From: Antedon mediterranea | Taxonomy: Eukaryota > Echinodermata > Crinoidea > Comatulida > Antedonidae | Assembly (NCBI RefSeq): GCF_964355755.1 | Contig: NC_092678.1 | Span: 22,920,365-22,984,364 of the forward strand | Direction: 5' to 3' | DNA: 64,000 bases | Notes under the pieces: model-generated | Told to the model about the DNA's origin: nothing | Database searches by the model: none | The model's input: the letters and a program-made list of their open reading frames with translations, nothing else | Shown: positions 1 through 64,000 of the stretch, in pieces | Numbering within the stretch: the first letter of the stretch is position 1 | How the letters are laid out: every line of letters begins with the position of its first letter | Program-made: the position numbers and the translations under genes

Positions 1-2252
1 CGTGACTGAAATTACGAGACGCCGTTAGCGCCCGTTGAAAAATGCATTAACAAAGCTAAAAACCTACAAAACTAATAGTTTATACAATGATTTAAATATA
101 GTTTACAATAAATTGTATAATAAAATACATAAAATATAGAGAAAACTCAAATATAAACTAAAATATTTACAGATATGTGTTTAAAAATGTACAAATCAAA
201 ATGGCCTTCCATAAAATAAAGTGCGCCCTCACGAGTCATACTTTTATCGGACTTGTATGGAATGGTTATACAAGGCATTAATATACGAAACCCGATGCGA
301 TTTGTTAGTTATTGCCTCTGCAAGAGGCAGAATATTATATTTTCACAAATATATTTCTATTTTTTATCATGGAAAAAAGGATTGTATATATTTAAACACA
401 TTACAACCTCCAGTCTACCATCATGATGGATTAAGTAAATTGCGCCGTATTGTATATCTGCTAAAGCGTAATGATCTCCTAGTTAGGGCCTATCTACCTA
501 GTTTTATTCTGGACATTCTTTTTTTTCACAGCATTACTTGCGTGGATATCACAATGCATTGTATATTCGCGATTATAGTCAATGTTAATTTGAGTGAGAA
601 TCATTTTTATATGACAGTCCATTTCGCGTATACGATTTAAATGAATAAAGTCGTCTGAAATATTTTCTTATTGGTTAATCCTTGTGATTGTTAGTTTTGT
701 TTAAGTTTCTTTGAATTGATTCATCCATATCGTATGATGTGTGAGACAATTTCGTCTTTTAGAAAATGTAATCCTGCCACCGAATATTCTTTATGTTTGA
801 GACGTCTGACGGATAACTTTGTTATTCTTTTATGTTTAATAACTAATCTTCATCTTCACTTTTTGGGACAATAGCCTACATCTTTTAAGTTTAAAACGTC
901 ATTTATAAGCAATTGAATAAGCCAACAAATTAAACTACAGTGTTCTTCCAAGCTTTATAAATATTATTCAAATTCATTAAAATGCGTCGGACTCGGCGGA
1001 AAACAATATTTGAAATAAATGTATATAAAAAGTTTTTTGTGGACTTTACTTTCTCGTCCCAAGTTAGAACTTTCAGGTCAGGCCGTGGAGGTGAACCAAT
1101 CGTTTATGACATGCTTTTGTGTATAAAATGTCCAATAATAATTATCATTGTAGGACTACTCTCCACCAAAAAAACTTTATAATGTATTTATTACGTCACG
1201 TCTTAAAAAAAGGAGAATTGGGTAATACAGTATGTTGTCGTTTCTCGCGAATCTTACATCACACTCCCACATCTCACTCTCTTTTATTTAGTGAAATGTG
1301 AATGGTGGAAAAACGGGAAAATACGTTAACTTTAGAATACTTTGAATTCTGGAAGACGACTTCGAACTTAAAGAATCGTCATGAATGACGTTTATTGGCT
1401 CAAACTTCACACATCGGTACGATGTGGAGGCCAGACGGATTCAGAGAGGATCAAACCGGCAACTCCTCCTCATTGGCAGTGGGGGAAGTGGTTGGTGGTG
1501 GCGGGTGAAAAGAGAAAATGAAAAATGTTGATTTAGACGAATCCCGACCAGCCCCTTTGATACGCTCTAAATAATTGTAGGAAAGTGAAAGGCCTACTTG
1601 AGGTAGTATCTTCGTATAGGCCTACGCGTAATTGATTATCCTTAAATGATTGGTTCTTACTCTAATTAAGATTATAATCGCGAATGGCAGTTCAAAATAT
1701 GCAATGCATTGTGATATCCACGCAAGGAATGCTGTGGAAACAAAAATGTCCAAAATAAAACCAGCAGAACTAGTAAATCATTACGCTCCAGCAGATATAC
1801 AAATATACACTTTATCCATCATGATGGTATACTGGAGGTTGTAATGTGTTTAAATATATACAATCCTTTTTTCCATGATAAAAAATATAAATAAATTTGT
1901 GAAAATAAAATATTCTGCCTCTTGCGTAAAAAAAAGGCAATTACTAATAAACCGCATCGGGTTTCGTACATTTATGCCTTGTATAACCATTCATATACAA
2001 GTCCGATAAAAGTATGACTCATGAGGGCGCACTTTATTTTATGGAAGGCCATTTTGATTTGTACATTTTTAAACACATATCTGTAAATATTTTAGTTTAT
2101 ATTTGAGTTTTCTCTATATGTTATGTATTTTATTATACAATTTATTGTAAACTATATTTAAATCATTGTATAAACTATTAGTTTTGTAGGTTTTTAGCTT
2201 TGTTAATGCATTTTTCAACGGGCGCTAACGGCGTCTCGTAATTTCAGTCACG
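1..2252. mobile_element. Large foldback DNA element with ~0.6-kb terminal inverted repeats
   Basis: The first ~620 bases reappear as reverse complement at about 1640-2252. The outer 250 bases of the two arms are nearly identical; the inner parts (for example 300-580 against 1670-1980) carry more indels. The outermost visible bases read CGTGACTGAAATTACGAGAC on the left and their complement on the right. About 1 kb of unique AT-rich sequence lies between the arms. No transposase frame is visible, and the 139-codon frame at 221-640 lies inside an arm and has no recognisable product. The left edge coincides with the window edge, so the element may extend further left and no target duplication can be read. 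It is probably a non-autonomous foldback/MITE-like DNA transposon. Confidence 0.85.
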
Positions 2253-2489
2253 CTTCGTCGCATTCGCTGTACACAATAATACGACATGAGGTGGTTATAA
2301 ATTAGGTATAAAAGTCTAATTTTCTCGTAAAATCCCAAGTTTTGCAAGACGCAACATCAAGAAATGTTATTACCTATATACATAGAACCTACGGGTGAAA
2401 TTTTATTAGGGTACGTTCTTATACCATGGTGAGGGTGATTTTTGCCTGGACTATATTTGTTTACATTGATTTGGTGGCGTGCCGCATTG

Positions 2490-3085
2490 CCTACTGGGTA
2501 ATCCGCTTGCCGGAATGGCTGCCGCGCCCATCAAAGATTATATAGCGCCGCTACGCGGCGCAAGATAGGTAACTGTTGCCAAGCTCCTATCTTATAACAC
2601 TACGCGCCCAGTAAATCCATGGACGCCATTCGGGCGGACAGGTTATTATTGTGATTTAAATGTAAATGGTTTAAATGTTGCGGTCCGCCTCGAAGTATCT
2701 GTGGTTAACCATCTTTATGTTTGATTCATGGAAAAGGGAAGAAATTATGTAAACAAAGTAAAATAAAAGTTTCTTTGGGATCTGGACACTTTCCGATTAA
2801 TTCTGTGTGTTTACATTGATGTGTTTGGTTAGACAACTTCGTTCTTTAACCGAAACATCGTGGATATATTGCCTTGACAACGACTTTATTCCGGTTCAAA
2901 CTTGTCCGCCGGAATGGCGTCCATGGATTACAAAGGTCTCACCCAGTTACCTATCTTGCGCCGCGTAGCGGCGCTATACAATCTTTGCTGCCCATGCAAT
3001 TATCATTTTTCGAGCGTCAGTTCCATATCTTGCGAGTGGCGCTATACGGTCTTTGGTACAGCGTACAGAAGTACTTGCAGCAAAG
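2490..3085. repeat. Second inverted-repeat (MITE-like) element
   Basis: Bases 2541-2641 (GCGCCGCTACGCGGCGC, then a block containing AAATCCATGGACGCCATTC) reappear as reverse complement at 2903-2980, with about 260 bp between them. A diverged echo of the palindrome follows near 3030-3050. The arms are GC-richer than the surroundings. No coding potential is recognised. Confidence 0.65.
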
Positions 3086-5560
3086 AATATTGCGCGCGCG
3101 TGCGCTAGTACATTATAAAGTTCGATTGATTGATTTTGGAACGAAACATCCCATAACTACGTCCTATTAATTAATAACAATTATGTAATATTGTCAATTC
3201 ATAATGCATGCTTTGATGACTAAATAAAATAATAAAGTGTCGTGGATATATTTGTTAATATATTGAATAGGGTATGAACAATATTAAATTAATAAAGGAA
3301 AATTATTACAAATGAATTGATGAACGAGTCTCTGAAAGTTTGTGTCAAAAACACACAGAGAGCCATATACTGTATAAAAAGAGGGGTGAATTTGTGTGTT
3401 TTTTGTATTGGTTCATGCTTTGATGTATTCTGACTTGCATGTAGGCCCTAGCATTTATTCTTTTGTTATTATAGACACAATATATATATGCTACCAAATT
3501 AATACCATTAATAAAATTAATTACTAAAATAAAAACGGAATATAAGCGTTATTTCATAGACAAAAAAATCTAAAAATAATGCATGAACTATAGGAAAACG
3601 CTATACAAAAGAGACGCGCGCGCCCTCAGCGTGCGAATTCTTTGACACAAAAATGGCTTCTAATTTTCAATGTCGTAACTCTCTCTATATATGGCTCTGG
3701 TTGGCGCGTGTGAATACTGCCCTCAAAATGAAATGAAAATGACGTCCTTTGAAAACGTCCTTGATTGTTTTTACAAATTATCCGTTGTTTTTTACTTATT
3801 TATTATTGTTTAACTTGACTTTTATGAAAATATGGTTTAGTTGTTTTTTTCTATACTATTTGTTCGTTGTAGTTTTTTTTGTTTGTTCGTTGTTTTTTGA
3901 CATTGTTTTTAATTTTTACTATTAAGGCCCTAATTATTTCAATTTCAATTAAAATAATTTTTTTTTTTATTGTCTGGTCTAGTAATCCTAATAAATTATT
4001 GCTCTACTAATGTGAAAACTAACGTTTTAAACTGACTGTCAAATTCATGGCTGTATGGTTATGAAATTGTTAATTCATTGTTAAGTTACATCACCTGCGG
4101 CTTCTTCAATTTTTCTAATGAACCCGGTAGGCTTATTCAGTATTATTTGTGTTATCGGCTACAGTATAGAAACTGGACCGACGTATTTGTCCTTTACACA
4201 AAGTTTAAAGTCTTCTTTTATGGTTAAATTATTTTGAGAATTGGCCAACAAAAACAAGACTGAACAGTTTAATAATGTTTAAGTGAACCTGAAGAAATTA
4301 TGTAAATAGTCGGTACCTTGACAACGGGCACATTTTGAAAATGTTTAATCGTCTATTGATATGCTTAATTGAAGCTCAACAATAACGCATTCTTTGTGAC
4401 AGTGTGGTACTTCGCAGAGTAGGGAAATCATAATATTATCAGTAAGTTTAGCGATTTGCTTAGAGAATTGGCCATTTGAAACGAAAACAAGACTATGAAC
4501 TAAACCAATGTAAGTAAATAATGTTCAAATGAACCTGAACAAATTGTATAAATAGTCGGTCGGTTAACAACGGGCACTTTTTGAAAAACACAAACCAACC
4601 AACTAAACCATTTGTTAGAACGTCATCGATCGATTAATATATTGACTATCATTATATTGAAGCGCACACACAAGACACCCCATCACAATATGGGACAGAT
4701 GTAACTGTCACCATATCAAATCATATCTGCTGTTTTCGGAGAATTATTGTCAATAAATCAATTGCATGATTTATAAAATTAACACGTCTGTTGGCGTGTT
4801 TGTCCACCGTACTATGGGAATAAACAAAATTATTACCAATTCATCCATTGTTTTTGTGTTGGCCTACTCTTTCTCACACCTAAAAGCAGATACTTCTTTC
4901 AAATGAATTTAATATGACGTCATGCTTATGTGTTTTAGTCAACATAACTTTTGATAGATTGTTGTTGAAAGTAATATACATTATAACATGACATTGTCAG
5001 AGGTTATTGTCAGAAATATTTGTATTCTGTAACTATAGCAAATCGATCAAATTTTGAGATAATTTTTATTGATAAAAATCAATTATTAAGCAATTATCCT
5101 GCAAACTGTGTATGCCATTTCCATTAACTATGAAGCAATGTTGATCCGTAAAATATACAAAAAGTCATTTGTACAAGCAACCATATTTTGTGCAAACATT
5201 TCGCCCTTAAAATGTGCAAAAAAACAACCATGGGTGATGAATTCCTACAAATTTTTTTCCACTCTGCTTCAATGAAATATATTATTATAATACAAAATTA
5301 CATCCAAAAAAACTTTTTTAATCAAAGGCATTGTTATAGTTGTCAATGTTAATAGGCCTATGACGTAATTAAGACGTTATTCCAAGATGAATTATGTCGT
5401 TCATTATAATTATTGTTTTCGTTAGCATTACATTTTGCAACAGTACCGCTAAACTGTAGAATTTGCAATGTTTAGGCCTATTGGTAGCCTTAAAAAATGC
5501 CAAATTTAATTTCCAGGTTTACCTATTGAATTTAAAACCAATACAAAACGTAACGAAGCA
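3086..5560. other. AT-rich non-genic stretch with one imperfect tandem repeat
   Basis: I see no gene here. The only structure I can support is an imperfect direct repeat: 4237-4340 and 4464-4585 both run from AGAATTGGCCA through AATAGTCGGT to CAACGGGCAC. The rest is AT-rich with short homopolymer runs. Confidence 0.6.
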
Positions 5561-5689
5561 TAAATGCAATGCATATGTTATTTAATCAATGCCATTGCGA
5601 TGCAAAACGAATTGTATACGGTAGGTTGTTTATTTAATATTAGTACACCTTTTATATTATTATTATACTCTTATTCAATACCTTTATGG

Positions 5690-5860
5690 TTTTCTGCCGT
5701 GGTGCAGATGCATGCCAGGTCCGACATTATATCGAAGGCTTTACTTCAACAAAGGCGAATTTATTTCTCATGGCGCTAAAAACACCGTATATTTATGAAT
5801 TGGTGTTTATGCCCTTCGACGAAATAGTATAATATCAGACGCTCAAATAGTTTTGAAAAG
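5690..5860 (+). repeat. Dispersed NLR-flank repeat, copy 1
   Basis: This block contains GTGGTGCAGATGCAT, AAGCGAAT-like and TTTATGCCCTTCGACGA segments. They match copies at 17273-17440 and 17646-17821, and more weakly 29790-29890. It probably marks an old segmental duplication rather than a gene; the short frame at 5564-5779 differs between copies. Confidence 0.6.
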
Positions 5861-5914
5861 AAAATGACACAAGGAATATGAAACACTTCATTAAAATGTT
5901 GAACAATTCCATTT

Positions 5915-6035
5915 TTAGTCGGATGCAACGCGACTCTACAGCTTACTATGTCGGTCAGTTGGTCGGTCGGTTGGTCGGTCGGTCGGTCGGTTGGTCGGTC
6001 GTTAAACACTAACTTGTATATGGCCTTGTCTTGAT
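5915..6035 (-). repeat. Dispersed repeat carrying a (CGGT)n microsatellite, copy 1
   Basis: The order is GCGACTCTACAGCTTACTATG, then about 55 bp of GGTCGGT/GGTTGGT units, then AAACACTAACTTG. The same unit in the other orientation is at 14085-14190 and 57460-57550, so the microsatellite is an internal part of a dispersed element. The antisense frame TDRPTDRPTDQ is a translation of the microsatellite, not a protein. Confidence 0.7.
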
Positions 6036-6599
6036 ATCAGTTTCATGTAGCTAAGTCCATTTTTCACAGTATATTCCTTATGGCCAGGAATCGATGTGGT
6101 TATGTTTTCACGGTGCGCAATCAAAAATTACGCGGTCTACGCACGATTTAACGAAATCACGTTTGTAATCATATCTTCAGAAGCATGAATCACAATTAAA
6201 TCAAATTTGGTACTCATAAATTTCAGGGCATCAATCATCATGGCAATACAATTATGTGCGTAGCGCATGTAACGCATGCGTACGCGCGCTTAACATTTTC
6301 AAAATGTTCAACATTTTTTTCGATGAAATAAGAGTCGTTTTAGAAATTTTAAGCGGTTAAAAAATTGCCATGAGTGCGCAGATTTTTGCACGCGCACTGC
6401 GCGTTAAATGTTAATATGCACTTTTTTTGCCCGATTTCTGTTTTACAGCCTTTCTTTAATAATATCATCATATTTGATTTACTTTTCAACTCGAAATTAC
6501 GTTATACGAGCACGTCAAAAGTGACAGGCTACGCACGTGCAAATTTAAAAATATAAATGTTTTTAAACATTTTCAACATTTTTTTATGTTCAGCAATTT

Positions 6600-6680
6600 C
6601 GATTGGTCGGTCGGTTGGTCGGTCGGTAAACACTAACTTGAGCACGCGACTGCAGCCATCTATATGGCATTGTTGTAAAG
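6600..6680 (-). repeat. Dispersed (CGGT)n repeat, copy 2
   Basis: GGTCGGTCGGTTGGTCGGTC is followed by GTAAACACTAACTTGAGCACGCGACTGCAG, matching the other end of the same element. Bases 6036-6600 between copies 1 and 2 hold GCGC/ACGCAC-rich words and no gene. Confidence 0.65.
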
Positions 6681-6765
6681 ATATTTGTAATACACAAATT
6701 AACCTTTTGGTGATCCATGCAAATTTCTGAATATTTTAATTAACTTTAGAATGACACCAATGATC

Positions 6766-7627
6766 AAAACAGACAGACACCAGCAGAAAATATAGAAATT
6801 ACAAATTTACAACAACAATATAACTAGTAAATACAACTGTTTAATGGTAATCCTACATTATTGTACACCTTGTATATTTTAATAGCAACTTAAATAAATG
6901 AAAGCAAGTAAAATGAATTGATAAATGACTATATATATTATATTAAAAAATACAAAGAACACAGCAAGTGTAGTCTTATAAAATGTTAAACCGATTCCAT
7001 GGTTTGTTATCATATAACCTCACGTATATTTCTAATAGATAAAAACCAAACCAAATCAATAATAAAACAGATTTGCGATTAATAATATAAATTTTAAAGC
7101 AATCGCAGACATTAAATATTGAAAACATAGCTAAAAAAAAAACTAATATTAAAAGCTAAAGTAAATTTTTTAAAACACTTGATTGTTTTATTTGTCTAAA
7201 TGCAATAGGATTATTGAGCTATCCTTATTGTTCATAGATTATTATGTTCATAGATATTACATTGCCTTATAATAATAATGTCTGATAATGTACTGTACCA
7301 TTTTTATAACCTTCACCTAGCATTTTATTTATAACGGTACCGTATCTTTTTATAAAAAGACGTATCAAGTTTGAAAATAAGATGATATATTAGATAGTAT
7401 TCTTCCGATGACAGATTAACATTCTATTTAAATCTGTAATTCTTACGTGGTGATATCAAAATATCGTGCAATTATTTGACTAAAAATATAATGTTTCTAA
7501 GATACTTTAATTGAAATTTATAACACATGTATGTCACTATCGATATTCGAAACATCATTCAGTTCTAAAAAGATACAATTTTAGATTTACTTTGAATATT
7601 TCTTCTCTACATTATCCCGCATATCAA
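6766..7627 (-). other. 3' flank of NLR gene A, duplicated behind NLR gene B
   Basis: This AT-rich sequence aligns in patches with 22291-23221. Shared words include GACACCAACAGAAAATA-like (6772 and 22297), ATAGATAAAAACCAAACCAA (about 7037 and 22570) and the segment around 7440-7470. Because it lies immediately downstream of the stop codons of both NLR genes, it probably includes their 3' UTRs. No gene of its own is seen. Confidence 0.6.
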
Positions 7628-9711
7628 CTACAGTATTTGTGTGATTGTAACAAAAACCCAACCAAAACATTCCAAACGTTTAGCAAGTTCTAATATGTGA
7701 CCTAAAGAAGTCGAGTCCCATTCATATGAATAATTTTGAGAAGAGAGGCGAAATTTCTTCAATTTAACAAAAGTACTACTACATTCCCATATCACTGACT
7801 TAATACGTTGATTATTTAGTGTTTCCGAATCACTAGACAAACGTATATAGAGAAATTCCAAGTCAGGAAAGGTTTGAAATAATTTGCACATTTGTGATCC
7901 AGTCAACTGTTCGTCATCTTCAATATAATAAAACGAACGTATTTCCTCAACTAAATGATATGTCTTCCATTCATTTGAGAGAATTGTAAGAGCTTTATCG
8001 CCCCATTTGTCAAATAGTTTTATTAAATATCTGTCGTACATTGATGGCATAATTTCATATTCTGCTTTGTATAGTTGTAGTATGATTGATATGTGAGCTA
8101 CAATCTTGCTCACCTTTTCAGGTGAATATTCATTTGATTTTATAATTGACACTACATTATTTAATACTGCATTCTGATCCTTTTTAAGTTTGTATAAAAA
8201 CAATGTTAGACATTTTATTAGGTGGAAATTGTCCCTTTTTCTAAGAAAAGTTTTAAAGGAATTGCTTAGATATTCAAAATGTATTTTCACTTCTGGAGAT
8301 ATTTGGTTGTCCAATGAATTCAGTACCTTTTCTTGGTATGTTTTATTTACATATATGAAATATTTTGAAAATGAATAATAATTAGAAGCCCTATTTACCC
8401 ACCAGTGTTTCATTAGTTTGTCGGCATTCGGACCTAGAAAACTAATAGTGAAAAATCTTGTCATGTGTAAATAAGTGTTCGTCCTTATTTTCTCACATTC
8501 CTCAGAATCTAAAGTCTCTATTTCTTTAGACAAGTAAAATGCGGCCAGTGCCTCAGACAATGACTTATGTGGAAATCGGTAAGTCTCCACAAAAGTATCC
8601 TGAAAAGTAGGAGGATCTTTGTAAACAAATCCTAATTTCAGCGATAAGTCAACTAAACTTTCATTTTCTACGGTTTCAAGCAATTGTATTTTAGTAAAAT
8701 GAAGTGCATTATTCTGTAAAGCAATGTAACTAACGTTTCCTAATAATAAAATTGCATATTTATAATTAGGTGGAATGCTCTCAAACTTTCCTATAGGTTT
8801 TGTAGTAGGTCTATCGCCTCTGTTAATATACTGATTTAAAGTTAAACGGAAATATTCTGTATAAAAATGTTGAAAATCTTCATAAAATAATGTATCGTTA
8901 TATTGCCACGCAGTACACAATTTAAGTAATATAAATGGTGATGATAAGAGTGATCTAGTGGTGTTAGCAGCAATCCAATTTTCTGTTGAATCAAACTTAT
9001 GTGTAGTAATCAATGAATGACCCAGATATGGTTCTCCAATAAATCTGAAATATCTGTTAATATAATGCTTTATATTTTCTGTATCGAATCCTTCTACTTT
9101 TACATGCATGTCATAACATTTATATACACTTTCAGCAAAACCTGGTCGTGAAGTAAGAATAACTGTGCTGTATGGTAGTTCTTCACATTTTAATATTGGA
9201 ATATCCACCCCAGATTTTAACTCATCAAATCCATCTATTAGAACAATAAATTTGTTGTGGTATTTCTGAATAAAAGATTTTATTTTAATTGGGGAAATAT
9301 CTGTGTTTTTAGATAAAACCCATTTAACATTATCGGCAATTATATCTGTGATGGTTTGGCCTGCCTCGATATCCCTCACGTTTACAAGAAATAATATTTT
9401 ACCAGCAAACGTATCATCAGAATCGGTTGCCCAATTGTAAGATATATATCGAAGTAAAGCTGTTTTACCCATTCCCCCATTTCCTGTCATCAACACCTTT
9501 CTTGAGTCTCTAGACTTTATGATATCCAGTAATTCTTGCAATGTGTGCTTTTCGTTTTTCTTTCTTGATGTAGTAGTATATATAATTGGATCGGTAAACA
9601 TCTGCGAAATATTGTAATTTTCAAACTGTGAGTTCCACGTTGGTGGTCTTATATTCGGGTCTTTTAATTTGTTTTTCTGTTCTGCCCTTAAAAGGTTTCG
9701 AATAAGCTCAT
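7628..9711 (-). CDS. NACHT exon of NLR gene A
   Basis: One exon encodes about 693 residues. The Walker A motif GNGGMGKT is about 77 residues in, Walker B FIVLIDGFDEL about 155 residues in, and a sensor-like ILTSRPGF follows, all typical of NACHT ATPases of the STAND class. The helical region after NACHT ends in a short LRR-like stretch (FPDLEFLYIRL, LKKFRL). The acceptor TTTCAG/AT at 9712 joins in phase 1, making the Asp of the N-terminal DELIRNLL. The reading frame continues seven codons upstream into the intron, but that part is not expected in the protein. There is no long LRR array, so ligand sensing by LRRs is not evident. A 3' exon beyond the stop is not seen. Confidence 0.9.
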
Positions 9712-12700
9712 CTGAAATTAAGACAATTATCAAAGTTTACATGTGTTGACGATGTAGATTGGTGTGGTGAACTTGACTGCTTAGTCCTGGGTTGGGTTCA
9801 AGGGTGGCGCCAGGATCTTCCCGACGCGGGGGCTACATTCCCCGACGAGGGGGCTATGCGAGCGAAGCGAGCATCACAAGGCTGGGGGCCAGGGGGCCGC
9901 CAAGGGCCCTCGCTGGGGGTCCAGGGGGCGAAGCCCCCGGAAGCAACGCGTTCTAGCGTCATTTGAGGTCATTTTAATCAGATTTAGGGTAGCCATTTTT
10001 TCCATTTTTTATAATGCATAAATAAAATACTGCGTGCAAAAAAACGATGCGCGATGACTGTTTCAATCCATATTTTTCAATTTAAAAAATAAAAGTTTAA
10101 AGAAAATTTAGAAAAATAGAGTTGGAGGTCCTAGAAATTGGACTTATTATACTTCAAAACATGAAACAAAATATATAAGTCCCTATCATGGTTTTGACTG
10201 AGCTAAGAAATGTTTTAAAAATAGAGATGTTAGGTCCCGGAAAATGCACTTCTTGTACTTCGAAATATGACCAGCTTTATTGTTGGGGGGCTGAGCTAAG
10301 AAAATGTTTAAAACTAGAGCTGCAGGTCTTCAAAAAATTGCATTTCATACTTTGGAAACATCAGGCCCAGAGGCTTAAAAAACGCAAGCGTAGACCTTTT
10401 TCAGTCGGGGAAATAAGTTTATTCCTCCCAAGTGTATGCCTGCGTACCATCTGGCCTTCCGGGTGGTGAGAAATTCATGACATACAGGACATTGAAAATT
10501 TAATAACTTAGCTATAATAAGATGTTGGCTAAGCGAAAATGGCATGTTTTTTTGTTTAGTAATGGATGAAATATTTATTTTAGGTGCCCCACGGTACAGA
10601 AGGTTACTTGTAAATTAAAAAATTGGTGAACATACGAACAATTAACATAATTCGTTTTTGCTGTAGTGTAGCGTACGTCGACACAGTACACGACGTAACC
10701 GTCGGTAAACTTCGCCTGGAAAATAACTACAGTACACATTTTGGTCCCTGGATGGAACATGATATCACGACCCAACGTTGAACGATTCGTACAAAGGGAT
10801 ACCGCCAGACAAGTGCGTACCTATAGCTATTGTTTAGTAGTAAGTTAGATCGCTGGCAATAATGAATGCATATAAAGTGCATAATATCACTCTGCCGTAC
10901 TCTCACGGTCAATGAAACGTCGAGGTTTTCTAGGCGCTGAAGCTACGAAGTGAACGCGAACGAATTATATTCCCCGACAAAAAGTACCCGAACCGTCGGT
11001 AAACTTCGCCTGGAAAATAACTACATTACACATTTTGGTCCCTGGATGGAACTTGATATCACGCGTCTCGACCCAACGTTGAACGATTCGTACAAAGGGA
11101 TACCGCCAGACAAGTGCGTACCTAGCTAATGTTTAGTAGTAAGTTAGATCGCTGGCAATAATGAATGCATATAAATTGCATAATAGCACTCTGACGTACT
11201 CTCAATGTCAATGAAACGTCGCGGTTTTCTAGGCGCTGAAGCTACCAAATGAACGCGAACGTTTTTTACTGTACTGTATATTATATTCCCCGACAAAAGT
11301 ACCCGTGTTCCCTTCGGTAACCGTCGGTAAACTTCGCCTGGAAAATAACTACATTACACATTTTGGTCCCTGGATGGAACATGATATCACGCGTCTCGAC
11401 CCAACGGTGAACGATTCGTACAAAGGGATACCGCCAAACAAGTGCGTACTAGCTATTGTTTAGTAGTTAGATCTCTGGCAATAATGAATGCATAAAAGTG
11501 CATAATAGCCCTCTGACGTACTCTCACGGTCAATGGAACGTCGTGGTTTTCTAGGCGCTGAAGCTATATGAAGTGAACGCGAACGTTTTTTACTGTATAT
11601 TATATTCCCCGACAAAAAGTACCCGTGTTCCCCGACGGGGGGGGCTAGGGCTCCCCGACGAGGGGGCTAGAGCCCCCGTAGCCCCCCCCCCCCCCCCCCC
11701 CCGCTGGCGCCACCACTGGTTGGGTTGGATGTAGGGTAAAATAAGAATTGATTTACAATTAAGGTTACTAAAAATTATAAAACACTAAATCTAAAAAAGA
11801 GTTAAAGAAGTGCCATACAACTTAAGCGAACTACATTCATAATAATAAAATATTAATCCTAATTACCGTCTTTTAATAATATGGTATCTGGAATCACACT
11901 GTAAAGTACACCTACCATGACGACAATCAATGCAATGGCCGTTAGGCGTAAAGCTGCAGGAAACGAAAAAAAATGTGTATGCTTTATTATTATATTAAAT
12001 TAAGTTGTAAATAAAGAAGGAAAACATGTTAAATTTTGTAATATTTTGCAACTTATCGTAACACAGGTAAACAGCTGTAAAGATGCCGTTTCAATTAAAT
12101 TAAAGATTCCTTCTTTTGCCGTGTTATGCTTGATATTGTAAATTTAATATATTCACTAATTATATTATAGTCAATAATTATATTCACTAATGTGTACCCG
12201 ACAATTTTCAAAATATAGTTTGGTGAGATTTGGAATAGTAAAAATAATATTTAGGTTATAAAATAACTCAATAAATAATAAATAGACGCAACGTTCCCGG
12301 AAATTGTTTCAGGCGATGCATGCGCATACCAGGACAGTAAATTAAATTCTTTATGTCAAAAAATCAAGGAATTCATGAAAATTCCCTGTATCTGTTGACC
12401 GACACGTCATCCGGAGCTATCAAATTGGACAGAGATGTCATATCACTGGTCATTCACTATTAAATTAACGCTGAGTTTATGTTTTATGTGTTTTTAGCCT
12501 CATTTAAAAATGTTAATTTTCTGTACAGATTTATAAGACCTTCATGAAAAAAAAACTTTACAGAAAATTGGTAATATCACAATGTTTCAGTTTAAGGTAG
12601 ACCTACTGTAATATAAATTGGTCATTTTAACTTTATCAGCTGTTAATTATGTGATGTTTTTTGACCTGCCTCGATGTTTCTGACGTGTAGGCATGGCTAT

Positions 12701-15576
12701 TTTTACCAGCAATCGTAGCGTCTGAATCCGTCAGTTATAAAATATACAGATACATTAACGTGGTAATTGTTTTCCCAACTCCATGTAATCGACATAGTCG
12801 ATCCTAGAAGTGTAGCAGCCGCCTCCTCATCCCCAAAATTTACTCTACGCCTCTGGTCAATACCTTTCATAAGTCCCTGTACGAGTTATAATACACATGA
12901 GTTCTTAGAATGATGGAAGCGTGTTCTACTATTTAGTGGTATGTAGAACTACAACAATCTGTAAAATAATAATAATCAATACCTAATCTCCATGTCGATT
13001 GTTTTATTTTTAAGGGTTTGATTCCGTCTTTCTGTTCAGTTCTGTAATAGTCGCGAATAATTTTATCTGAAATAAAAATACAGATTACAGATTGTCTACA
13101 TAGTACTCAAAATTAAAGACACAGAAGAAGTATTGAGGTGGGTGTTTTTAGAATCTGAAACTGACCAAATTCACAAACATTTAACTAGATTATACATGTT
13201 TCGGACTATGCCGACTTATGGGTTGAGATTTAAACATTTTAAGTTTTTTTTCTGCTGTCTGTGTCCATAAATATGTATTTTCTTATTTATATACTGTATA
13301 GGCCTAAATGCCTATTATAATAGCCTACATGCATTGCCATGATTAAATAACTGAATGCTGATTATATATTGTCATGATTAAATACTTACGGGTATCAACA
13401 AAATTAACAGCTTCTATTACATGGTTCAGTCTACGATGTCTTAACTTCCCGATGAATTTCATCATGTTTTCTTCCGAGAGAATCATAGTACGTTCAAGAT
13501 CCATGATCAAACTCCAGCTATCTTCATATGGTTTAAACAATGTTTCTTCATACATCTGACTTATTTTGGTTGTATCACTAGGTGACATACTATTGCCTAG
13601 TCGTATTACCATCTGTCTGTATTCACTAAATGCCGCAACTCTTTCTTCTGTTCTTGGGCGTAACATTTCTAAATCTTTCATTTTATATATTCGCTTCCAA
13701 ACTTCATGTTGTCCCGTTATAGTTATGGTATCATATATAAGAGTGGGATTGTTGTGATCCAGTCTCTGAGTATACAACAAGTCTAATAATTCCATCATTG
13801 ACGAAGCGTTCTCTAGTCTAGCTTTGTCTGGAACCAAGTCTTCGTACAACACTTTAATCATCTTGATTAAACGAAAGTGGTCAAACCAATGTGCCACAAT
13901 ACTTTTCAACTGTTCGAATTGATGCGTTGTTAAGGCTAGGTAATAAAATAAAATACATCATCATATTTACATCTCTGAGAAAATAATGTCCACGTCTATA
14001 TAGGCCTGGTAAGAAATTTCTAAAATAATCTGTATCTTTTGATAGGCACATTTATGTGTCTAGCAGGATTAACAAGGCTATACACCTGGCTGCATTCGCG
14101 TGCGCAAATTTGAGTTAGTATTTACCGACCGACCGACTGACCAACCGACCGACATAGTGAGCTGTAGAGTCACTTTTGCACGCGACTTAAAATGGGGGAA
14201 CAAATGTCATATTTGTTTTTGTCTATAGACAGGTAGGGTAGGTATCATGGAGTTTAGTCCAATTCGGAAATGGTATTGTATCTGTTATTTTAGATACAAT
14301 TTATTTTAATCTAATTCTATACTCTTTTCTGTCTAAACTCTCTTTTCTTTTCGTCGCAATAAACATAGTTGTTCTACCTGTTGTTCCCAAACGCCTAGGA
14401 TTTATTATCATTTTAGTATCATAATATAGATTTTTATAAAAGACTTAAGGATTTGAGTTTAATTTCATTGAGATTAATGTCTTCTTTGTTCAATTTAAAC
14501 ATAGGCATACTTTATCGTCACGAGGTCCATTTAAACTGCGATGAGATAAACAAACTAATATATAAAATGATTTAATTGTACTACCCAGACCTAATAACTT
14601 GTACTTCGAAATCTGTAAAATCATTGATAAATTGTATTAAATATATTTATTAATGTGTTAATTATAACGCTCTTTCACTGACTAATTGCTAATTCACGTT
14701 AGGCTTCATACCTGTTCTCTGTTTTTGTTCTGGTTCTGCAGTCAGTATTGTTGCTGTTGCTGGTTCTGGTGTTTGAATAACCGCAGGCTGGTAAGGTGTT
14801 GCTATAATTCACATGCAGTTACACAAAGAAAAACAGAAAAAAAAAATATAATAAGCTTAAATTTACCAAAATTGACTACGAATTGCAACTGAACTATAAA
14901 AACACCGGAGAATGTTATAAAATAAATATTGAGATATTTTAGGAATTACTTAACCAATTTAATGTTTGATTGTAATTGTTTTGTATTTAAATAATCAATG
15001 TTATGTTAATTAATGTGCAAATTACCACTAAAATACTTTGTAATTTAGACTAATAATGTATGAGGTAGGCATACCTAGTAGAACACGTTTTGCCGTTTCG
15101 TTAATACAATTCGCAAACTTGTCAATGTTGTTTTGGGAATCCAAGCGTCCAGATTTCTCAATGTGATATACAGCATCCCATATATTGTCAAAGTTGAAGA
15201 CACTCAGGTTGTAGAAAGCTATCAGTTTTCCCAAGTCATGTCCTCCAACCTGTTTTAGTGCTATAAACAGTGCTCTGCGGTGTACTGTTAGTAGGCTTAC
15301 TGTCTCTGTGCATTGCGCAGTGTTCTTGTATTCTGTTATACAATCTCTTGCTGAGCTCAGCATAGTTACTTCAGCAATGTCTGACAACAATTCCACATTA
15401 TTTTTAGAAATAATCCCATGGTCAGTAAGCTTGTTAAACAGGTTTAAGGCCAAGTGTGATTGATCCAGATCTTCAATAGGCAAAATACCATATAGAAGCA
15501 TTCTCAACTCTTTTACTGTCACACCAGCATAGTGTTTGCTAAGTTTGCCCAGAAAGATTAAGAAATTTTCATCCAT
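7628..15576 (-). CDS. NLR gene A: death-fold array - hydrophobic exon - NACHT receptor
   Basis: This is a cytosolic-type innate immune receptor model built from five coding exons on the minus strand: 15576-15075, 14801-14712, 13935-13390, 11953-11867 and 9711-7628. Every junction is GT-AG and phase 1, and the spliced frame is 3,309 nt (1,102 codons plus stop). Domain order: two death-effector-like folds, a Pro/Thr-rich linker, two more death-like folds, one hydrophobic helix, NACHT, and a helical C-terminal region with a leucine-rich-repeat-like end. NACHT proteins are known ATP-driven oligomerisation switches, and death-effector folds recruit FADD/caspase-8-type partners; that role is inferred here. 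It is paralogous to gene B. Exon joining is inferred from splice consensus and phase, not from transcripts, and some exons may be alternative. Confidence 0.75.
9799..11718. mobile_element. hAT-like non-autonomous element with perfect 8-bp target duplication
   Basis: The ends are CAAGGGTGGCGCCAG (left) and the complement of CAGTGGTGGCGCCAG (right). They are flanked by the identical octamer GTTGGGTT at 9791-9798 and 11719-11726. An 8-bp duplication with CA-starting terminal repeats is typical of the hAT superfamily. The interior is unusual: GC-rich blocks (GGGGGCTA, GCGAGCGAAGCGAGC, CCCCGACG) near both ends, three diverged units of about 100 bp at 10120-10380, three tandem units of about 294-328 bp at 10697-11625, and a 29-base C-rich run at 11672-11702. 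No transposase frame is present. It sits in the last intron of NLR gene A. Confidence 0.8.
10697..11625. repeat. Three ~300-bp tandem units inside the hAT-like element
   Basis: Units begin at the words GTCGGTAAACTTCGCCTGG at 10701, 10995 and 11323 and run through GGATGGAACATGATATCACG, AACGATTCGTACAAAGGGAT and TTTTCTAGGCGCTGAAGC. They are highly similar to one another, so the amplification is recent relative to the rest of the element. Confidence 0.85.
11867..11953 (-). CDS. Hydrophobic (transmembrane-like) exon of NLR gene A
   Basis: This 87-nt exon lies between CTGCAG (acceptor) and G/GTAATT (donor). It enters and leaves in phase 1 and reads LRLTAIALIVVMVGVLYSVI, then PDTILLKD, then joins the NACHT exon as KD-D. 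About 17-20 uninterrupted apolar residues fit a membrane helix. The counterpart in gene B sits at the same place and phase but has a different, also hydrophobic sequence. Its length divides by three with symmetric phase, so it can be skipped without breaking frame. Confidence 0.7.
12664..13066 (-). pseudogene. Decayed third NACHT exon
   Basis: At 13066 a TTTCAG acceptor is followed by a frame reading DKIIRDYYRTEQKDG..., matching the start of both intact NACHT exons (DKTIRNYLTAEQTNK in gene B), and then a TW motif. At 12664-12790 a broken copy of the P-loop region is readable: GVGKTITT, then LTDSDATIAGK, matching GGIGKTALL and TNSDATFAGKILF, but with stops and frameshifts. The DNA between and after is missing or unrecognisable. 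It lies between the second death-fold exon and the hydrophobic exon of gene A and is evidently a dead duplicate. Confidence 0.75.
13390..13935 (-). CDS. Second death-fold exon of NLR gene A
   Basis: This 546-nt exon is phase 1 in and out, with acceptor TTACCTAG/CC and donor C/GTAAGT. It encodes about 181 residues starting LTTHQFEQLKSIVAHWFDHF. Two helical segments end in patterns typical of death-effector/CARD folds: MMELLDLLYTQRLDHNNPTL...EVWKRI, and LERTMILSEENMMKFIGKL...LNHVIEAV. The fold assignment is by pattern only. The open frame could begin at a TTG at 13909, but the phase-matched acceptor at 13936 gives the better model. Gene B has no equivalent exon. Confidence 0.65.
14085..14190 (+). 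repeat. Dispersed (CGGT)n repeat, copy 3
   Basis: CTGGCTGCATTCGCGTGCGC and AAATTTGAGTTAGTATTTACC precede CGACCGACCGACTGACC units, followed by CATAGTGAGCTGTAGAGTCAC. This is the most complete copy and defines both ends of the unit. It lies in an intron of NLR gene A. Confidence 0.7.
14712..14801 (-). CDS. Pro/Thr-rich linker exon of NLR gene A
   Basis: A 90-nt open segment lies between ATTATAG (acceptor) and ACAG/GTATGA (donor), phase 1 on both sides. It reads TPYQPAVIQTPEPATATILT, then AEPEQKQRT: a low-complexity linker between the two death-fold exons. It is supported only by splice consensus, phase and open frame, so it is less certain than its neighbours. Confidence 0.5.
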
Positions 15577-15583
15577 TTTTAAT
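15075..15583 (-). CDS. First coding exon of NLR gene A: tandem death-effector-like folds
   Basis: The exon follows acceptor TTTTTACAG at 15584, with the start codon at 15576 (MDENFLIFLGKLSKHYAG) a few bases in, and ends G/GTATGC at 15075 in phase 1. A methionine nine codons further upstream would lie in the intron. Residues ~1-80 resemble a DED (VKELRMLLYGILPIEDLDQS, LFNKLTDHGIISKNNVELL). Residues ~95-165 repeat the helical pattern (IWDAVYHIEKSGRLDSQNNI). Gene B's first exon has the same two-part layout. DED is the best match by eye; other death-fold subfamilies are possible. Confidence 0.7.
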
Positions 15584-16191
15584 CTGTAAAAATATTCGTA
15601 CAAATAATATTATTATTAACAACTTAACTTAAAAACGGATGCAACACTTGAACCACCAGATTGGTGTTTTTCACAAGGCCGTTACTTACTATAAAACTAT
15701 TTACACAAGTTATCATTTACAGTACATATGATTAAAAAACTATACAAAAAATGATTTCATGAAAAACATAGATAAAATAATACTTTCCAGCTAACTTTAA
15801 AAGGCCACTATTTATAATTCTCTAAAGCTAGGATAAACATCAGCTGCTAAACGTGCTTCTAAATTAAACCAACATCAAACATTTGAAACCCTTTTCCTAG
15901 ATTAAAAGGGGCAAGATAAATTTAATAATAATAATTTAAATTCATAACCAATATTACATAATGGCAGTATATTAAAACAAAAAAGGTTTATATTATTGAA
16001 ATATATTATGCAATTAATGATAGGCCTAAAATCTAGGACTAAAGCAGGCCTACATCATTACTTAATTCCAAACCAGCACCATTTCATTAAAAAACTTTAG
16101 ATTACTACGTTTTATATTGAGTTTTGCATGAATAGTTAACTATTAATAAGTCGAATATAAATTAATAAATTAAAATATAGAAAATGCTTAC

Positions 16192-16360
16192 CGTATGTGT
16201 TATCTGTCTGTTTGCTAGAAAAACTGATTCGTGTATGAGCCAGTCTGATGTATTCGTTGTTTTTTTTTTTGTAATTAATATGGCGAATCTATTTAGCAAC
16301 GTCATGGATCGAGGATATAACAATGCAGTCAATGATGCATACAATTTGAGCAAGCGTCAT
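16192..16360 (-). promoter_or_regulatory. 5' exon and upstream region of NLR gene A
   Basis: The strong donor CG/GTAAGC at 16191-16186 ends a segment that is conserved upstream of gene B (27481-27640). Shared words on the minus strand include GATCCATGAC, AATAGATTCGCCAT and CATACACGAATCAG. With the TTTACAG acceptor just before the first coding exon, this fits a non-coding first exon. It holds a short ATG frame starting MTLLNRFAI that would be an upstream ORF or a coding start. The 5' end cannot be set from sequence. Confidence 0.55.
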
Positions 16361-16454
16361 CAGCTAGTTATCATAATTCTTTTTTTGACATTTTTAATAA
16401 CAATTTACGAACATCGGTCTTTACATTTTCTCTTTTCTCTTTCTTCTTTTCTCT

Positions 16455-16712
16455 CTTAAATTTTTTTATTATTATTTCATACTCATCCAACAGCGAGTAA
16501 CCCGCCAATTACAGGATGGATAAACTATTTAAAATTTCACAAGACAAACATATACACAAGATGCTCTACATAAACAAAGACTTATTATTAAGTCTTTGGG
16601 AGTGGAGTTGTAAATTGTCATGAGAAAAAAACCCTGACATATGACAGGACTTGAACCCAGGACCCTTAGATTGGTAGCCAAGCATCATAACCACCAAGCC
16701 ACAGCTCCATCG
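16455..16712 (-). mobile_element. tRNA-derived SINE, copy 1
   Basis: Read on the minus strand, it starts with a tRNA-like head (GGAGCTGTGGCTTGGTGGTT, A-box-like) and a B-box-like GGTTCAAGTCC. It ends in a tail containing CAATTACAGGATGGATAAAC-type sequence and TTATTATTATTTCATAC. A homologous copy in the same orientation is at 51425-51628, and a truncated tail is at 30340-30550. It is not a functional tRNA, because the acceptor stem does not close. Confidence 0.75.
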
Positions 16713-17109
16713 TAATGCAAGCTCAAAATTAACCAAGTTTAGATAATTATGTTTGTAAATCTAAACCTCCAATAATGCACTCTAGTAAATACTGTATATA
16801 TAATGATAAAACTTTATTGTTTTTCTGAGAATGTGGAAACATTTGAAATTCGATTTAGCAAGACTTGTTTGTTTATAATTGTCTCATTTTGTAATGCCAA
16901 TATATTTTGGGCATAGTAGAGAAAATGACTGAAGAATAGTCAAATTTGTTGAAGGCAACCTATAGATTCAAATTCAATCAAATTCCTTCTTCTATACAAC
17001 TATTATGATTATATAATATGATATGCAACGTATGTGTATATTATGGAATACTGTTGATATTATATAGGCCTACTGATTCGTTTGTACTGTACCTATTCCT
17101 TCTTCCAAT

Positions 17110-17821
17110 TCCCAAACGAACCATTTATTTTGCTTTGCTTTAGTATAAAGAGATGAGTTTCACAATTATTTGCTGCACTGAATAAATTAGTATAAGCCTA
17201 CGGGAAGATGCAAAATAAATTATATAGGACCATTGAAGACTGTTGATGTTGTGCTACCTTTATTCAATTGTAATTTTCCACTGTGGTGCAGATGCATTCC
17301 AGTCTATTATAACTAACTGTAATCGGAGCAAAAGCGAATCTACTTCTCACGCTAAAAACACACTTTATATTTCCACTGCATACTTTGTGGCTTGTGTTTA
17401 TGCCCTTCGACAATATAATATCAGACACTAAAACATTTTTACCAAGGTGATTGTTTTGTAAAGAAAATTACGTAGAAAACTAAACGAACCATGATGGTAT
17501 TCATTCTGCTTTGTGTTTATTATAAAGAGATGAGTTTCACATTTATTTGCTGAACTGAATAAATTAGTATAAGCCTACAGGAAGATGCAAAATAAATTTA
17601 GGACTATTGAAGACTGTTGATGTTGTGCTAACTTTATTCAATTGTAATTTTCCACTGTGGTGCAGATGCATTCCAGTCTATTATAACTAACTGTAATCGG
17701 AGCAAAAGCGAATCTACTTCTCACGCTAAAAATACAGTTTATTTTTCCGCTGCATACTTTGTGACTTGTGTTTATGCCCTTCGACGATATATGGTATAAT
17801 ATCAGACGCAAAAACATATTT
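17110..17821 (+). repeat. ~377-bp tandem duplication (dispersed NLR-flank repeat, copies 2 and 3)
   Basis: Copy one runs from about 17110 and copy two from about 17487; the offset is 377 bp at GAGATGAGTTTCAC. Both contain GACTGTTGATGTTGTGCTA, CTGTGGTGCAGATGCATTCC and TTTATGCCCTTCGAC. Copy two is cut by LINE-1 at about 17822 and resumes at about 22206 (TTGTTTTGTAATGAAAATTACATAGAAAAC), matching 17452-17485 of copy one. Confidence 0.85.
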
Positions 17822-18163
17822 AATTCAATTCAATTTCTTTTTATTTCGGAAATATCTTCCATATTAATAAACGTATAAACAGAAAAAAAAATCGTAAACT
17901 CTAAACTTAAGTATATAGAATGCTTCTCCATCTACAATACATTTTGGAGTTATGGAGCATATTTTTTTTGCAAACACAAGCAACAAGGATGTTACCACTA
18001 TTCAACATACGTTGTATGAAACCATAGGTAGATTTTCGCATGTACTCATTAAAGGAAGCGACACCATGTTCAATAAACATTGGACTGGCACTACTACTTC
18101 TAGAGACATTAAGTATACGGCGCAGAGCATTATTGTAACATACATTAAGAGATCTAATATTCT

Positions 18164-18877
18164 TCATACGATAGTTACACCAAAGGGCTGCACAATACAG
18201 TAAGATCTAAAGAGACAACATTTAACATTGGTAGAGTATTTCATAAATTTGCGATTGAGTGAGTTGCTTCTAATACATAAAGATCTGTACTGACTTTGAA
18301 TGTCAGCCTCATCACTGCAATCACACATAAGACACAAAGATCTGTACTGACTTTGAATGTCAGCCTCATCACTGCAATCACACATAAGACACAAAGTTCT
18401 GTACTGACTTTGAATGTCAGCCTCATCACTGCAATCACACATAAGAATATGACCAAAGTAGGTACCTTTCTCAACATAAGCAAGTTTTTTACCAAAAAGT
18501 TTAGTAATAGAATTACATTCAAGTTTGCAAGTGCGAGGAGAGAAACGCATACAAACAGATTTCTTATCATTAAATAAAACATCATTCTCTTGCGAAAATT
18601 CTTCACAAACATGTACCAATTGCTGGAGACCAGCAACTGAAGGGCCAAGTAGAACAAGATCATCCGCATAACTAAGATGATTCAAGATAATGTTTCTACA
18701 TTGGCAACCCTGGCACAAACCACTTAGTCTACAATTAAGAGTACTAATATATATGTTATAAAGGAGAGGGGACATAACCCCACCCTGTCTAACTCCATTG
18801 GATACTGTAAATGCATTTGAAACAGAGTTTCCCCAACGTATCACAAAACTTTGTTTCTCATACCAACATTTGAGCAA
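18164..18877 (-). pseudogene. LINE-1 reverse-transcriptase fragment (YADD)
   Basis: This 237-codon open fragment carries GVRQGGVMSPLLYNIYI and SYADDLVLLGPS, the central RT motifs. It contains three in-frame copies of a 19-residue unit (MCDCSDEADIQSQYRSLCL) produced by a 57-bp DNA triplication. The C-terminal part of the RT continues in another frame at 17907-18167 (NIRSLNVCYNNALRRIL), and the N-terminal part continues beyond 18877 with frameshifts. Confidence 0.8.
18281..18448. repeat. Three 57-bp tandem units within the LINE-1 RT frame
   Basis: Units start at 18281, 18338 and 18395 with the words AGATCTGTACTGACTTTGAA, the third with AGTTCTG. They are almost identical. Because 57 is divisible by three, the RT frame stays open on the coding strand. 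Confidence 0.95.
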
Positions 18878-19292
18878 TTTAACAATACAAAGATTAATAC
18901 CATTGCTAATGAGCTTATTATAAAGAGTCCAGTGATTGACTCGATCAAAAGCCTTACTGGCATCTAGAAAGCAGGCAAAATCTGGACTACCATTTCATCA
19001 TGTTTTAATAAAAAGATACACGTATCAGTCGAGTCCTTCGATTTAAATGCAAATTGATAGTTATTGGATTTCAGTGAGTTACCACAATGACTGATCAAAA
19101 TAGATTCAAACACCTTAGATTTTCAATTTCAATTTCAAAGCAACATTTATTTTCTCCTTTCATATACAAAATAGATTTCAGTGATCAATAAATATGTAAA
19201 CAAAATTTCGAAAGAAGAAGGTACACGCCCAGAAAGATGAAAAACACATCTTGTGGAGGACGTACCTATTACAGACACAGACAATGAAAATT

Positions 19293-19400
19293 TATAAAAT
19301 AAAAAAAAATTTAAAATAAAAAAATAAATAAAAAAAAAAAAAATAAATAAAAAAAAAAAAAAAAAATAAAAAATAAAAATAAAAAAAAAAAATTAAAAAA
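19293..19400. repeat. A-rich low-complexity tract (AAATAAA units)
   Basis: This run of A with interspersed T (AAATAAAAAA units) on the plus strand lies between the stop codon and the 3' terminus of LINE-2, in its 3' UTR. Confidence 0.9.
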
Positions 19401-19416
19401 ATTGACCGAGGAAAAG

Positions 19417-21106
19417 TTAATATTTGGCAATAAGGTGACTTTTAAGTTTAGATAAAAATGATTTACTAGAAACAGAGTTTAAGATGGGGAGTGGCAGATC
19501 GTTCCAAAAAGTGGGTCCGGAATACCTAATGTTGTGTTGAAAGTGGTTGGTTTTATGGGTTGGAATATGTAATTTTGAACAAATACGGGTATTATGATAA
19601 TGAATTGAAGAATTTGGAGTGAACATGGAGCAGAGATGTTTGGGAAGGTTGGAATTAATAGAAGAAAAGATGAACGAGCCTTGTTGGGTTAGATTGATAT
19701 CGGAGACTTTGAGAAGATTAAGCTTTGAAAAAAAGATGAGATGAATGAGACAGGGGTGGGGCGCCAGATATAACCCTGATGGCCTTTTTTTGAAGAGTTT
19801 GAAGTTTTTTAATACTGGAAGGATAAGAGTTGCACCAGACAATATTGCAATAGTTAAGATAAGGCAGGATGAGGGAGCAGTACAGGATACGAAGAATGTT
19901 AGGGGGTGAAAAAGAAGAAAGTCTAGTGATGATGCCAAGACTTTTTGAAATTTTATTCTCAACAAAATTGATGTGATTTTTCCATGAAAGTCGACTGTCA
20001 AGATGAACTCCTAAAAATGTAGCAGATTGGACTGAGGGAATATCATGATTGTTAATAGAAATGTTATAGTTTGCAGTATCAATGTTTTTAATTTTCTGAG
20101 GGGTCCCAAACAGGATGAAGTTACATTTTTTGTGGTTAAGAGAAAGTTTGTTAGCTGAAAAGTATTGAGACATGAGTGTCAGATTGGTATTAACAGTATT
20201 AAATAAGGTTTGAATATCAGGGTCAGAGTAATAAACAGTGGTGTCGTCAGCATATAGAAAAAAATTAAGAATTGCAGAAGAAAGATATATATCATTAATA
20301 TATAGAATAAATAGGAGGGGGCCAAGAAGAGAGCCCTGGGGAACACCACAAGTAACAGGGTTGAAGTTGGAGACAGAATTAGAATACTTGGTACATTGGA
20401 AACGATTGGTAAGGTAACTTTTGAAAAGATCATATGCGGGCCCTCTAATTCCATAGTGGGATAGTTTAAATAAAAGTATGTTGTGGTCTATTGTGTCGAA
20501 TGCCTTTGACAAATCTATAAAAACGCCGATGGCTAGATGGCCACTTTCAAATGCGTCAACAATTTTGTTTGTTAAGTCAATGAGAGCCATGGGTGTGTTG
20601 TGACCTTTTCTAAAGCCATATTGATTTTTGTGAAGAATGTCATGTTTTGAGATAAATGAAAATGTACGATCGTAGATTACCCTTTCTAAAGCTTTAGAGA
20701 AAATAGAGAGGACAGAGATGGGGCGATAGTTAGAGAAATCAGATTTGTTTCCAGATTTGTAGATAGGGGTAACGCGCGCAAACTTCATCCTGTCTGGGAA
20801 AACACCCTTTAATAAAGCAAGATTAAAAATATGGGTAAGTGGAAAAGAAATGAGATCGGCAATATGTTTGATGGGCTTGGTTTGGAAATCATCAATACCG
20901 GTTGATTTGTTGTTTTTAAAGGTAGAAATGATTTTAAAAACTTCGGCCTCATTGACTGGAGTAAAGAATATTGAGTTAGGGGTAGGGTTGGGTAAAAAGT
21001 CTTTAAATGATCTGTTACTATTGGGAATTTGATTAGCAAGTGAAGGGCCGATTTCAGAAAAATATTTGTTAAAGGCATTTGAAATTATATTGGAATCATT
21101 AGTCAA
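19417..21106 (-). pseudogene. LINE-2 reverse-transcriptase ORF, frameshifted near its C-terminus
   Basis: The main frame, 21106-19718, holds the full RT core: STGIDDFQTKPIKH, RVTPIYKSGNKSDFSNYRPI, NQYGFRKGHNT, FIDLSKAFDTIDH, GVPQGSLLGPLLFILYINDI and the catalytic FLYADDT. Near 19740-19760 the frame shifts. The remaining C-terminal domain (NTRICSKLHIPTHKTNHFQ, SGPTFWNDLPLPILNSVSSK) lies in the frame ending at 19417. Apart from this shift and the pre-RT shifts near 21195-21230, the coding sequence is well preserved, so the insertion is younger than LINE-1. Confidence 0.9.
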
Positions 21107-22205
21107 CTCACCTTGAAAATTGAAAGAAGTATTTGTATGTGTATTATTTGATTTATTGAGCAGGGAATTAATTGATTTCCAAGTTGCCTTAATATCATTT
21201 TTGTGTTTGAGAAACGTTTTGTGAAAATGATTTTTTTTTTGCAGCTTTAATTGTAGTATTTAATTTATTACGGAATTGTTTAAAGGCTGTTTCATTTTTT
21301 TGGGTGGGACAATGGATAAATTTAGAGTACAGTTTATGTTTGTGTTTAATTGAATTAAGTAGGCCATTAGACATCCATGACTTTAATTTATTATTTTTTT
21401 TTTCGCAATTTTTTTTTAAAGCAATAGGTCTATAATTATTCTTATTAGTAATATCACCTGATTTACTCTTAACAATCGGCACTAGAATAACTTTAACAAG
21501 ATCTTTAGTTACATGACCATGGCACAGCATAGCATTAAAGCATAAACTCAATAGGATATGAAGTCGTTTACTACTATATTTAAGATGTTCACCACCCAAA
21601 TCAACAAGTCCGGGTGATTTTTCTACAGAAAGTTTATCAATGCAATTAGATATAAGATCAGGAGTGACATTAATACCAATTAACAGTATTCTAGAGTCTC
21701 CTCTACAAATGCTTTATGAGTCGTGTTATCCACACAGTTAAACAGATTCTCATAATGTTTGGTCCAATGGTTACATATGTTGTATTCACCACTAACATTA
21801 TCAATAACTTCAGAGGTATTAGCTCTAGTATCATTCATATGCTTAACACCTTCCCAAAAACCTTTGTAGTCCCTATTACTGTAAGACTGAGCTAATTTAT
21901 CAGCTCTCAATTGTTGATCATTCTGTTTACACGTGCGTAATGCCAACTTAAAACGAGAACAAGATATTTTCATAGAATGAAACAAGGGCCCATTCCTGGG
22001 TTTGCCGTTAGTTCTCCATAATAAGAAGGCTTCACGAGCAACAGAATGCAGATCAGAAACATAATCATTCCAGCCTGGCACAACATTATATGACTTAGAC
22101 CTAGTATAGTGGGCTTCAAACATTCACTAGATGCACGTTTTAGGCAAGCAAAAATATTGTTATACAGGTCATCAATAGCAAGACGGTGACACTCATTGCT
22201 CATTA

Positions 22206-23221
22206 ATAAGGTGCTTGTTTTGTAATGAAAATTACATAGAAAACGAAACATTTTCCTTCAATGAAGTGTAGTTCAAAAAACATAAACGATCACGTAACAG
22301 ACTGACACCAACAGAAAATAAAGAAATTACAACTTCATCTTCATGTAGCCTCACATTTATTTTTAAACCAACACAAAACATAATTATACACATCATTTTT
22401 ATTAGGTTAAATAAATGAAAAAAAAACCACTTAAAACACATAAAACACCCTATACACACAAGATCTTTATAGTTTACAGTATTTTAATTAAAGATAAAAT
22501 CAAATCAATCGATCAACCGATATCTTAGTTTGTTATAAACTGTAATAAACTCTCACGTATATTTATAATAGATAAAAACCAAACCAACGAATTTAAATCA
22601 ATAAAAAAGATCTACGGTTAATAATTTAGATGTATGTGGGATCAATCGCAGAAGAAGTCACATTAGACTGAAAATATAAAAATGTATAGAAAATATAAGT
22701 TTGAATAAACAAAGCTGCAAACTTTTTATAAACTTCACTTAAAGCATGTCATTTATAATAGTGACGATATAATTAAATGTGTATTCTATAGGCCTAATAT
22801 ATTTTAAACAAAGCAGTAACTTATAAAACAGAAACAAAATCTGCAATAAACAAAATAATACTACAGTGTACATCTGCTGTGTTCTAATTGAACAGTATTA
22901 ATTGACTTATTTATATTTTTTGGTTACGTGTTTGAAAAGTTTACAATTTATATTAATACAAGTGTTCAATATCGGATTCTAATTGATCTAAACTTAAACA
23001 TACCTTAAATACACACAAATACGTATCATGTGTGCATATTGTATGCAATTATATTATAAGTATTCCATAAATCTGCAATTCTTACGTGATATCCAAATAT
23101 CATAAAATGGTTTGACTGAATATGATTTTTTCAAGATAATTGGAATGTATAAAACGTCTTCATGCTACAACTGTCGATCTCTAACAAGATAACAAAAACA
23201 CCTACTTGACCTAAAAAATCT
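22206..23221 (-). other. 3' flank of NLR gene B
   Basis: After about 50 bp that complete the interrupted tandem repeat, this AT-rich stretch matches the 3' flank of gene A in patches (22294-22340, 22555-22690, 23060-23110). No gene of its own is seen. It probably includes the 3' UTR of gene B. Confidence 0.6.
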
Positions 23222-25248
23222 TTAGAAACATCTAATATGTGACCTAATGAAGTCCCATTCATATGAATGATTTTGAGAGCAGAGACGAAATGTCTTCAAT
23301 TTATCAAAAGTACCACTATTTTTACATTCCCGTACCACTGACCTAATACGTTGACTAATCGAATCCGGATCACCAGGCAAACGTATATAGAGAACTTCCA
23401 AGTCAGGAAGGGTTTGAAATAATTTGCAAATTTGTGATCCAGTCAAATGATCGTGATCTTCAATATAGTAGAAAGAACGTATTTCCTCAACTAATTGATA
23501 TGTCTTCCATTCATTTGAAAGAATTTCAAGAGCTTTATCGCCCCATTTTTCAAGTAGTTTAATCAAATATCTGTCATCCATTGATGGCATAATTCCATAT
23601 TCTGCTTTATATAGTTGTAGTATGATTGATATGTGAGCTACAATCTTGCTCACAGTTTCAGGTGAAGAGTCATTTGATTTTATAATTGACACTACATTAT
23701 TTAATACTGCATTCTGGTCTTTTGTAAGTTTATCTGAAAACAATTTTAGAAGTTTTATTAGGTGCAAATTGTCCCTTTTTCTAAGAAAGGTTTTAAAGGA
23801 ATTGCTTAGATATCCAAAATGTATTTTCAATTCTGGAGATATTGGTTTGTTTTCCAATGAATTCAATACTTTTTCTTCGTCGTCTTGGTTGACATACTTG
23901 AAATATTTTGAAAATGAGTAATAATTAGAAGCCCTATTTACCAACCAGTGTTTCATGAATTTGTCTGCATTCGGACCTAAAAAACTAATAGTAACAGCTC
24001 TTGTCATGTGTAAATACGCATTCGTCCTTAGTTTCTCGCATTCCGCAGAATCTAAAGTCTCAATTTTGTTAGACAAGTAAAACCCGGCTAATGCCTCTGA
24101 CAAAAGCTTATGTGGAAATTGGTAAGTCGGCACAAAATCATCTGGAATAATAGGATTTTCTTTGTAAATAAATCCTATTTTCAACGATAAGTCAACTACA
24201 GTTTCATCTCTTCCTAGTTCTTGAAATAGTGTGTCATCAAAATTAAGTACATTTTTCTGTAAGTTAATGTAACTAATGTTTCCTAGTATTAAAATTGCAT
24301 TTCGATAGTCAGTTGGGATTCGGTCATGTTTTGATATCGGTTTTGTACTAGACTTATCACTTCTGTTAATATACTGATTTATTATGGAACGAAAAATTTC
24401 TTTAATATATATTTTAAAATCTTTGGGAATTACTGGGTCTTTTTGCCATAACGTGCACATTTTAAGTAACAAAAATGGGGACGAAAACAGTTCAAATATA
24501 TTTTTGTGATCACCACCCCAAACTCGTTTATCATCAGAGTCAAGTTCAAATGCTTTGATAAATGACTGGCCCAGATCAGGTTTTCCAATAAATTTAAAAT
24601 ACTTGGTAATATAATGATTTATATTTTCTGCAGTGAATCCTTCCACTTTTACATGTACGTCACAATAAGTATATAAATGTGCAGTAAAACCTGGTCGCGA
24701 AGTAAGAATAACTATGCTGTTTTGAAGTTCTTTACTTTTTAATATTGTAATATCTACCCAAGATTTTAACTCATCTAATCCATCTATCAGAAAAACTAAT
24801 TCTTTGGCGTATTTTTTTAGAAAACTTCTTATCATAGTTTCACTTATCTCAAAGTTAACAGAATTATTAATAATTATATCTGGAATAGTTTTATTTGCCT
24901 CGATATCCCGGGCGTTTATAAGAAATAATATTTTACCAGCAAACGTAGCATCGGAATTGGTTGCCCAATTGTAAGATACAAATTGAAGCAACGCTGTCTT
25001 ACCAATTCCTCCATTTCCAGTCATCAACACCTTACTTGAGTCTCTGGACTTTATAATACCCAGTAAGTCTTTTAATGTTTTCGTTTCTCTTTTTTTGTCT
25101 ATAGTGGTATTGAGTATTGGATCTGTAAACAGCTGAGAAATATCGTAGCTAAACTCCGTATAGTTTGGGTCCCACGTTGGTGGTCTTATTGTCGGGGTGT
25201 TTAATTTGTTCGTTTGTTCTGCTGTTAAATAGTTCCGAATAGTTTTAT
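23222..25248 (-). CDS. NACHT exon of NLR gene B
   Basis: About 675 residues. Walker A is GNGGIGKT, Walker B LVFLIDGLDEL, followed by ILTSRPGF. The second half (from about RASNYYSFSKYF to FQTLPDLEVLYIRL) is far more like gene A than the NACHT half is. The C-terminus differs: relative to gene A there are five fewer bases after YEWD, which shifts the frame and ends the protein in FIRSHIRCF. The sequence encoding SLGHIL, which A uses, is still present in another frame. The acceptor is TTTCAG at 25254-25249. Confidence 0.9.
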
Positions 25249-26396
25249 CTGAAATCAAGAATGAACATATAATTAATTGTGCCTATCATCCAGTAAAATA
25301 TTTTAAATGACAAACAATGACACTTTAATTACGATACAAATAATAAACAGCGGGTCTACCTTGGTATAAAGCGTGTAAATATGATATAGTGGCAATTGTG
25401 GCTAGGAAAAAGACCATGAACAAAACCAATAGAGCTATAAAGAAATAAACAAACGTTTACAGTTTTCACTTCTTGTTACAATTTTATTAAAACGGTACTT
25501 TCCAAAAAGAGCAGTTTCAGCCAACCAAACAGTAATTTAGATTTTGTTTGATTTAGAGATAGCTGTAATCACTTTCCATTTTTTCTGTAGTTGTTATAAG
25601 CGGAAACTATTTTATTAACGACAAGCCATAACGGCTATGTTCGCTATCTTGATTCTAGAAGCTTTTTTTCAAATTGTTATTTTCTGTAAAATTCAAAAAC
25701 ACTTACCACAGGTACATATAACTGATTTATATTTAGATCTCCAGTTATCTTGAATTAACACTGTAGGTTACAAAATTGAAATGAAATTTAATGAAAGATA
25801 TCATTTATTTATTGTGAGATACATTAGAAACAAAATATTTATTTATCATACATACCACCACAATCAAATATTTCCATTTTTGCAATTGTGCCAAGACAAT
25901 CGGCAAATGCTTTCACTTTTTCTGGCTTATCTTCTAGCTTTAAATCAATTTCCAGACGAAGTACAACGTCCCAAACATTATCATCCTTGAATCGTGTTAG
26001 GTCGTACTTAGCAATAATGTTTAATAGGGCTCCTTCGTGAGTACGTGTTAGGGCTTTAAACAGTCTCGTACGGTACAACGACAATTTCTCTTCATCGTTA
26101 ATTTGAACGTCATTGTCATTGATATAATCTCTTAAAAGTTTGTCTGCAATCTTCAGTTCTGAAAGTTTTGTAATCTCTAACAGAAAGTTAACATCAGTAG
26201 GGTTTATTAAATCTTTCTCTTCAAGTGCATTGAATAATGTATTTGCATTGGAATCTGACTTTGTGATAACACTCAAATTTAAGTGGTTAAAAAATAAGAA
26301 TTTTAACCAAAGGTATCTGTCACCGTCATAGCATCTACTGAGATCAGCTTTTAAGTTGTCAAAGTTACTCTTTCTAATATCATCATCACCAGCCAT
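23222..26396 (-). CDS. NLR gene B: death-fold - hydrophobic exon - NACHT receptor
   Basis: This paralog of gene A has coding exons 26396-25856, optionally 25748-25707, then 25434-25360 and 25248-23222, all joined in phase 1 with GT-AG borders. The product is 880 codons, or 894 with the 42-nt exon. Domain order: two death-effector-like folds, a hydrophobic helix, NACHT and a helical C-terminal region. It lacks gene A's second death-fold exon. The likely role is intracellular immune sensing and signalling through a death-fold platform (inferred). A and B share their 5' exon region, exon phases and 3' flanks, so they arose by segmental duplication. Confidence 0.78.
25360..25434 (-). CDS. Hydrophobic (transmembrane-like) exon of NLR gene B
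   Basis: A 75-nt exon lies between CTATAG (acceptor) and CAAG/GTAGAC (donor), phase 1 in and out, reading LLVLFMVFFLATIATISYLH then ALYQ. Twenty consecutive mostly apolar residues are a strong membrane-helix candidate. It joins NACHT as Q-DKTIRN. Position and phase match the hydrophobic exon of gene A. Being a multiple of three, it is skippable in frame. Confidence 0.75.
25707..25748 (-). CDS. Possible 42-nt micro-exon of NLR gene B
   Basis: An open segment (NWRSKYKSVICTC) lies between TTCAAG (acceptor) and the strong donor G/GTAAGT, phase 1 on both sides. It occupies the position of gene A's linker exon but has no clear similarity to it. The consensus donor is the main support; it may be chance. 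Confidence 0.35.
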
Positions 26397-26414
26397 TCCT
26401 TCTCACTGTGTTGT
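25856..26414 (-). CDS. First coding exon of NLR gene B: tandem death-effector-like folds
   Basis: The start codon at 26396 (MAGDDDIRKSNFDNLKADLS) follows an AATTTAG acceptor at 26419-26415, so the exon begins with a short 5' UTR. The donor GGTG/GTATGT at 25855 leaves phase 1. Residues ~10-90 (LFNALEEKDLINPTDVNFLL) and ~105-178 (VWDVVLRLEIDLKLEDKPEK) each show the helix pattern of a death-effector fold, matching gene A's first exon. Confidence 0.72.
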
Positions 26415-26419
26415 CTAAA

Positions 26420-27480
26420 TTATTGAATAGATAAATAAAAAACATTTAAATACTAATAAATAATGCAAATGAATATAAATAAACGCACCATGTAATATAG
26501 CTTCACACTGGTAATGGGAAGTGTTTCACAAAACATGTATGCATGTATTTGTTCATAACTGCCGTTAAAATAAAAGATGAGATTAAAACTACTCAGTGAC
26601 GAGTGGTTCTGAATATTAAGTGTATTTTTATATTTCTCACTCTTAGAAGATATTTTTATTGCTTCTAAATTCCGCGACCAAATGATTCGATATAGGCCTA
26701 ATCCAGTTTGATTTTGTATAAACTATAATGTAAATAAATAAAAGCGTTAAACTTGTAATTAATATTTGTTGTTTCAGAATGAATTTTTGAATAGGATTTC
26801 TAGAAGATTTTACAAAATCATAAATTAATCACGTTTGTCGCACAACTTCAGATATATATTTATCTGCTGGCCAAGTTAACAAGATTATATCTTACCATTT
26901 GACATATTGACGGCAACATGCGACGACAAATTAGGTAGTAAGATAGCCAACAAACTTTTCCGTTGGTGTTCTAAAACGTACTACCTTTTTGATGTCTTAA
27001 ACCATTCGGATAACAAATAGGCAAATCCGGCCATACACCACCATACAGTAGTGTTTGCTAAATTTGTTTCATTTGTTTATGTCTGGTTTTTTTTCTTTGC
27101 TACTGAATAGAAAATAGCTTCTAACTAATTTTAGACATAATTAATCCATCCAAAAAAACATCCTTATAGCTCTTAAAACTATACATCGGCTAAAACCTGC
27201 TATTAAATCAAACCAACTTTCATAAAGTACAAAGGACAAGATAAATTGTTTTCAATGATTAGATAATGTAAACAAGTCCTATTATTAATTATCATTATTA
27301 GAGTAAGTAAATGATAATGCAATTCATTTGTCCCAATAGGACTAAATTACACTATGCATAGTTTCGAACTAGTAATTCATCTTGAAAAAGCTTTGACATA
27401 TTATTTTTACTAAAAGAATTACCTGTACTATTAATCAGTCGAATATAAAATTAATAAATTATAATATAGAAAATGCTTAC
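26420..27480 (-). other. Intron 1 of NLR gene B
   Basis: This is the AT-rich interval between the putative 5' exon and the first coding exon. Parts of 27170-27330 align with 15800-15960 in the equivalent intron of gene A (AAACCAACNTNNAACATT-like and GGACAAGATAAATT words). No other feature is seen. Confidence 0.55.
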
Positions 27481-27640
27481 CGTATGTTTTATCCGTCTTT
27501 TTGCTAGAAACAAAACTGATTCGTGTATGAGGCAGTCTCCCTTACTAGTTTCTAGTAATTATGATGGCGAATCTATTCAGTAGTGTCATGGATCGAAATA
27601 TAACAATATGATAAATGATGCGCAACATTGTCATAATCTA
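27481..27640 (-). promoter_or_regulatory. 5' exon and upstream region of NLR gene B
   Basis: The donor ACG/GTAAGC at 27480-27475 and the preceding ~140 bp are conserved with gene A (16192-16360). On the minus strand, ATG ACA CTA CTG AAT AGA begins a 14-codon frame, MTLLNRFAIIITRN then stop: a possible upstream ORF with the same first nine residues as the frame in gene A. The transcription start is not determined. Confidence 0.55.
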
Positions 27641-30600
27641 AACGTACAGTATTTGTAATTCTGTTTGTTTGTTGAAATTTCCAATAAACCAATTCAGTCT
27701 TTGGTCTTGGTCAATTAAAACGGTCTAATCTCTGCAAATACTTTGAACAGAATTTGATCTATAATGTAAATCTAATAAACATGTAATAACTGTTATTTTT
27801 ATAATTTATTTTTTTATTTAATAGGCCTATGATTTTATGTAATGACATGAGATAATATGAATGTGAATAAAAGTGGTGTTTGCGCCACAAAAGAGAAAAA
27901 AAAACTTTTATTTTTTTGTGGGATTACATCGTTATTTCTATAGTATGCCAATGGAAATTAAATTTGAAATCAACACAATTATTGAAATTCTATTTACACT
28001 ACACAGCATGGCTGTAGGCCTATTGTAAGATTCACGATTTAACAATATTTCGATAGGCCTATCACATAGATAGTTTGTTCCAATTGTTGGTAACACCTCT
28101 AAACGAAAGCACAGGCTTGTCAAATTAATGGTTGATGTATTTTCTGCGATACAATTAAAAGAATTTTCTGAAATTCAGTTTTTGTGATATTCTAAAATGA
28201 TTCTATACGGTAGGCTATTACCGTATATGGGTTGTACTTTACTTGTTGCGTCTTCCAAATGTTAATGAACCATGACGATAGGCTCATTCACTCTGTGTTT
28301 TGTAACAAATAAACGCGTTGCTAAGTCGTAATCGTAATCTATATATAAATTATGGTTAATTCTGACATAGGCGAGCACAATGCAAAAACTTCGGTACAAA
28401 TCTCCGCCTTGGATACCTACCTTATCTATCCGAGATGTACCGCGAAACGTAGATTTGATAACATTAGTAATCACGCCGACGCTATTGTTCCATATTTATA
28501 TCTTAGGAAGATATTATAAAGAGTTTTTTAACAACATTTTATGATTTCAACATTAGATTTTCCTCTCAATTTCAATTCTTCCCGGTGAAAGTAATTTCCG
28601 GGTTTAAGATAAGTTCACCTTGCAACAACCTGGTTTCAAATATTTTCTCTCTTTTAAACACAAGGGAGCAGTTAAAATAATAGATTTGACCCTAAAGGTG
28701 ACTGGAAACAGGCACTTTCCATCAATCAATACAGTGTCCCTTTGGAAGACGAAATAAAAATCAGATAGTAGGAGTGGATTTCAGTTTTTTGTTTATTTTA
28801 AAACATACCACGCTTGTGTGAAGGTACAGTAGTTAAATTATACTGCAAATTAATAAAGATCAAATTAAATATACGTCATAAAGAATCACAATATATTGTG
28901 GGAAATAGTATTATAAAATTACATAGGGAGATTTGATGATAAGACATTTTTCGAGTGAAATCCCGATAGCTGAGTTTTATTGAGTAAGCTTGCAGGAATA
29001 ACTGTAGCTATCTTCCTGTGTCCCGTTAGGACCGAGATGTCTGCCCATGTTGCAAGCCGTAATGTCTTCTTTCTTGGGCCCACTCTGTTACGGCAGTTTC
29101 AAAAGATGATTAAATTAAATAATGTATTAATATAATAATTATTAGGATGGTATTCATTTGAATAAACGCCTCTCCAATAAAACATCACTTTGAATAATAA
29201 ACCCCCCCCCCCCCCTCAACCCAACTATCTAATAAACGTCCATCCACATATTTATAATAACACAATTATACTATTTGTAGTAGAATTCACCGCACTGTTA
29301 TCTACAAAATTTACCAAGCATTTGTTATTCTTTTTTACCACTTTTCATATCTACTGTATTAGAGGATTTCATTTGATTATAAATGTTACCATATTATTAA
29401 AACTAAAAATTTAACATATATCCCTCGAATAAGCACCTCCCACAAATGACCTCCGCCTCCCCAAAGGGCCCTACCAAACAATAAAAACTATACTTTAAAA
29501 TGTTATTAATCATCTAAAACACTGTGAAAGTTTTATGAATGTCAAGCATTTTCAATAATGGTAACCGACAGAAAATGTATAAGGAGAACATTATCATTCC
29601 GAGAACCATCGTCTACACTTCCTAGAGGGGGAGCGAGCGAGCGAAGCGAGCTCACCCTTTAGTAAATTAAAAGGACTGTTATGTTATGGTACAGTACGTT
29701 CATTCGCCGTTTATCAGCCAGTTACCTCTAACAGGCCTATGCATACTTTACGGAAAAAACATCAACGATTTTTTACTTCTCTGCATTACTGTCCATTGTA
29801 CACTGTCAATAACAGGAGCGAATTTAGTTTACGCTAAAATTACAGAAATGTATTTTCGTCATATGCAACATTGTGTTGTTTGTGCGCTTCAATGAATATT
29901 AATATTAATGATGCGAATTGATTTTATAATAAATGATACAGGTAGTCTGTGTGAAAAAACTCACCGTTATCGCCCGTAAAACCTCAAAAGAAGCTATGAC
30001 ATCTTTTTTAGGACTCTTGTGGGCTTATTTTCGAGATGGGCTTCTTTTTTTGGGCTTGTGTGAATGTTGTGAATTGTATGAATTTCTACTACAATAATAT
30101 GATTTTTTAGACATTCCTTGCAAATTGTGTATATTTTGCCAACATAGCAGAAGAAGATCAAAACAGATGGGTTCTTTTCGAAATGAAGCAAATGGGGTTC
30201 CTTTACGATATATCTTTATTGTAAAATTAATTTGTGTATTTTGTATCTAATTTGCATGCTTAGAAAAAACATTTCTTATTGTCAACATGAATTTTCATTT
30301 CTGGAGAGAGATGTTGGTATATAGGAGAATTTTTTTATTTTATTTCATCATCACCCTACAGTGACCAAACGTCACAATTAACAGGGTTGAAAGTCATAAA
30401 ATATAATATATTATATACAAGCAAAAATCAACAGATAACAAGAAAACATTTAGATATTAATGACATTAGACAAAGCCTTGTGACGGAAACAAGCAAGTGA
30501 ATAAAAAAAAATCAACAGATCCATCAACTTTACATAGTTACCTGGTTAAGTCTATTTACTATCTTTTAGATATATTATTATCTAATACACAATGAAACAC

Positions 30601-30946
30601 GGAATAAACGTATAACTGAATAAATGTTGATATAATCAGAGAAGAGTAATCGTTCAGTAATTGTGAGTATTGATGAAGATTAAATAAAATAACCATAAAT
30701 TATGTATAAAACATCATCCCCGTGATAACAACAACTATTGAGGATGTGGATATAAAGAGGAATCTCGCGGTATGCTTTGAATTCTTTTGGCGTTCCATAG
30801 ACACACTTTGCTGATAACTGCTGATAGATATCTGAATCATTAGTTTAATGACTAATACGCATAACAACTGATTATTAGCCGTTCGGAGCCATTTGTCCAA
30901 ACAATTCAACACTTTCGAGGCACAATATACAACGAAACCTATCAAA
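27641..30946. other. Intergenic region between NLR gene B and the lipid-transfer gene
   Basis: No gene is supported. Visible pieces: 28255-28310 resembles the start of the NLR-flank repeat (AATGAACCATGACGATAGG); 29203-29216 is a C homopolymer inside a stretch with repeated AATAAACG words; 29632-29652 is GCGAGCGAGCGAAGCGAGC, as in the hAT-like element; 29790-29890 is a diverged NLR-flank repeat; 30340-30550 resembles the tail of the tRNA-derived SINE. The promoter of the plus-strand gene must lie near the right end, but no TATA box or initiator is convincing. Confidence 0.55.
30340..30550 (-). mobile_element. Truncated SINE tail
   Basis: TTATTTCATCATCACCCTACAGTG and CACAATTAACAGGG align with the tail half of the SINE at 16455-16712 (TTATTTCATACTCATCCAACAG and CCAATTACAGGATGG). 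The tRNA-like head is absent. Confidence 0.45.
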
Positions 30947-33900
30947 ATGGGTCCCTTGTGGTGCCAACGTTTTTTGTATTTTGTCTTAATTATTACTTTG
31001 ACGGATACAGCCCGAGTTTTTAATTTTCAACCGGGACTTGACTACCAATATGATGTTGATACAGTTACGCATTTAACCAATGTGGGACGAATGGATGCGA
31101 AGGCAAAGGTAGTAGGCCTATATTTAACCATTTGTAAGAAAAAATACAATTTTAATGTTGAATCATAATAGAATCTTTTGTTGTTAAACCGGATTGTTAT
31201 GAGTGTAGTTCAGGTTTTAGTCATCATGATCGAATGTGATAATATTATAGTTACTGTATATCATATATTTTTGTTTGTTAGCAAATTTAATTTGTTTTGT
31301 TGCTTGTCAGATTTGTTTTCAGTGGATTGGAGATACAGAAGATGGGTGTCATGAAATACACCTTCAAGTCAAATCGTATTCCGTGTCATACAAGAGCAAC
31401 ACAGGTAGGCCTACAGTACACAGTTTTTTTTACACTTTTCGTCAAGAAGAATGTTGGCAAACGAACATAGAGCCAATTAGTTTGACAAGCTGCGTCTTGT
31501 GTGTGTGCGTGCTCTTACGTTTCATGTACGTGCTCGCTTTTCGTATCACGCACTTGATAATAAAGCATCTTCTGTATTCTTTAGTGGAAACCAATTAAAA
31601 GTGTGTCCACACCAGGGAAGAGTGAAATTACACTCTTCCCTGGTGTGTCTAATTATTAGTATTACTTTTTATTATGTTTTTTTTCTTGTTACTTTTTAAA
31701 GTTTCTGACGATGAGATGGAAATTGATTTTGAAAAATGGTGAGTCAAAAGAACCTACATTTTTTATTTCATATTTTTAGTTTTACTAAATCATAATGCTA
31801 CCGTTTGAAATGATGTGCTAATAAAATAGTGCTTTGCCTACTACGTAAAATGCGGCGCACAGGCCTAGACTTTTAAAGAACAATTAGAGAACACTTTATT
31901 ATTATTTATTGTTATTACATTGACTAGGTTTTCTTTTATCATGGATCACAATGGTGATGTTTTGCGGGTAATTCATGAAGAGGATGATGATATGAAATCA
32001 GTAAACATCAAGAAAGGTTTGGCTGGAGTTATTGCTACCAGACTTCACCATGAACATTTTGTAAGTACAGCTACTACAAATAACACACTTAGTGGTGCAG
32101 TAGAGACTGTAATAAGTAGACTATTAGTATTAATTTTCTAATAAATTGACCTCACTTTGAGAAAACAAATGATGAAATGTGGGCATCTAAAAAGGCAATT
32201 GAAAAAAAAAAACTTATACAGTAATAATCTAGAAAAAAGAATCTAAAAAAGTTTGGATTCTGTCCAATCAACGAGGTGATTGATGTGACGTCACCAACTT
32301 TATTAAAAAGTGTAAATTTATCAGACGACACGCGCGGCGCGAGGAGGCCTTCATATTATTTTAGAAGTTGAAGTTGCAGTAAAAAATTGTACGAAATTAC
32401 AGGAAAAAAAAGAAAAAAGCACATTAAAATGAATAAGAGACGTACTCATGAGGCCTTACTTAAGCTAGACATTATTAGGCTAGGGCCTAGGCAACAATAC
32501 TAATAGGACAAACTGCTGTCCATTGGCTTATTGGCTTAAAGGCATAGCTAGCCTAGGCCTACTGTGTAGGCTAGTAGTGCATAGGCAGAGAAGGGCTATA
32601 GCGTAGTAGTAGCTCTAGGCCTAGGAAGTTTGGAAGAGTGTATAAATAGGCCTAGTAGTAGTAGGCCAAATAGGCTAGGTAGACATTTGGTTTTCACCAG
32701 GCTAGATTAAGTACACTACACACTGTACTCATGCGTTCTAAATCTAATAAATGTAAAATTCTATCCTAAGGCTAGGCCTAGTAGGCTATTAGTATTAGGG
32801 CCTAGCCTAGGCCTAGGCTAGTAGTATTATTGTTTTGTTGGTAGGCCTACGGTCAATTAACTTAACTGTTGCTCTACAGTGCTGATCAACTTGCTCAGTG
32901 CCAATCAACAACTAGAAAACAACTGTGAATACAGTAATGTAGAAAACAAAATACAAATGTTTTTTTGTTCGTTTTATTTAAAAACAGAATGTTCCGGCTG
33001 GTTTATCTACCTGGTCATTTACCTCAACAGAGCGTGACCATACAGGTGATCATCATGCAAATTATACGGTGTATCAAAATAGTGGAGGTGATTTGCATAT
33101 TCGAAAGAAAAGAACAGCTCATGTACATCCAAAGAAAATCAACTTTTATCACAATAAGGTAATGTTATTATGAATGATGTCTCATCATTTTGGCCATTTA
33201 TGATTATTGTTTCTTACCTTGGGGAATTCAATTATAATACCGTACTGGGCCTATAAAGGGAATTGGTATCTTTAGAATGTACTGCAAATTGTTTGCTCTT
33301 TTTAAGAAGTTATTGAAAATGGTACATTCCAATAATTATCAATCTATAATTCAATGATAATTTTGTTCAATTTTCTGTAATTGACCATAATCAATAGAAA
33401 GTTACATTGACTATGATTTGACCATTTTACTAGAAATTCATGTTTTTTTTTGTGATTTCTGTTACATATATTTATTTATGTTTGTACATTTAAACAATAT
33501 CTGAAATTCATGCATTTAGCTCATCTTTTAAATCGACTTTTTCAAACTTGTGTTGTCTAGGAAGTGAATATAAAATCAGGCATGACTGTTCCTCATTTGA
33601 TACAAATAAGTGAAGAGATACCACTTGGTGGACGAGACCATAGGTTAGTAATCTTATGTTCCCAACATCTGTCTGTATTCTCACGGTTTAAAGGGCAAAT
33701 CCGGGAATATATAGTATATAAAAAATGCTTATCTCTGAACACATCCTGTAGTTAATCATCTAATATTCAGTTTAACAAACTAATTTGGTCATCGAAAAAA
33801 AATTAGGAAAAATAATAGGCCTATAACAACATATTAACTTTATACATATGTTATCAACATTATATCAACTTTAAACGAAAATCCCTACAGACATTTTGAT

Positions 33901-34523
33901 GTGCAAGTGTCTATTACATTTCTAATTTTAATTTATATTCTATTAAAGTGAAGGGGCTGGAACCAAACATTTTGAGCCATTGGAAAAACCAAAGCATATT
34001 AAAGATGAACAAGAGCCGTGTAAGTTGACCAGTACAATTCTGGTCACTTTTCCTACAGATACTTTTTAAAAAGCTTAAGCCTAGACTAACAAACTAGTTG
34101 AAGTTTGATGTACCCACATAAGGTAGTGACATTACATCATCATCAAATCTACAGTACCTACCCCTACTAAGGACACACTTTAGGACCCAACAAAGTATCC
34201 CTTTCATGAGAGTGTCCCATGAATAGAGATTGGTCGTAGTGTTAAAACATATCCATGACCTCTCATTCGTTTTACAGGAATGTCCCCTTAATAGAGGTAT
34301 CTCCTAAATATGGATGTCCTAAAGGAGGGGTTTTATTGTGCTCTAATTTGACATAAATATAAAAGTTGTATACAGTATTCGATATTAAAATATAAATTGT
34401 TTTCCTCTAGTACCGGACATGAGTGTTTACGCAGACAGTACAATGAAGTTCTTGACAGCAATTCCTGCAAGGGCGCCATCAAGACCAGAGCATCTGATTG
34501 AAGATACAATAGAAGTTGGAAAG
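30947..34523 (+). CDS. Exons 1-8: signal peptide and lipid-transfer N-terminal barrel
   Basis: Exons: 30947-31108, 31311-31404, 31702-31738, 31928-32060, 32988-33158, 33561-33643, 33949-34019, 34411-34523 (residues 1-288). After the signal peptide, FQPGLDYQYDVDTVTHLTN matches the opening strand of vitellogenin/MTP/apoB N-terminal barrels (the Y-Y-x-T pattern), and ICFQWIGD...CHEIHLQV continues it. DVLRVIHEEDDDMKSVNIKK followed by GLAGVIATRL corresponds to the family's conserved step where the barrel ends with a V-x-N-I-K-(R/K)-G segment. HIRKKRTAHVHPKK in exon 5 is strongly basic. The family assignment is by motif order and is good at domain level; the orthologue is unknown. Confidence 0.82.
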
Positions 34524-37500
34524 GTAAGAAAATAATTTAGAAACATATATTGATATTTATCTAATTATAATGTAGGTAGGCAGATGACAAGGAAGGTATA
34601 TAGTAGTGACCCTTATGTACATTATTTTGTTAAATTGTTTGTATGTTATGTTTTAAAATGTTTCTTGAGAGCTTGAGATAAAAAGAATTACCATAGCTTT
34701 GAATGATGTTTTCAGGGTTTTGACTTTCATGATGAGGATGTGGCAGAAGAAGAGACCATGCAACACATCAGAGGAAATCTAACCTGTCTACGAGAAAACG
34801 ACAATGCAAAACGTGAGTCATGTATTTATTTATAAAATAACAATTCTATAGGTATCAATGACTGGATCTTAATGGAAATGTAAATAAATTAAACAAAGGG
34901 CTAAATCAAAACGATTTCAAACAGCCAGAAATAAATTGAAAAGCATTTTAGGTATTCACACTAACCCTTCCAAAGTGCAATATACTATTTATATTTATAT
35001 ATAGAAAGCATGCCAACACTTTATTATTATTGGATTATGGGCTACACGCATACAAGCAATAGGCCTACATTTTATTTATTAACAGTCTGTCCGGATTTAC
35101 ACAGTAAATACAACATCTTATATCCCCTAGGTCTAAGCATCACCCAGAAAATATTTTTATTTTTCAGTTTCAAACAAGATTGGTTTGTGCTACGGTGGAC
35201 TTTGCATGGCATTAGAGAAGTTATCATACAAGCAGATAAAACAACTTGCTCATCCTTACTTCACCAAACCACCAAGGTATTTGTAACCTCAATAATGAGG
35301 TCAAAAAACAATGATTTTAGTGGTTGGACCTAATTAGTCAAAGCATAAGATAAGATAAGATAACACAGGCTACCAGTACACATACCTGTGAGACTCAAGA
35401 CTCAACCTAAGTATCAGAAATATATTAGGCCTACCATGCAGCTATCTAATTTCATACCTCCAAGGGCCTACTATATGCTGCAAAACGGTACGCTTTTTAG
35501 GAACAGATTTTCCCACACCAAAGCTCCATTGTTTCAGATCTTTGTGTTATATTACAGATCCAATTTGTTTGGTTTTTGTAAACATCTCGGTCAAATAAAA
35601 CAGCATATTTATAAGTTTGTATACAAATGTATAGCATGATGCCTTATAGGCTCAAATGAGGTACATTAATATTACCTGGAACTAGTTTTAATTTGAATAT
35701 ATAATTTGCCCAAATACTAATATAGACAAATATGAAAATGCAACCTCAGAAAAAGTCAATAAGCAGTTTATTGTTTATTTTCTATATTACCACTCCATCA
35801 ATCATAATAATATTTTTTTGTAGCACCTCTCAGGATGAAATGGATAGAAACTTTCTATTGGATGGCATTGCTGGGATTCGAACCAACTACAACCATGACC
35901 TTTTAACTGACCTCGTTTTCAACGCCCCCAATCGGAATCCAGAGTTGATGATTCGTTTACTTGAGCATGTGCCGTTCTTTCAAACCATAAAATCTCAGGT
36001 ATTCAAAAAATCAGAAAAATTTAAATCCATAATAAATGTTCAAAGGCACTTGGCAGTTAAAGATGTATTGTCCCCCAAAAACATGAAAAATGAAGATTAA
36101 TTAAATCATATTTTGAAAAGGTTATTTTGTAGTTAATTACAAAATATGTTTTCACTTATAAAATAACATAATAAATAGTTAAATTCAACCAAAAATCCAT
36201 TGGCTGGCAGCCAATTTGACCATTTGTTGCTTTAAATTGCAGTTTTTTTCAGGTAAATACATTTTTTTTAGATCCAATTTTTGGTGAAAGTGGATAACTA
36301 TTATGTGACATTGATATGGCATATTCAACAGAAAAACTGTTACAAATTATTTTTCAGGGGGATAATACATCTTTAAATAGAAAGTGTTTTATATAGTACA
36401 GGTAATAACTGTACTATACAATTGTTGTTATGTATCTCTTGTGTATAGTGGTCATATTGCTTTATTTGTTTACTACTGTATATAGTTTTAATGTATTGTA
36501 TTGATATTTTTAATGTTTTATATATTGTATGTGTTTTTAATCATCAAGGAAAACAAATTTCATGTTTTTGTTGTGTTCATGACAATAAAGATTTATCTTA
36601 TCTTATTGGTTTAGTTTTGTTATAATCACTGTTTATGCCTAAATGTTTACAATAAAATTATTTTACCAGCCAAATTTACATGAAATTACAAATTTAAACT
36701 TGAGTTTGTTATATGTTTTGCCATTTTTAGAAACTGATTGAAGCTGTTGAACAACTAGCAATTACACAAGCCAGATACAAAGGTATGTTGACTTACCAAT
36801 TATGACAATCTTGTTATCTTAAAAAATTGTTTTATTGACATCATCAACTGGTACCAAAGAATCTTATCTAATCTAAATACATGCATTTACTTGGTCACTA
36901 CTGACTTGTTGACACAAAACAAATATTAAGTTTATCTTAATGATAGTTAATGATGGTTTGGGAACAACCCCTAAACACTAATGACCTACAGGCTATGTAA
37001 ACAATTAACATTTATTATTTAAATGTTACCCTTTCACACATACAAAATGAAGTGGTGATGATTGAAAAATAAATAGGTATTGCTGGTTTGTTGGGTATCT
37101 GAGGGGAAATAATTGTTTTATCATATAAATAATATTAATACTTTATATTAAATAATAATATGGAATGAAATAAAATTATATCATTGTAGGCTCTGAGGAG
37201 GAAGTGAGACTACGAGAGTTGGCTACTTTTATAATTGGTGCAATTGCGAAGATTCTACGAGAAGAAGGCCGATACAGTGAGGCTGAACAAATAGTTGAGA
37301 AAATACATCAGAAAGTTGGAATATTTGGTAATACTGTATATACAATATATATCTTTAAAACAAACATATCTCTTTACTGAAGGAATAAAAATGCGTGTCT
37401 AGGGTTACCTCTTGGATTACATTTTTTTTACTGTAACTGTGTTTTTGCATTTGTCAAAGCTGTAGCAAGAAGTTAAAAACAGACTAGGCAAAGATGCTTT

Positions 37501-40500
37501 TATGACAATTTGTGCTGGGGAATTGGGGTGGGTGGTGAAAATTGAGAATTTCCGACAAGGCGAGCGTTTCCTCATGCTGGCTACGGCCCTGTTTGTTATT
37601 TTAATGGTACAGGTAGATAGGCGACTATAAAGTTTGTAGTATAATATATAACAGATGTCAGACAACCAAATTCAACTTTACAAAAATGTTGTTTTTTTTC
37701 TGAATAAAGAACATAATAATGGTTTGAAATATCACATACTGATTCCTATGTTAAATATGTTTTTTTAAAAAGATCCATGGCACCATCGACGAAGAAGATC
37801 AACAATGTCACATGTCAAGTTGCAACGTTACGAAAGAGATATTGTAGTCTTGCTCGGAGCTTTAGGAAACGCAGCTCATCCGAAATCAGCCGATTACATC
37901 TTAAGTTTTACGAATTCAACGGACATTCCAAAATACTTCCAAGAATCTGGGCTGCATGCGCTTGAGAATTTTCATACACCAGAGGTGAGATGTGCTCTTC
38001 AATACATATTATATAATACCTAAATAGATTTGATTGGATGATTATGGGTCACACGACATTTCACTTGGCCTGTAGCGTCGTGAAAATATAAATATAAGAT
38101 ATTCATCTTTCACCTCTTGAAATTATTTATACCATTGCACTCATAAACATTTATTATTTGTATAATATTAAATGGTACCAACATCTACTTTGTATGTGTC
38201 AGAAAGAGATTACAGTCTTATTTTTCTTGTCGTAGAAAGGAGTTTTTAAAAAACAATATAATATATGTACAATATTTTAATGCTAATTATAAATTACCCT
38301 TACAAACTTTTATATACAGGAACTTTACTATACTTCAGTGGTTTATTTTAGTTATCAGTACTTATCATGGCTTTTATTTTCTAGGCTGCTGATGCACTTG
38401 TTAGGGCGTGGAAAGCGGAGACAAATCCAAACTTTAAACGAAGCTATAAGAAACTATGTAAAGAGAATCCTGTTGCACACAGCCTAGCATTAAGGTACGT
38501 AAAGCAGAATCAGCAACCGATTAAAAAGGACATTTCAGATGTTGATTAATAGTGTCGAATATAATCTTATTTTGATTTTAATTTTAGAACGGAGCCTGAT
38601 TTTAATGATAGTTTTGTTAAGATAGAGCCAGGTCAATCACTTAATCAGACGGGACATATTCATAGCAGAGGAAAGCGGTCTGCGCGAAAGGCATTGCAGT
38701 TGTTAATACCTTTGATAGAACATTTAACAGACAAAGAAGAAGGAGATAGGTTTATTGGAGGGAATTATGGCGGCACATCAAGTTCTACAATGGATATACT
38801 CTCAGGTAGTAAAGTTATCATAACTTATTGAAAGTAAAAGAGGTATTTACCCTCAAAAAGGCGTATGAGTTCAATAAAAGTTATCAACCAACATTCGCTG
38901 TTTTGAGGTTCTATCCTTCCCAGATGTTTTACAGTCTCTTGCATAGTGCTCAAAGCCCCTAAACGCTTTACATTACTACCCCAATCATTGGATCAATACA
39001 TATGGACAGCTCCCATAATCTTGCAGCTAGCACAGCTAGTGCAGTTGTGTTTTTATCATACCAGGTGTCCATTTTGACACCTGGGTGGAGAGAGGCAAGT
39101 AAAGTATAAAGGACATAAGCAATGATGATCCCAAGACGCACTTTTTAAGTCATAGTGTCTCTAATTTAAAGCGCTGTTTACACTATCAAACTAGTTTGAC
39201 AAAAAATATGGTAGTGATATGATTTTTTTTGTCACATAAAATTTGATAGTGTAGACAGAGCTTTAGACATTATTATTTTTGTTTGCATTTTGCAGATCCA
39301 CAGGCAACCACATCAATATATGATATCTCCACATTTGGAGCTTTTAAGTTTTTACTCAGAATGTTTAGTCCATATGAAAACTTTAGGGCATCGTTTCAAG
39401 AGGCTCACTTACATTTGGCATCATTGTACAATATGAATATATTAGAGGTAAATTAATACTTTTTCCTTGCCTTGGAATAGCTTAGGTCCCTGTACTGAGT
39501 ACCAAAATGTACAGTTATAATAGCTGTATTAAAAGACAACTATGACCGAGGACCATATTTTAACAACGTATTAGGGATGTACATATGATTTCAGAACAAT
39601 CGCGAGAATAAGGATATCGCCGCACACGCTTGCCGTACAGCCGTGTCCGTAAATTGCTGTGACGTCACAGGTACATGGCAAAATTTACGTCATGGCAAAG
39701 TCTGGCAAATCGCGAAAATTTCTAGCAAACACACTTTGTAAATAAATCGTAAAAATATAAATGTTGATTTTTTTTATTGTTTCTTTTGCTTATCTGTACT
39801 CATTAAGTAGATTTTGCGATGCACCTGTGACGTCACAGTAATTTACGGCGACGGTTGTACAGCGAGCGCGTGCGACGATATCCTTAATCTCACAAATTTT
39901 CTGAAATTATATGTACATTCCTATAACATTGTAAAAATATGGTCCTCGGTTAAGTTTTCCTTTAAATGCTCAGATATCCAAGGTTAAAAAATAGCTTAGG
40001 CCTACTGTAAGTACCAAATATGCACTGTAATAATAGCTGTATCACTGAGAGATCTGAGTTTTTAAAATAGACTAGGCCTCCTGTACAAAGTACCAAAGAT
40101 GTATTGTTACCTAGTGATGAGGTCCAAGTTTAAAAATAAGGTAGGCCATACATGCAAACTTGAGACAAGCACAAACCTTTCTTGTGTTGGCAATTGCTAG
40201 TACAATATATTTTGTCAAGAAAAATTTATCAAATCTTTTTCAAATAACAAGATAATTCGGAACATTTATTTTATTTGTATTAAGGATTACGGAGTGGATG
40301 TGTTAGCAAACGCCATACGCCGATTGGATCAGCTTCTCTCGTGGCTCATCCCTAAACTTATAGATGCCATCAATATGGTTATTGGCTCATTAAACTTAGG
40401 ACTGGACTTGTCTGTTGGAAAACTCGTAGACTGTTACCTGATTCTGTTAGATGAAACAACGGTAAGGAATATGGTCTACTACATGTCTTTCTCTATTTAT

Positions 40501-43500
40501 AAAGTATTGTATTGCAACTTTTCTTGCCGGCCTCAGAAACTGATTTCAATTTGTGAGAAAATTGTTTGTGTAATATTCATGCAAGATCAGTTGTACAATA
40601 AAACACACATTTCTCACACAAACTACACAGTGATGTGTATTATTTAATGATTATTTAGAATACAGTTGAACTTCTTATTCAGGGGACACCCCTATTATAT
40701 GGGCACTTCTCTATGAAACGAACAAGAGGCAATATATATTGTATTAAAGCCAACCCTTATTCAGGGCACACCCCTATTAAGGGGATACCTCATTGACTCC
40801 TTGGGTCCTGAAGGTGTCCTCTTAATAGAGATCCTACTGTATTACCATTTACAGAAACTGCCATATGCTGAGGTTCTGGATGAACTTGGAGTAATAGACC
40901 TCGACAATGTCCCTGAGGAGATTTTAGTTGCTGTCTACTTAATTCGAAATGGGGAACAACTAACTGCAGATGTTAAGGCAGACCTTATTCAGTATTTGGA
41001 GGTATTTATATTTATCTGTTTCACAAACTTGTTTCTTTTTTTGGCGAACAAGTTTTTATTTTTTTTTTCAATTATACATTTATACATGAACAGTTTTAAT
41101 AATCAATAATTTTAACATAAATTGAATAATCAAGAACATAAACAAACTGTTGATAGGACCACAAACTAGGAGGCGGAGCCTTGTCTCGTGAGGACCCTGG
41201 AAAGAACAACTAAAAGATGTATGCTCTACTTTTAATTTTTGTGAATATATAAAGATTTTGATTAATTTGAGACTAAATTTCATTTGATGTTAACTTTATC
41301 TTTGCAAAAGATAGGTTTAATATATACTCTGCCGTGCATAGTTAATTAAATGTACTATTTTTATATTAATTGCCTATTGTATACATATATTTTTTTTAAT
41401 GAATTTTAACTTTGTGGCATTTGTTAGTCTTTTTCTTTTTTAGATAATAAATATACCTGAATTACTTGTTAAATGTTGTTGCTATTGCATTTATATTATG
41501 TTAATGACCATTTTATGTATCAATGGTAATATTTGTTTATTTTGTCTAGGAATACATGGGGCAGTTTCTAGTTGAACTTCCATGGGATGTCCAGCAAATT
41601 TACAAAACCGTAAAAGCTATGAAAGCTATTGTAGAAAATTTCCACGACAATCCTAAAGAAGCTATTACTGACCTTCTGAAGATGTTTGATAAGTATGAAC
41701 TTAAAATTGATTTCATTTTATCCAATTTCTATAAAGATTGTTGTTGTTTGTAAGATATAGTATTTGTAATAATTTCACATAAAAAATCCTTATTCCAAGA
41801 TTATTAACGAAAAGATTTACAAGGTTTTCTTATTTTGATGCTGTCAGTGTCACCTGTTAAATTCATTGTCGTATTGCATTGTTTTATTACTAAGTAAATT
41901 CTATTGTTTTTGTTATAAATTGGGAAAATCATAATTTTTTTTAGGACTGAACAAGCATTGAATAAGTTTACAGAACAAAAAAAAAGAATTGAAGAGAAGA
42001 TTCAAAGTTTAAAAGGTAAGCATAATGTCTAAAATAAACTATTTAAGAAGTAAGTACAGTATGTACTAACTAGATTAATATTGCATACAAATTCATTTTG
42101 TAGAGGGAGAAGATTGTTAATGAGGAGAAGATTGGCCAACCTATTCAGGGGACACCCCTATGAAGAGAAAACTTGGCTCCTGAACAAGTTGGCTATAGTG
42201 TTAAAACATATACTGTAGTTCCCTCTCACTCATTTCAGTAATAGGGGTAATCCCCTGAATAGGAGTGTCCTCTGAATAAGTTGTATGTATTGTTAAAACA
42301 TATAGTTCCCTCTCACAGGTCTTCAGCCAGAGTGGTACAAAGATATTAGAAATGTTGTAGAAGAAAAGAAAGCATTAATAAGAGAAATCGATGAAAAGCT
42401 TAGAACAGAGCTTGAGGATTGGGCAAATGAGGTAAGTTTACAATGATATGATGTATTCTTCTGAATGTTTGTATCTCATTTGCCTCGTCCTCCGCATAGG
42501 ATGTAAAGCTGTTGATCCCGTGTACTAATAGTTTACGTTCTCCTAGTGTGCTGGTAGGCACTGCACTGCTGGCTGCCGTGGGTCGTAGACGGCCTAATCC
42601 GAATTTCCTCAGTTTCCAGTTAAGCTCAAGGACCTGTATAAATACCTTTACTTTTATTACTTTGGCAACTTTATCATGATACAATATAATTGATGATGAT
42701 GTTCTTTAAAAATCTATGCCTTATATTTTTGTAAATCTTCGGTAATGAAACAGGATTAGTTTGAATGTTAGTTTCCTTTGCATAATATAAAAATTATTTA
42801 TAATTTAGAACATTCAACAACGGAAGATCTTAAATCTGGTTAGAACTGCTTTGAACCGGACCAATGACACGCTCGCGAAGATCAAACAGATCTCAGAACC
42901 TTTCAAGGAAGCTCTCAGCAACTTTACTGCCCGGATGGAACACCTAAACGAAACAGTCATAAACATCTTAAAAGGAGTGTAAGACACAATTGTAATTTTT
43001 AAATATTAATTACATTTTTTATAAGTAGTTTATATCAGCTGCTGCTTTTACGGATTTTTTTTAGAGATTTTCCAACTGATATAAACTTCTTAAATAATTG
43101 TAAAACATTTGCAAAATGTGTTAATTTAATTAAATTTCATATTTATTTTAATAGCCAAATAGCATGGACCTTACAAACACAAAAAAAAAACAGCATTTTG
43201 TGTAGTTGTATAAAATACAAGATGATAACATAATAAAAAATGTGTATTTAATAATTTTTTAATTTCTAACTTAATTATTTGCTTAGTACAATGACATTAT
43301 TTACACATGTTTTTTCAATTTATGATATAACAGGATTGACAGCGGACGATTTGAAATTGAGGAGATTTTTGGTGTTCGTTTCCATCAAACCTTTCCACGA
43401 GTCTTCCGTGAGCAATCTGATATTTGTCCAGATGATGGTTTTTATCCCACTACAAATTCTTATAGATTCAGCGACTATGGAGTAGACTTACTAATTGGAA

Positions 43501-46500
43501 AAAATCAACCGGTAAAACATTTAAAATAAAATACAATAAATGGTGTTTGAAAGAAGTCATAAAACTTATTTACGATACTGCAACCAAGGCAATCTATCAA
43601 CAGGATGCTGAGCTCCAAAGATCAAAGGCTTCATCTGTGGCTGCGACATTATCAGTTCTATGTTGCTCGGAGAATATGTACATAGTACAGTACTGTTGGT
43701 ATTTTCGCAGCAAGACATAAGATCAAAGGACTGTTACGAGTTCCTATCTTGGCAATGAAATCTCAGTGTCCTGTTATTAAGCTCTGTCTACTCTATCAAA
43801 CTTTTTATGACAAAAAAATTTGATGTGCCCATATATGGACATGATGATGTCATATCACTATACCATATTTCGGCATATCACTACCATGTTTGGACACATC
43901 AAACTTTTTTTGTCAAAACAGTTGAGGACATACAAATAATTAGTCTTTGAGTAAATGCTTAAAATTACTATTAAAAAAAAAACATCCCTTTTTGTGATTT
44001 TTTATTTACTCAGAGTTTACGTTTGTTCTTTAAATTATTTATTTTTTTGCAGATTGTAACTCCTCTGTCAGGTTTTATTACCTTACTGGGTAATGAAAAA
44101 ATCCAACTTGACATCACAAGTGGTTCAATAACAGATACCATCTTGACCATTGACAACATACTGCCACAACAATGGGTGTCTGATACACCAGTCAAGGTAT
44201 GCATATTGTTTTCTTGTATTTTGTTCCCTTGTTTCATTATGGTCTGTTTGTACGTTTCTTTTTCAAGGGTTTGCATGTGATAAGAAATAATTTTCTTTAA
44301 TACATTATAATACAACTTGTTAAATCTTTCATATTTCTCATATTGTATTGGAATTGTTAAAATGTTTTAAATGTACACCAACAAAAGATGCAATATAGTT
44401 GATGTCTTTTATACTAGAACAATAACAAACAAACAATAAAAAATAAATAATAAATAAAAATAAACAACAAAGGATGTTAGATAAATTTTCATCCCAAAAC
44501 TATTATGGATAACCATTTACTGTCTTCAATAAAAATAATGTCCCATCAATAGGAACAATGCATATGATCACAACATCATTTAATAGGACAGAAGACAAAT
44601 CTTTTGTACAATAGTTCTAGGATGAAACTTGAATAGTTATTTTGTCTAACTTTCTGTAGGAAAAATGAATGTTTTAGTTATCTTCATTTTTTTCATCCTA
44701 GTATAAAACAGGTCTTCAACCTGTTCTGATTAGTTTAAAAATCAAGCAATTGCTGTCTAGAACCATGAAGAAATCAATGTTCTCCATGCTGGAACCAACA
44801 GACCGATGCAAAAATATTTTATTAAATGTTTTCAATTACTTTTTTTTAAACTAAAATCTAATAGAATTTCAGTCTGAAATAATTGTTTGTTTTTGTTATT
44901 TTGTCAATTTTAGGTCTACAAAGGAGATGGGATAGGATTCGCTTCAAGGTCAAATTGTCAACCAAATAACTATATTCACGTTGTTATGAAGAAACAAAAT
45001 AACGGTGAAACTGGTTACATAGATCCATCGCCATTTCTAGAGAAAGTTGATCTGAAATGTCCAAAGTTTGACTTTGGAAGAAACTCTTATTTGATCAAGT
45101 ACAAGGTGTGGCCTTTTTTATATATAATTATTTTACTAATATTTATTAATCCAAAGACAATTGGAAAAACAACAATGCTGTCAGTAGCTAGATCTCAATG
45201 GAGATGCAAATAAAATAAGCACTGAAAAAAATGCTATTGGATATCAGTGGCTGGATCTCAGTGGAGAAACAAACAAAATAAATAGAAAGCTAAATTTAAA
45301 AAATAAAGACCAAAAGCTAAATCAAAATGGTAAAGTAAAAGAAAGAAATGAATTTATGGTTTTAGTTATGTTTAAATAAAGGTACAATAAACAAAAACAA
45401 AATTCTTGCCTCATAATGTTATCTCTTTAGCAATACAATAAAGTTGCACTATTTTATATATATATATACAGTCAACTCTCCCAATACCGGACTCTCTGAA
45501 AACCAGAAACTCTCCCAATACCAGACTTTTTTTGAGGACCAAAAGGTCCCAAATTTATTTTTACCATTAAAAACACATTCCGAATACCAGACTTTCCGGA
45601 AAACCAGACTTATTTGGCCGGCCCAAAGGTGTCCGGTATTGGGAGAGTTGACTGTATATGTTTTTAAAAGTGTTTTAAATGTATTTTTAGAAGCATTTTT
45701 AATGTATTAATTAAAACTATTTTCTATCTGTACCTTGTCAAGGAAGACAATGTTGTGCTCTTGATTTATCTTATTACATTGTTAAGCTCTGTTTACACTA
45801 TCAAACTTTATGTGACAAAGAAAATGTGATGTGCCTATATATGGACATGATAATGTCATATCACTACCATATTTGGGCACACTTTTTATGTCAAACTAGT
45901 TTCATAGTGTAGACAAAGCTTTAGTAGCGTTAATTTAATAATGTACTGAGTTATAATATTCTATTATTGTTGCAGGGGATTACTATTATGAAAGAAAATC
46001 TGATTCCAACTACACCATACTCTGAAGATTCTACTCCAGCCAGATCATCTCCACCACCTACAGACACGATCCCAATTGAGCAACATGCAGTTTTAACAGC
46101 TGGAGCTTCCATACAGAGTATAAACTTTTATTTATAATTATTATTATTATTATTATAAGTAATTCATATTAAGGAGATTTAAGTTTCTTTATTGGCTTTT
46201 CTTGTATGTTTTCCAGTCTCAATTTATTTTCAATGTTTACTAATGGTTTTACAATGGTTTAAATTTACTATACCTCAAGTTCACTTCTCTAATTTCACGG
46301 AAAATCTAAGACACTGCTGCCAATATTGGTGGAAAATAGAAATAGAAATAGGTCACAAGTTAAGATATGTTTTTATTGGTTCAATTTAAAATATTATGAA
46401 AACAGGATATAAAAAACATACAATATGAAATAGCATACCTTATATTTGAATTACTAATCTTTTATTTCATGTCACTTAAGGTCCAGCAACGTTTTCATCT

Positions 46501-49500
46501 GTCATTGGTTTACCTGAGCCTACCTCTGCTGGTCCTTCATTGGGGTCGTTCAGCTTTGCTGATATTTCAATGTGTTCAGTTATGGAAGCAATTGAGCTGT
46601 TGAAAGATAACAAACTTAAACAGAAAGTTATTGATACCTTGATTGACTTTAAGGTAATCAAAAATATTTATTGGAATAAAAAATGTTGGAATAATAGTAA
46701 AGTTACAGAATAAACAATATTCTGTTGGAGCAACTTTTTTTTTACTGTAATAGAATATGATTTTAAATTGTTACAATGTAGACGTTTATATTTGTTTGGT
46801 CATGCTTGCCAAAAAACAATAGTACAGTATGATTTACATTAAAAATTATTTCTTAAAAGGTAGTAACATCGAAATTGAGTTAAAATCAATTAATAAAATA
46901 ATAATGATACTACGTTCTATTTATTTCCTATCAGTCTAAAATCGATGGTCTCCAGAATTTTCTACCAAATCAACTCACCGACGATTATTTGAGAACACTT
47001 CTACAAGAAAGAGGCTTGCCAATATGGGGCGACCGGTTAGAACTATTGGCCAGATTTAGTCAACCAGACAACTGTAAGATTTAGATACCTTTTTAAAATT
47101 TGTTTGTCATTCTATCTCTGTTACTTTTTCAAAATCAACTCTTTTAACATAGAAAAACATTTTACAATATTACTAAACATTGTTAATATTCGAACATACT
47201 AATTGTTAATTATAACACACCCAAGTAGATTCTTGTCATTTGATTGTGGGTCACATATGATATTAAATATTACACTAGCACTATCAACGTTGTAAACAAT
47301 GAAGTACTGCAATTTTGCGGTGGGAATCTAATTGCACTCATAAACATGAATTCTTTGTATAGTTTTATACAAACAAGATATAAATTGATGTTTTACTGAG
47401 TTTGTATCTAATATATCAACAGTATGCCCATTGCTGATGGTGGCTATGCGAAGAACGGACTACTGTCGATTTGAACGTAACTGCTTAGGTGTCGAGTGTC
47501 GTATTCCGATAGAATACAAATCAAACGTATATCCTCTGACTGTGTTTGTCCGCTATAATCCTGATACTGAAGAACTTGATATAGGACTAGGGGAACACAA
47601 CATTACAAATATCATGCCAGATCCTCTTGGTAAGCAAACAGGTTGATTTTTTATTTATGTACTATTTGTTCTACGCTAGTTATTAAGAATCCATATCAAA
47701 CTCTATTGCAGTTTATACTGCAGTAATTACTTTTGACTGTTTAGTAAGCTATACACTAGGAATATATTGCAGTAGCAAAATTTAGTTTACTGCAGTAACT
47801 TCAGTATAAAAAATGACATGATTGTTTTTTGAATTTTCAGAAATATCAAAGGAAGTAGTTCTATTAGAAGGTGGGTGGAAACAATTTGGCAAAGAGCTCA
47901 TTGTTGGGTAAGAACGTGATTTCATAAACTCTTTATTAAGCCTACTAATACTTTTCATCCACTATTCATTTTAGTGTCTTTTCTCTTCTCTTCTTCTTTT
48001 TTAAGGAGCAAACTTCATAGTTGAAGGCTACTGCTCCACTAAGGGTCCCATTGTGACATCGGCAGCTAACTACGGCGCCAATGCGTCTGTCCACGACAGT
48101 GTGTGTGTATGAATGAACTAGTACACCGGGGTAACCCCCTACTCATCTCGAAAGATGTACTAGGTTCTTTAAAGTGCACATGAGCCAGATGTACACTGGA
48201 CCTACGGTTTATAGTCCTTATCCGAGAAGAATTTTAATATATAGCTTGAGTTTTGCCTTCTTGATAGACTAGCAACTTATTTCTATATAATTTTGTATTT
48301 CTGACATGCTAACCTACCTACTTTAATTGTAAACAGATATTCGGCAGGTTTAGAAAATGGTGAACTGTACATAGATATGAAGTGTCAGCTGTGTTCAGTC
48401 TCTGATCGTGATGACTGTGAACCTGTCAAAGACATATTAACAGATATGCTCATTCCAATACCATTCCGTTATCCTAATGGTAGTTTAGCATGGAAAGACA
48501 GTAAGTAATAACATTATCTCTCATAGGATGTATTCCACTTTGGGGAATTAGGGGGCTATCCCCGGTACCGTATAAAATAATTGTTTTTTGTTTGTTCTTG
48601 TACGATATATGGTATCCAAATAAATCACATCAAATCTACCAACATTTTGGGAACACACAAGAATAAAAAACTGAAAAGTAAATTAAGTGAACAGCAGCTC
48701 TTATCATAATCACAAGGCCTACCAAGTTGATTAAACAATTGAATGCTTTGTCCCCATAAACATGAAAAATAAAAATGAATAAAATAGTTTTCACTTTGTT
48801 AGGTGAATAATTGTTTTTCAAATTTTTAGTCAAACTGAATAATTATATGTGACATTAAAATGGCCTATTCAACACAATTTTTTGTTAAATTATTTTTGTA
48901 ATTTTTATAATTATTAACATAATTTTGCATTATTAGTAACTGATTATTAATTTTAACACTACTAATATAAAGTTTTCTTTTATTACAGTAAATATTAAAA
49001 ATTATTTCGCACGGTCTGCCATGCAGCGTTTATTCGAAACAACCGAACTTCCCAAAGATGGCGCCATCGTATATATAAAAGATAAAGTGGTAGAGTTCTG
49101 GCAGGGTCAGCTTGATAACGGAGTGGAGTTTATTAATGGTCTTCTGAATGTCCAATGGACACTTGATTTATCTACCATGTCAGTTGCTACGTTTGATGAA
49201 GAAGCAAAAGAAGAAGAAGAAGGTTAGTAACGTTAAGCATAAATTACATTTTAATATCTAATACTGTTCACAACTGTCTTTAATTTTGTCAAAGCACAGT
49301 AAAACCAATCTTTAGGACACCCATTATTTTAGGGGATACTTCTATTAAGGGGTTACTTCTATTAAAACAAATGAGAGGTCATCTGTATAATGTTCTAACA
49401 CTATAACCAACCCCCATTCAGGGCACACACTTATTAAAAGTCAGTTATTATGCTACAACTGTTCCAAACTTGCATTTCAGGAATCACATTTTGTACCATA

Positions 49501-52500
49501 ACTTTATTAGTGTTTATCAACATACAAACTTTTAAACAATAAGAAGATTGTTACTTTGATGAAATTAAATTATCTTATATTGATGTAGTTTAGTGAAAAT
49601 ATTAACCTAATTTTTTGCAAATCAATTTGTTATATAGACTTTAAATTGCGATAAGATAATATGTGCCAAAATAATTATGTTTACAGTACAGAAACAATCC
49701 TTAAGCTCTGTCTACACAATCAGTTTGTTTGATGTGTCCAAATATGGTAGTGATATGCTCAAATATGGTAATGACATGACATCATCATGTCCATATATGG
49801 CCACATCACATTTTTTTGTCACGTAATGTTTGATAGTTTAGACAGGGCTTTACAAATAGTGTTAGTTATGTTTATGTCTCATACGTAGATAAAAGAACTA
49901 GTAGACGAACCAAGGCACCATTCAAACTGAAGAAAATTGCAAATACTATCGACGAATGTCCAGCTGTAAAAGGTGAGTTTTAAAAATAGTGGTGTTTAAT
50001 GTGTAGAAATAAATGTGTGAAGTGACCATGCATGTGTAGGTAAAGTTTGATTGAGCTTGGTTCCCACTAGGACGCAATGAATGATGTAAGCACAACACAA
50101 GCAAATTGACCAATCACAATCTAGCTAATCCGTCTCTTTCTGATTTGTGAAGCATCACACTTATCTTGTTGCGTTGCGTCCTAGTGGAAACCAAGCTTTA
50201 AAGTAAATAATGTAAAGCAAGCACAAACAGTTACAAAATCTAAAGCTTGGTTCCCACTAGGATACAATGCAATGTTGTAGGAGCACAACGCAATTGAGTT
50301 AACCAATCACAAGCAAGAGTTTAGATGATCCATAGCGATTGGTCAAATTACTTGCAATGCACTTGCGTCATTGCATGTTCTATAACTTCATATTATATAG
50401 ATGCAAATAACAGTTATTTCTGTTTTTAGAACTTTTTTCTGCAATTGTTCCTGACCTTAGCATTCTTCCTCGTGGTTTTAATGGTAGTCTTAGAGCTGTT
50501 GGACGGGGTTTAACAGGTTGGTTGATGCATATTTAAATTACTATTATCATTGCTTATTATTGTTTTCTTGTATACTATCATTAAAAATATTAAAATTATT
50601 TTCATTGATAACTTTTTCTGATTGGTTTTTAGAGAATGGAGTATTAGCATTCCTTGTTAAAATTATGAATATGACGATTGAAGATTTCGAGGCGACAGTT
50701 GACTTGCATAATATTGTATCAACAAAATTACAAGATGTTATGATGTCATTTGCTAAAAAATATAAAGATAAGGTTAGCATTATTTAAGCCTTGTTCTACA
50801 CTATCAAAAAAGTTTGATGTGCCCATATATGGTAGTTTTATGCCTAAATATGGTAGTGCTATGTTTAAATATGGTGGTGATATTCCCAAATATGGTAGTG
50901 ATATGACATCATCATGTCCATATATGGGCACATCAAATTGTTTTGACACATAAAGTCTGATAGTGTAGACAAGGCTTTTCAATGTTCTTGCATGCAATAC
51001 TAGGTCAATATAATTAAAATATCTAACTTCATGTATACAACGTTTTATGTTGTAAAATTGATGCTAACAGTATAAAATGAATTTCTACAAATGCATCTAG
51101 TATTGTCATGAATTTATTAAATTATGTTCATCTAGTTATCGTATGATTTAAGAAATACAACATTACATTTTCAAAATTCTTTAGCATTTGCCTTTTTTCT
51201 TACACAACCATATTTTATTCTTTTTGTAAAGTTGGTCAGTAAAATTGACGATAAGTTTAGCGACATAGTGGAGAAGATTTTACTTGCCAAAGATTACCGT
51301 TTCAAGACATGCAAAACAAAGACATCACGACCAGATGCATTCTTTAGTCTGCTTTGGCCTTTGCTTTTAGGTGGTATGGTTCCAATGAGCTTTGGTAAGT
51401 CAACATTGTTTTGTAACTATTCTTTTTTTTTTATTTCATACGCATCCAACAGTGGGTGACTTGCCAATTACAGGATGGATAAACTATTTAATACTTTATC
51501 ATGCTTATTTGAGGCTTAGGGAGTGGAGTTGAAAGAGTCGTGAGTTACAACCCTGGCACTAGGTCAGGATTGAACCCCGGACCTTAGGATTGGAAGGCAA
51601 GCACGTTAACCACCAAGCTACAGCTCCATAATCTCCCATGTAATATAATGCATAGAATTATGACCTACTTACATCTAAGCTCGGGTATCCTCAGTTCTAG
51701 ACTAGTTGAAAAGCAATTGAAATACTAAAATTGTGCGTCCTGTATTCTGCCAAAACAACGATAAAATAAGATTTACATTTTTTTTAGAATCAGTGACTTA
51801 TACATAGCTTGCCTATACATAGTGTTTGTGTTTTTTTGCTTCAGGTTTTTCATCATATGGATATGTTGAACCAGGTATATGTGTCGATATGAACGTCAAC
51901 AAGTTTAGAGCTTCTGTAAGTACATTTATATACTGTATCACTTGTGCCCATGAAAATTGACAGCTCTGGACCTACGAATATTCTGATGTGGTATAAAGAC
52001 ATTGCTTACTTGATCTCTTAGCTTTAAACCTTTGTGAGAGGCGTGGGTTTGAGACCTGTTTGTGTCATATTGCTTGTATACTTGTGCAAGAACCTTTACT
52101 CTCATAGTCTTTCGGATGGGACGTAAAGCTGTTGGTCCTGTGTACAGAGAATGCACTGTAAAGAACTTGTAGTACACTAATCGAAAAGAATAGTCTTCTG
52201 GTATAGTCATATAATAATATGATACTGTGGCTACTGTGTGTTAATAGAGGACCTAAAGCTCTGTCTACACTATCAAACTAGTTTGACAAAAAAAAGTGTG
52301 ATGTGCCCAAATATAGTATTCATATGTTCAAATATGGTAGTGATATGACATCATTTTTTGTCGCATAAAGTTTGATAGTGTAGACTGAGTTTAATACAAA
52401 TTTTCTCAGTGTCCTGTTTAACTAATCCCAGACTACTTTGTGTCAAGAAATGTTTTGAAATAAAAGTTTGCTGGGAAATTTTTGTTTAAAAACTACTTTT

Positions 52501-55500
52501 TTAACTTGCTTACATTTGTCTGTTTTTTAAATGATTTGTGACTGGTACGTTATTTTATTTATAGGTCTATTGTTTATACTACCCTTTTAGAATTAAAAAA
52601 AAATGTGATGTGCCCAAATATGGGAGTGATATGCCCAAATATGGTAGTGATATGACATCAACATTTCCATATATGGGAACATCACATAAAGTTGATAGTG
52701 TAAACAGAGCTTTATTTATTTAAAGGCTGAATTGATTGTATCTGGTGGATCAAGATCGATTGGCTCAATATCAGTTGGCTTTGGTCTGTATGCCTCAATG
52801 GCGTTGATAGGAGATATCTTAAATGTTCGTCTACCAATCGGTATTGAAATTCAGTTCTTCAGAGCACCACAGCGAAGGTAATATTTGTAAAATATAGAGA
52901 TCTAATTGTAGAATAGCAAGCAATCTGATTTGCAACTACACCAATGTCATTAATCAGTTCTGTTAAATGCGCTTTAGGAACATTATAAAGATTTCATTGA
53001 CAGAAGGAGATGGTAATTTATACATTAGATTAATCTGAGCACAAGCCCAGTATAAACAAATAATAATAAATTCATTATCGGGACTGTTTATTTAATATTC
53101 ATCCATCATCTACCATCCTGAAAAGTTTAGTTAAAATATAGGATATGTATGGCTACCGGTGTGTGCAAACTGTTCGTGGTACTATAGTTTTGACACTATA
53201 CCAAATTGTTTTAATTTTTTTTATTCAAGTTGTTTATATTATTAATTTTCTGGTGAAATTGTTTCTCTTTATGTTTTTTGTATATTTTGATTGTTGGGTC
53301 ACATGGAATGCAATAGTCTGCACTATTCTCTTGACGTTATATTAATTCATCGTAGTAGATTAGTTTTATTCATTTTAAACACAGCTAAATATATTCATGT
53401 CATCGAATGTTGGTCACATGGTGTGCAATATTCTGTACTATTGCATGCTCTTGAAGTTATATTAATTCATCATAGTAGATGAGTTTTATGCATTCTCATT
53501 CTTCTAGATTGTACGTTGATATTGAACTTATTCCCCTGACACTTAAGCTGGACACTTATATTGAAATGGGATTCAGACGATTTAAAGTAAAAATCTTTAA
53601 GGCCAACCTCTGGCAGTACCAAACCGCATCTCACAGAGGAACTCTTTGGGATAAGGTTACGAAAAAGGAAACAAAAGAAAGGCCTTTTATTGACAAGGTA
53701 AAGCCCTGTCTAGACTATCAAACTAGTGATGTGCCCAAATATGGTAGTGATATGCTTAAATATGGTAGTGATTGTGTCCATATATGGGCACATCACATTT
53801 TTTTTCCACAATAGTGGGGTTCACATGGAACTATGTCTAGAAGAAGTGGATTCAAATAGAAATAATGTGCAAGGTTGAATAAATAATAAGGAAATATTTG
53901 GCACTGGTTTCTATCAAAAGGGAGATGTAATTGTTTGTAGCTACTGTGTGGTAGCTTTGTGTCAGAGTAATTTGTTCAGTTGTTTGCCTGTTGGTGCAGT
54001 ACCTGCTGCTTATTTGGACTTGAATCTAACCCCTAGTGCAAGCTCGGTGGTCTAGAGGTATGAACACCAGGCTAGAGATCTAGAGGGCGTGGGTTTGAGC
54101 CCCACCCAAAAATTACTTGCAAATTTTACTTGGTATAAAGTACAAATTCACACAGCAATCATGTTTATAAAAAGTCAGAATCCAATTTAATGATAAAAAT
54201 CTGATTTAAAATGAAGTGTGACAGACCTAGAAATGGTTGTGTAAAAATTAAATAATGTGAGTTGGCAGAGATAGTATAGTACAGTATAATAGTCCCAGTG
54301 AGACTGTGGGTACAGGATTTGGTGAAAACTATTTGGTGGAAGTATACTCATGTGGCATTAACAATTTTGTGTCAAAATGGGATGGCATGGGGTTATATTC
54401 ATTCATATACTGTAATTTATTTTATGTGTCTGATAAATGTTCTCTAAAGGTGTTCAGTAGAAACGACCAAGATTCAGCTGATGTAGCTATAGCGTCATCT
54501 CAAGCAGAGTCTACAGGCTGTGTTGTGAAACAGGTTATTGGTCGTGACCACACTGATCCCGCATTTGAACTGGTGTTCCTTGCGCATGACAGTCTCAGTG
54601 AACTGGTTTACACGTTGGATATTGGAACGGTTCCTGGAGGAAATGATGTTGTGTCAGATATGAAGCTTGGAGGCACTGTGACAACTGCAAATATAGTAAG
54701 ATTATTTTTTAAGATAATTTTTAGTTTGATGATTTACAGTTAGAATGATCAGAGAAGAGTGACTTATTGACTAGATGACTATAACAACAACACTAATACC
54801 CTTTTCACATCTGCATAAATTGTTACAACTTGTAACCAGGTTTGATCTCCCGATTTATTACTTGTTTTCATACACGCATATAACCCTGAGAAATCTCTGA
54901 AGGAAAGCGTAGTTGCACGCTATTTGATTACTATGATTGGTCAGTTTAATACCAGGGCAATACATGAACGCGCGCAGTAACTCGAAACATCTCGGAACAA
55001 AAACAGGCTTCTCATCAGTGTATAAAATTGTATTCACACTATGCAAACCTGGTTACAACTTGTTACATTTTGCAGTTACCAATTTTTTGAAGTTACCAAT
55101 TTTTCCATCAATATATGCGTCAATAAACACTTGCTGTTTTACATTATTTCACATTCAAAGAGCATATGCATTTATATTACATTTTAATGTTACTTAATTA
55201 CAGGACATGACGGGTGGAGTACCATTACATTTTACTGTGAAAGTTACAAATAACGAAGGTTTAGAATCAACAACATCTTGTAGCATTCATACCTATGATG
55301 TCACTCTGCCTGCCGGTCGACTGACTCCTGGGTTTTTATCTACAAGTCGTCCAGATATTCTTCGCTGTTCTACGTTGGTGTTTGACGATTCGGAAACTAC
55401 AAGTTTGAAAGAGGCCGTTGGATTTGGTCCTGGAGAATGGGGAGAGCAGCTTGTGGGTTGGGATGAACCTGATGTCACATGGGTCGAAGCTGATGCTGGT

Positions 55501-58500
55501 AAATACATAACTAATACGTGTAATCATTATTAATAACGTGTCTTGATTCTAATATATATAGGTTTGGAAATTTTAATATTTAGTTTTAAAATTTTACAGC
55601 ATAATATTCAGTAAATCTGAATCTAATAATTACAACAATTAAATCAAGTAAGATTAAAAGCACACACGCTTGGTAAAATACCGTCATACAAGTTAGAACA
55701 GGTTGACTCTTTATTATAACATTTTAACATTAATGTGATTTTAAATTTTTTCATTCTAATTTAGCCAACCAGTTTCCAAATTTGGAGTATTTCTCAATCC
55801 CCCAACTTGGTCGCCTGGTTTCACCTCCAGTTGATTCCGTCACCAAGCAGTACCCAGATGCATGTGCCGCAGAATGTCTCAAACTGCCAACCACAAAATG
55901 TAGAAGTTTTAATTACAATATGAGAGATGGAAAGTGTGAACTATTGGAAGAATTGGAAGGTGATGGTGTGGTGCTGCATCACGTAAGTTGAATTAATATT
56001 TCTAGGAAATATACATCTGTAATTAGGTGTCGATTATATACAGGCAGACCCATCTCAACACTTTCTCTTGTTATGCCTTCTGTCATTTTCCATTGTTATT
56101 AATAAAAGTTGGTAGTAGTATTTTTAATAATTGTAAGAAGCCTTTCCTGTAGGAGTGCTTATGTAGGCTTGTATGTGTTCAAACCATTGCAAGGTTTCTA
56201 AACAATTGTAGACATTTTGGAATTGAGTAATTATGCTAATGATACCAAAAGTAATATGTTCTTATATTATTATAGTATGGCGATTTCTATCACTATGAGC
56301 GTCTAGGGCTAGGCCTAGCCACCGACTACACCCACAATGGGCTAGACATGAAGCACAACAACCTGCATTACTTTAACATAGAGGCAGTCAACTCATTAGG
56401 CTACAAGAACATCTTGACTTCTCTTCCAATTCTGACTGACTTTACTACACCAGAACCAGGTCCCATTCAAAACAAACAGCTTGATGTGACGTCACATGGA
56501 ACTTGCATCCTGTTGACGCCAGAAGAATGGGAAGGCAGATGTGTGGAGGAAACGTTCCTATCAAACAATCGGTAATGTTTTTAAACACTACAAAATTTGT
56601 AAACTTTTTTATATGCTTATTTTATTTCTAACATTGTTTATATGTAAGTGCCAAATGAAATCAACTTGTATAAAGCATCACAAAAGTATACACTGTTCTT
56701 GCATAGAGTAGTTAGCTGTAGCTATCACAATGCTATTTAGCATGTAAGCATGTGCGGTATGCTATCACAATGCTGTTTAGCATGTAAGCATGTGCGGTAT
56801 GCTATCACAATGCTGTTTAGCATGTAAGCATGTGCGGTATGCTATCACAATGCTGTTTAGCATGTAAGCATGTGCGGTATGCTATCACAATGCTGTTTAG
56901 CATGTAAGCATGTGCGGTATGCTATCACAATGCTGTTTAGCCTGTAAGCATGTGCGGTATGCTATGTTCTACCAAGGCAATCTAACAACAGGACACTAAG
57001 CGTGCCATGCCAAGATAGGAACTTGTAACAGTCCTTAGATCTTCTGTCTGGCTGCAACAAATATACCAACAGTGCTGTACTATGTACACACTCTCTGTGG
57101 TGCTCTGTGTTTGTTAAGGGGCGTGGAACTGATCATGTCGCAGCCACAGATAAACCCTTTGATCTCTAGAGCTCAGCATCCTGTGCTGTACAGTGCATTC
57201 TTACTGTATAACAGTGACAAATCATACTTACAGATAGGATATTGATATATTAATGTGTGTTTTTGCCTCTTATAGGACAATCATTGATGGCAAAGGCTCA
57301 ATGACTGTGTTCAATGGTCATACACCACTTGTTGATGAAAGATGGACTAGAGCTAATAGGTATATTGCATGTAAGTCACCCAAATTCATTATAGTAACTA
57401 AAACTAAAAGCAACAAGCTGATGTTTTTACTACTAATGTGAAAACTAACAAGGCCATATACATGGCTGCAGTCGCGTGCTCAAATTTGAGTTAGTGTTTA
57501 CCTACCGACCAACATAGTGAGCTGTAGAGTCGCGTTTAAACGTGACTAAAAAGCAACTCAATTTCTAAAGACCTAATTGTTGTAGGGAATTTTGAAATCT
57601 TTTTGAAAAGTCCCTAAAAATATAATAAATACAAAATTCATACACAGCTGCCTTGTATGTGCTCATGAAATAATATTTTCAACAAGTACTGTAATTTCAG
57701 TATCCATAAAAACTCATAATCCTCATCGATAAACCATGTCGAGTTGAGTGGCCAAGCGTTTAAGACAGGAGCGGCGCAAACCATAGCTATACAATGGGGC
57801 ACAGGTTGAAGTCACTCTTCGACTATTGTTCTGGTGGTAGAACATCTTCTTGGATAAGTACTTAAAACTGAAGGTCCAGTGTCCACATCTGGCTTGTGTG
57901 AACCTGGTTCATCTTTCGGAGGAGTAGAAGGTTACCCCGCCGGCCCACCCCAGTGCACTGGTCCATTCAGCCACTTAGATGGCAGTACTGGACACAAAGT
58001 CAGCCTGCAAGTCACAGGTTATTACCCCACATTTATATATTACCGTACTGACGCGGGTATAAGCCCACCCCCCTCGAACATGAAATCACGTCAAGTTTGG
58101 GGGGTGGGCTTATACCCGAGGATCCAAAAATGCAGATCGTCAAAAACAGCACGAACACTGTGTATTCCACCATGCGAGCGAGCGCCCTCACGTGTACGAC
58201 GTTGCCTCTAAACTAAATACACGAGGTGTAGAGTGTCGGAAAATTAAGTTTATAGTTCGTGTAATTTATCGTAGAATATCTTATTTTAAACATCAATTTA
58301 ACACGAATTTATCAAGCAGAAAAGCAAGTATACAATGTTCGTTACATAGAAATGTACCAAAGAAATTTAATAAGCTTGTTTATGGCAGCCGATACCAAAT
58401 AGTGGTTTTCCGTTTTGGCGACTTGTAGCGTCGTGTGTGAAGCGATCTTCGACCGCGATGGAGTGTAAACAAAACAGGACCGCTAGGCCTCATATGGCCT

Positions 58501-61500
58501 AGCGTATATTAGCCTAGCTTGGTTATGATCAAAGGTAGGTGTATTCGGTGTATGGACGTCGCCAAATACAAAATAATGTATTACGACACACACTGTAGAT
58601 CTTCGAATTAATGGGTGGGCTTATACCCGAGTGCCTCATTTTTCTTGAAAATTAGTCAAAAGTCGGGGGTGGGCTTATACCCGAGTATGGGCTTATACCC
58701 GCGTCAGTACGGTAATAAATAAATCTAACTGTCATTTCAGCAAATTGGGATGGAATCCATGATGATGAAACAGGAATATTTGGGTACACGTGGTCAATTG
58801 GTCATTACCCCTGTGATGACATCATACATCATCATCATGATCCTCATGCTCACCTGTTCGACGAATCAGAATGGACACATATTGGACTAGTCAATGGCCT
58901 CATGCTACCAGGTGAATAAAACATTTTTACATATCTATGATTTTATATGAATGTATACTATATATTTGTATAACTGTTGTACATAAATTTTAAATGTTGT
59001 TTTATATACTGTATTGTTGCCTGAGGGAAAACATATTTCAATTTATTATAATTTGACAATAAAGTAGTTATGAATCTTGAATTTACTAATAATTAACACA
59101 TACATTTTCCAAATAAAATAGTTTAATAGATATTTAAGAGATATTGTATTTATTTTTCCTGTTATATATTATATAATTCAAAGCACAGGAGGAAATTAAC
59201 AGTTTCTAATACTGTACTGATTTTTAGATTAACTACAGGACTATTTTTATAGATAAATATTAATGATACTTTATTAATTAATGTTTCTTAATTATTTCAG
59301 ATTATGATTATTACATCACAGTGAGAGGACTAAATAAAGTTGAATTTGGTGGTCCACTCTCATTGACCGTTTGCCATTCCATTCCTCTTGTTATTGACAA
59401 CACGTTTCCGTTTGTTAACGATATATTTGACATTGAATACAATGAGGTGTTGGAAGAAGTATCAGTGTCATACAATGTAAGGTGTGTATTATGTAACTGC
59501 ATGAAAAAGGTTTTAAAAATAAAATCATCAACATTTTTTTAAAGAGAATTTATACTTAAAGATATATTTCCCCTTGAAAAAATATATTTTTAAAATGTTT
59601 TTGTTGACAATGCCATTTGACTTATTTGCCCTCCAGCAACACATCTTTTTTGTATATATATATGTGTGTTTATTGTTACTTAATTATCATATTCATTTTG
59701 TGTGGAAAATCAATAAAAACAAAAAAACAAAAAAAACTGTCACATATTATTATTATTCCCTTTATTGTTATACTAGATAAAAACTGTAATTTACGCAAAC
59801 AATAAGTCAGTGAGTTTTTGGTTGAAATTAACTGTTTATTTTTTTTTTTTATAGGTGAAAAATTTTTTTATAGTTTTTTTTTCTGTAGAAGTGATCAATT
59901 TTATTACAAAATTCAAAGCCTTTTTTTATTTTTCTTCATTTTTCATGTTTTTGGGGGACAATATATCTTTAAAATGTCTTTTTGTAATGTCAACAAACCC
60001 TTGTTTATTTTGGGTTTTTTTACTCCTATTTAATTCTGATGTTTACTTATTTTGTTTTTATTGACCCTTAATTCTGGTAATTACATTTATTTTGTTTTTG
60101 AGACCCATTTCTAAAATTTAAATTTATATTGTGTCTTACCTTAATTTTCAAATTTAAATTGATTTTGTTTTTAGTGACCCCATTTTCTGAAATTTAAATT
60201 TATTTTGTTTTTATTGACCTTTATTTCTGACATTTACATTTTTTTTATTGACCCTTTCTAAAATTTGTATTTTGTTTTACCATAATTCTAAAATTTAAAT
60301 TTGTTTTGTTTTTATTGACCCCAATTAAAAATGTCAATTTATTTTTGTTTTTAGTGATCCTAATTCTAAGATATTTGTTTTGTTTTTAGTGACCTTAATT
60401 CTGAGATATTTGTTTTGTTTGTAGTGACCCTAATTCTAAGATATTTGTTTTGTTTTTAGTGACCCTAATTCAGAGATATTTGTTTTGTTTTTAGTGACCA
60501 TAATTCTGAGATATTTGTTTTATTTTAAGCATGGAGAAATAGTCTCCATGTTTTAAGTGACCCAAATTCAGAGATATTTGTTTTGTTTTTAGTGACCTTA
60601 ATTCTGAGATATTTGTTTTATTTTAAGCATGGAGAAATAGTCTCCATGTTTTAAGTGACCCAAATTCTAAGATATTTGTTTTGTTTTTAGTGACCTTAAT
60701 TCTGAGATATTTGTTTTATTTTAAGCATGGAGAAATAGTCTCCATGTTTTAAGTGACCCAAATTCTAAGATATTTGTTTTGTTTTTAGTGACCTTAATTC
60801 TGAGATTTTATTATATTTTGTTATTAGTGACCATAATTATTATATTTACATTTATTTTGTTTTTAGTGACCCTAATTCAGAGATATATGCTGTTGATATT
60901 GGGATAGGAGAGGGAAAATACGATGTTTACCTTAAAGAATGGGAGAGATACTTTGACCACAACACTTCTGTAGTTCCATACAAACTTATTGACGGTGTGC
61001 CAGCCTGGATGCAGATAAGAGCCATAAACAACGGTAATTTGTTTATATATTTGTTTCTAATTACTAATTTAATTGTATACAAAATAAGTAATAATCATTA
61101 ACCATTACTATTACAGTCAGACTGCTTTTAGGTTCTTTATATACAAATTGTTTCCCGACACTAAGTATCATTTCAAGGTTGTGTTTGAAGCAAGGAGAAG
61201 TGGAATAAATATTTTACATCTCCCTCGTTTGAAGAGTATAAAACTGTGCAATTATTTCTTATTTTTATTCATTTGTTTTTCTTTCTGATTTCAGTTGATC
61301 TTCGTTTAGTGGACCACGCTAACTCACCATTGATTGTTGACTTCAGTCCTCCTGTTCAAGGTCAGTTCAGGGATGGCTTTGACCTGGGTGTGGACAGTGA
61401 TTATGAGTATGATGTGACAAAGGTATGCATGCGATTTTTATGTTTTCTTTTCTGTCTCAATTTCTATTTTAAGGGATTTGGGACAATCTGCTGATTGTTG

Positions 61501-63979
61501 TCGGTGCTATATAAATTTGATATAGATTCATGGTCTAATGGTTAGAACATCTGCATATCAGAAAGTCCGGGTTCGAATCTCGGTTGGGGCGAACAGAAAA
61601 CACAATTTTATTTAAAGAAAATTGCATTTATTGTTCAGTACTGTGCCAACTGGTTAGATTTTGCTGATGAAGAATCTGGGATTGCTGGTTATTCGTTGGG
61701 ATTAGGATCATCTCCCGGATCAACAGATGTTGTCGACTTTATCTCTCTCAAAAGCCATGACTACAAGTACTGTTTCTCTGGCCTGAATCTTCAACATGGT
61801 GTGAAGTATTATGGGGTTCTAGCAGCGTTTAATGGTGGACACAAGCACCTCAACACAACTGTTTCATCTGATGGAGGTACTGTTGTGTATTATATAAGTT
61901 ACATAATATACATTTTTTACAGTATTGTGAACAGAGAATATAGAATAAAACAGTTGCATTGTCAATAATTTTCAATCTTTAAGTGAATTTAAGAAAAAGA
62001 AAATGTTAAGCTAATCTTGTGGTCTGTAAATTGTTGGTATTTTCTGGAAGGCATGTCCATATATACTAATTAAATATAATTTCTTCTGTCACCAGTCTTG
62101 ATTGATGTGACCCCACCTGTGGAGGGACACCTTCTTGATGGTCTCTTACCTGACAACGAAGACCTTCAGTATTCGTCTGCTCCTGCTACAGTCTCTGGCC
62201 AATGGTATAACTTCACAGATCCTGAATCTGGTATTGATGATGTTATCGTTACTATATATGGCAGACATACTCTGAGGTACACTTATACAATAATCATTTG
62301 TATATACAGAACAGTCAACTCTCCCAATACCAGACTCTCTGAAAACCAAAATTGTCACAAAATCAGACTTTTCATGAGGTCCAAAAGGTCCCAAACTCTG
62401 TTTTCAGAATACCAGACTAGATACCCAGACTTGCCCAAGGTTGTCCGATATTGGAAAAGTTGACTATGCTTGGAATATATTAGCATTTTATTTTATTTGT
62501 TATTATTTTATCTCCGTAACCATTTTAATTACTTTTAATTTAGTGAGGAGTTCGCAGAATTTGAAATCATCCATGAATCTGAATCTGTTGAACCGAACGC
62601 TACGTTTTTTGAATGGCATCACTTCCACCTGAAAGATGGCGATGACGTGTTCATCGAACTAGACGTTGTCAACCAAGCTGGCCTCTCGGTAACGCAAAGG
62701 TCAGATGGTTTCAGAGTTGACCTTACACCACCGATCATGACATTTATCGGGGATGGAAGTACACCAGGAGAAGACATAGAATTTCAGGTTAGTTATGATT
62801 TATAGTTTTTATGTAGATGATGTGAATCAAGTTATTATGTTTGAACAAACTCGCATGCGAATGTCTGCATGTTTAATAAACATTTAGTATAGGCCGATAA
62901 TTGTTACCATAAAACTTTAAATGTTTCTCTGCCAGTACTACCCTGCAGACTAATGCAAGTCATGTTGAGAAATAAGAAGTAGTTGTAACAAGGTGCAGTA
63001 CTTTGAAACTCCAGAGATAAAGCTTAATACTCTTACTATATGCACGATTTTGTTTATTGTTTAATATGTTTATTTTTCTCAGTCGAATGACACATTGATA
63101 TCAGCAAACTGGAAATTCCACGACCCAGAGTCTGACATGAATCACTACAAATTCTCAGTTTCTGAAACCTACGGAGGAACCACACACCAAATATTTCCAA
63201 GTAAGTGAAATGATTTCAAGATGTCCAATTAACTTTGAACAAATAGTGCTATGGATGATTTCCTTCCCTCCTAAGGGTTCACTTTGTGTCTTAAATCTCT
63301 AACCAAACAGCGTTTATTCATCTCGCTCCAAGTGCTACAATGAGAGAGGCTGACATGTGCCAGTACACTGCAGTATACCCCTTCTCTAATGAATCTTGAC
63401 TTCATATTGTTTTGAGAAAATATGTATGCTTATTAGACGTTTACGTAACATTTTACTTTATTTCAGGTCCTCATTCTCACCCAGCATTTATAGAAGTGCC
63501 TCAATCCCAAGACGCTCATACAGAATATGATCTGACATTGAAAGAGGGCGGTCTGTACAACACCCGAATTTCAGGAGTAAATAACGCAGGTTTGACATCA
63601 CCACATGAGACCAATGGTGTCATCATAGATCCGTCTCCACCTTTGGTAAGCTGTTTTTGCATTTAGTTAAAATTCCTTAAGGATATCTACGAATACTTGT
63701 ATGGTTATGTTGATATTAGAAGTGTAATACTTCAAGGGACCAAAAATATTAGTTATCAATTTGTTAGTTTGTTAGTTATATTCAGTTTGTAAGTTTTTTA
63801 TCCAATTACATTTCAGCTGTCCAGCATCAAGGTTGGTGTCATGGATCCTGGAGAATCTGAAGAGTTTTTATTTGGATATGTTTGGCAAAGTGATCCAGAA
63901 GGAATCAGAGCTACGTGGAAAGCAGTGGATGCTGAGAGCGGTATTATATCCTATTGGGCTGCAATAGGAACTCAACCAG
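30947..63979 (+). CDS. Giant secreted lipid-transfer / PAN / FN3-like protein gene, 55 exons, 3'-incomplete
   Basis: One plus-strand gene fills the right half of the window. I joined 55 exons with GT-AG borders; their lengths sum to 8,395 nt and all phases agree, giving 2,798 codons and an open phase-1 end at 63979, so the gene continues beyond the window. The start at 30947 (MGPLWCQRFLYFVLIITLTD) gives a signal peptide; an in-frame ATG at 30893 would bury it. Layout: vitellogenin/apoB-type N-terminal lipid-transfer region (~1-820), coiled coil (~820-980), unrecognised beta-rich middle (~980-1825), PAN-like module (~2006-2078), FN3-like modules (~2079 onward). I do not recognise the exact gene. 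A secreted lipid-binding or extracellular-matrix role is inferred. Confidence 0.85.
31608..31647. repeat. Perfect 17-bp hairpin in intron 2
   Basis: CACACCAGGGAAGAGTG is followed by the 6-base loop AAATTA and then the exact complement CACTCTTCCCTGGTGTG. It lies between exons 2 and 3 of the large gene. It could be a very small palindromic insertion or an RNA hairpin; no further pairing extends it. Confidence 0.9.
32440..32870. repeat. AGGCCT/CTAGGCCTAG-rich tract
   Basis: Overlapping words of TAGGCCTA, CTAGGC and TAGTAGTAGG fill about 400 bp of intron 4, giving dense overlapping palindromes. Isolated AGGCCTA words occur throughout the window, but nowhere as densely as here. Confidence 0.8.
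34152..34340. mobile_element. Mariner-type MITE family T2, copy 1 (diverged)
   Basis: It starts ACAGTACCTACCCC and contains AAGGACACACT and GTTAAAACATATCCATGACC, then TGTCCCCTTAATAGAGG. These are family words shared with 40663-40839, 42134-42318 and 49302-49440. Confidence 0.6.
34716..41001 (+). CDS. Exons 9-19: helical domain of the lipid-transfer region
   Basis: Exons: 34716-34812, 35168-35276, 35824-35998, 36731-36782, 37190-37327, 37773-37984, 38385-38494, 38588-38805, 39296-39447, 40285-40461, 40855-41001 (residues 289-817). Repeated amphipathic helices (MALEKLSYKQIKQLAHPYFT; RNFLLDGIAGIRTNYNHDLL) and VVLLGALGNAAHPKSADYIL are typical of the superhelical part of vitellogenin/MTP domains. 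Two dibasic sites stand out: HHRRRRST in exon 14 and RGKRSARK in exon 16, both furin-like. The acceptor of exon 19 lies 14 bp after a MITE end. Confidence 0.82.
36470..36606 (+). mobile_element. LINE 3'-tail fragment
   Basis: The segment ends GACAATAAAGATTTATCTTATCTTA, the kind of short-repeat 3' tail made by CR1/L2-like LINEs. A matching antisense ATAAG-repeat start is at 35343-35362. No coding part is seen. It lies in intron 11. Confidence 0.5.
39166..39264. mobile_element. MITE family T1, copy 1
   Basis: Its terminal inverted repeats are GCTGTTTACACTATCAAACT and the complement of AATTTGATAGTGTAGACAGA. This is the shortest of eight family members in introns between 39.1 and 53.9 kb. In this copy the ATATGGTAGTGATATG core is reduced to one unit. 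Confidence 0.85.
39472..40120. mobile_element. Foldback MITE inserted in a short tandem repeat
   Basis: Arms at about 39530-39690 and 39810-39960 are mutual reverse complements, sharing ACCGAGGACCATATTTT, GGATATCGNCGCAC and CTGTGACGTCACAGGT. Around it, a ~60-bp unit (TAGCTTAGG..CTGTA..AGTACCAAA..TGTA) occurs at 39472-39530, 39985-40045 and 40065-40115, so the element probably inserted into a pre-existing tandem repeat. Confidence 0.8.
40663..40839. mobile_element. Mariner-type MITE family T2, copy 2 (complete)
   Basis: CAGTTGAACTTCTTATTCAG at the left and the complement CTCTTAATAGAGATCCTACTG at the right are flanked by TA on both sides, the Tc1/mariner target duplication. Its right end lies 15 bp before exon 19. 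Confidence 0.8.
41550..49222 (+). CDS. Exons 20-33: coiled coil and unrecognised middle region
   Basis: Exons: 41550-41692, 41945-42015, 42319-42431, 42809-42978, 43334-43511, 44053-44196, 44914-45105, 45976-46117, 46481-46653, 46935-47073, 47423-47629, 47841-47907, 48337-48500, 48989-49222 (residues 818-1529). Exons 20-23 are charged and heptad-like (FTEQKKRIEEKIQSLKG, VVEEKKALIREIDEKLRTEL) and probably form a coiled coil or long helices. The rest is cysteine-poor, beta-like sequence that I do not recognise, except a Pro/Ser/Thr-rich linker in exon 27 (TPARSSPPPTDTIP). Exon 33 ends in an acidic run, DEEAKEEEE, followed at once by a basic run in exon 34. Confidence 0.8.
42134..42318. mobile_element. 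MITE family T2, copy 3, running into the acceptor of exon 22
   Basis: ATTCAGGGGACACCCCTAT and GTTAAAACATATACTGTAG are T2 words. The block GTTAAAACATATAGTTCCCT plus CTCACAG occurs twice (42203-42239 with an insertion, and 42292-42318), and the second occurrence is itself the 3' splice site of exon 22. Confidence 0.6.
42478..42640 (+). mobile_element. SINE fragment with a conserved GGATGTAAAGCTGTTGATCC core
   Basis: The segment CATAGGATGTAAAGCTGTTG then ATCCCGTGTAC matches the core at 52116-52143. Other copies are at 48010-48245 (reverse) and 57780-57990. The core word GGA(T)GGGACGTAAA..GGTCC..GTGTA resembles the conserved central domain seen in several deuterostome SINE families. Confidence 0.55.
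43595..43775. mobile_element. Small inverted-repeat element, copy 1
   Basis: CAACAGGATGCTGAGCTC at the left pairs imperfectly with CTCAGTGTCCTGTT at the right. The whole element is present in opposite orientation at 56967-57190 (GATCAAAG, TCTGTGGCTGCGACAT and CCAAGATAGGAACT shared). Confidence 0.7.
43778..43927. mobile_element. MITE family T1, copy 2
   Basis: AAGCTCTGTCTACTCTATCA starts the element, followed by GATGTGCCCATATATGGACA and ATCACTACCATGTTTGGACA. The right terminal repeat is degraded. Confidence 0.75.
45469..45654. mobile_element. Tigger/pogo-type MITE, copy 1
   Basis: CAGTCAACTCTCCCAATACC at the left and its exact complement at the right are flanked by TA. It is 186 bp long with no coding sequence. 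A diverged copy is at 62312-62465. TA duplication with CAGT..-ending repeats fits the Tc1/mariner-pogo group. Confidence 0.85.
45783..45923. mobile_element. MITE family T1, copy 3
   Basis: AAGCTCTGTTTACACTATCA on the left and TTCATAGTGTAGACAAAGCT on the right, with the ATATATGGACATGAT core. Confidence 0.85.
48010..48245 (-). mobile_element. SINE with conserved core, reverse orientation
   Basis: CACCGGGGTAACCCCC, AGGTTCTTTAAAGTGCACAT and CTTATCCGAGAAG are the reverse-complement core of the SINE at 52010-52200 and 57780-57990. It lies in intron 31. Confidence 0.65.
49302..49440. mobile_element. MITE family T2, copy 4 (partial)
   Basis: CAGTAAAACCAATCTTTAGG, ACTTCTATTAAGGGG and ACACTATAACCAACCCCC match the T2 family. 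The right end is truncated. Confidence 0.6.
49701..49852. mobile_element. MITE family T1, copy 4
   Basis: AAGCTCTGTCTACACAATCA and GTTTGATAGTTTAGACAGGG are the terminal repeats. There are two AAATATGGTA(G/A)TGA core units. Confidence 0.85.
49889..53697 (+). CDS. Exons 34-40: unrecognised beta-rich region
   Basis: Exons: 49889-49972, 50430-50516, 50633-50772, 51232-51394, 51845-51915, 52726-52877, 53508-53697 (residues 1530-1825). It begins with a basic stretch (DKRTSRRTKAPFKLKK), a third possible convertase site. It includes hydrophobic runs such as FFSLLWPLLLGGMVPMSF, and alternating strands (LYVDIELIPLTLKLDTYIEM) that resemble the amphipathic beta-sheets of large lipid-transfer proteins. 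No named domain is assigned. The donor of exon 40 (AAG/GTAAAG) is also the first base of a MITE. Confidence 0.78.
50052..50378. mobile_element. Two adjacent copies of another MITE family
   Basis: 50052-50200 has terminal repeats AGCTTGGTTCCCACTAGGAC and the complement GTCCTAGTGGAAACCAAGCT. 50240-50378 repeats the left end (AGCTTGGTTCCCACTAGGAT) and the GACCAATCACAA-type interior but lacks a clear right end. Confidence 0.75.
50784..50979. mobile_element. MITE family T1, copy 5 (expanded core)
   Basis: It starts 12 bp after the donor of exon 36. The core ~20-bp unit CCCAAATATGGTAGTGATAT is present about four times, more than in other copies. Terminal repeats: CTTGTTCTACACTATCAAAA and GTCTGATAGTGTAGACAAGG. 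Confidence 0.85.
51425..51628 (-). mobile_element. tRNA-derived SINE, copy 2
   Basis: Same orientation and order as the copy at 16455-16712: minus-strand head GGAGCTGTAGCTTGGTGGTT, B-box-like GGTTCAATCC, tail with CAATTACAGGATGGATAAAC on the plus strand. It lies in intron 37. Confidence 0.75.
52010..52200 (+). mobile_element. SINE with tRNA-like B box and conserved core
   Basis: A B-box-like GGTTTGAGACC is followed by CTTTCGGATGGGACGTAAAG, then GGTCCTGTGTA and TAAAGAACTTGTAGTACA. It lies in intron 38. Confidence 0.65.
52254..52394. mobile_element. MITE family T1, copy 6
   Basis: AAAGCTCTGTCTACACTATC with AAACTAGTTTGACAAAAAAA, and a right end of TTTGATAGTGTAGACTGAGT. Confidence 0.85.
52595..52714. 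mobile_element. MITE family T1, copy 7, ending 11 bp before exon 39
   Basis: The core units ATGCCCAAATATGGTAGTGA and the right terminal repeat TTGATAGTGTAAACAGAGCT are intact; the left terminal repeat is lost. The acceptor of exon 39 (TTTAAAG) follows directly. Confidence 0.8.
53699..53815. mobile_element. MITE family T1, copy 8, abutting the donor of exon 40
   Basis: The exon 40 donor reads AAG/GTAAAGCCCTGTCTAGAC, so the element's terminal AAGCCCTGTC begins two bases into the intron. The right end is degraded (ACAATAGTGGGG). Confidence 0.8.
54036..54110 (+). mobile_element. tRNA-like SINE head
   Basis: TCGGTGGTCTAGAGGTATGA (A-box-like) and GGGCGTGGGTTTGAGCCCCA (B-box-like) are spaced as in a tRNA, but acceptor-stem pairing is not convincing. 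It is taken as a SINE head or tRNA relic in intron 40. Confidence 0.5.
54450..63979 (+). CDS. Exons 41-55: PAN/apple-like module and FN3-like beta modules
   Basis: Exons: 54450-54695, 55204-55498, 55765-55982, 56276-56571, 57276-57370, 58741-58911, 59301-59481, 60867-61033, 61295-61422, 61639-61876, 62096-62276, 62544-62787, 63083-63200, 63467-63645, 63817-63979. Exon 43 has ACAAECLKLPTTKCRSFNYN then GKCELLEE, the cysteine pattern of PAN/apple domains. Later exons repeat a pattern W..F.D.ESGI..Y.....G..PG, a tyrosine/asparagine-rich core (LQHGVKYYGVLAAFNG), and D.TPP..G..LDG, which read as fibronectin-III/Ig-like beta modules. Modules span two or more exons. The last exon ends in phase 1, 21 bp before the window edge. 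Confidence 0.82.
54802..55080. mobile_element. MITE with TTACAACTTGTAACCAGGTT ends
   Basis: TGTTACAACTTGTAACCAGG (54820-54840) and CAAACCTGGTTACAACTTGT (55043-55062) are inverted repeats around about 200 bp with no ORF. It lies in intron 41. Confidence 0.7.
56721..56960. repeat. 40-bp minisatellite, six units
   Basis: Six head-to-tail 40-bp units begin GCTATCACAATGCTGTTTAG at 56721, 56761, 56801, 56841, 56881 and 56921. Only two substitutions separate the set. There are no spacers, so it is not a CRISPR array. Intron 44. Confidence 0.95.
56967..57190. mobile_element. Small inverted-repeat element, copy 2
   Basis: Reverse-oriented homologue of 43595-43775, running from ACCAAGGCAATCTAACAACA to GAGCTCAGCATCCTG. 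It starts immediately after the 40-bp minisatellite. Confidence 0.7.
57460..57550 (+). repeat. Dispersed (CGGT)n repeat, copy 4 (short microsatellite)
   Basis: CATGGCTGCAGTCGCGTGCT, AAATTTGAGTTAGTGTTTAC and CATAGTGAGCTGTAGAGTCG match 14085-14190, but the CGGT tract is reduced to CTACCGACCAA. It lies in intron 45. Confidence 0.7.
57780..57990 (+). mobile_element. SINE fragment with conserved core
   Basis: TTGGATAAGTACTTAAAACTGAAGGTCCAGTGTCC, CATCTGGCTTGTGTGAACCT and the GGTTACCCCG segment match the reverse complement of 48010-48245. Confidence 0.6.
58041..58714. mobile_element. DNA transposon with TACCGTACTGACGCGGGTAT ends
   Basis: The left end TACCGTACTGACGCGGGTAT then AAGCCCA is exactly complemented at the right end. 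Subterminal copies of GGTGGGCTTATACCCGAG occur at 58099 and 58612 and again at 58668, so the terminal word is partly duplicated inward. It is 674 bp, and the short frames inside are not recognisable. Its right end lies 26 bp before exon 46. Confidence 0.85.
58960..59085 (+). mobile_element. Probable LINE 3'-tail fragment
   Basis: TTGCCTGAGGGAAAACATAT and TTTGACAATAAAGTAGTTATGAATC resemble the 3' ends of CR1/L2-like LINEs and the tail at 36580-36606. No coding part is seen. Confidence 0.4.
60060..60866 (+). repeat. Tandem array of 3' splice-site copies before exon 48
   Basis: Units of roughly 36-40 bp read TTTGTTTTGTTTTTAG then TGACCCTAATTCTGAGATAT. This is the polypyrimidine tract and AG acceptor of exon 48 followed by the first ~20 bases of that exon. 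About ten clear copies lie at 60340-60866. Upstream copies back to about 60060 are increasingly diverged. A larger unit of about 98 bp carrying GCATGGAGAAATAGTCTCCATG occurs three times inside. The true exon starts at 60867, the only copy that stays open (SDPNSEIYAVDIGIGEGKYD). Confidence 0.9.
61535..61605 (+). mobile_element. tRNA-like SINE head
   Basis: TGGTCTAATGGTTAGAACAT (A box) and GGGTTCGAATCTC (perfect B box) have tRNA-like spacing. The preceding GTCGGTGCTATATAAATTTG is a typical SINE tail. The 7-bp acceptor stem does not form, so it is not called a tRNA gene. It lies 33 bp before exon 50. Confidence 0.5.
62312..62465. mobile_element. Tigger/pogo-type MITE, copy 2
   Basis: CAGTCAACTCTCCCAATACC left end, GATATTGGAAAAGTTGACT degraded right end, and the shared interior GGTCCCAAA. 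Diverged from the copy at 45469-45654. Intron 51. Confidence 0.75.
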
Positions 63980-64000
63980 GTAACCAGAATAGATTAACTA

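Follow-up and report, generated by a model that had tools for sequence, protein, structure and literature searches.

Tandem Repetition of an Intron-Exon Boundary Beside a Predicted Exon of the Crinoid Antedon mediterranea

In the crinoid Antedon mediterranea, a predicted intron was found to contain, directly upstream of the exon that follows it, an array of 20 tandem units whose junctions span 60062–60828, each of which joins a copy of the intron end to about 20 bases of the exon start (table 1). Positions refer to the window, i.e., the whole stretch of 64,000 nt that was analyzed (contig NC_092678.1, forward strand). The array is a boundary minisatellite ("mirage"), which is a known type of structure and not a new kind. 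The most probable reading, to which we would give a probability of roughly 0.8, is that this minisatellite is neutral and that its last acceptor, at 60866, is the one normally used.

Table 1. Predicted exons, the boundary array, and its internal blocks, with positions in the window.
Feature	Positions	Strand	Basis or remark
Upstream exon (exon 47 of the first-pass annotation)	59301–59481	+	Open frame and splice dinucleotides; predicted
Intron	59482–60866		Predicted boundaries; 1,385 nt
Downstream exon (exon 48 of the first-pass annotation)	60867–61033	+	Open and in frame with upstream exon; end set by eye
Real boundary: acceptor TTTTGTTTTTAG and first 20 exon bases	60855–60886	+	AG at 60865–60866
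Array of tandem boundary copies (20 units in the intron)	60034–60866	+	TRF and unit alignment
Older block, eight diverged units of 27–41 nt	60062–60354	+	49–68% identity to the exon boundary
Younger block, four 35-nt units	60355–60494	+	Perfect match (32/32) to the real boundary in the unit with junction 60460
Higher-order block, 98-nt repeat (63 + 35 nt)	60495–60788	+	Three copies by hand parsing
Two 39-nt edge units, in frame and open	60789–60866	+	Second clearly diverged; preceding acceptors end at 60788 and 60827
21-bp palindrome (60530–60550) between 7-bp direct repeats TTTTAAG	60523–60557	+	
Further copies of the insert (palindromes)	60628–60648 and 60726–60746		

The main donor predicted for this intron is AG/GTGTGT after 59481, in phase 2. 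A competing donor, AAT/GTAAGG, ends at 59476, 5 nt upstream of the main one (GTAAG/GTGTGT), and only the second of these paired donors at 59477–59483, i.e., 59481, is in frame with the native acceptor. Splicing to 60866 is in frame with the upstream exon and, as judged by eye, with the next exon as well; the native junction translates as SYNV/SDPNSEIYAVDIG. The coding sequence of the downstream exon begins with S/DPNSEIYAVDIG, and its 3' donor is GTAATT. A Pfam scan of this exon and of four joined exons revealed no convincing family, the only hit being Phage_Cox below the cut-off. When the exon protein was compared with its own genome, only the self-match was detected (one candidate scored).

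To describe the array, we used the 32-nt sequence of the real boundary, TTTTGTTTTTAG/TGACCCTAATTCAGAGATAT (12 intron and 20 exon bases), which is presumed to be the source of the repeats. At least 24 of its 32 positions are matched at 13 places in the window, the exon itself counted, and all of these places lie within the array; one copy inside the intron, at 60448–60479, is perfect (32/32). The best match elsewhere in the window reached 20/32 on the plus strand and 21/32 on the minus strand, and 200 introns simulated with a first-order Markov model contained no place with at least 24/32 (best 22/32). The proposal of the first-pass annotation that the acceptor and exon start have been tandemly amplified directly upstream of the exon at 60867 is well supported by these counts. 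The array had been placed at 60060–60866 and described as a microsatellite. Its end agrees with our analysis, but its start lies further upstream (60034 or 60047 according to TRF, with a weaker copy from 59996), and with unit lengths of 27–41 nt, mostly 34–41 nt (63 nt where a palindromic insert is present), it is a minisatellite.

Counting that of the exon, 21 unit junctions were placed by hand, and the sequence from 16 bases upstream to 24 bases downstream of each was aligned. Given the predicted boundary, a unit is composed of approximately 15–20 nt of intron end and 20 nt of exon start. TRF reported overlapping rows over the array with periods of 35, 39, 40, 98, 133, 141, and 196. A search of the crinoid's own genome with 155 array bases returned seven matches, all of which fall in this intron and the exon start (one candidate region scored). 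When up to three mismatches were allowed, a boundary pattern of 27 nt was found at 12 places in the whole genome, all in the array or at the exon, compared with five for the reversed control. Insertion of a dispersed repeat beside the exon was also considered and is not supported, copies being found only here by a search that skips very common words.

Several other repeats were observed in the window, which holds 15 local direct-repeat clusters, two of them within the array. A 40-bp minisatellite at 56721–56965 has 6.1 copies with 99% matches and is likely recent and variable. A 57-bp tandem triplication at 18271–18446 lies within a minus-strand frame that resembles reverse transcriptase by eye, and similar 21-bp repeats (containing CAAATATGG or a close variant) are present at 49739–49778, 50815–50905, 52308–52347, 52605–52654, and 53724–53787.

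Comparison of the units revealed a divided internal structure. From 60355 on there are 12 units, with lengths of 35, 63, or 39 nt and 70–93% identity to the exon boundary; three of them are preceded by the insert, which accounts for part of the lower values. The best unit by identity (junction 60460, 93%) is located 407 nt from the exon, and units 60390, 60593, and 60691 are mutually identical across the aligned stretch. On the other hand, the exon-adjacent unit (60828) is only 72% identical to the exon boundary, and the closest other unit reaches only 75%. Across all 20 units, identity to the exon was negatively correlated with distance (Spearman rho = -0.63, P-value = 0.003), whereas the 12 proximal units showed a correlation in the opposite direction (rho = +0.51, P-value = 0.09); the overall trend is thus due to the eight old units upstream (junctions 60062–60316). 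Smooth decay away from the exon, as had been described earlier, is therefore absent within the proximal units. An AG is present at the junction of all 12 younger units but at only two of the eight old ones, four of which carry the same AT and may derive from one event. Judging from the alignment, the array can be read as a young center with older edges.

TRF assigned 3.8 copies with 97% matches to the 98-nt repeat, at 60451–60819, and the copy number of this block could be wrong in the assembly. The broader idea that mis-assembly created the copy number or the whole array appears extremely unlikely. It would fit the high similarity of this block over 3–4 copies, and in the accessible text on amphioxus, haplotype 1 of BflGb6 is likewise said to have looked aberrantly assembled in the draft (PMC3087553). 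Most units of the present array, however, differ from each other (49–93% identity to the exon boundary), which would not result from repeated mis-assembly of one unit.

There are 51 AG dinucleotides between the donor and the exon start, the native one included. With donor 59481, three of them are open through the exon, namely 60866, 60827 (+13 codons), and 60788 (+26 codons), and the remaining 48 upstream AGs run into a stop codon. According to this analysis of predicted frames, more than one acceptor would give a translatable mRNA. The first-pass annotation was correct that the intron offers decoy AG acceptors followed by exon-like sequence, as is evident from the boundary matches, the unit alignment, and the frames, but its statement that only the last acceptor stays open does not hold. 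With the alternative donor 59476, one upstream AG (60804) is open, and one of the two exonic AGs tried with this donor (60880 and 60882) is open as well, that at 60882.

These frames raise the possibility of alternative acceptor choice, in which 60827 and 60788 would yield isoforms with 13 and 26 additional residues and selection would maintain the frame. Such a scenario draws on the fact that, with the main donor, these are the only two of 50 upstream AGs that are both in frame and open, and on the open AG at 60804 with the other donor. The naive chance that both exon-proximal acceptors are in frame is 1/9, and simulated random 26-codon extensions with the composition of the array lacked a stop in 11% of cases. 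We nonetheless regard it as unlikely: the test was picked after the result was seen, the tail of the exon-adjacent unit resembles the older, longer class so that its length need not have been retuned, and the added residues (e.g., DHNYYIYIYFVFS) are AT-driven, with an insertion that would fall in a shared motif.

This motif is found at the exon start, which encodes D-P-N-S-E-I and fits the pattern D-x-x-[ST]-x-[IM] of five other motifs in the gene region; those five were selected by a pattern that itself requires D-x-x-[ST]-x-[IM]. Of the nine matches to the motif pattern in window frames, five are elsewhere in the gene region; the other four come from reading the array in frame, and one of them continues into the exon. 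When four junctions were scored with a profile of the five motifs, the native junction received 6.3 bits, the +13 form 4.9, the +26 form 4.4, and the 59476–60882 junction -0.6. The native junction thus leads by 1.4, 1.9, and 6.9 bits, respectively, the first margin being small. By hand count, the distance from D-x-T-x-P to DPNS is 29 residues in the native form versus 37–38 in the next two domains, so that the +13 form is compatible with domain length.

Over the 12 bases at the intron end and the 20 at the exon start, the decoys are nearly equal to the real site, so that no local feature explains why the last acceptor would win. Of the 20 next junctions, 13 have a candidate branch site (yTnAy, a weak motif) at a distance of 15–45 nt upstream; for the 15 junctions with AG, the count is 11. 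The real acceptor has its own candidate, TTTAC, at 18 nt, and seven units carry a candidate CTAAT or TTAAT in the exon-derived half, 26–31 nt before the next AG. A rather improbable extension of these observations is that a near-complete acceptor module (candidate branch site, U-rich tract, and AG) was amplified and that the frame of the exon-proximal units has been preserved, free of stops. If so, growth of the array would keep creating potentially working acceptors, and acceptor slippage would insert 13 or 26 residues while leaving the message intact, making the array a generator of length-variable protein or splice variants.

The direction of copying, from exon to intron, is suggested by the coding motif. 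Since D-P-N-S-E-I fits a motif that is present in five other places, the exon start was probably coding before the array formed. The reverse course, in which the repeat was intronic in origin and the exon start was later taken from the array as the acceptor slid into a unit, is very unlikely. In its favor, the in-frame translation YFVFSDP of the array tail likewise agrees with the motif pattern, and the exon boundary has the character of a typical unit; against it stand the five occurrences of the exon-start motif elsewhere in the gene region and the alignment, in which the units diverge from the exon after about 20 nt.

The 63-nt unit equals a 35-nt unit plus 28 bases, i.e., the palindrome CATGGAGAAATAGTCTCCATG and a second TTTTAAG. 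Allowing up to two mismatches, we detected the palindrome at 25 places in the genome, three of them in the array (10 for the control). The pattern CATGGAGA-N(3-30)-TCTCCATG, which reads alike on both strands, had 326 genome matches per strand versus six for its reversed control. Eight palindrome sites were inspected (L005–L012), comprising all seven outside the array with at most one mismatch and one of 15 with two; by eye, 7-bp duplications flank the palindrome at six of these eight sites, whereas the duplication is only approximate at L005 and absent at L010. Among 50 palindromes listed of the 326 matches, tip lengths show peaks at 13 nt and at 17 nt, with 88 of 100 tips no longer than 17 nt, and two tips account for the whole palindrome in 32. 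In the palindrome of the window, the tips cover 20 of 21 bases. When folded as RNA, the 98-nt unit scores better than its 200 shuffles (z = -4.3), and the palindrome forms the main stem.

After excision, P-type transposons leave a footprint in which two element tips form a short palindrome flanked by a target duplication of 7–8 bp. P transposase cuts with a 17-nt stagger, and for this reason the tip lengths fit a footprint. The insert has the same arrangement, a two-tip palindrome between a putative target duplication. In addition, a 6,097-bp element (positions 67–6163 of locus L034) has identical 32-bp ends, which are those of the palindrome family, and a 7-bp target duplication, GTTTGTG. One of its three scanned frames matched TNP-like_RNaseH_C (9.4e-09), and the other two had no Pfam match. 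We take TNP-like domains to be P-type, and this element would then combine the ends of the palindrome family with a fragment of a P-type transposase. L035 contains a shorter element that shares these ends. An open 794-aa frame for a TNP-like transposase is present at 881–3262 of L036, and such frames score equally at three places (C1, C3, and C8), possibly as recent copies; neither CATGGAGA nor TCTCCATG was found within 5 kb of the frame of L036 (the C1 copy). Among the elements inspected (L034 and L036), no intact transposase with footprint-family ends was found. Judging from their sequence, the palindromes appear to have been left by excision of a P-type DNA transposon.

We propose the following history for the neutral boundary minisatellite. 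A segment comprising the 3' end of the intron and about 20 of the first coding bases of the next exon would have been duplicated in tandem, and slippage or unequal exchange would have expanded it into a minisatellite on the intron side. The original unit was probably 39–40 nt long, and a 35-nt variant may later have dominated the center. A P-type transposon would then have inserted in one unit and left the 21-bp footprint, after which the 98-nt block containing the footprint would have been amplified to three copies, whereas the edge units would have escaped homogenization. This order of steps, from old units to 35-nt units, the visit of the transposon, and 98-nt amplification, is what we infer with the help of the footprint. 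The exon copy may have been fixed because it is needed both as acceptor and as coding sequence. Decoys might be tolerated since the two nearest would only lengthen the product by 13 or 26 codons, whereas all others would lead to a premature stop and mRNA decay; tolerance of the array could result jointly from the location of the real site beside the exon body, from exon definition, and from elimination of frameshifted products.

In this intron a dozen similar acceptors follow one another, several of them near-identical to the real one, which provides a natural setting in which to study spliceosomal choice among equal sites. Repeats of this boundary-spanning type are rarely reported, and the present case probably extends boundary minisatellites beyond Branchiostoma. 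The coamplified footprint also helps to order the steps of array growth.

A related arrangement is reportedly present in the human 6-16 gene (IFI6), where minisatellite units with a splice-site consensus are located at an exon edge and several donors are used; that repeat multiplies the donor, whereas the array described here multiplies the acceptor. In human paralogues, variable internal tandem repeats at an exon-intron boundary can alter intron structure, at least in the portion of the report that could be consulted (PMC2812944); in those cases exon-contained repeats become novel introns, whereas here the repeats sit in an existing intron. Intron gain by tandem genomic duplication around splice signals has been described for potato RdRp in the accessible part of another report (PMC4974935), and our array differs from it in that no new intron is evident and one existing 3' boundary has been multiplied.

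In a literature search on boundary and acceptor arrays, which mostly covered papers outside subscription, the only close matches were two reports on amphioxus (PMC3087553 and PMC3902484). One of them, in its accessible part, notes similar tandem repeats over splice sites in lancelet PGBD5 and also cites Adh and TnC; the PGBD5 array is an imperfect 3 x 108 bp, and its unit size differs from those observed here (PMC3902484). The other describes mirages as minisatellite-like tandem duplications of intron-exon boundaries in Adh3, the globins BflGb6 and BflGb9, and other loci, for which RT-PCR suggests regular splicing and which were proposed as a route to new introns, as far as its available text goes (PMC3087553). 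The same text reports concerted evolution within clusters, with homogenized units, the edges being excluded, and splice signals in many units (PMC3087553). A copy number that is unstable among haplotypes or somatic cells is a further characteristic of mirages. The crinoid array likewise has a tandem unit that spans a predicted intron-exon boundary, with homogenized central and diverged edge units, and its arrangement of 3' intron end and 5' exon start is also present in BflGb6, as far as that source describes it (PMC3087553). BflGb6 is given there as 3–6 units of 150–160 bp and Adh3 as units of 10–72 bp, compared with 20 units of mostly 34–41 nt here. Unlike the amphioxus mirages, the array of A. 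mediterranea has a palindromic insert, a putative transposon footprint, embedded in it and coamplified with its units.
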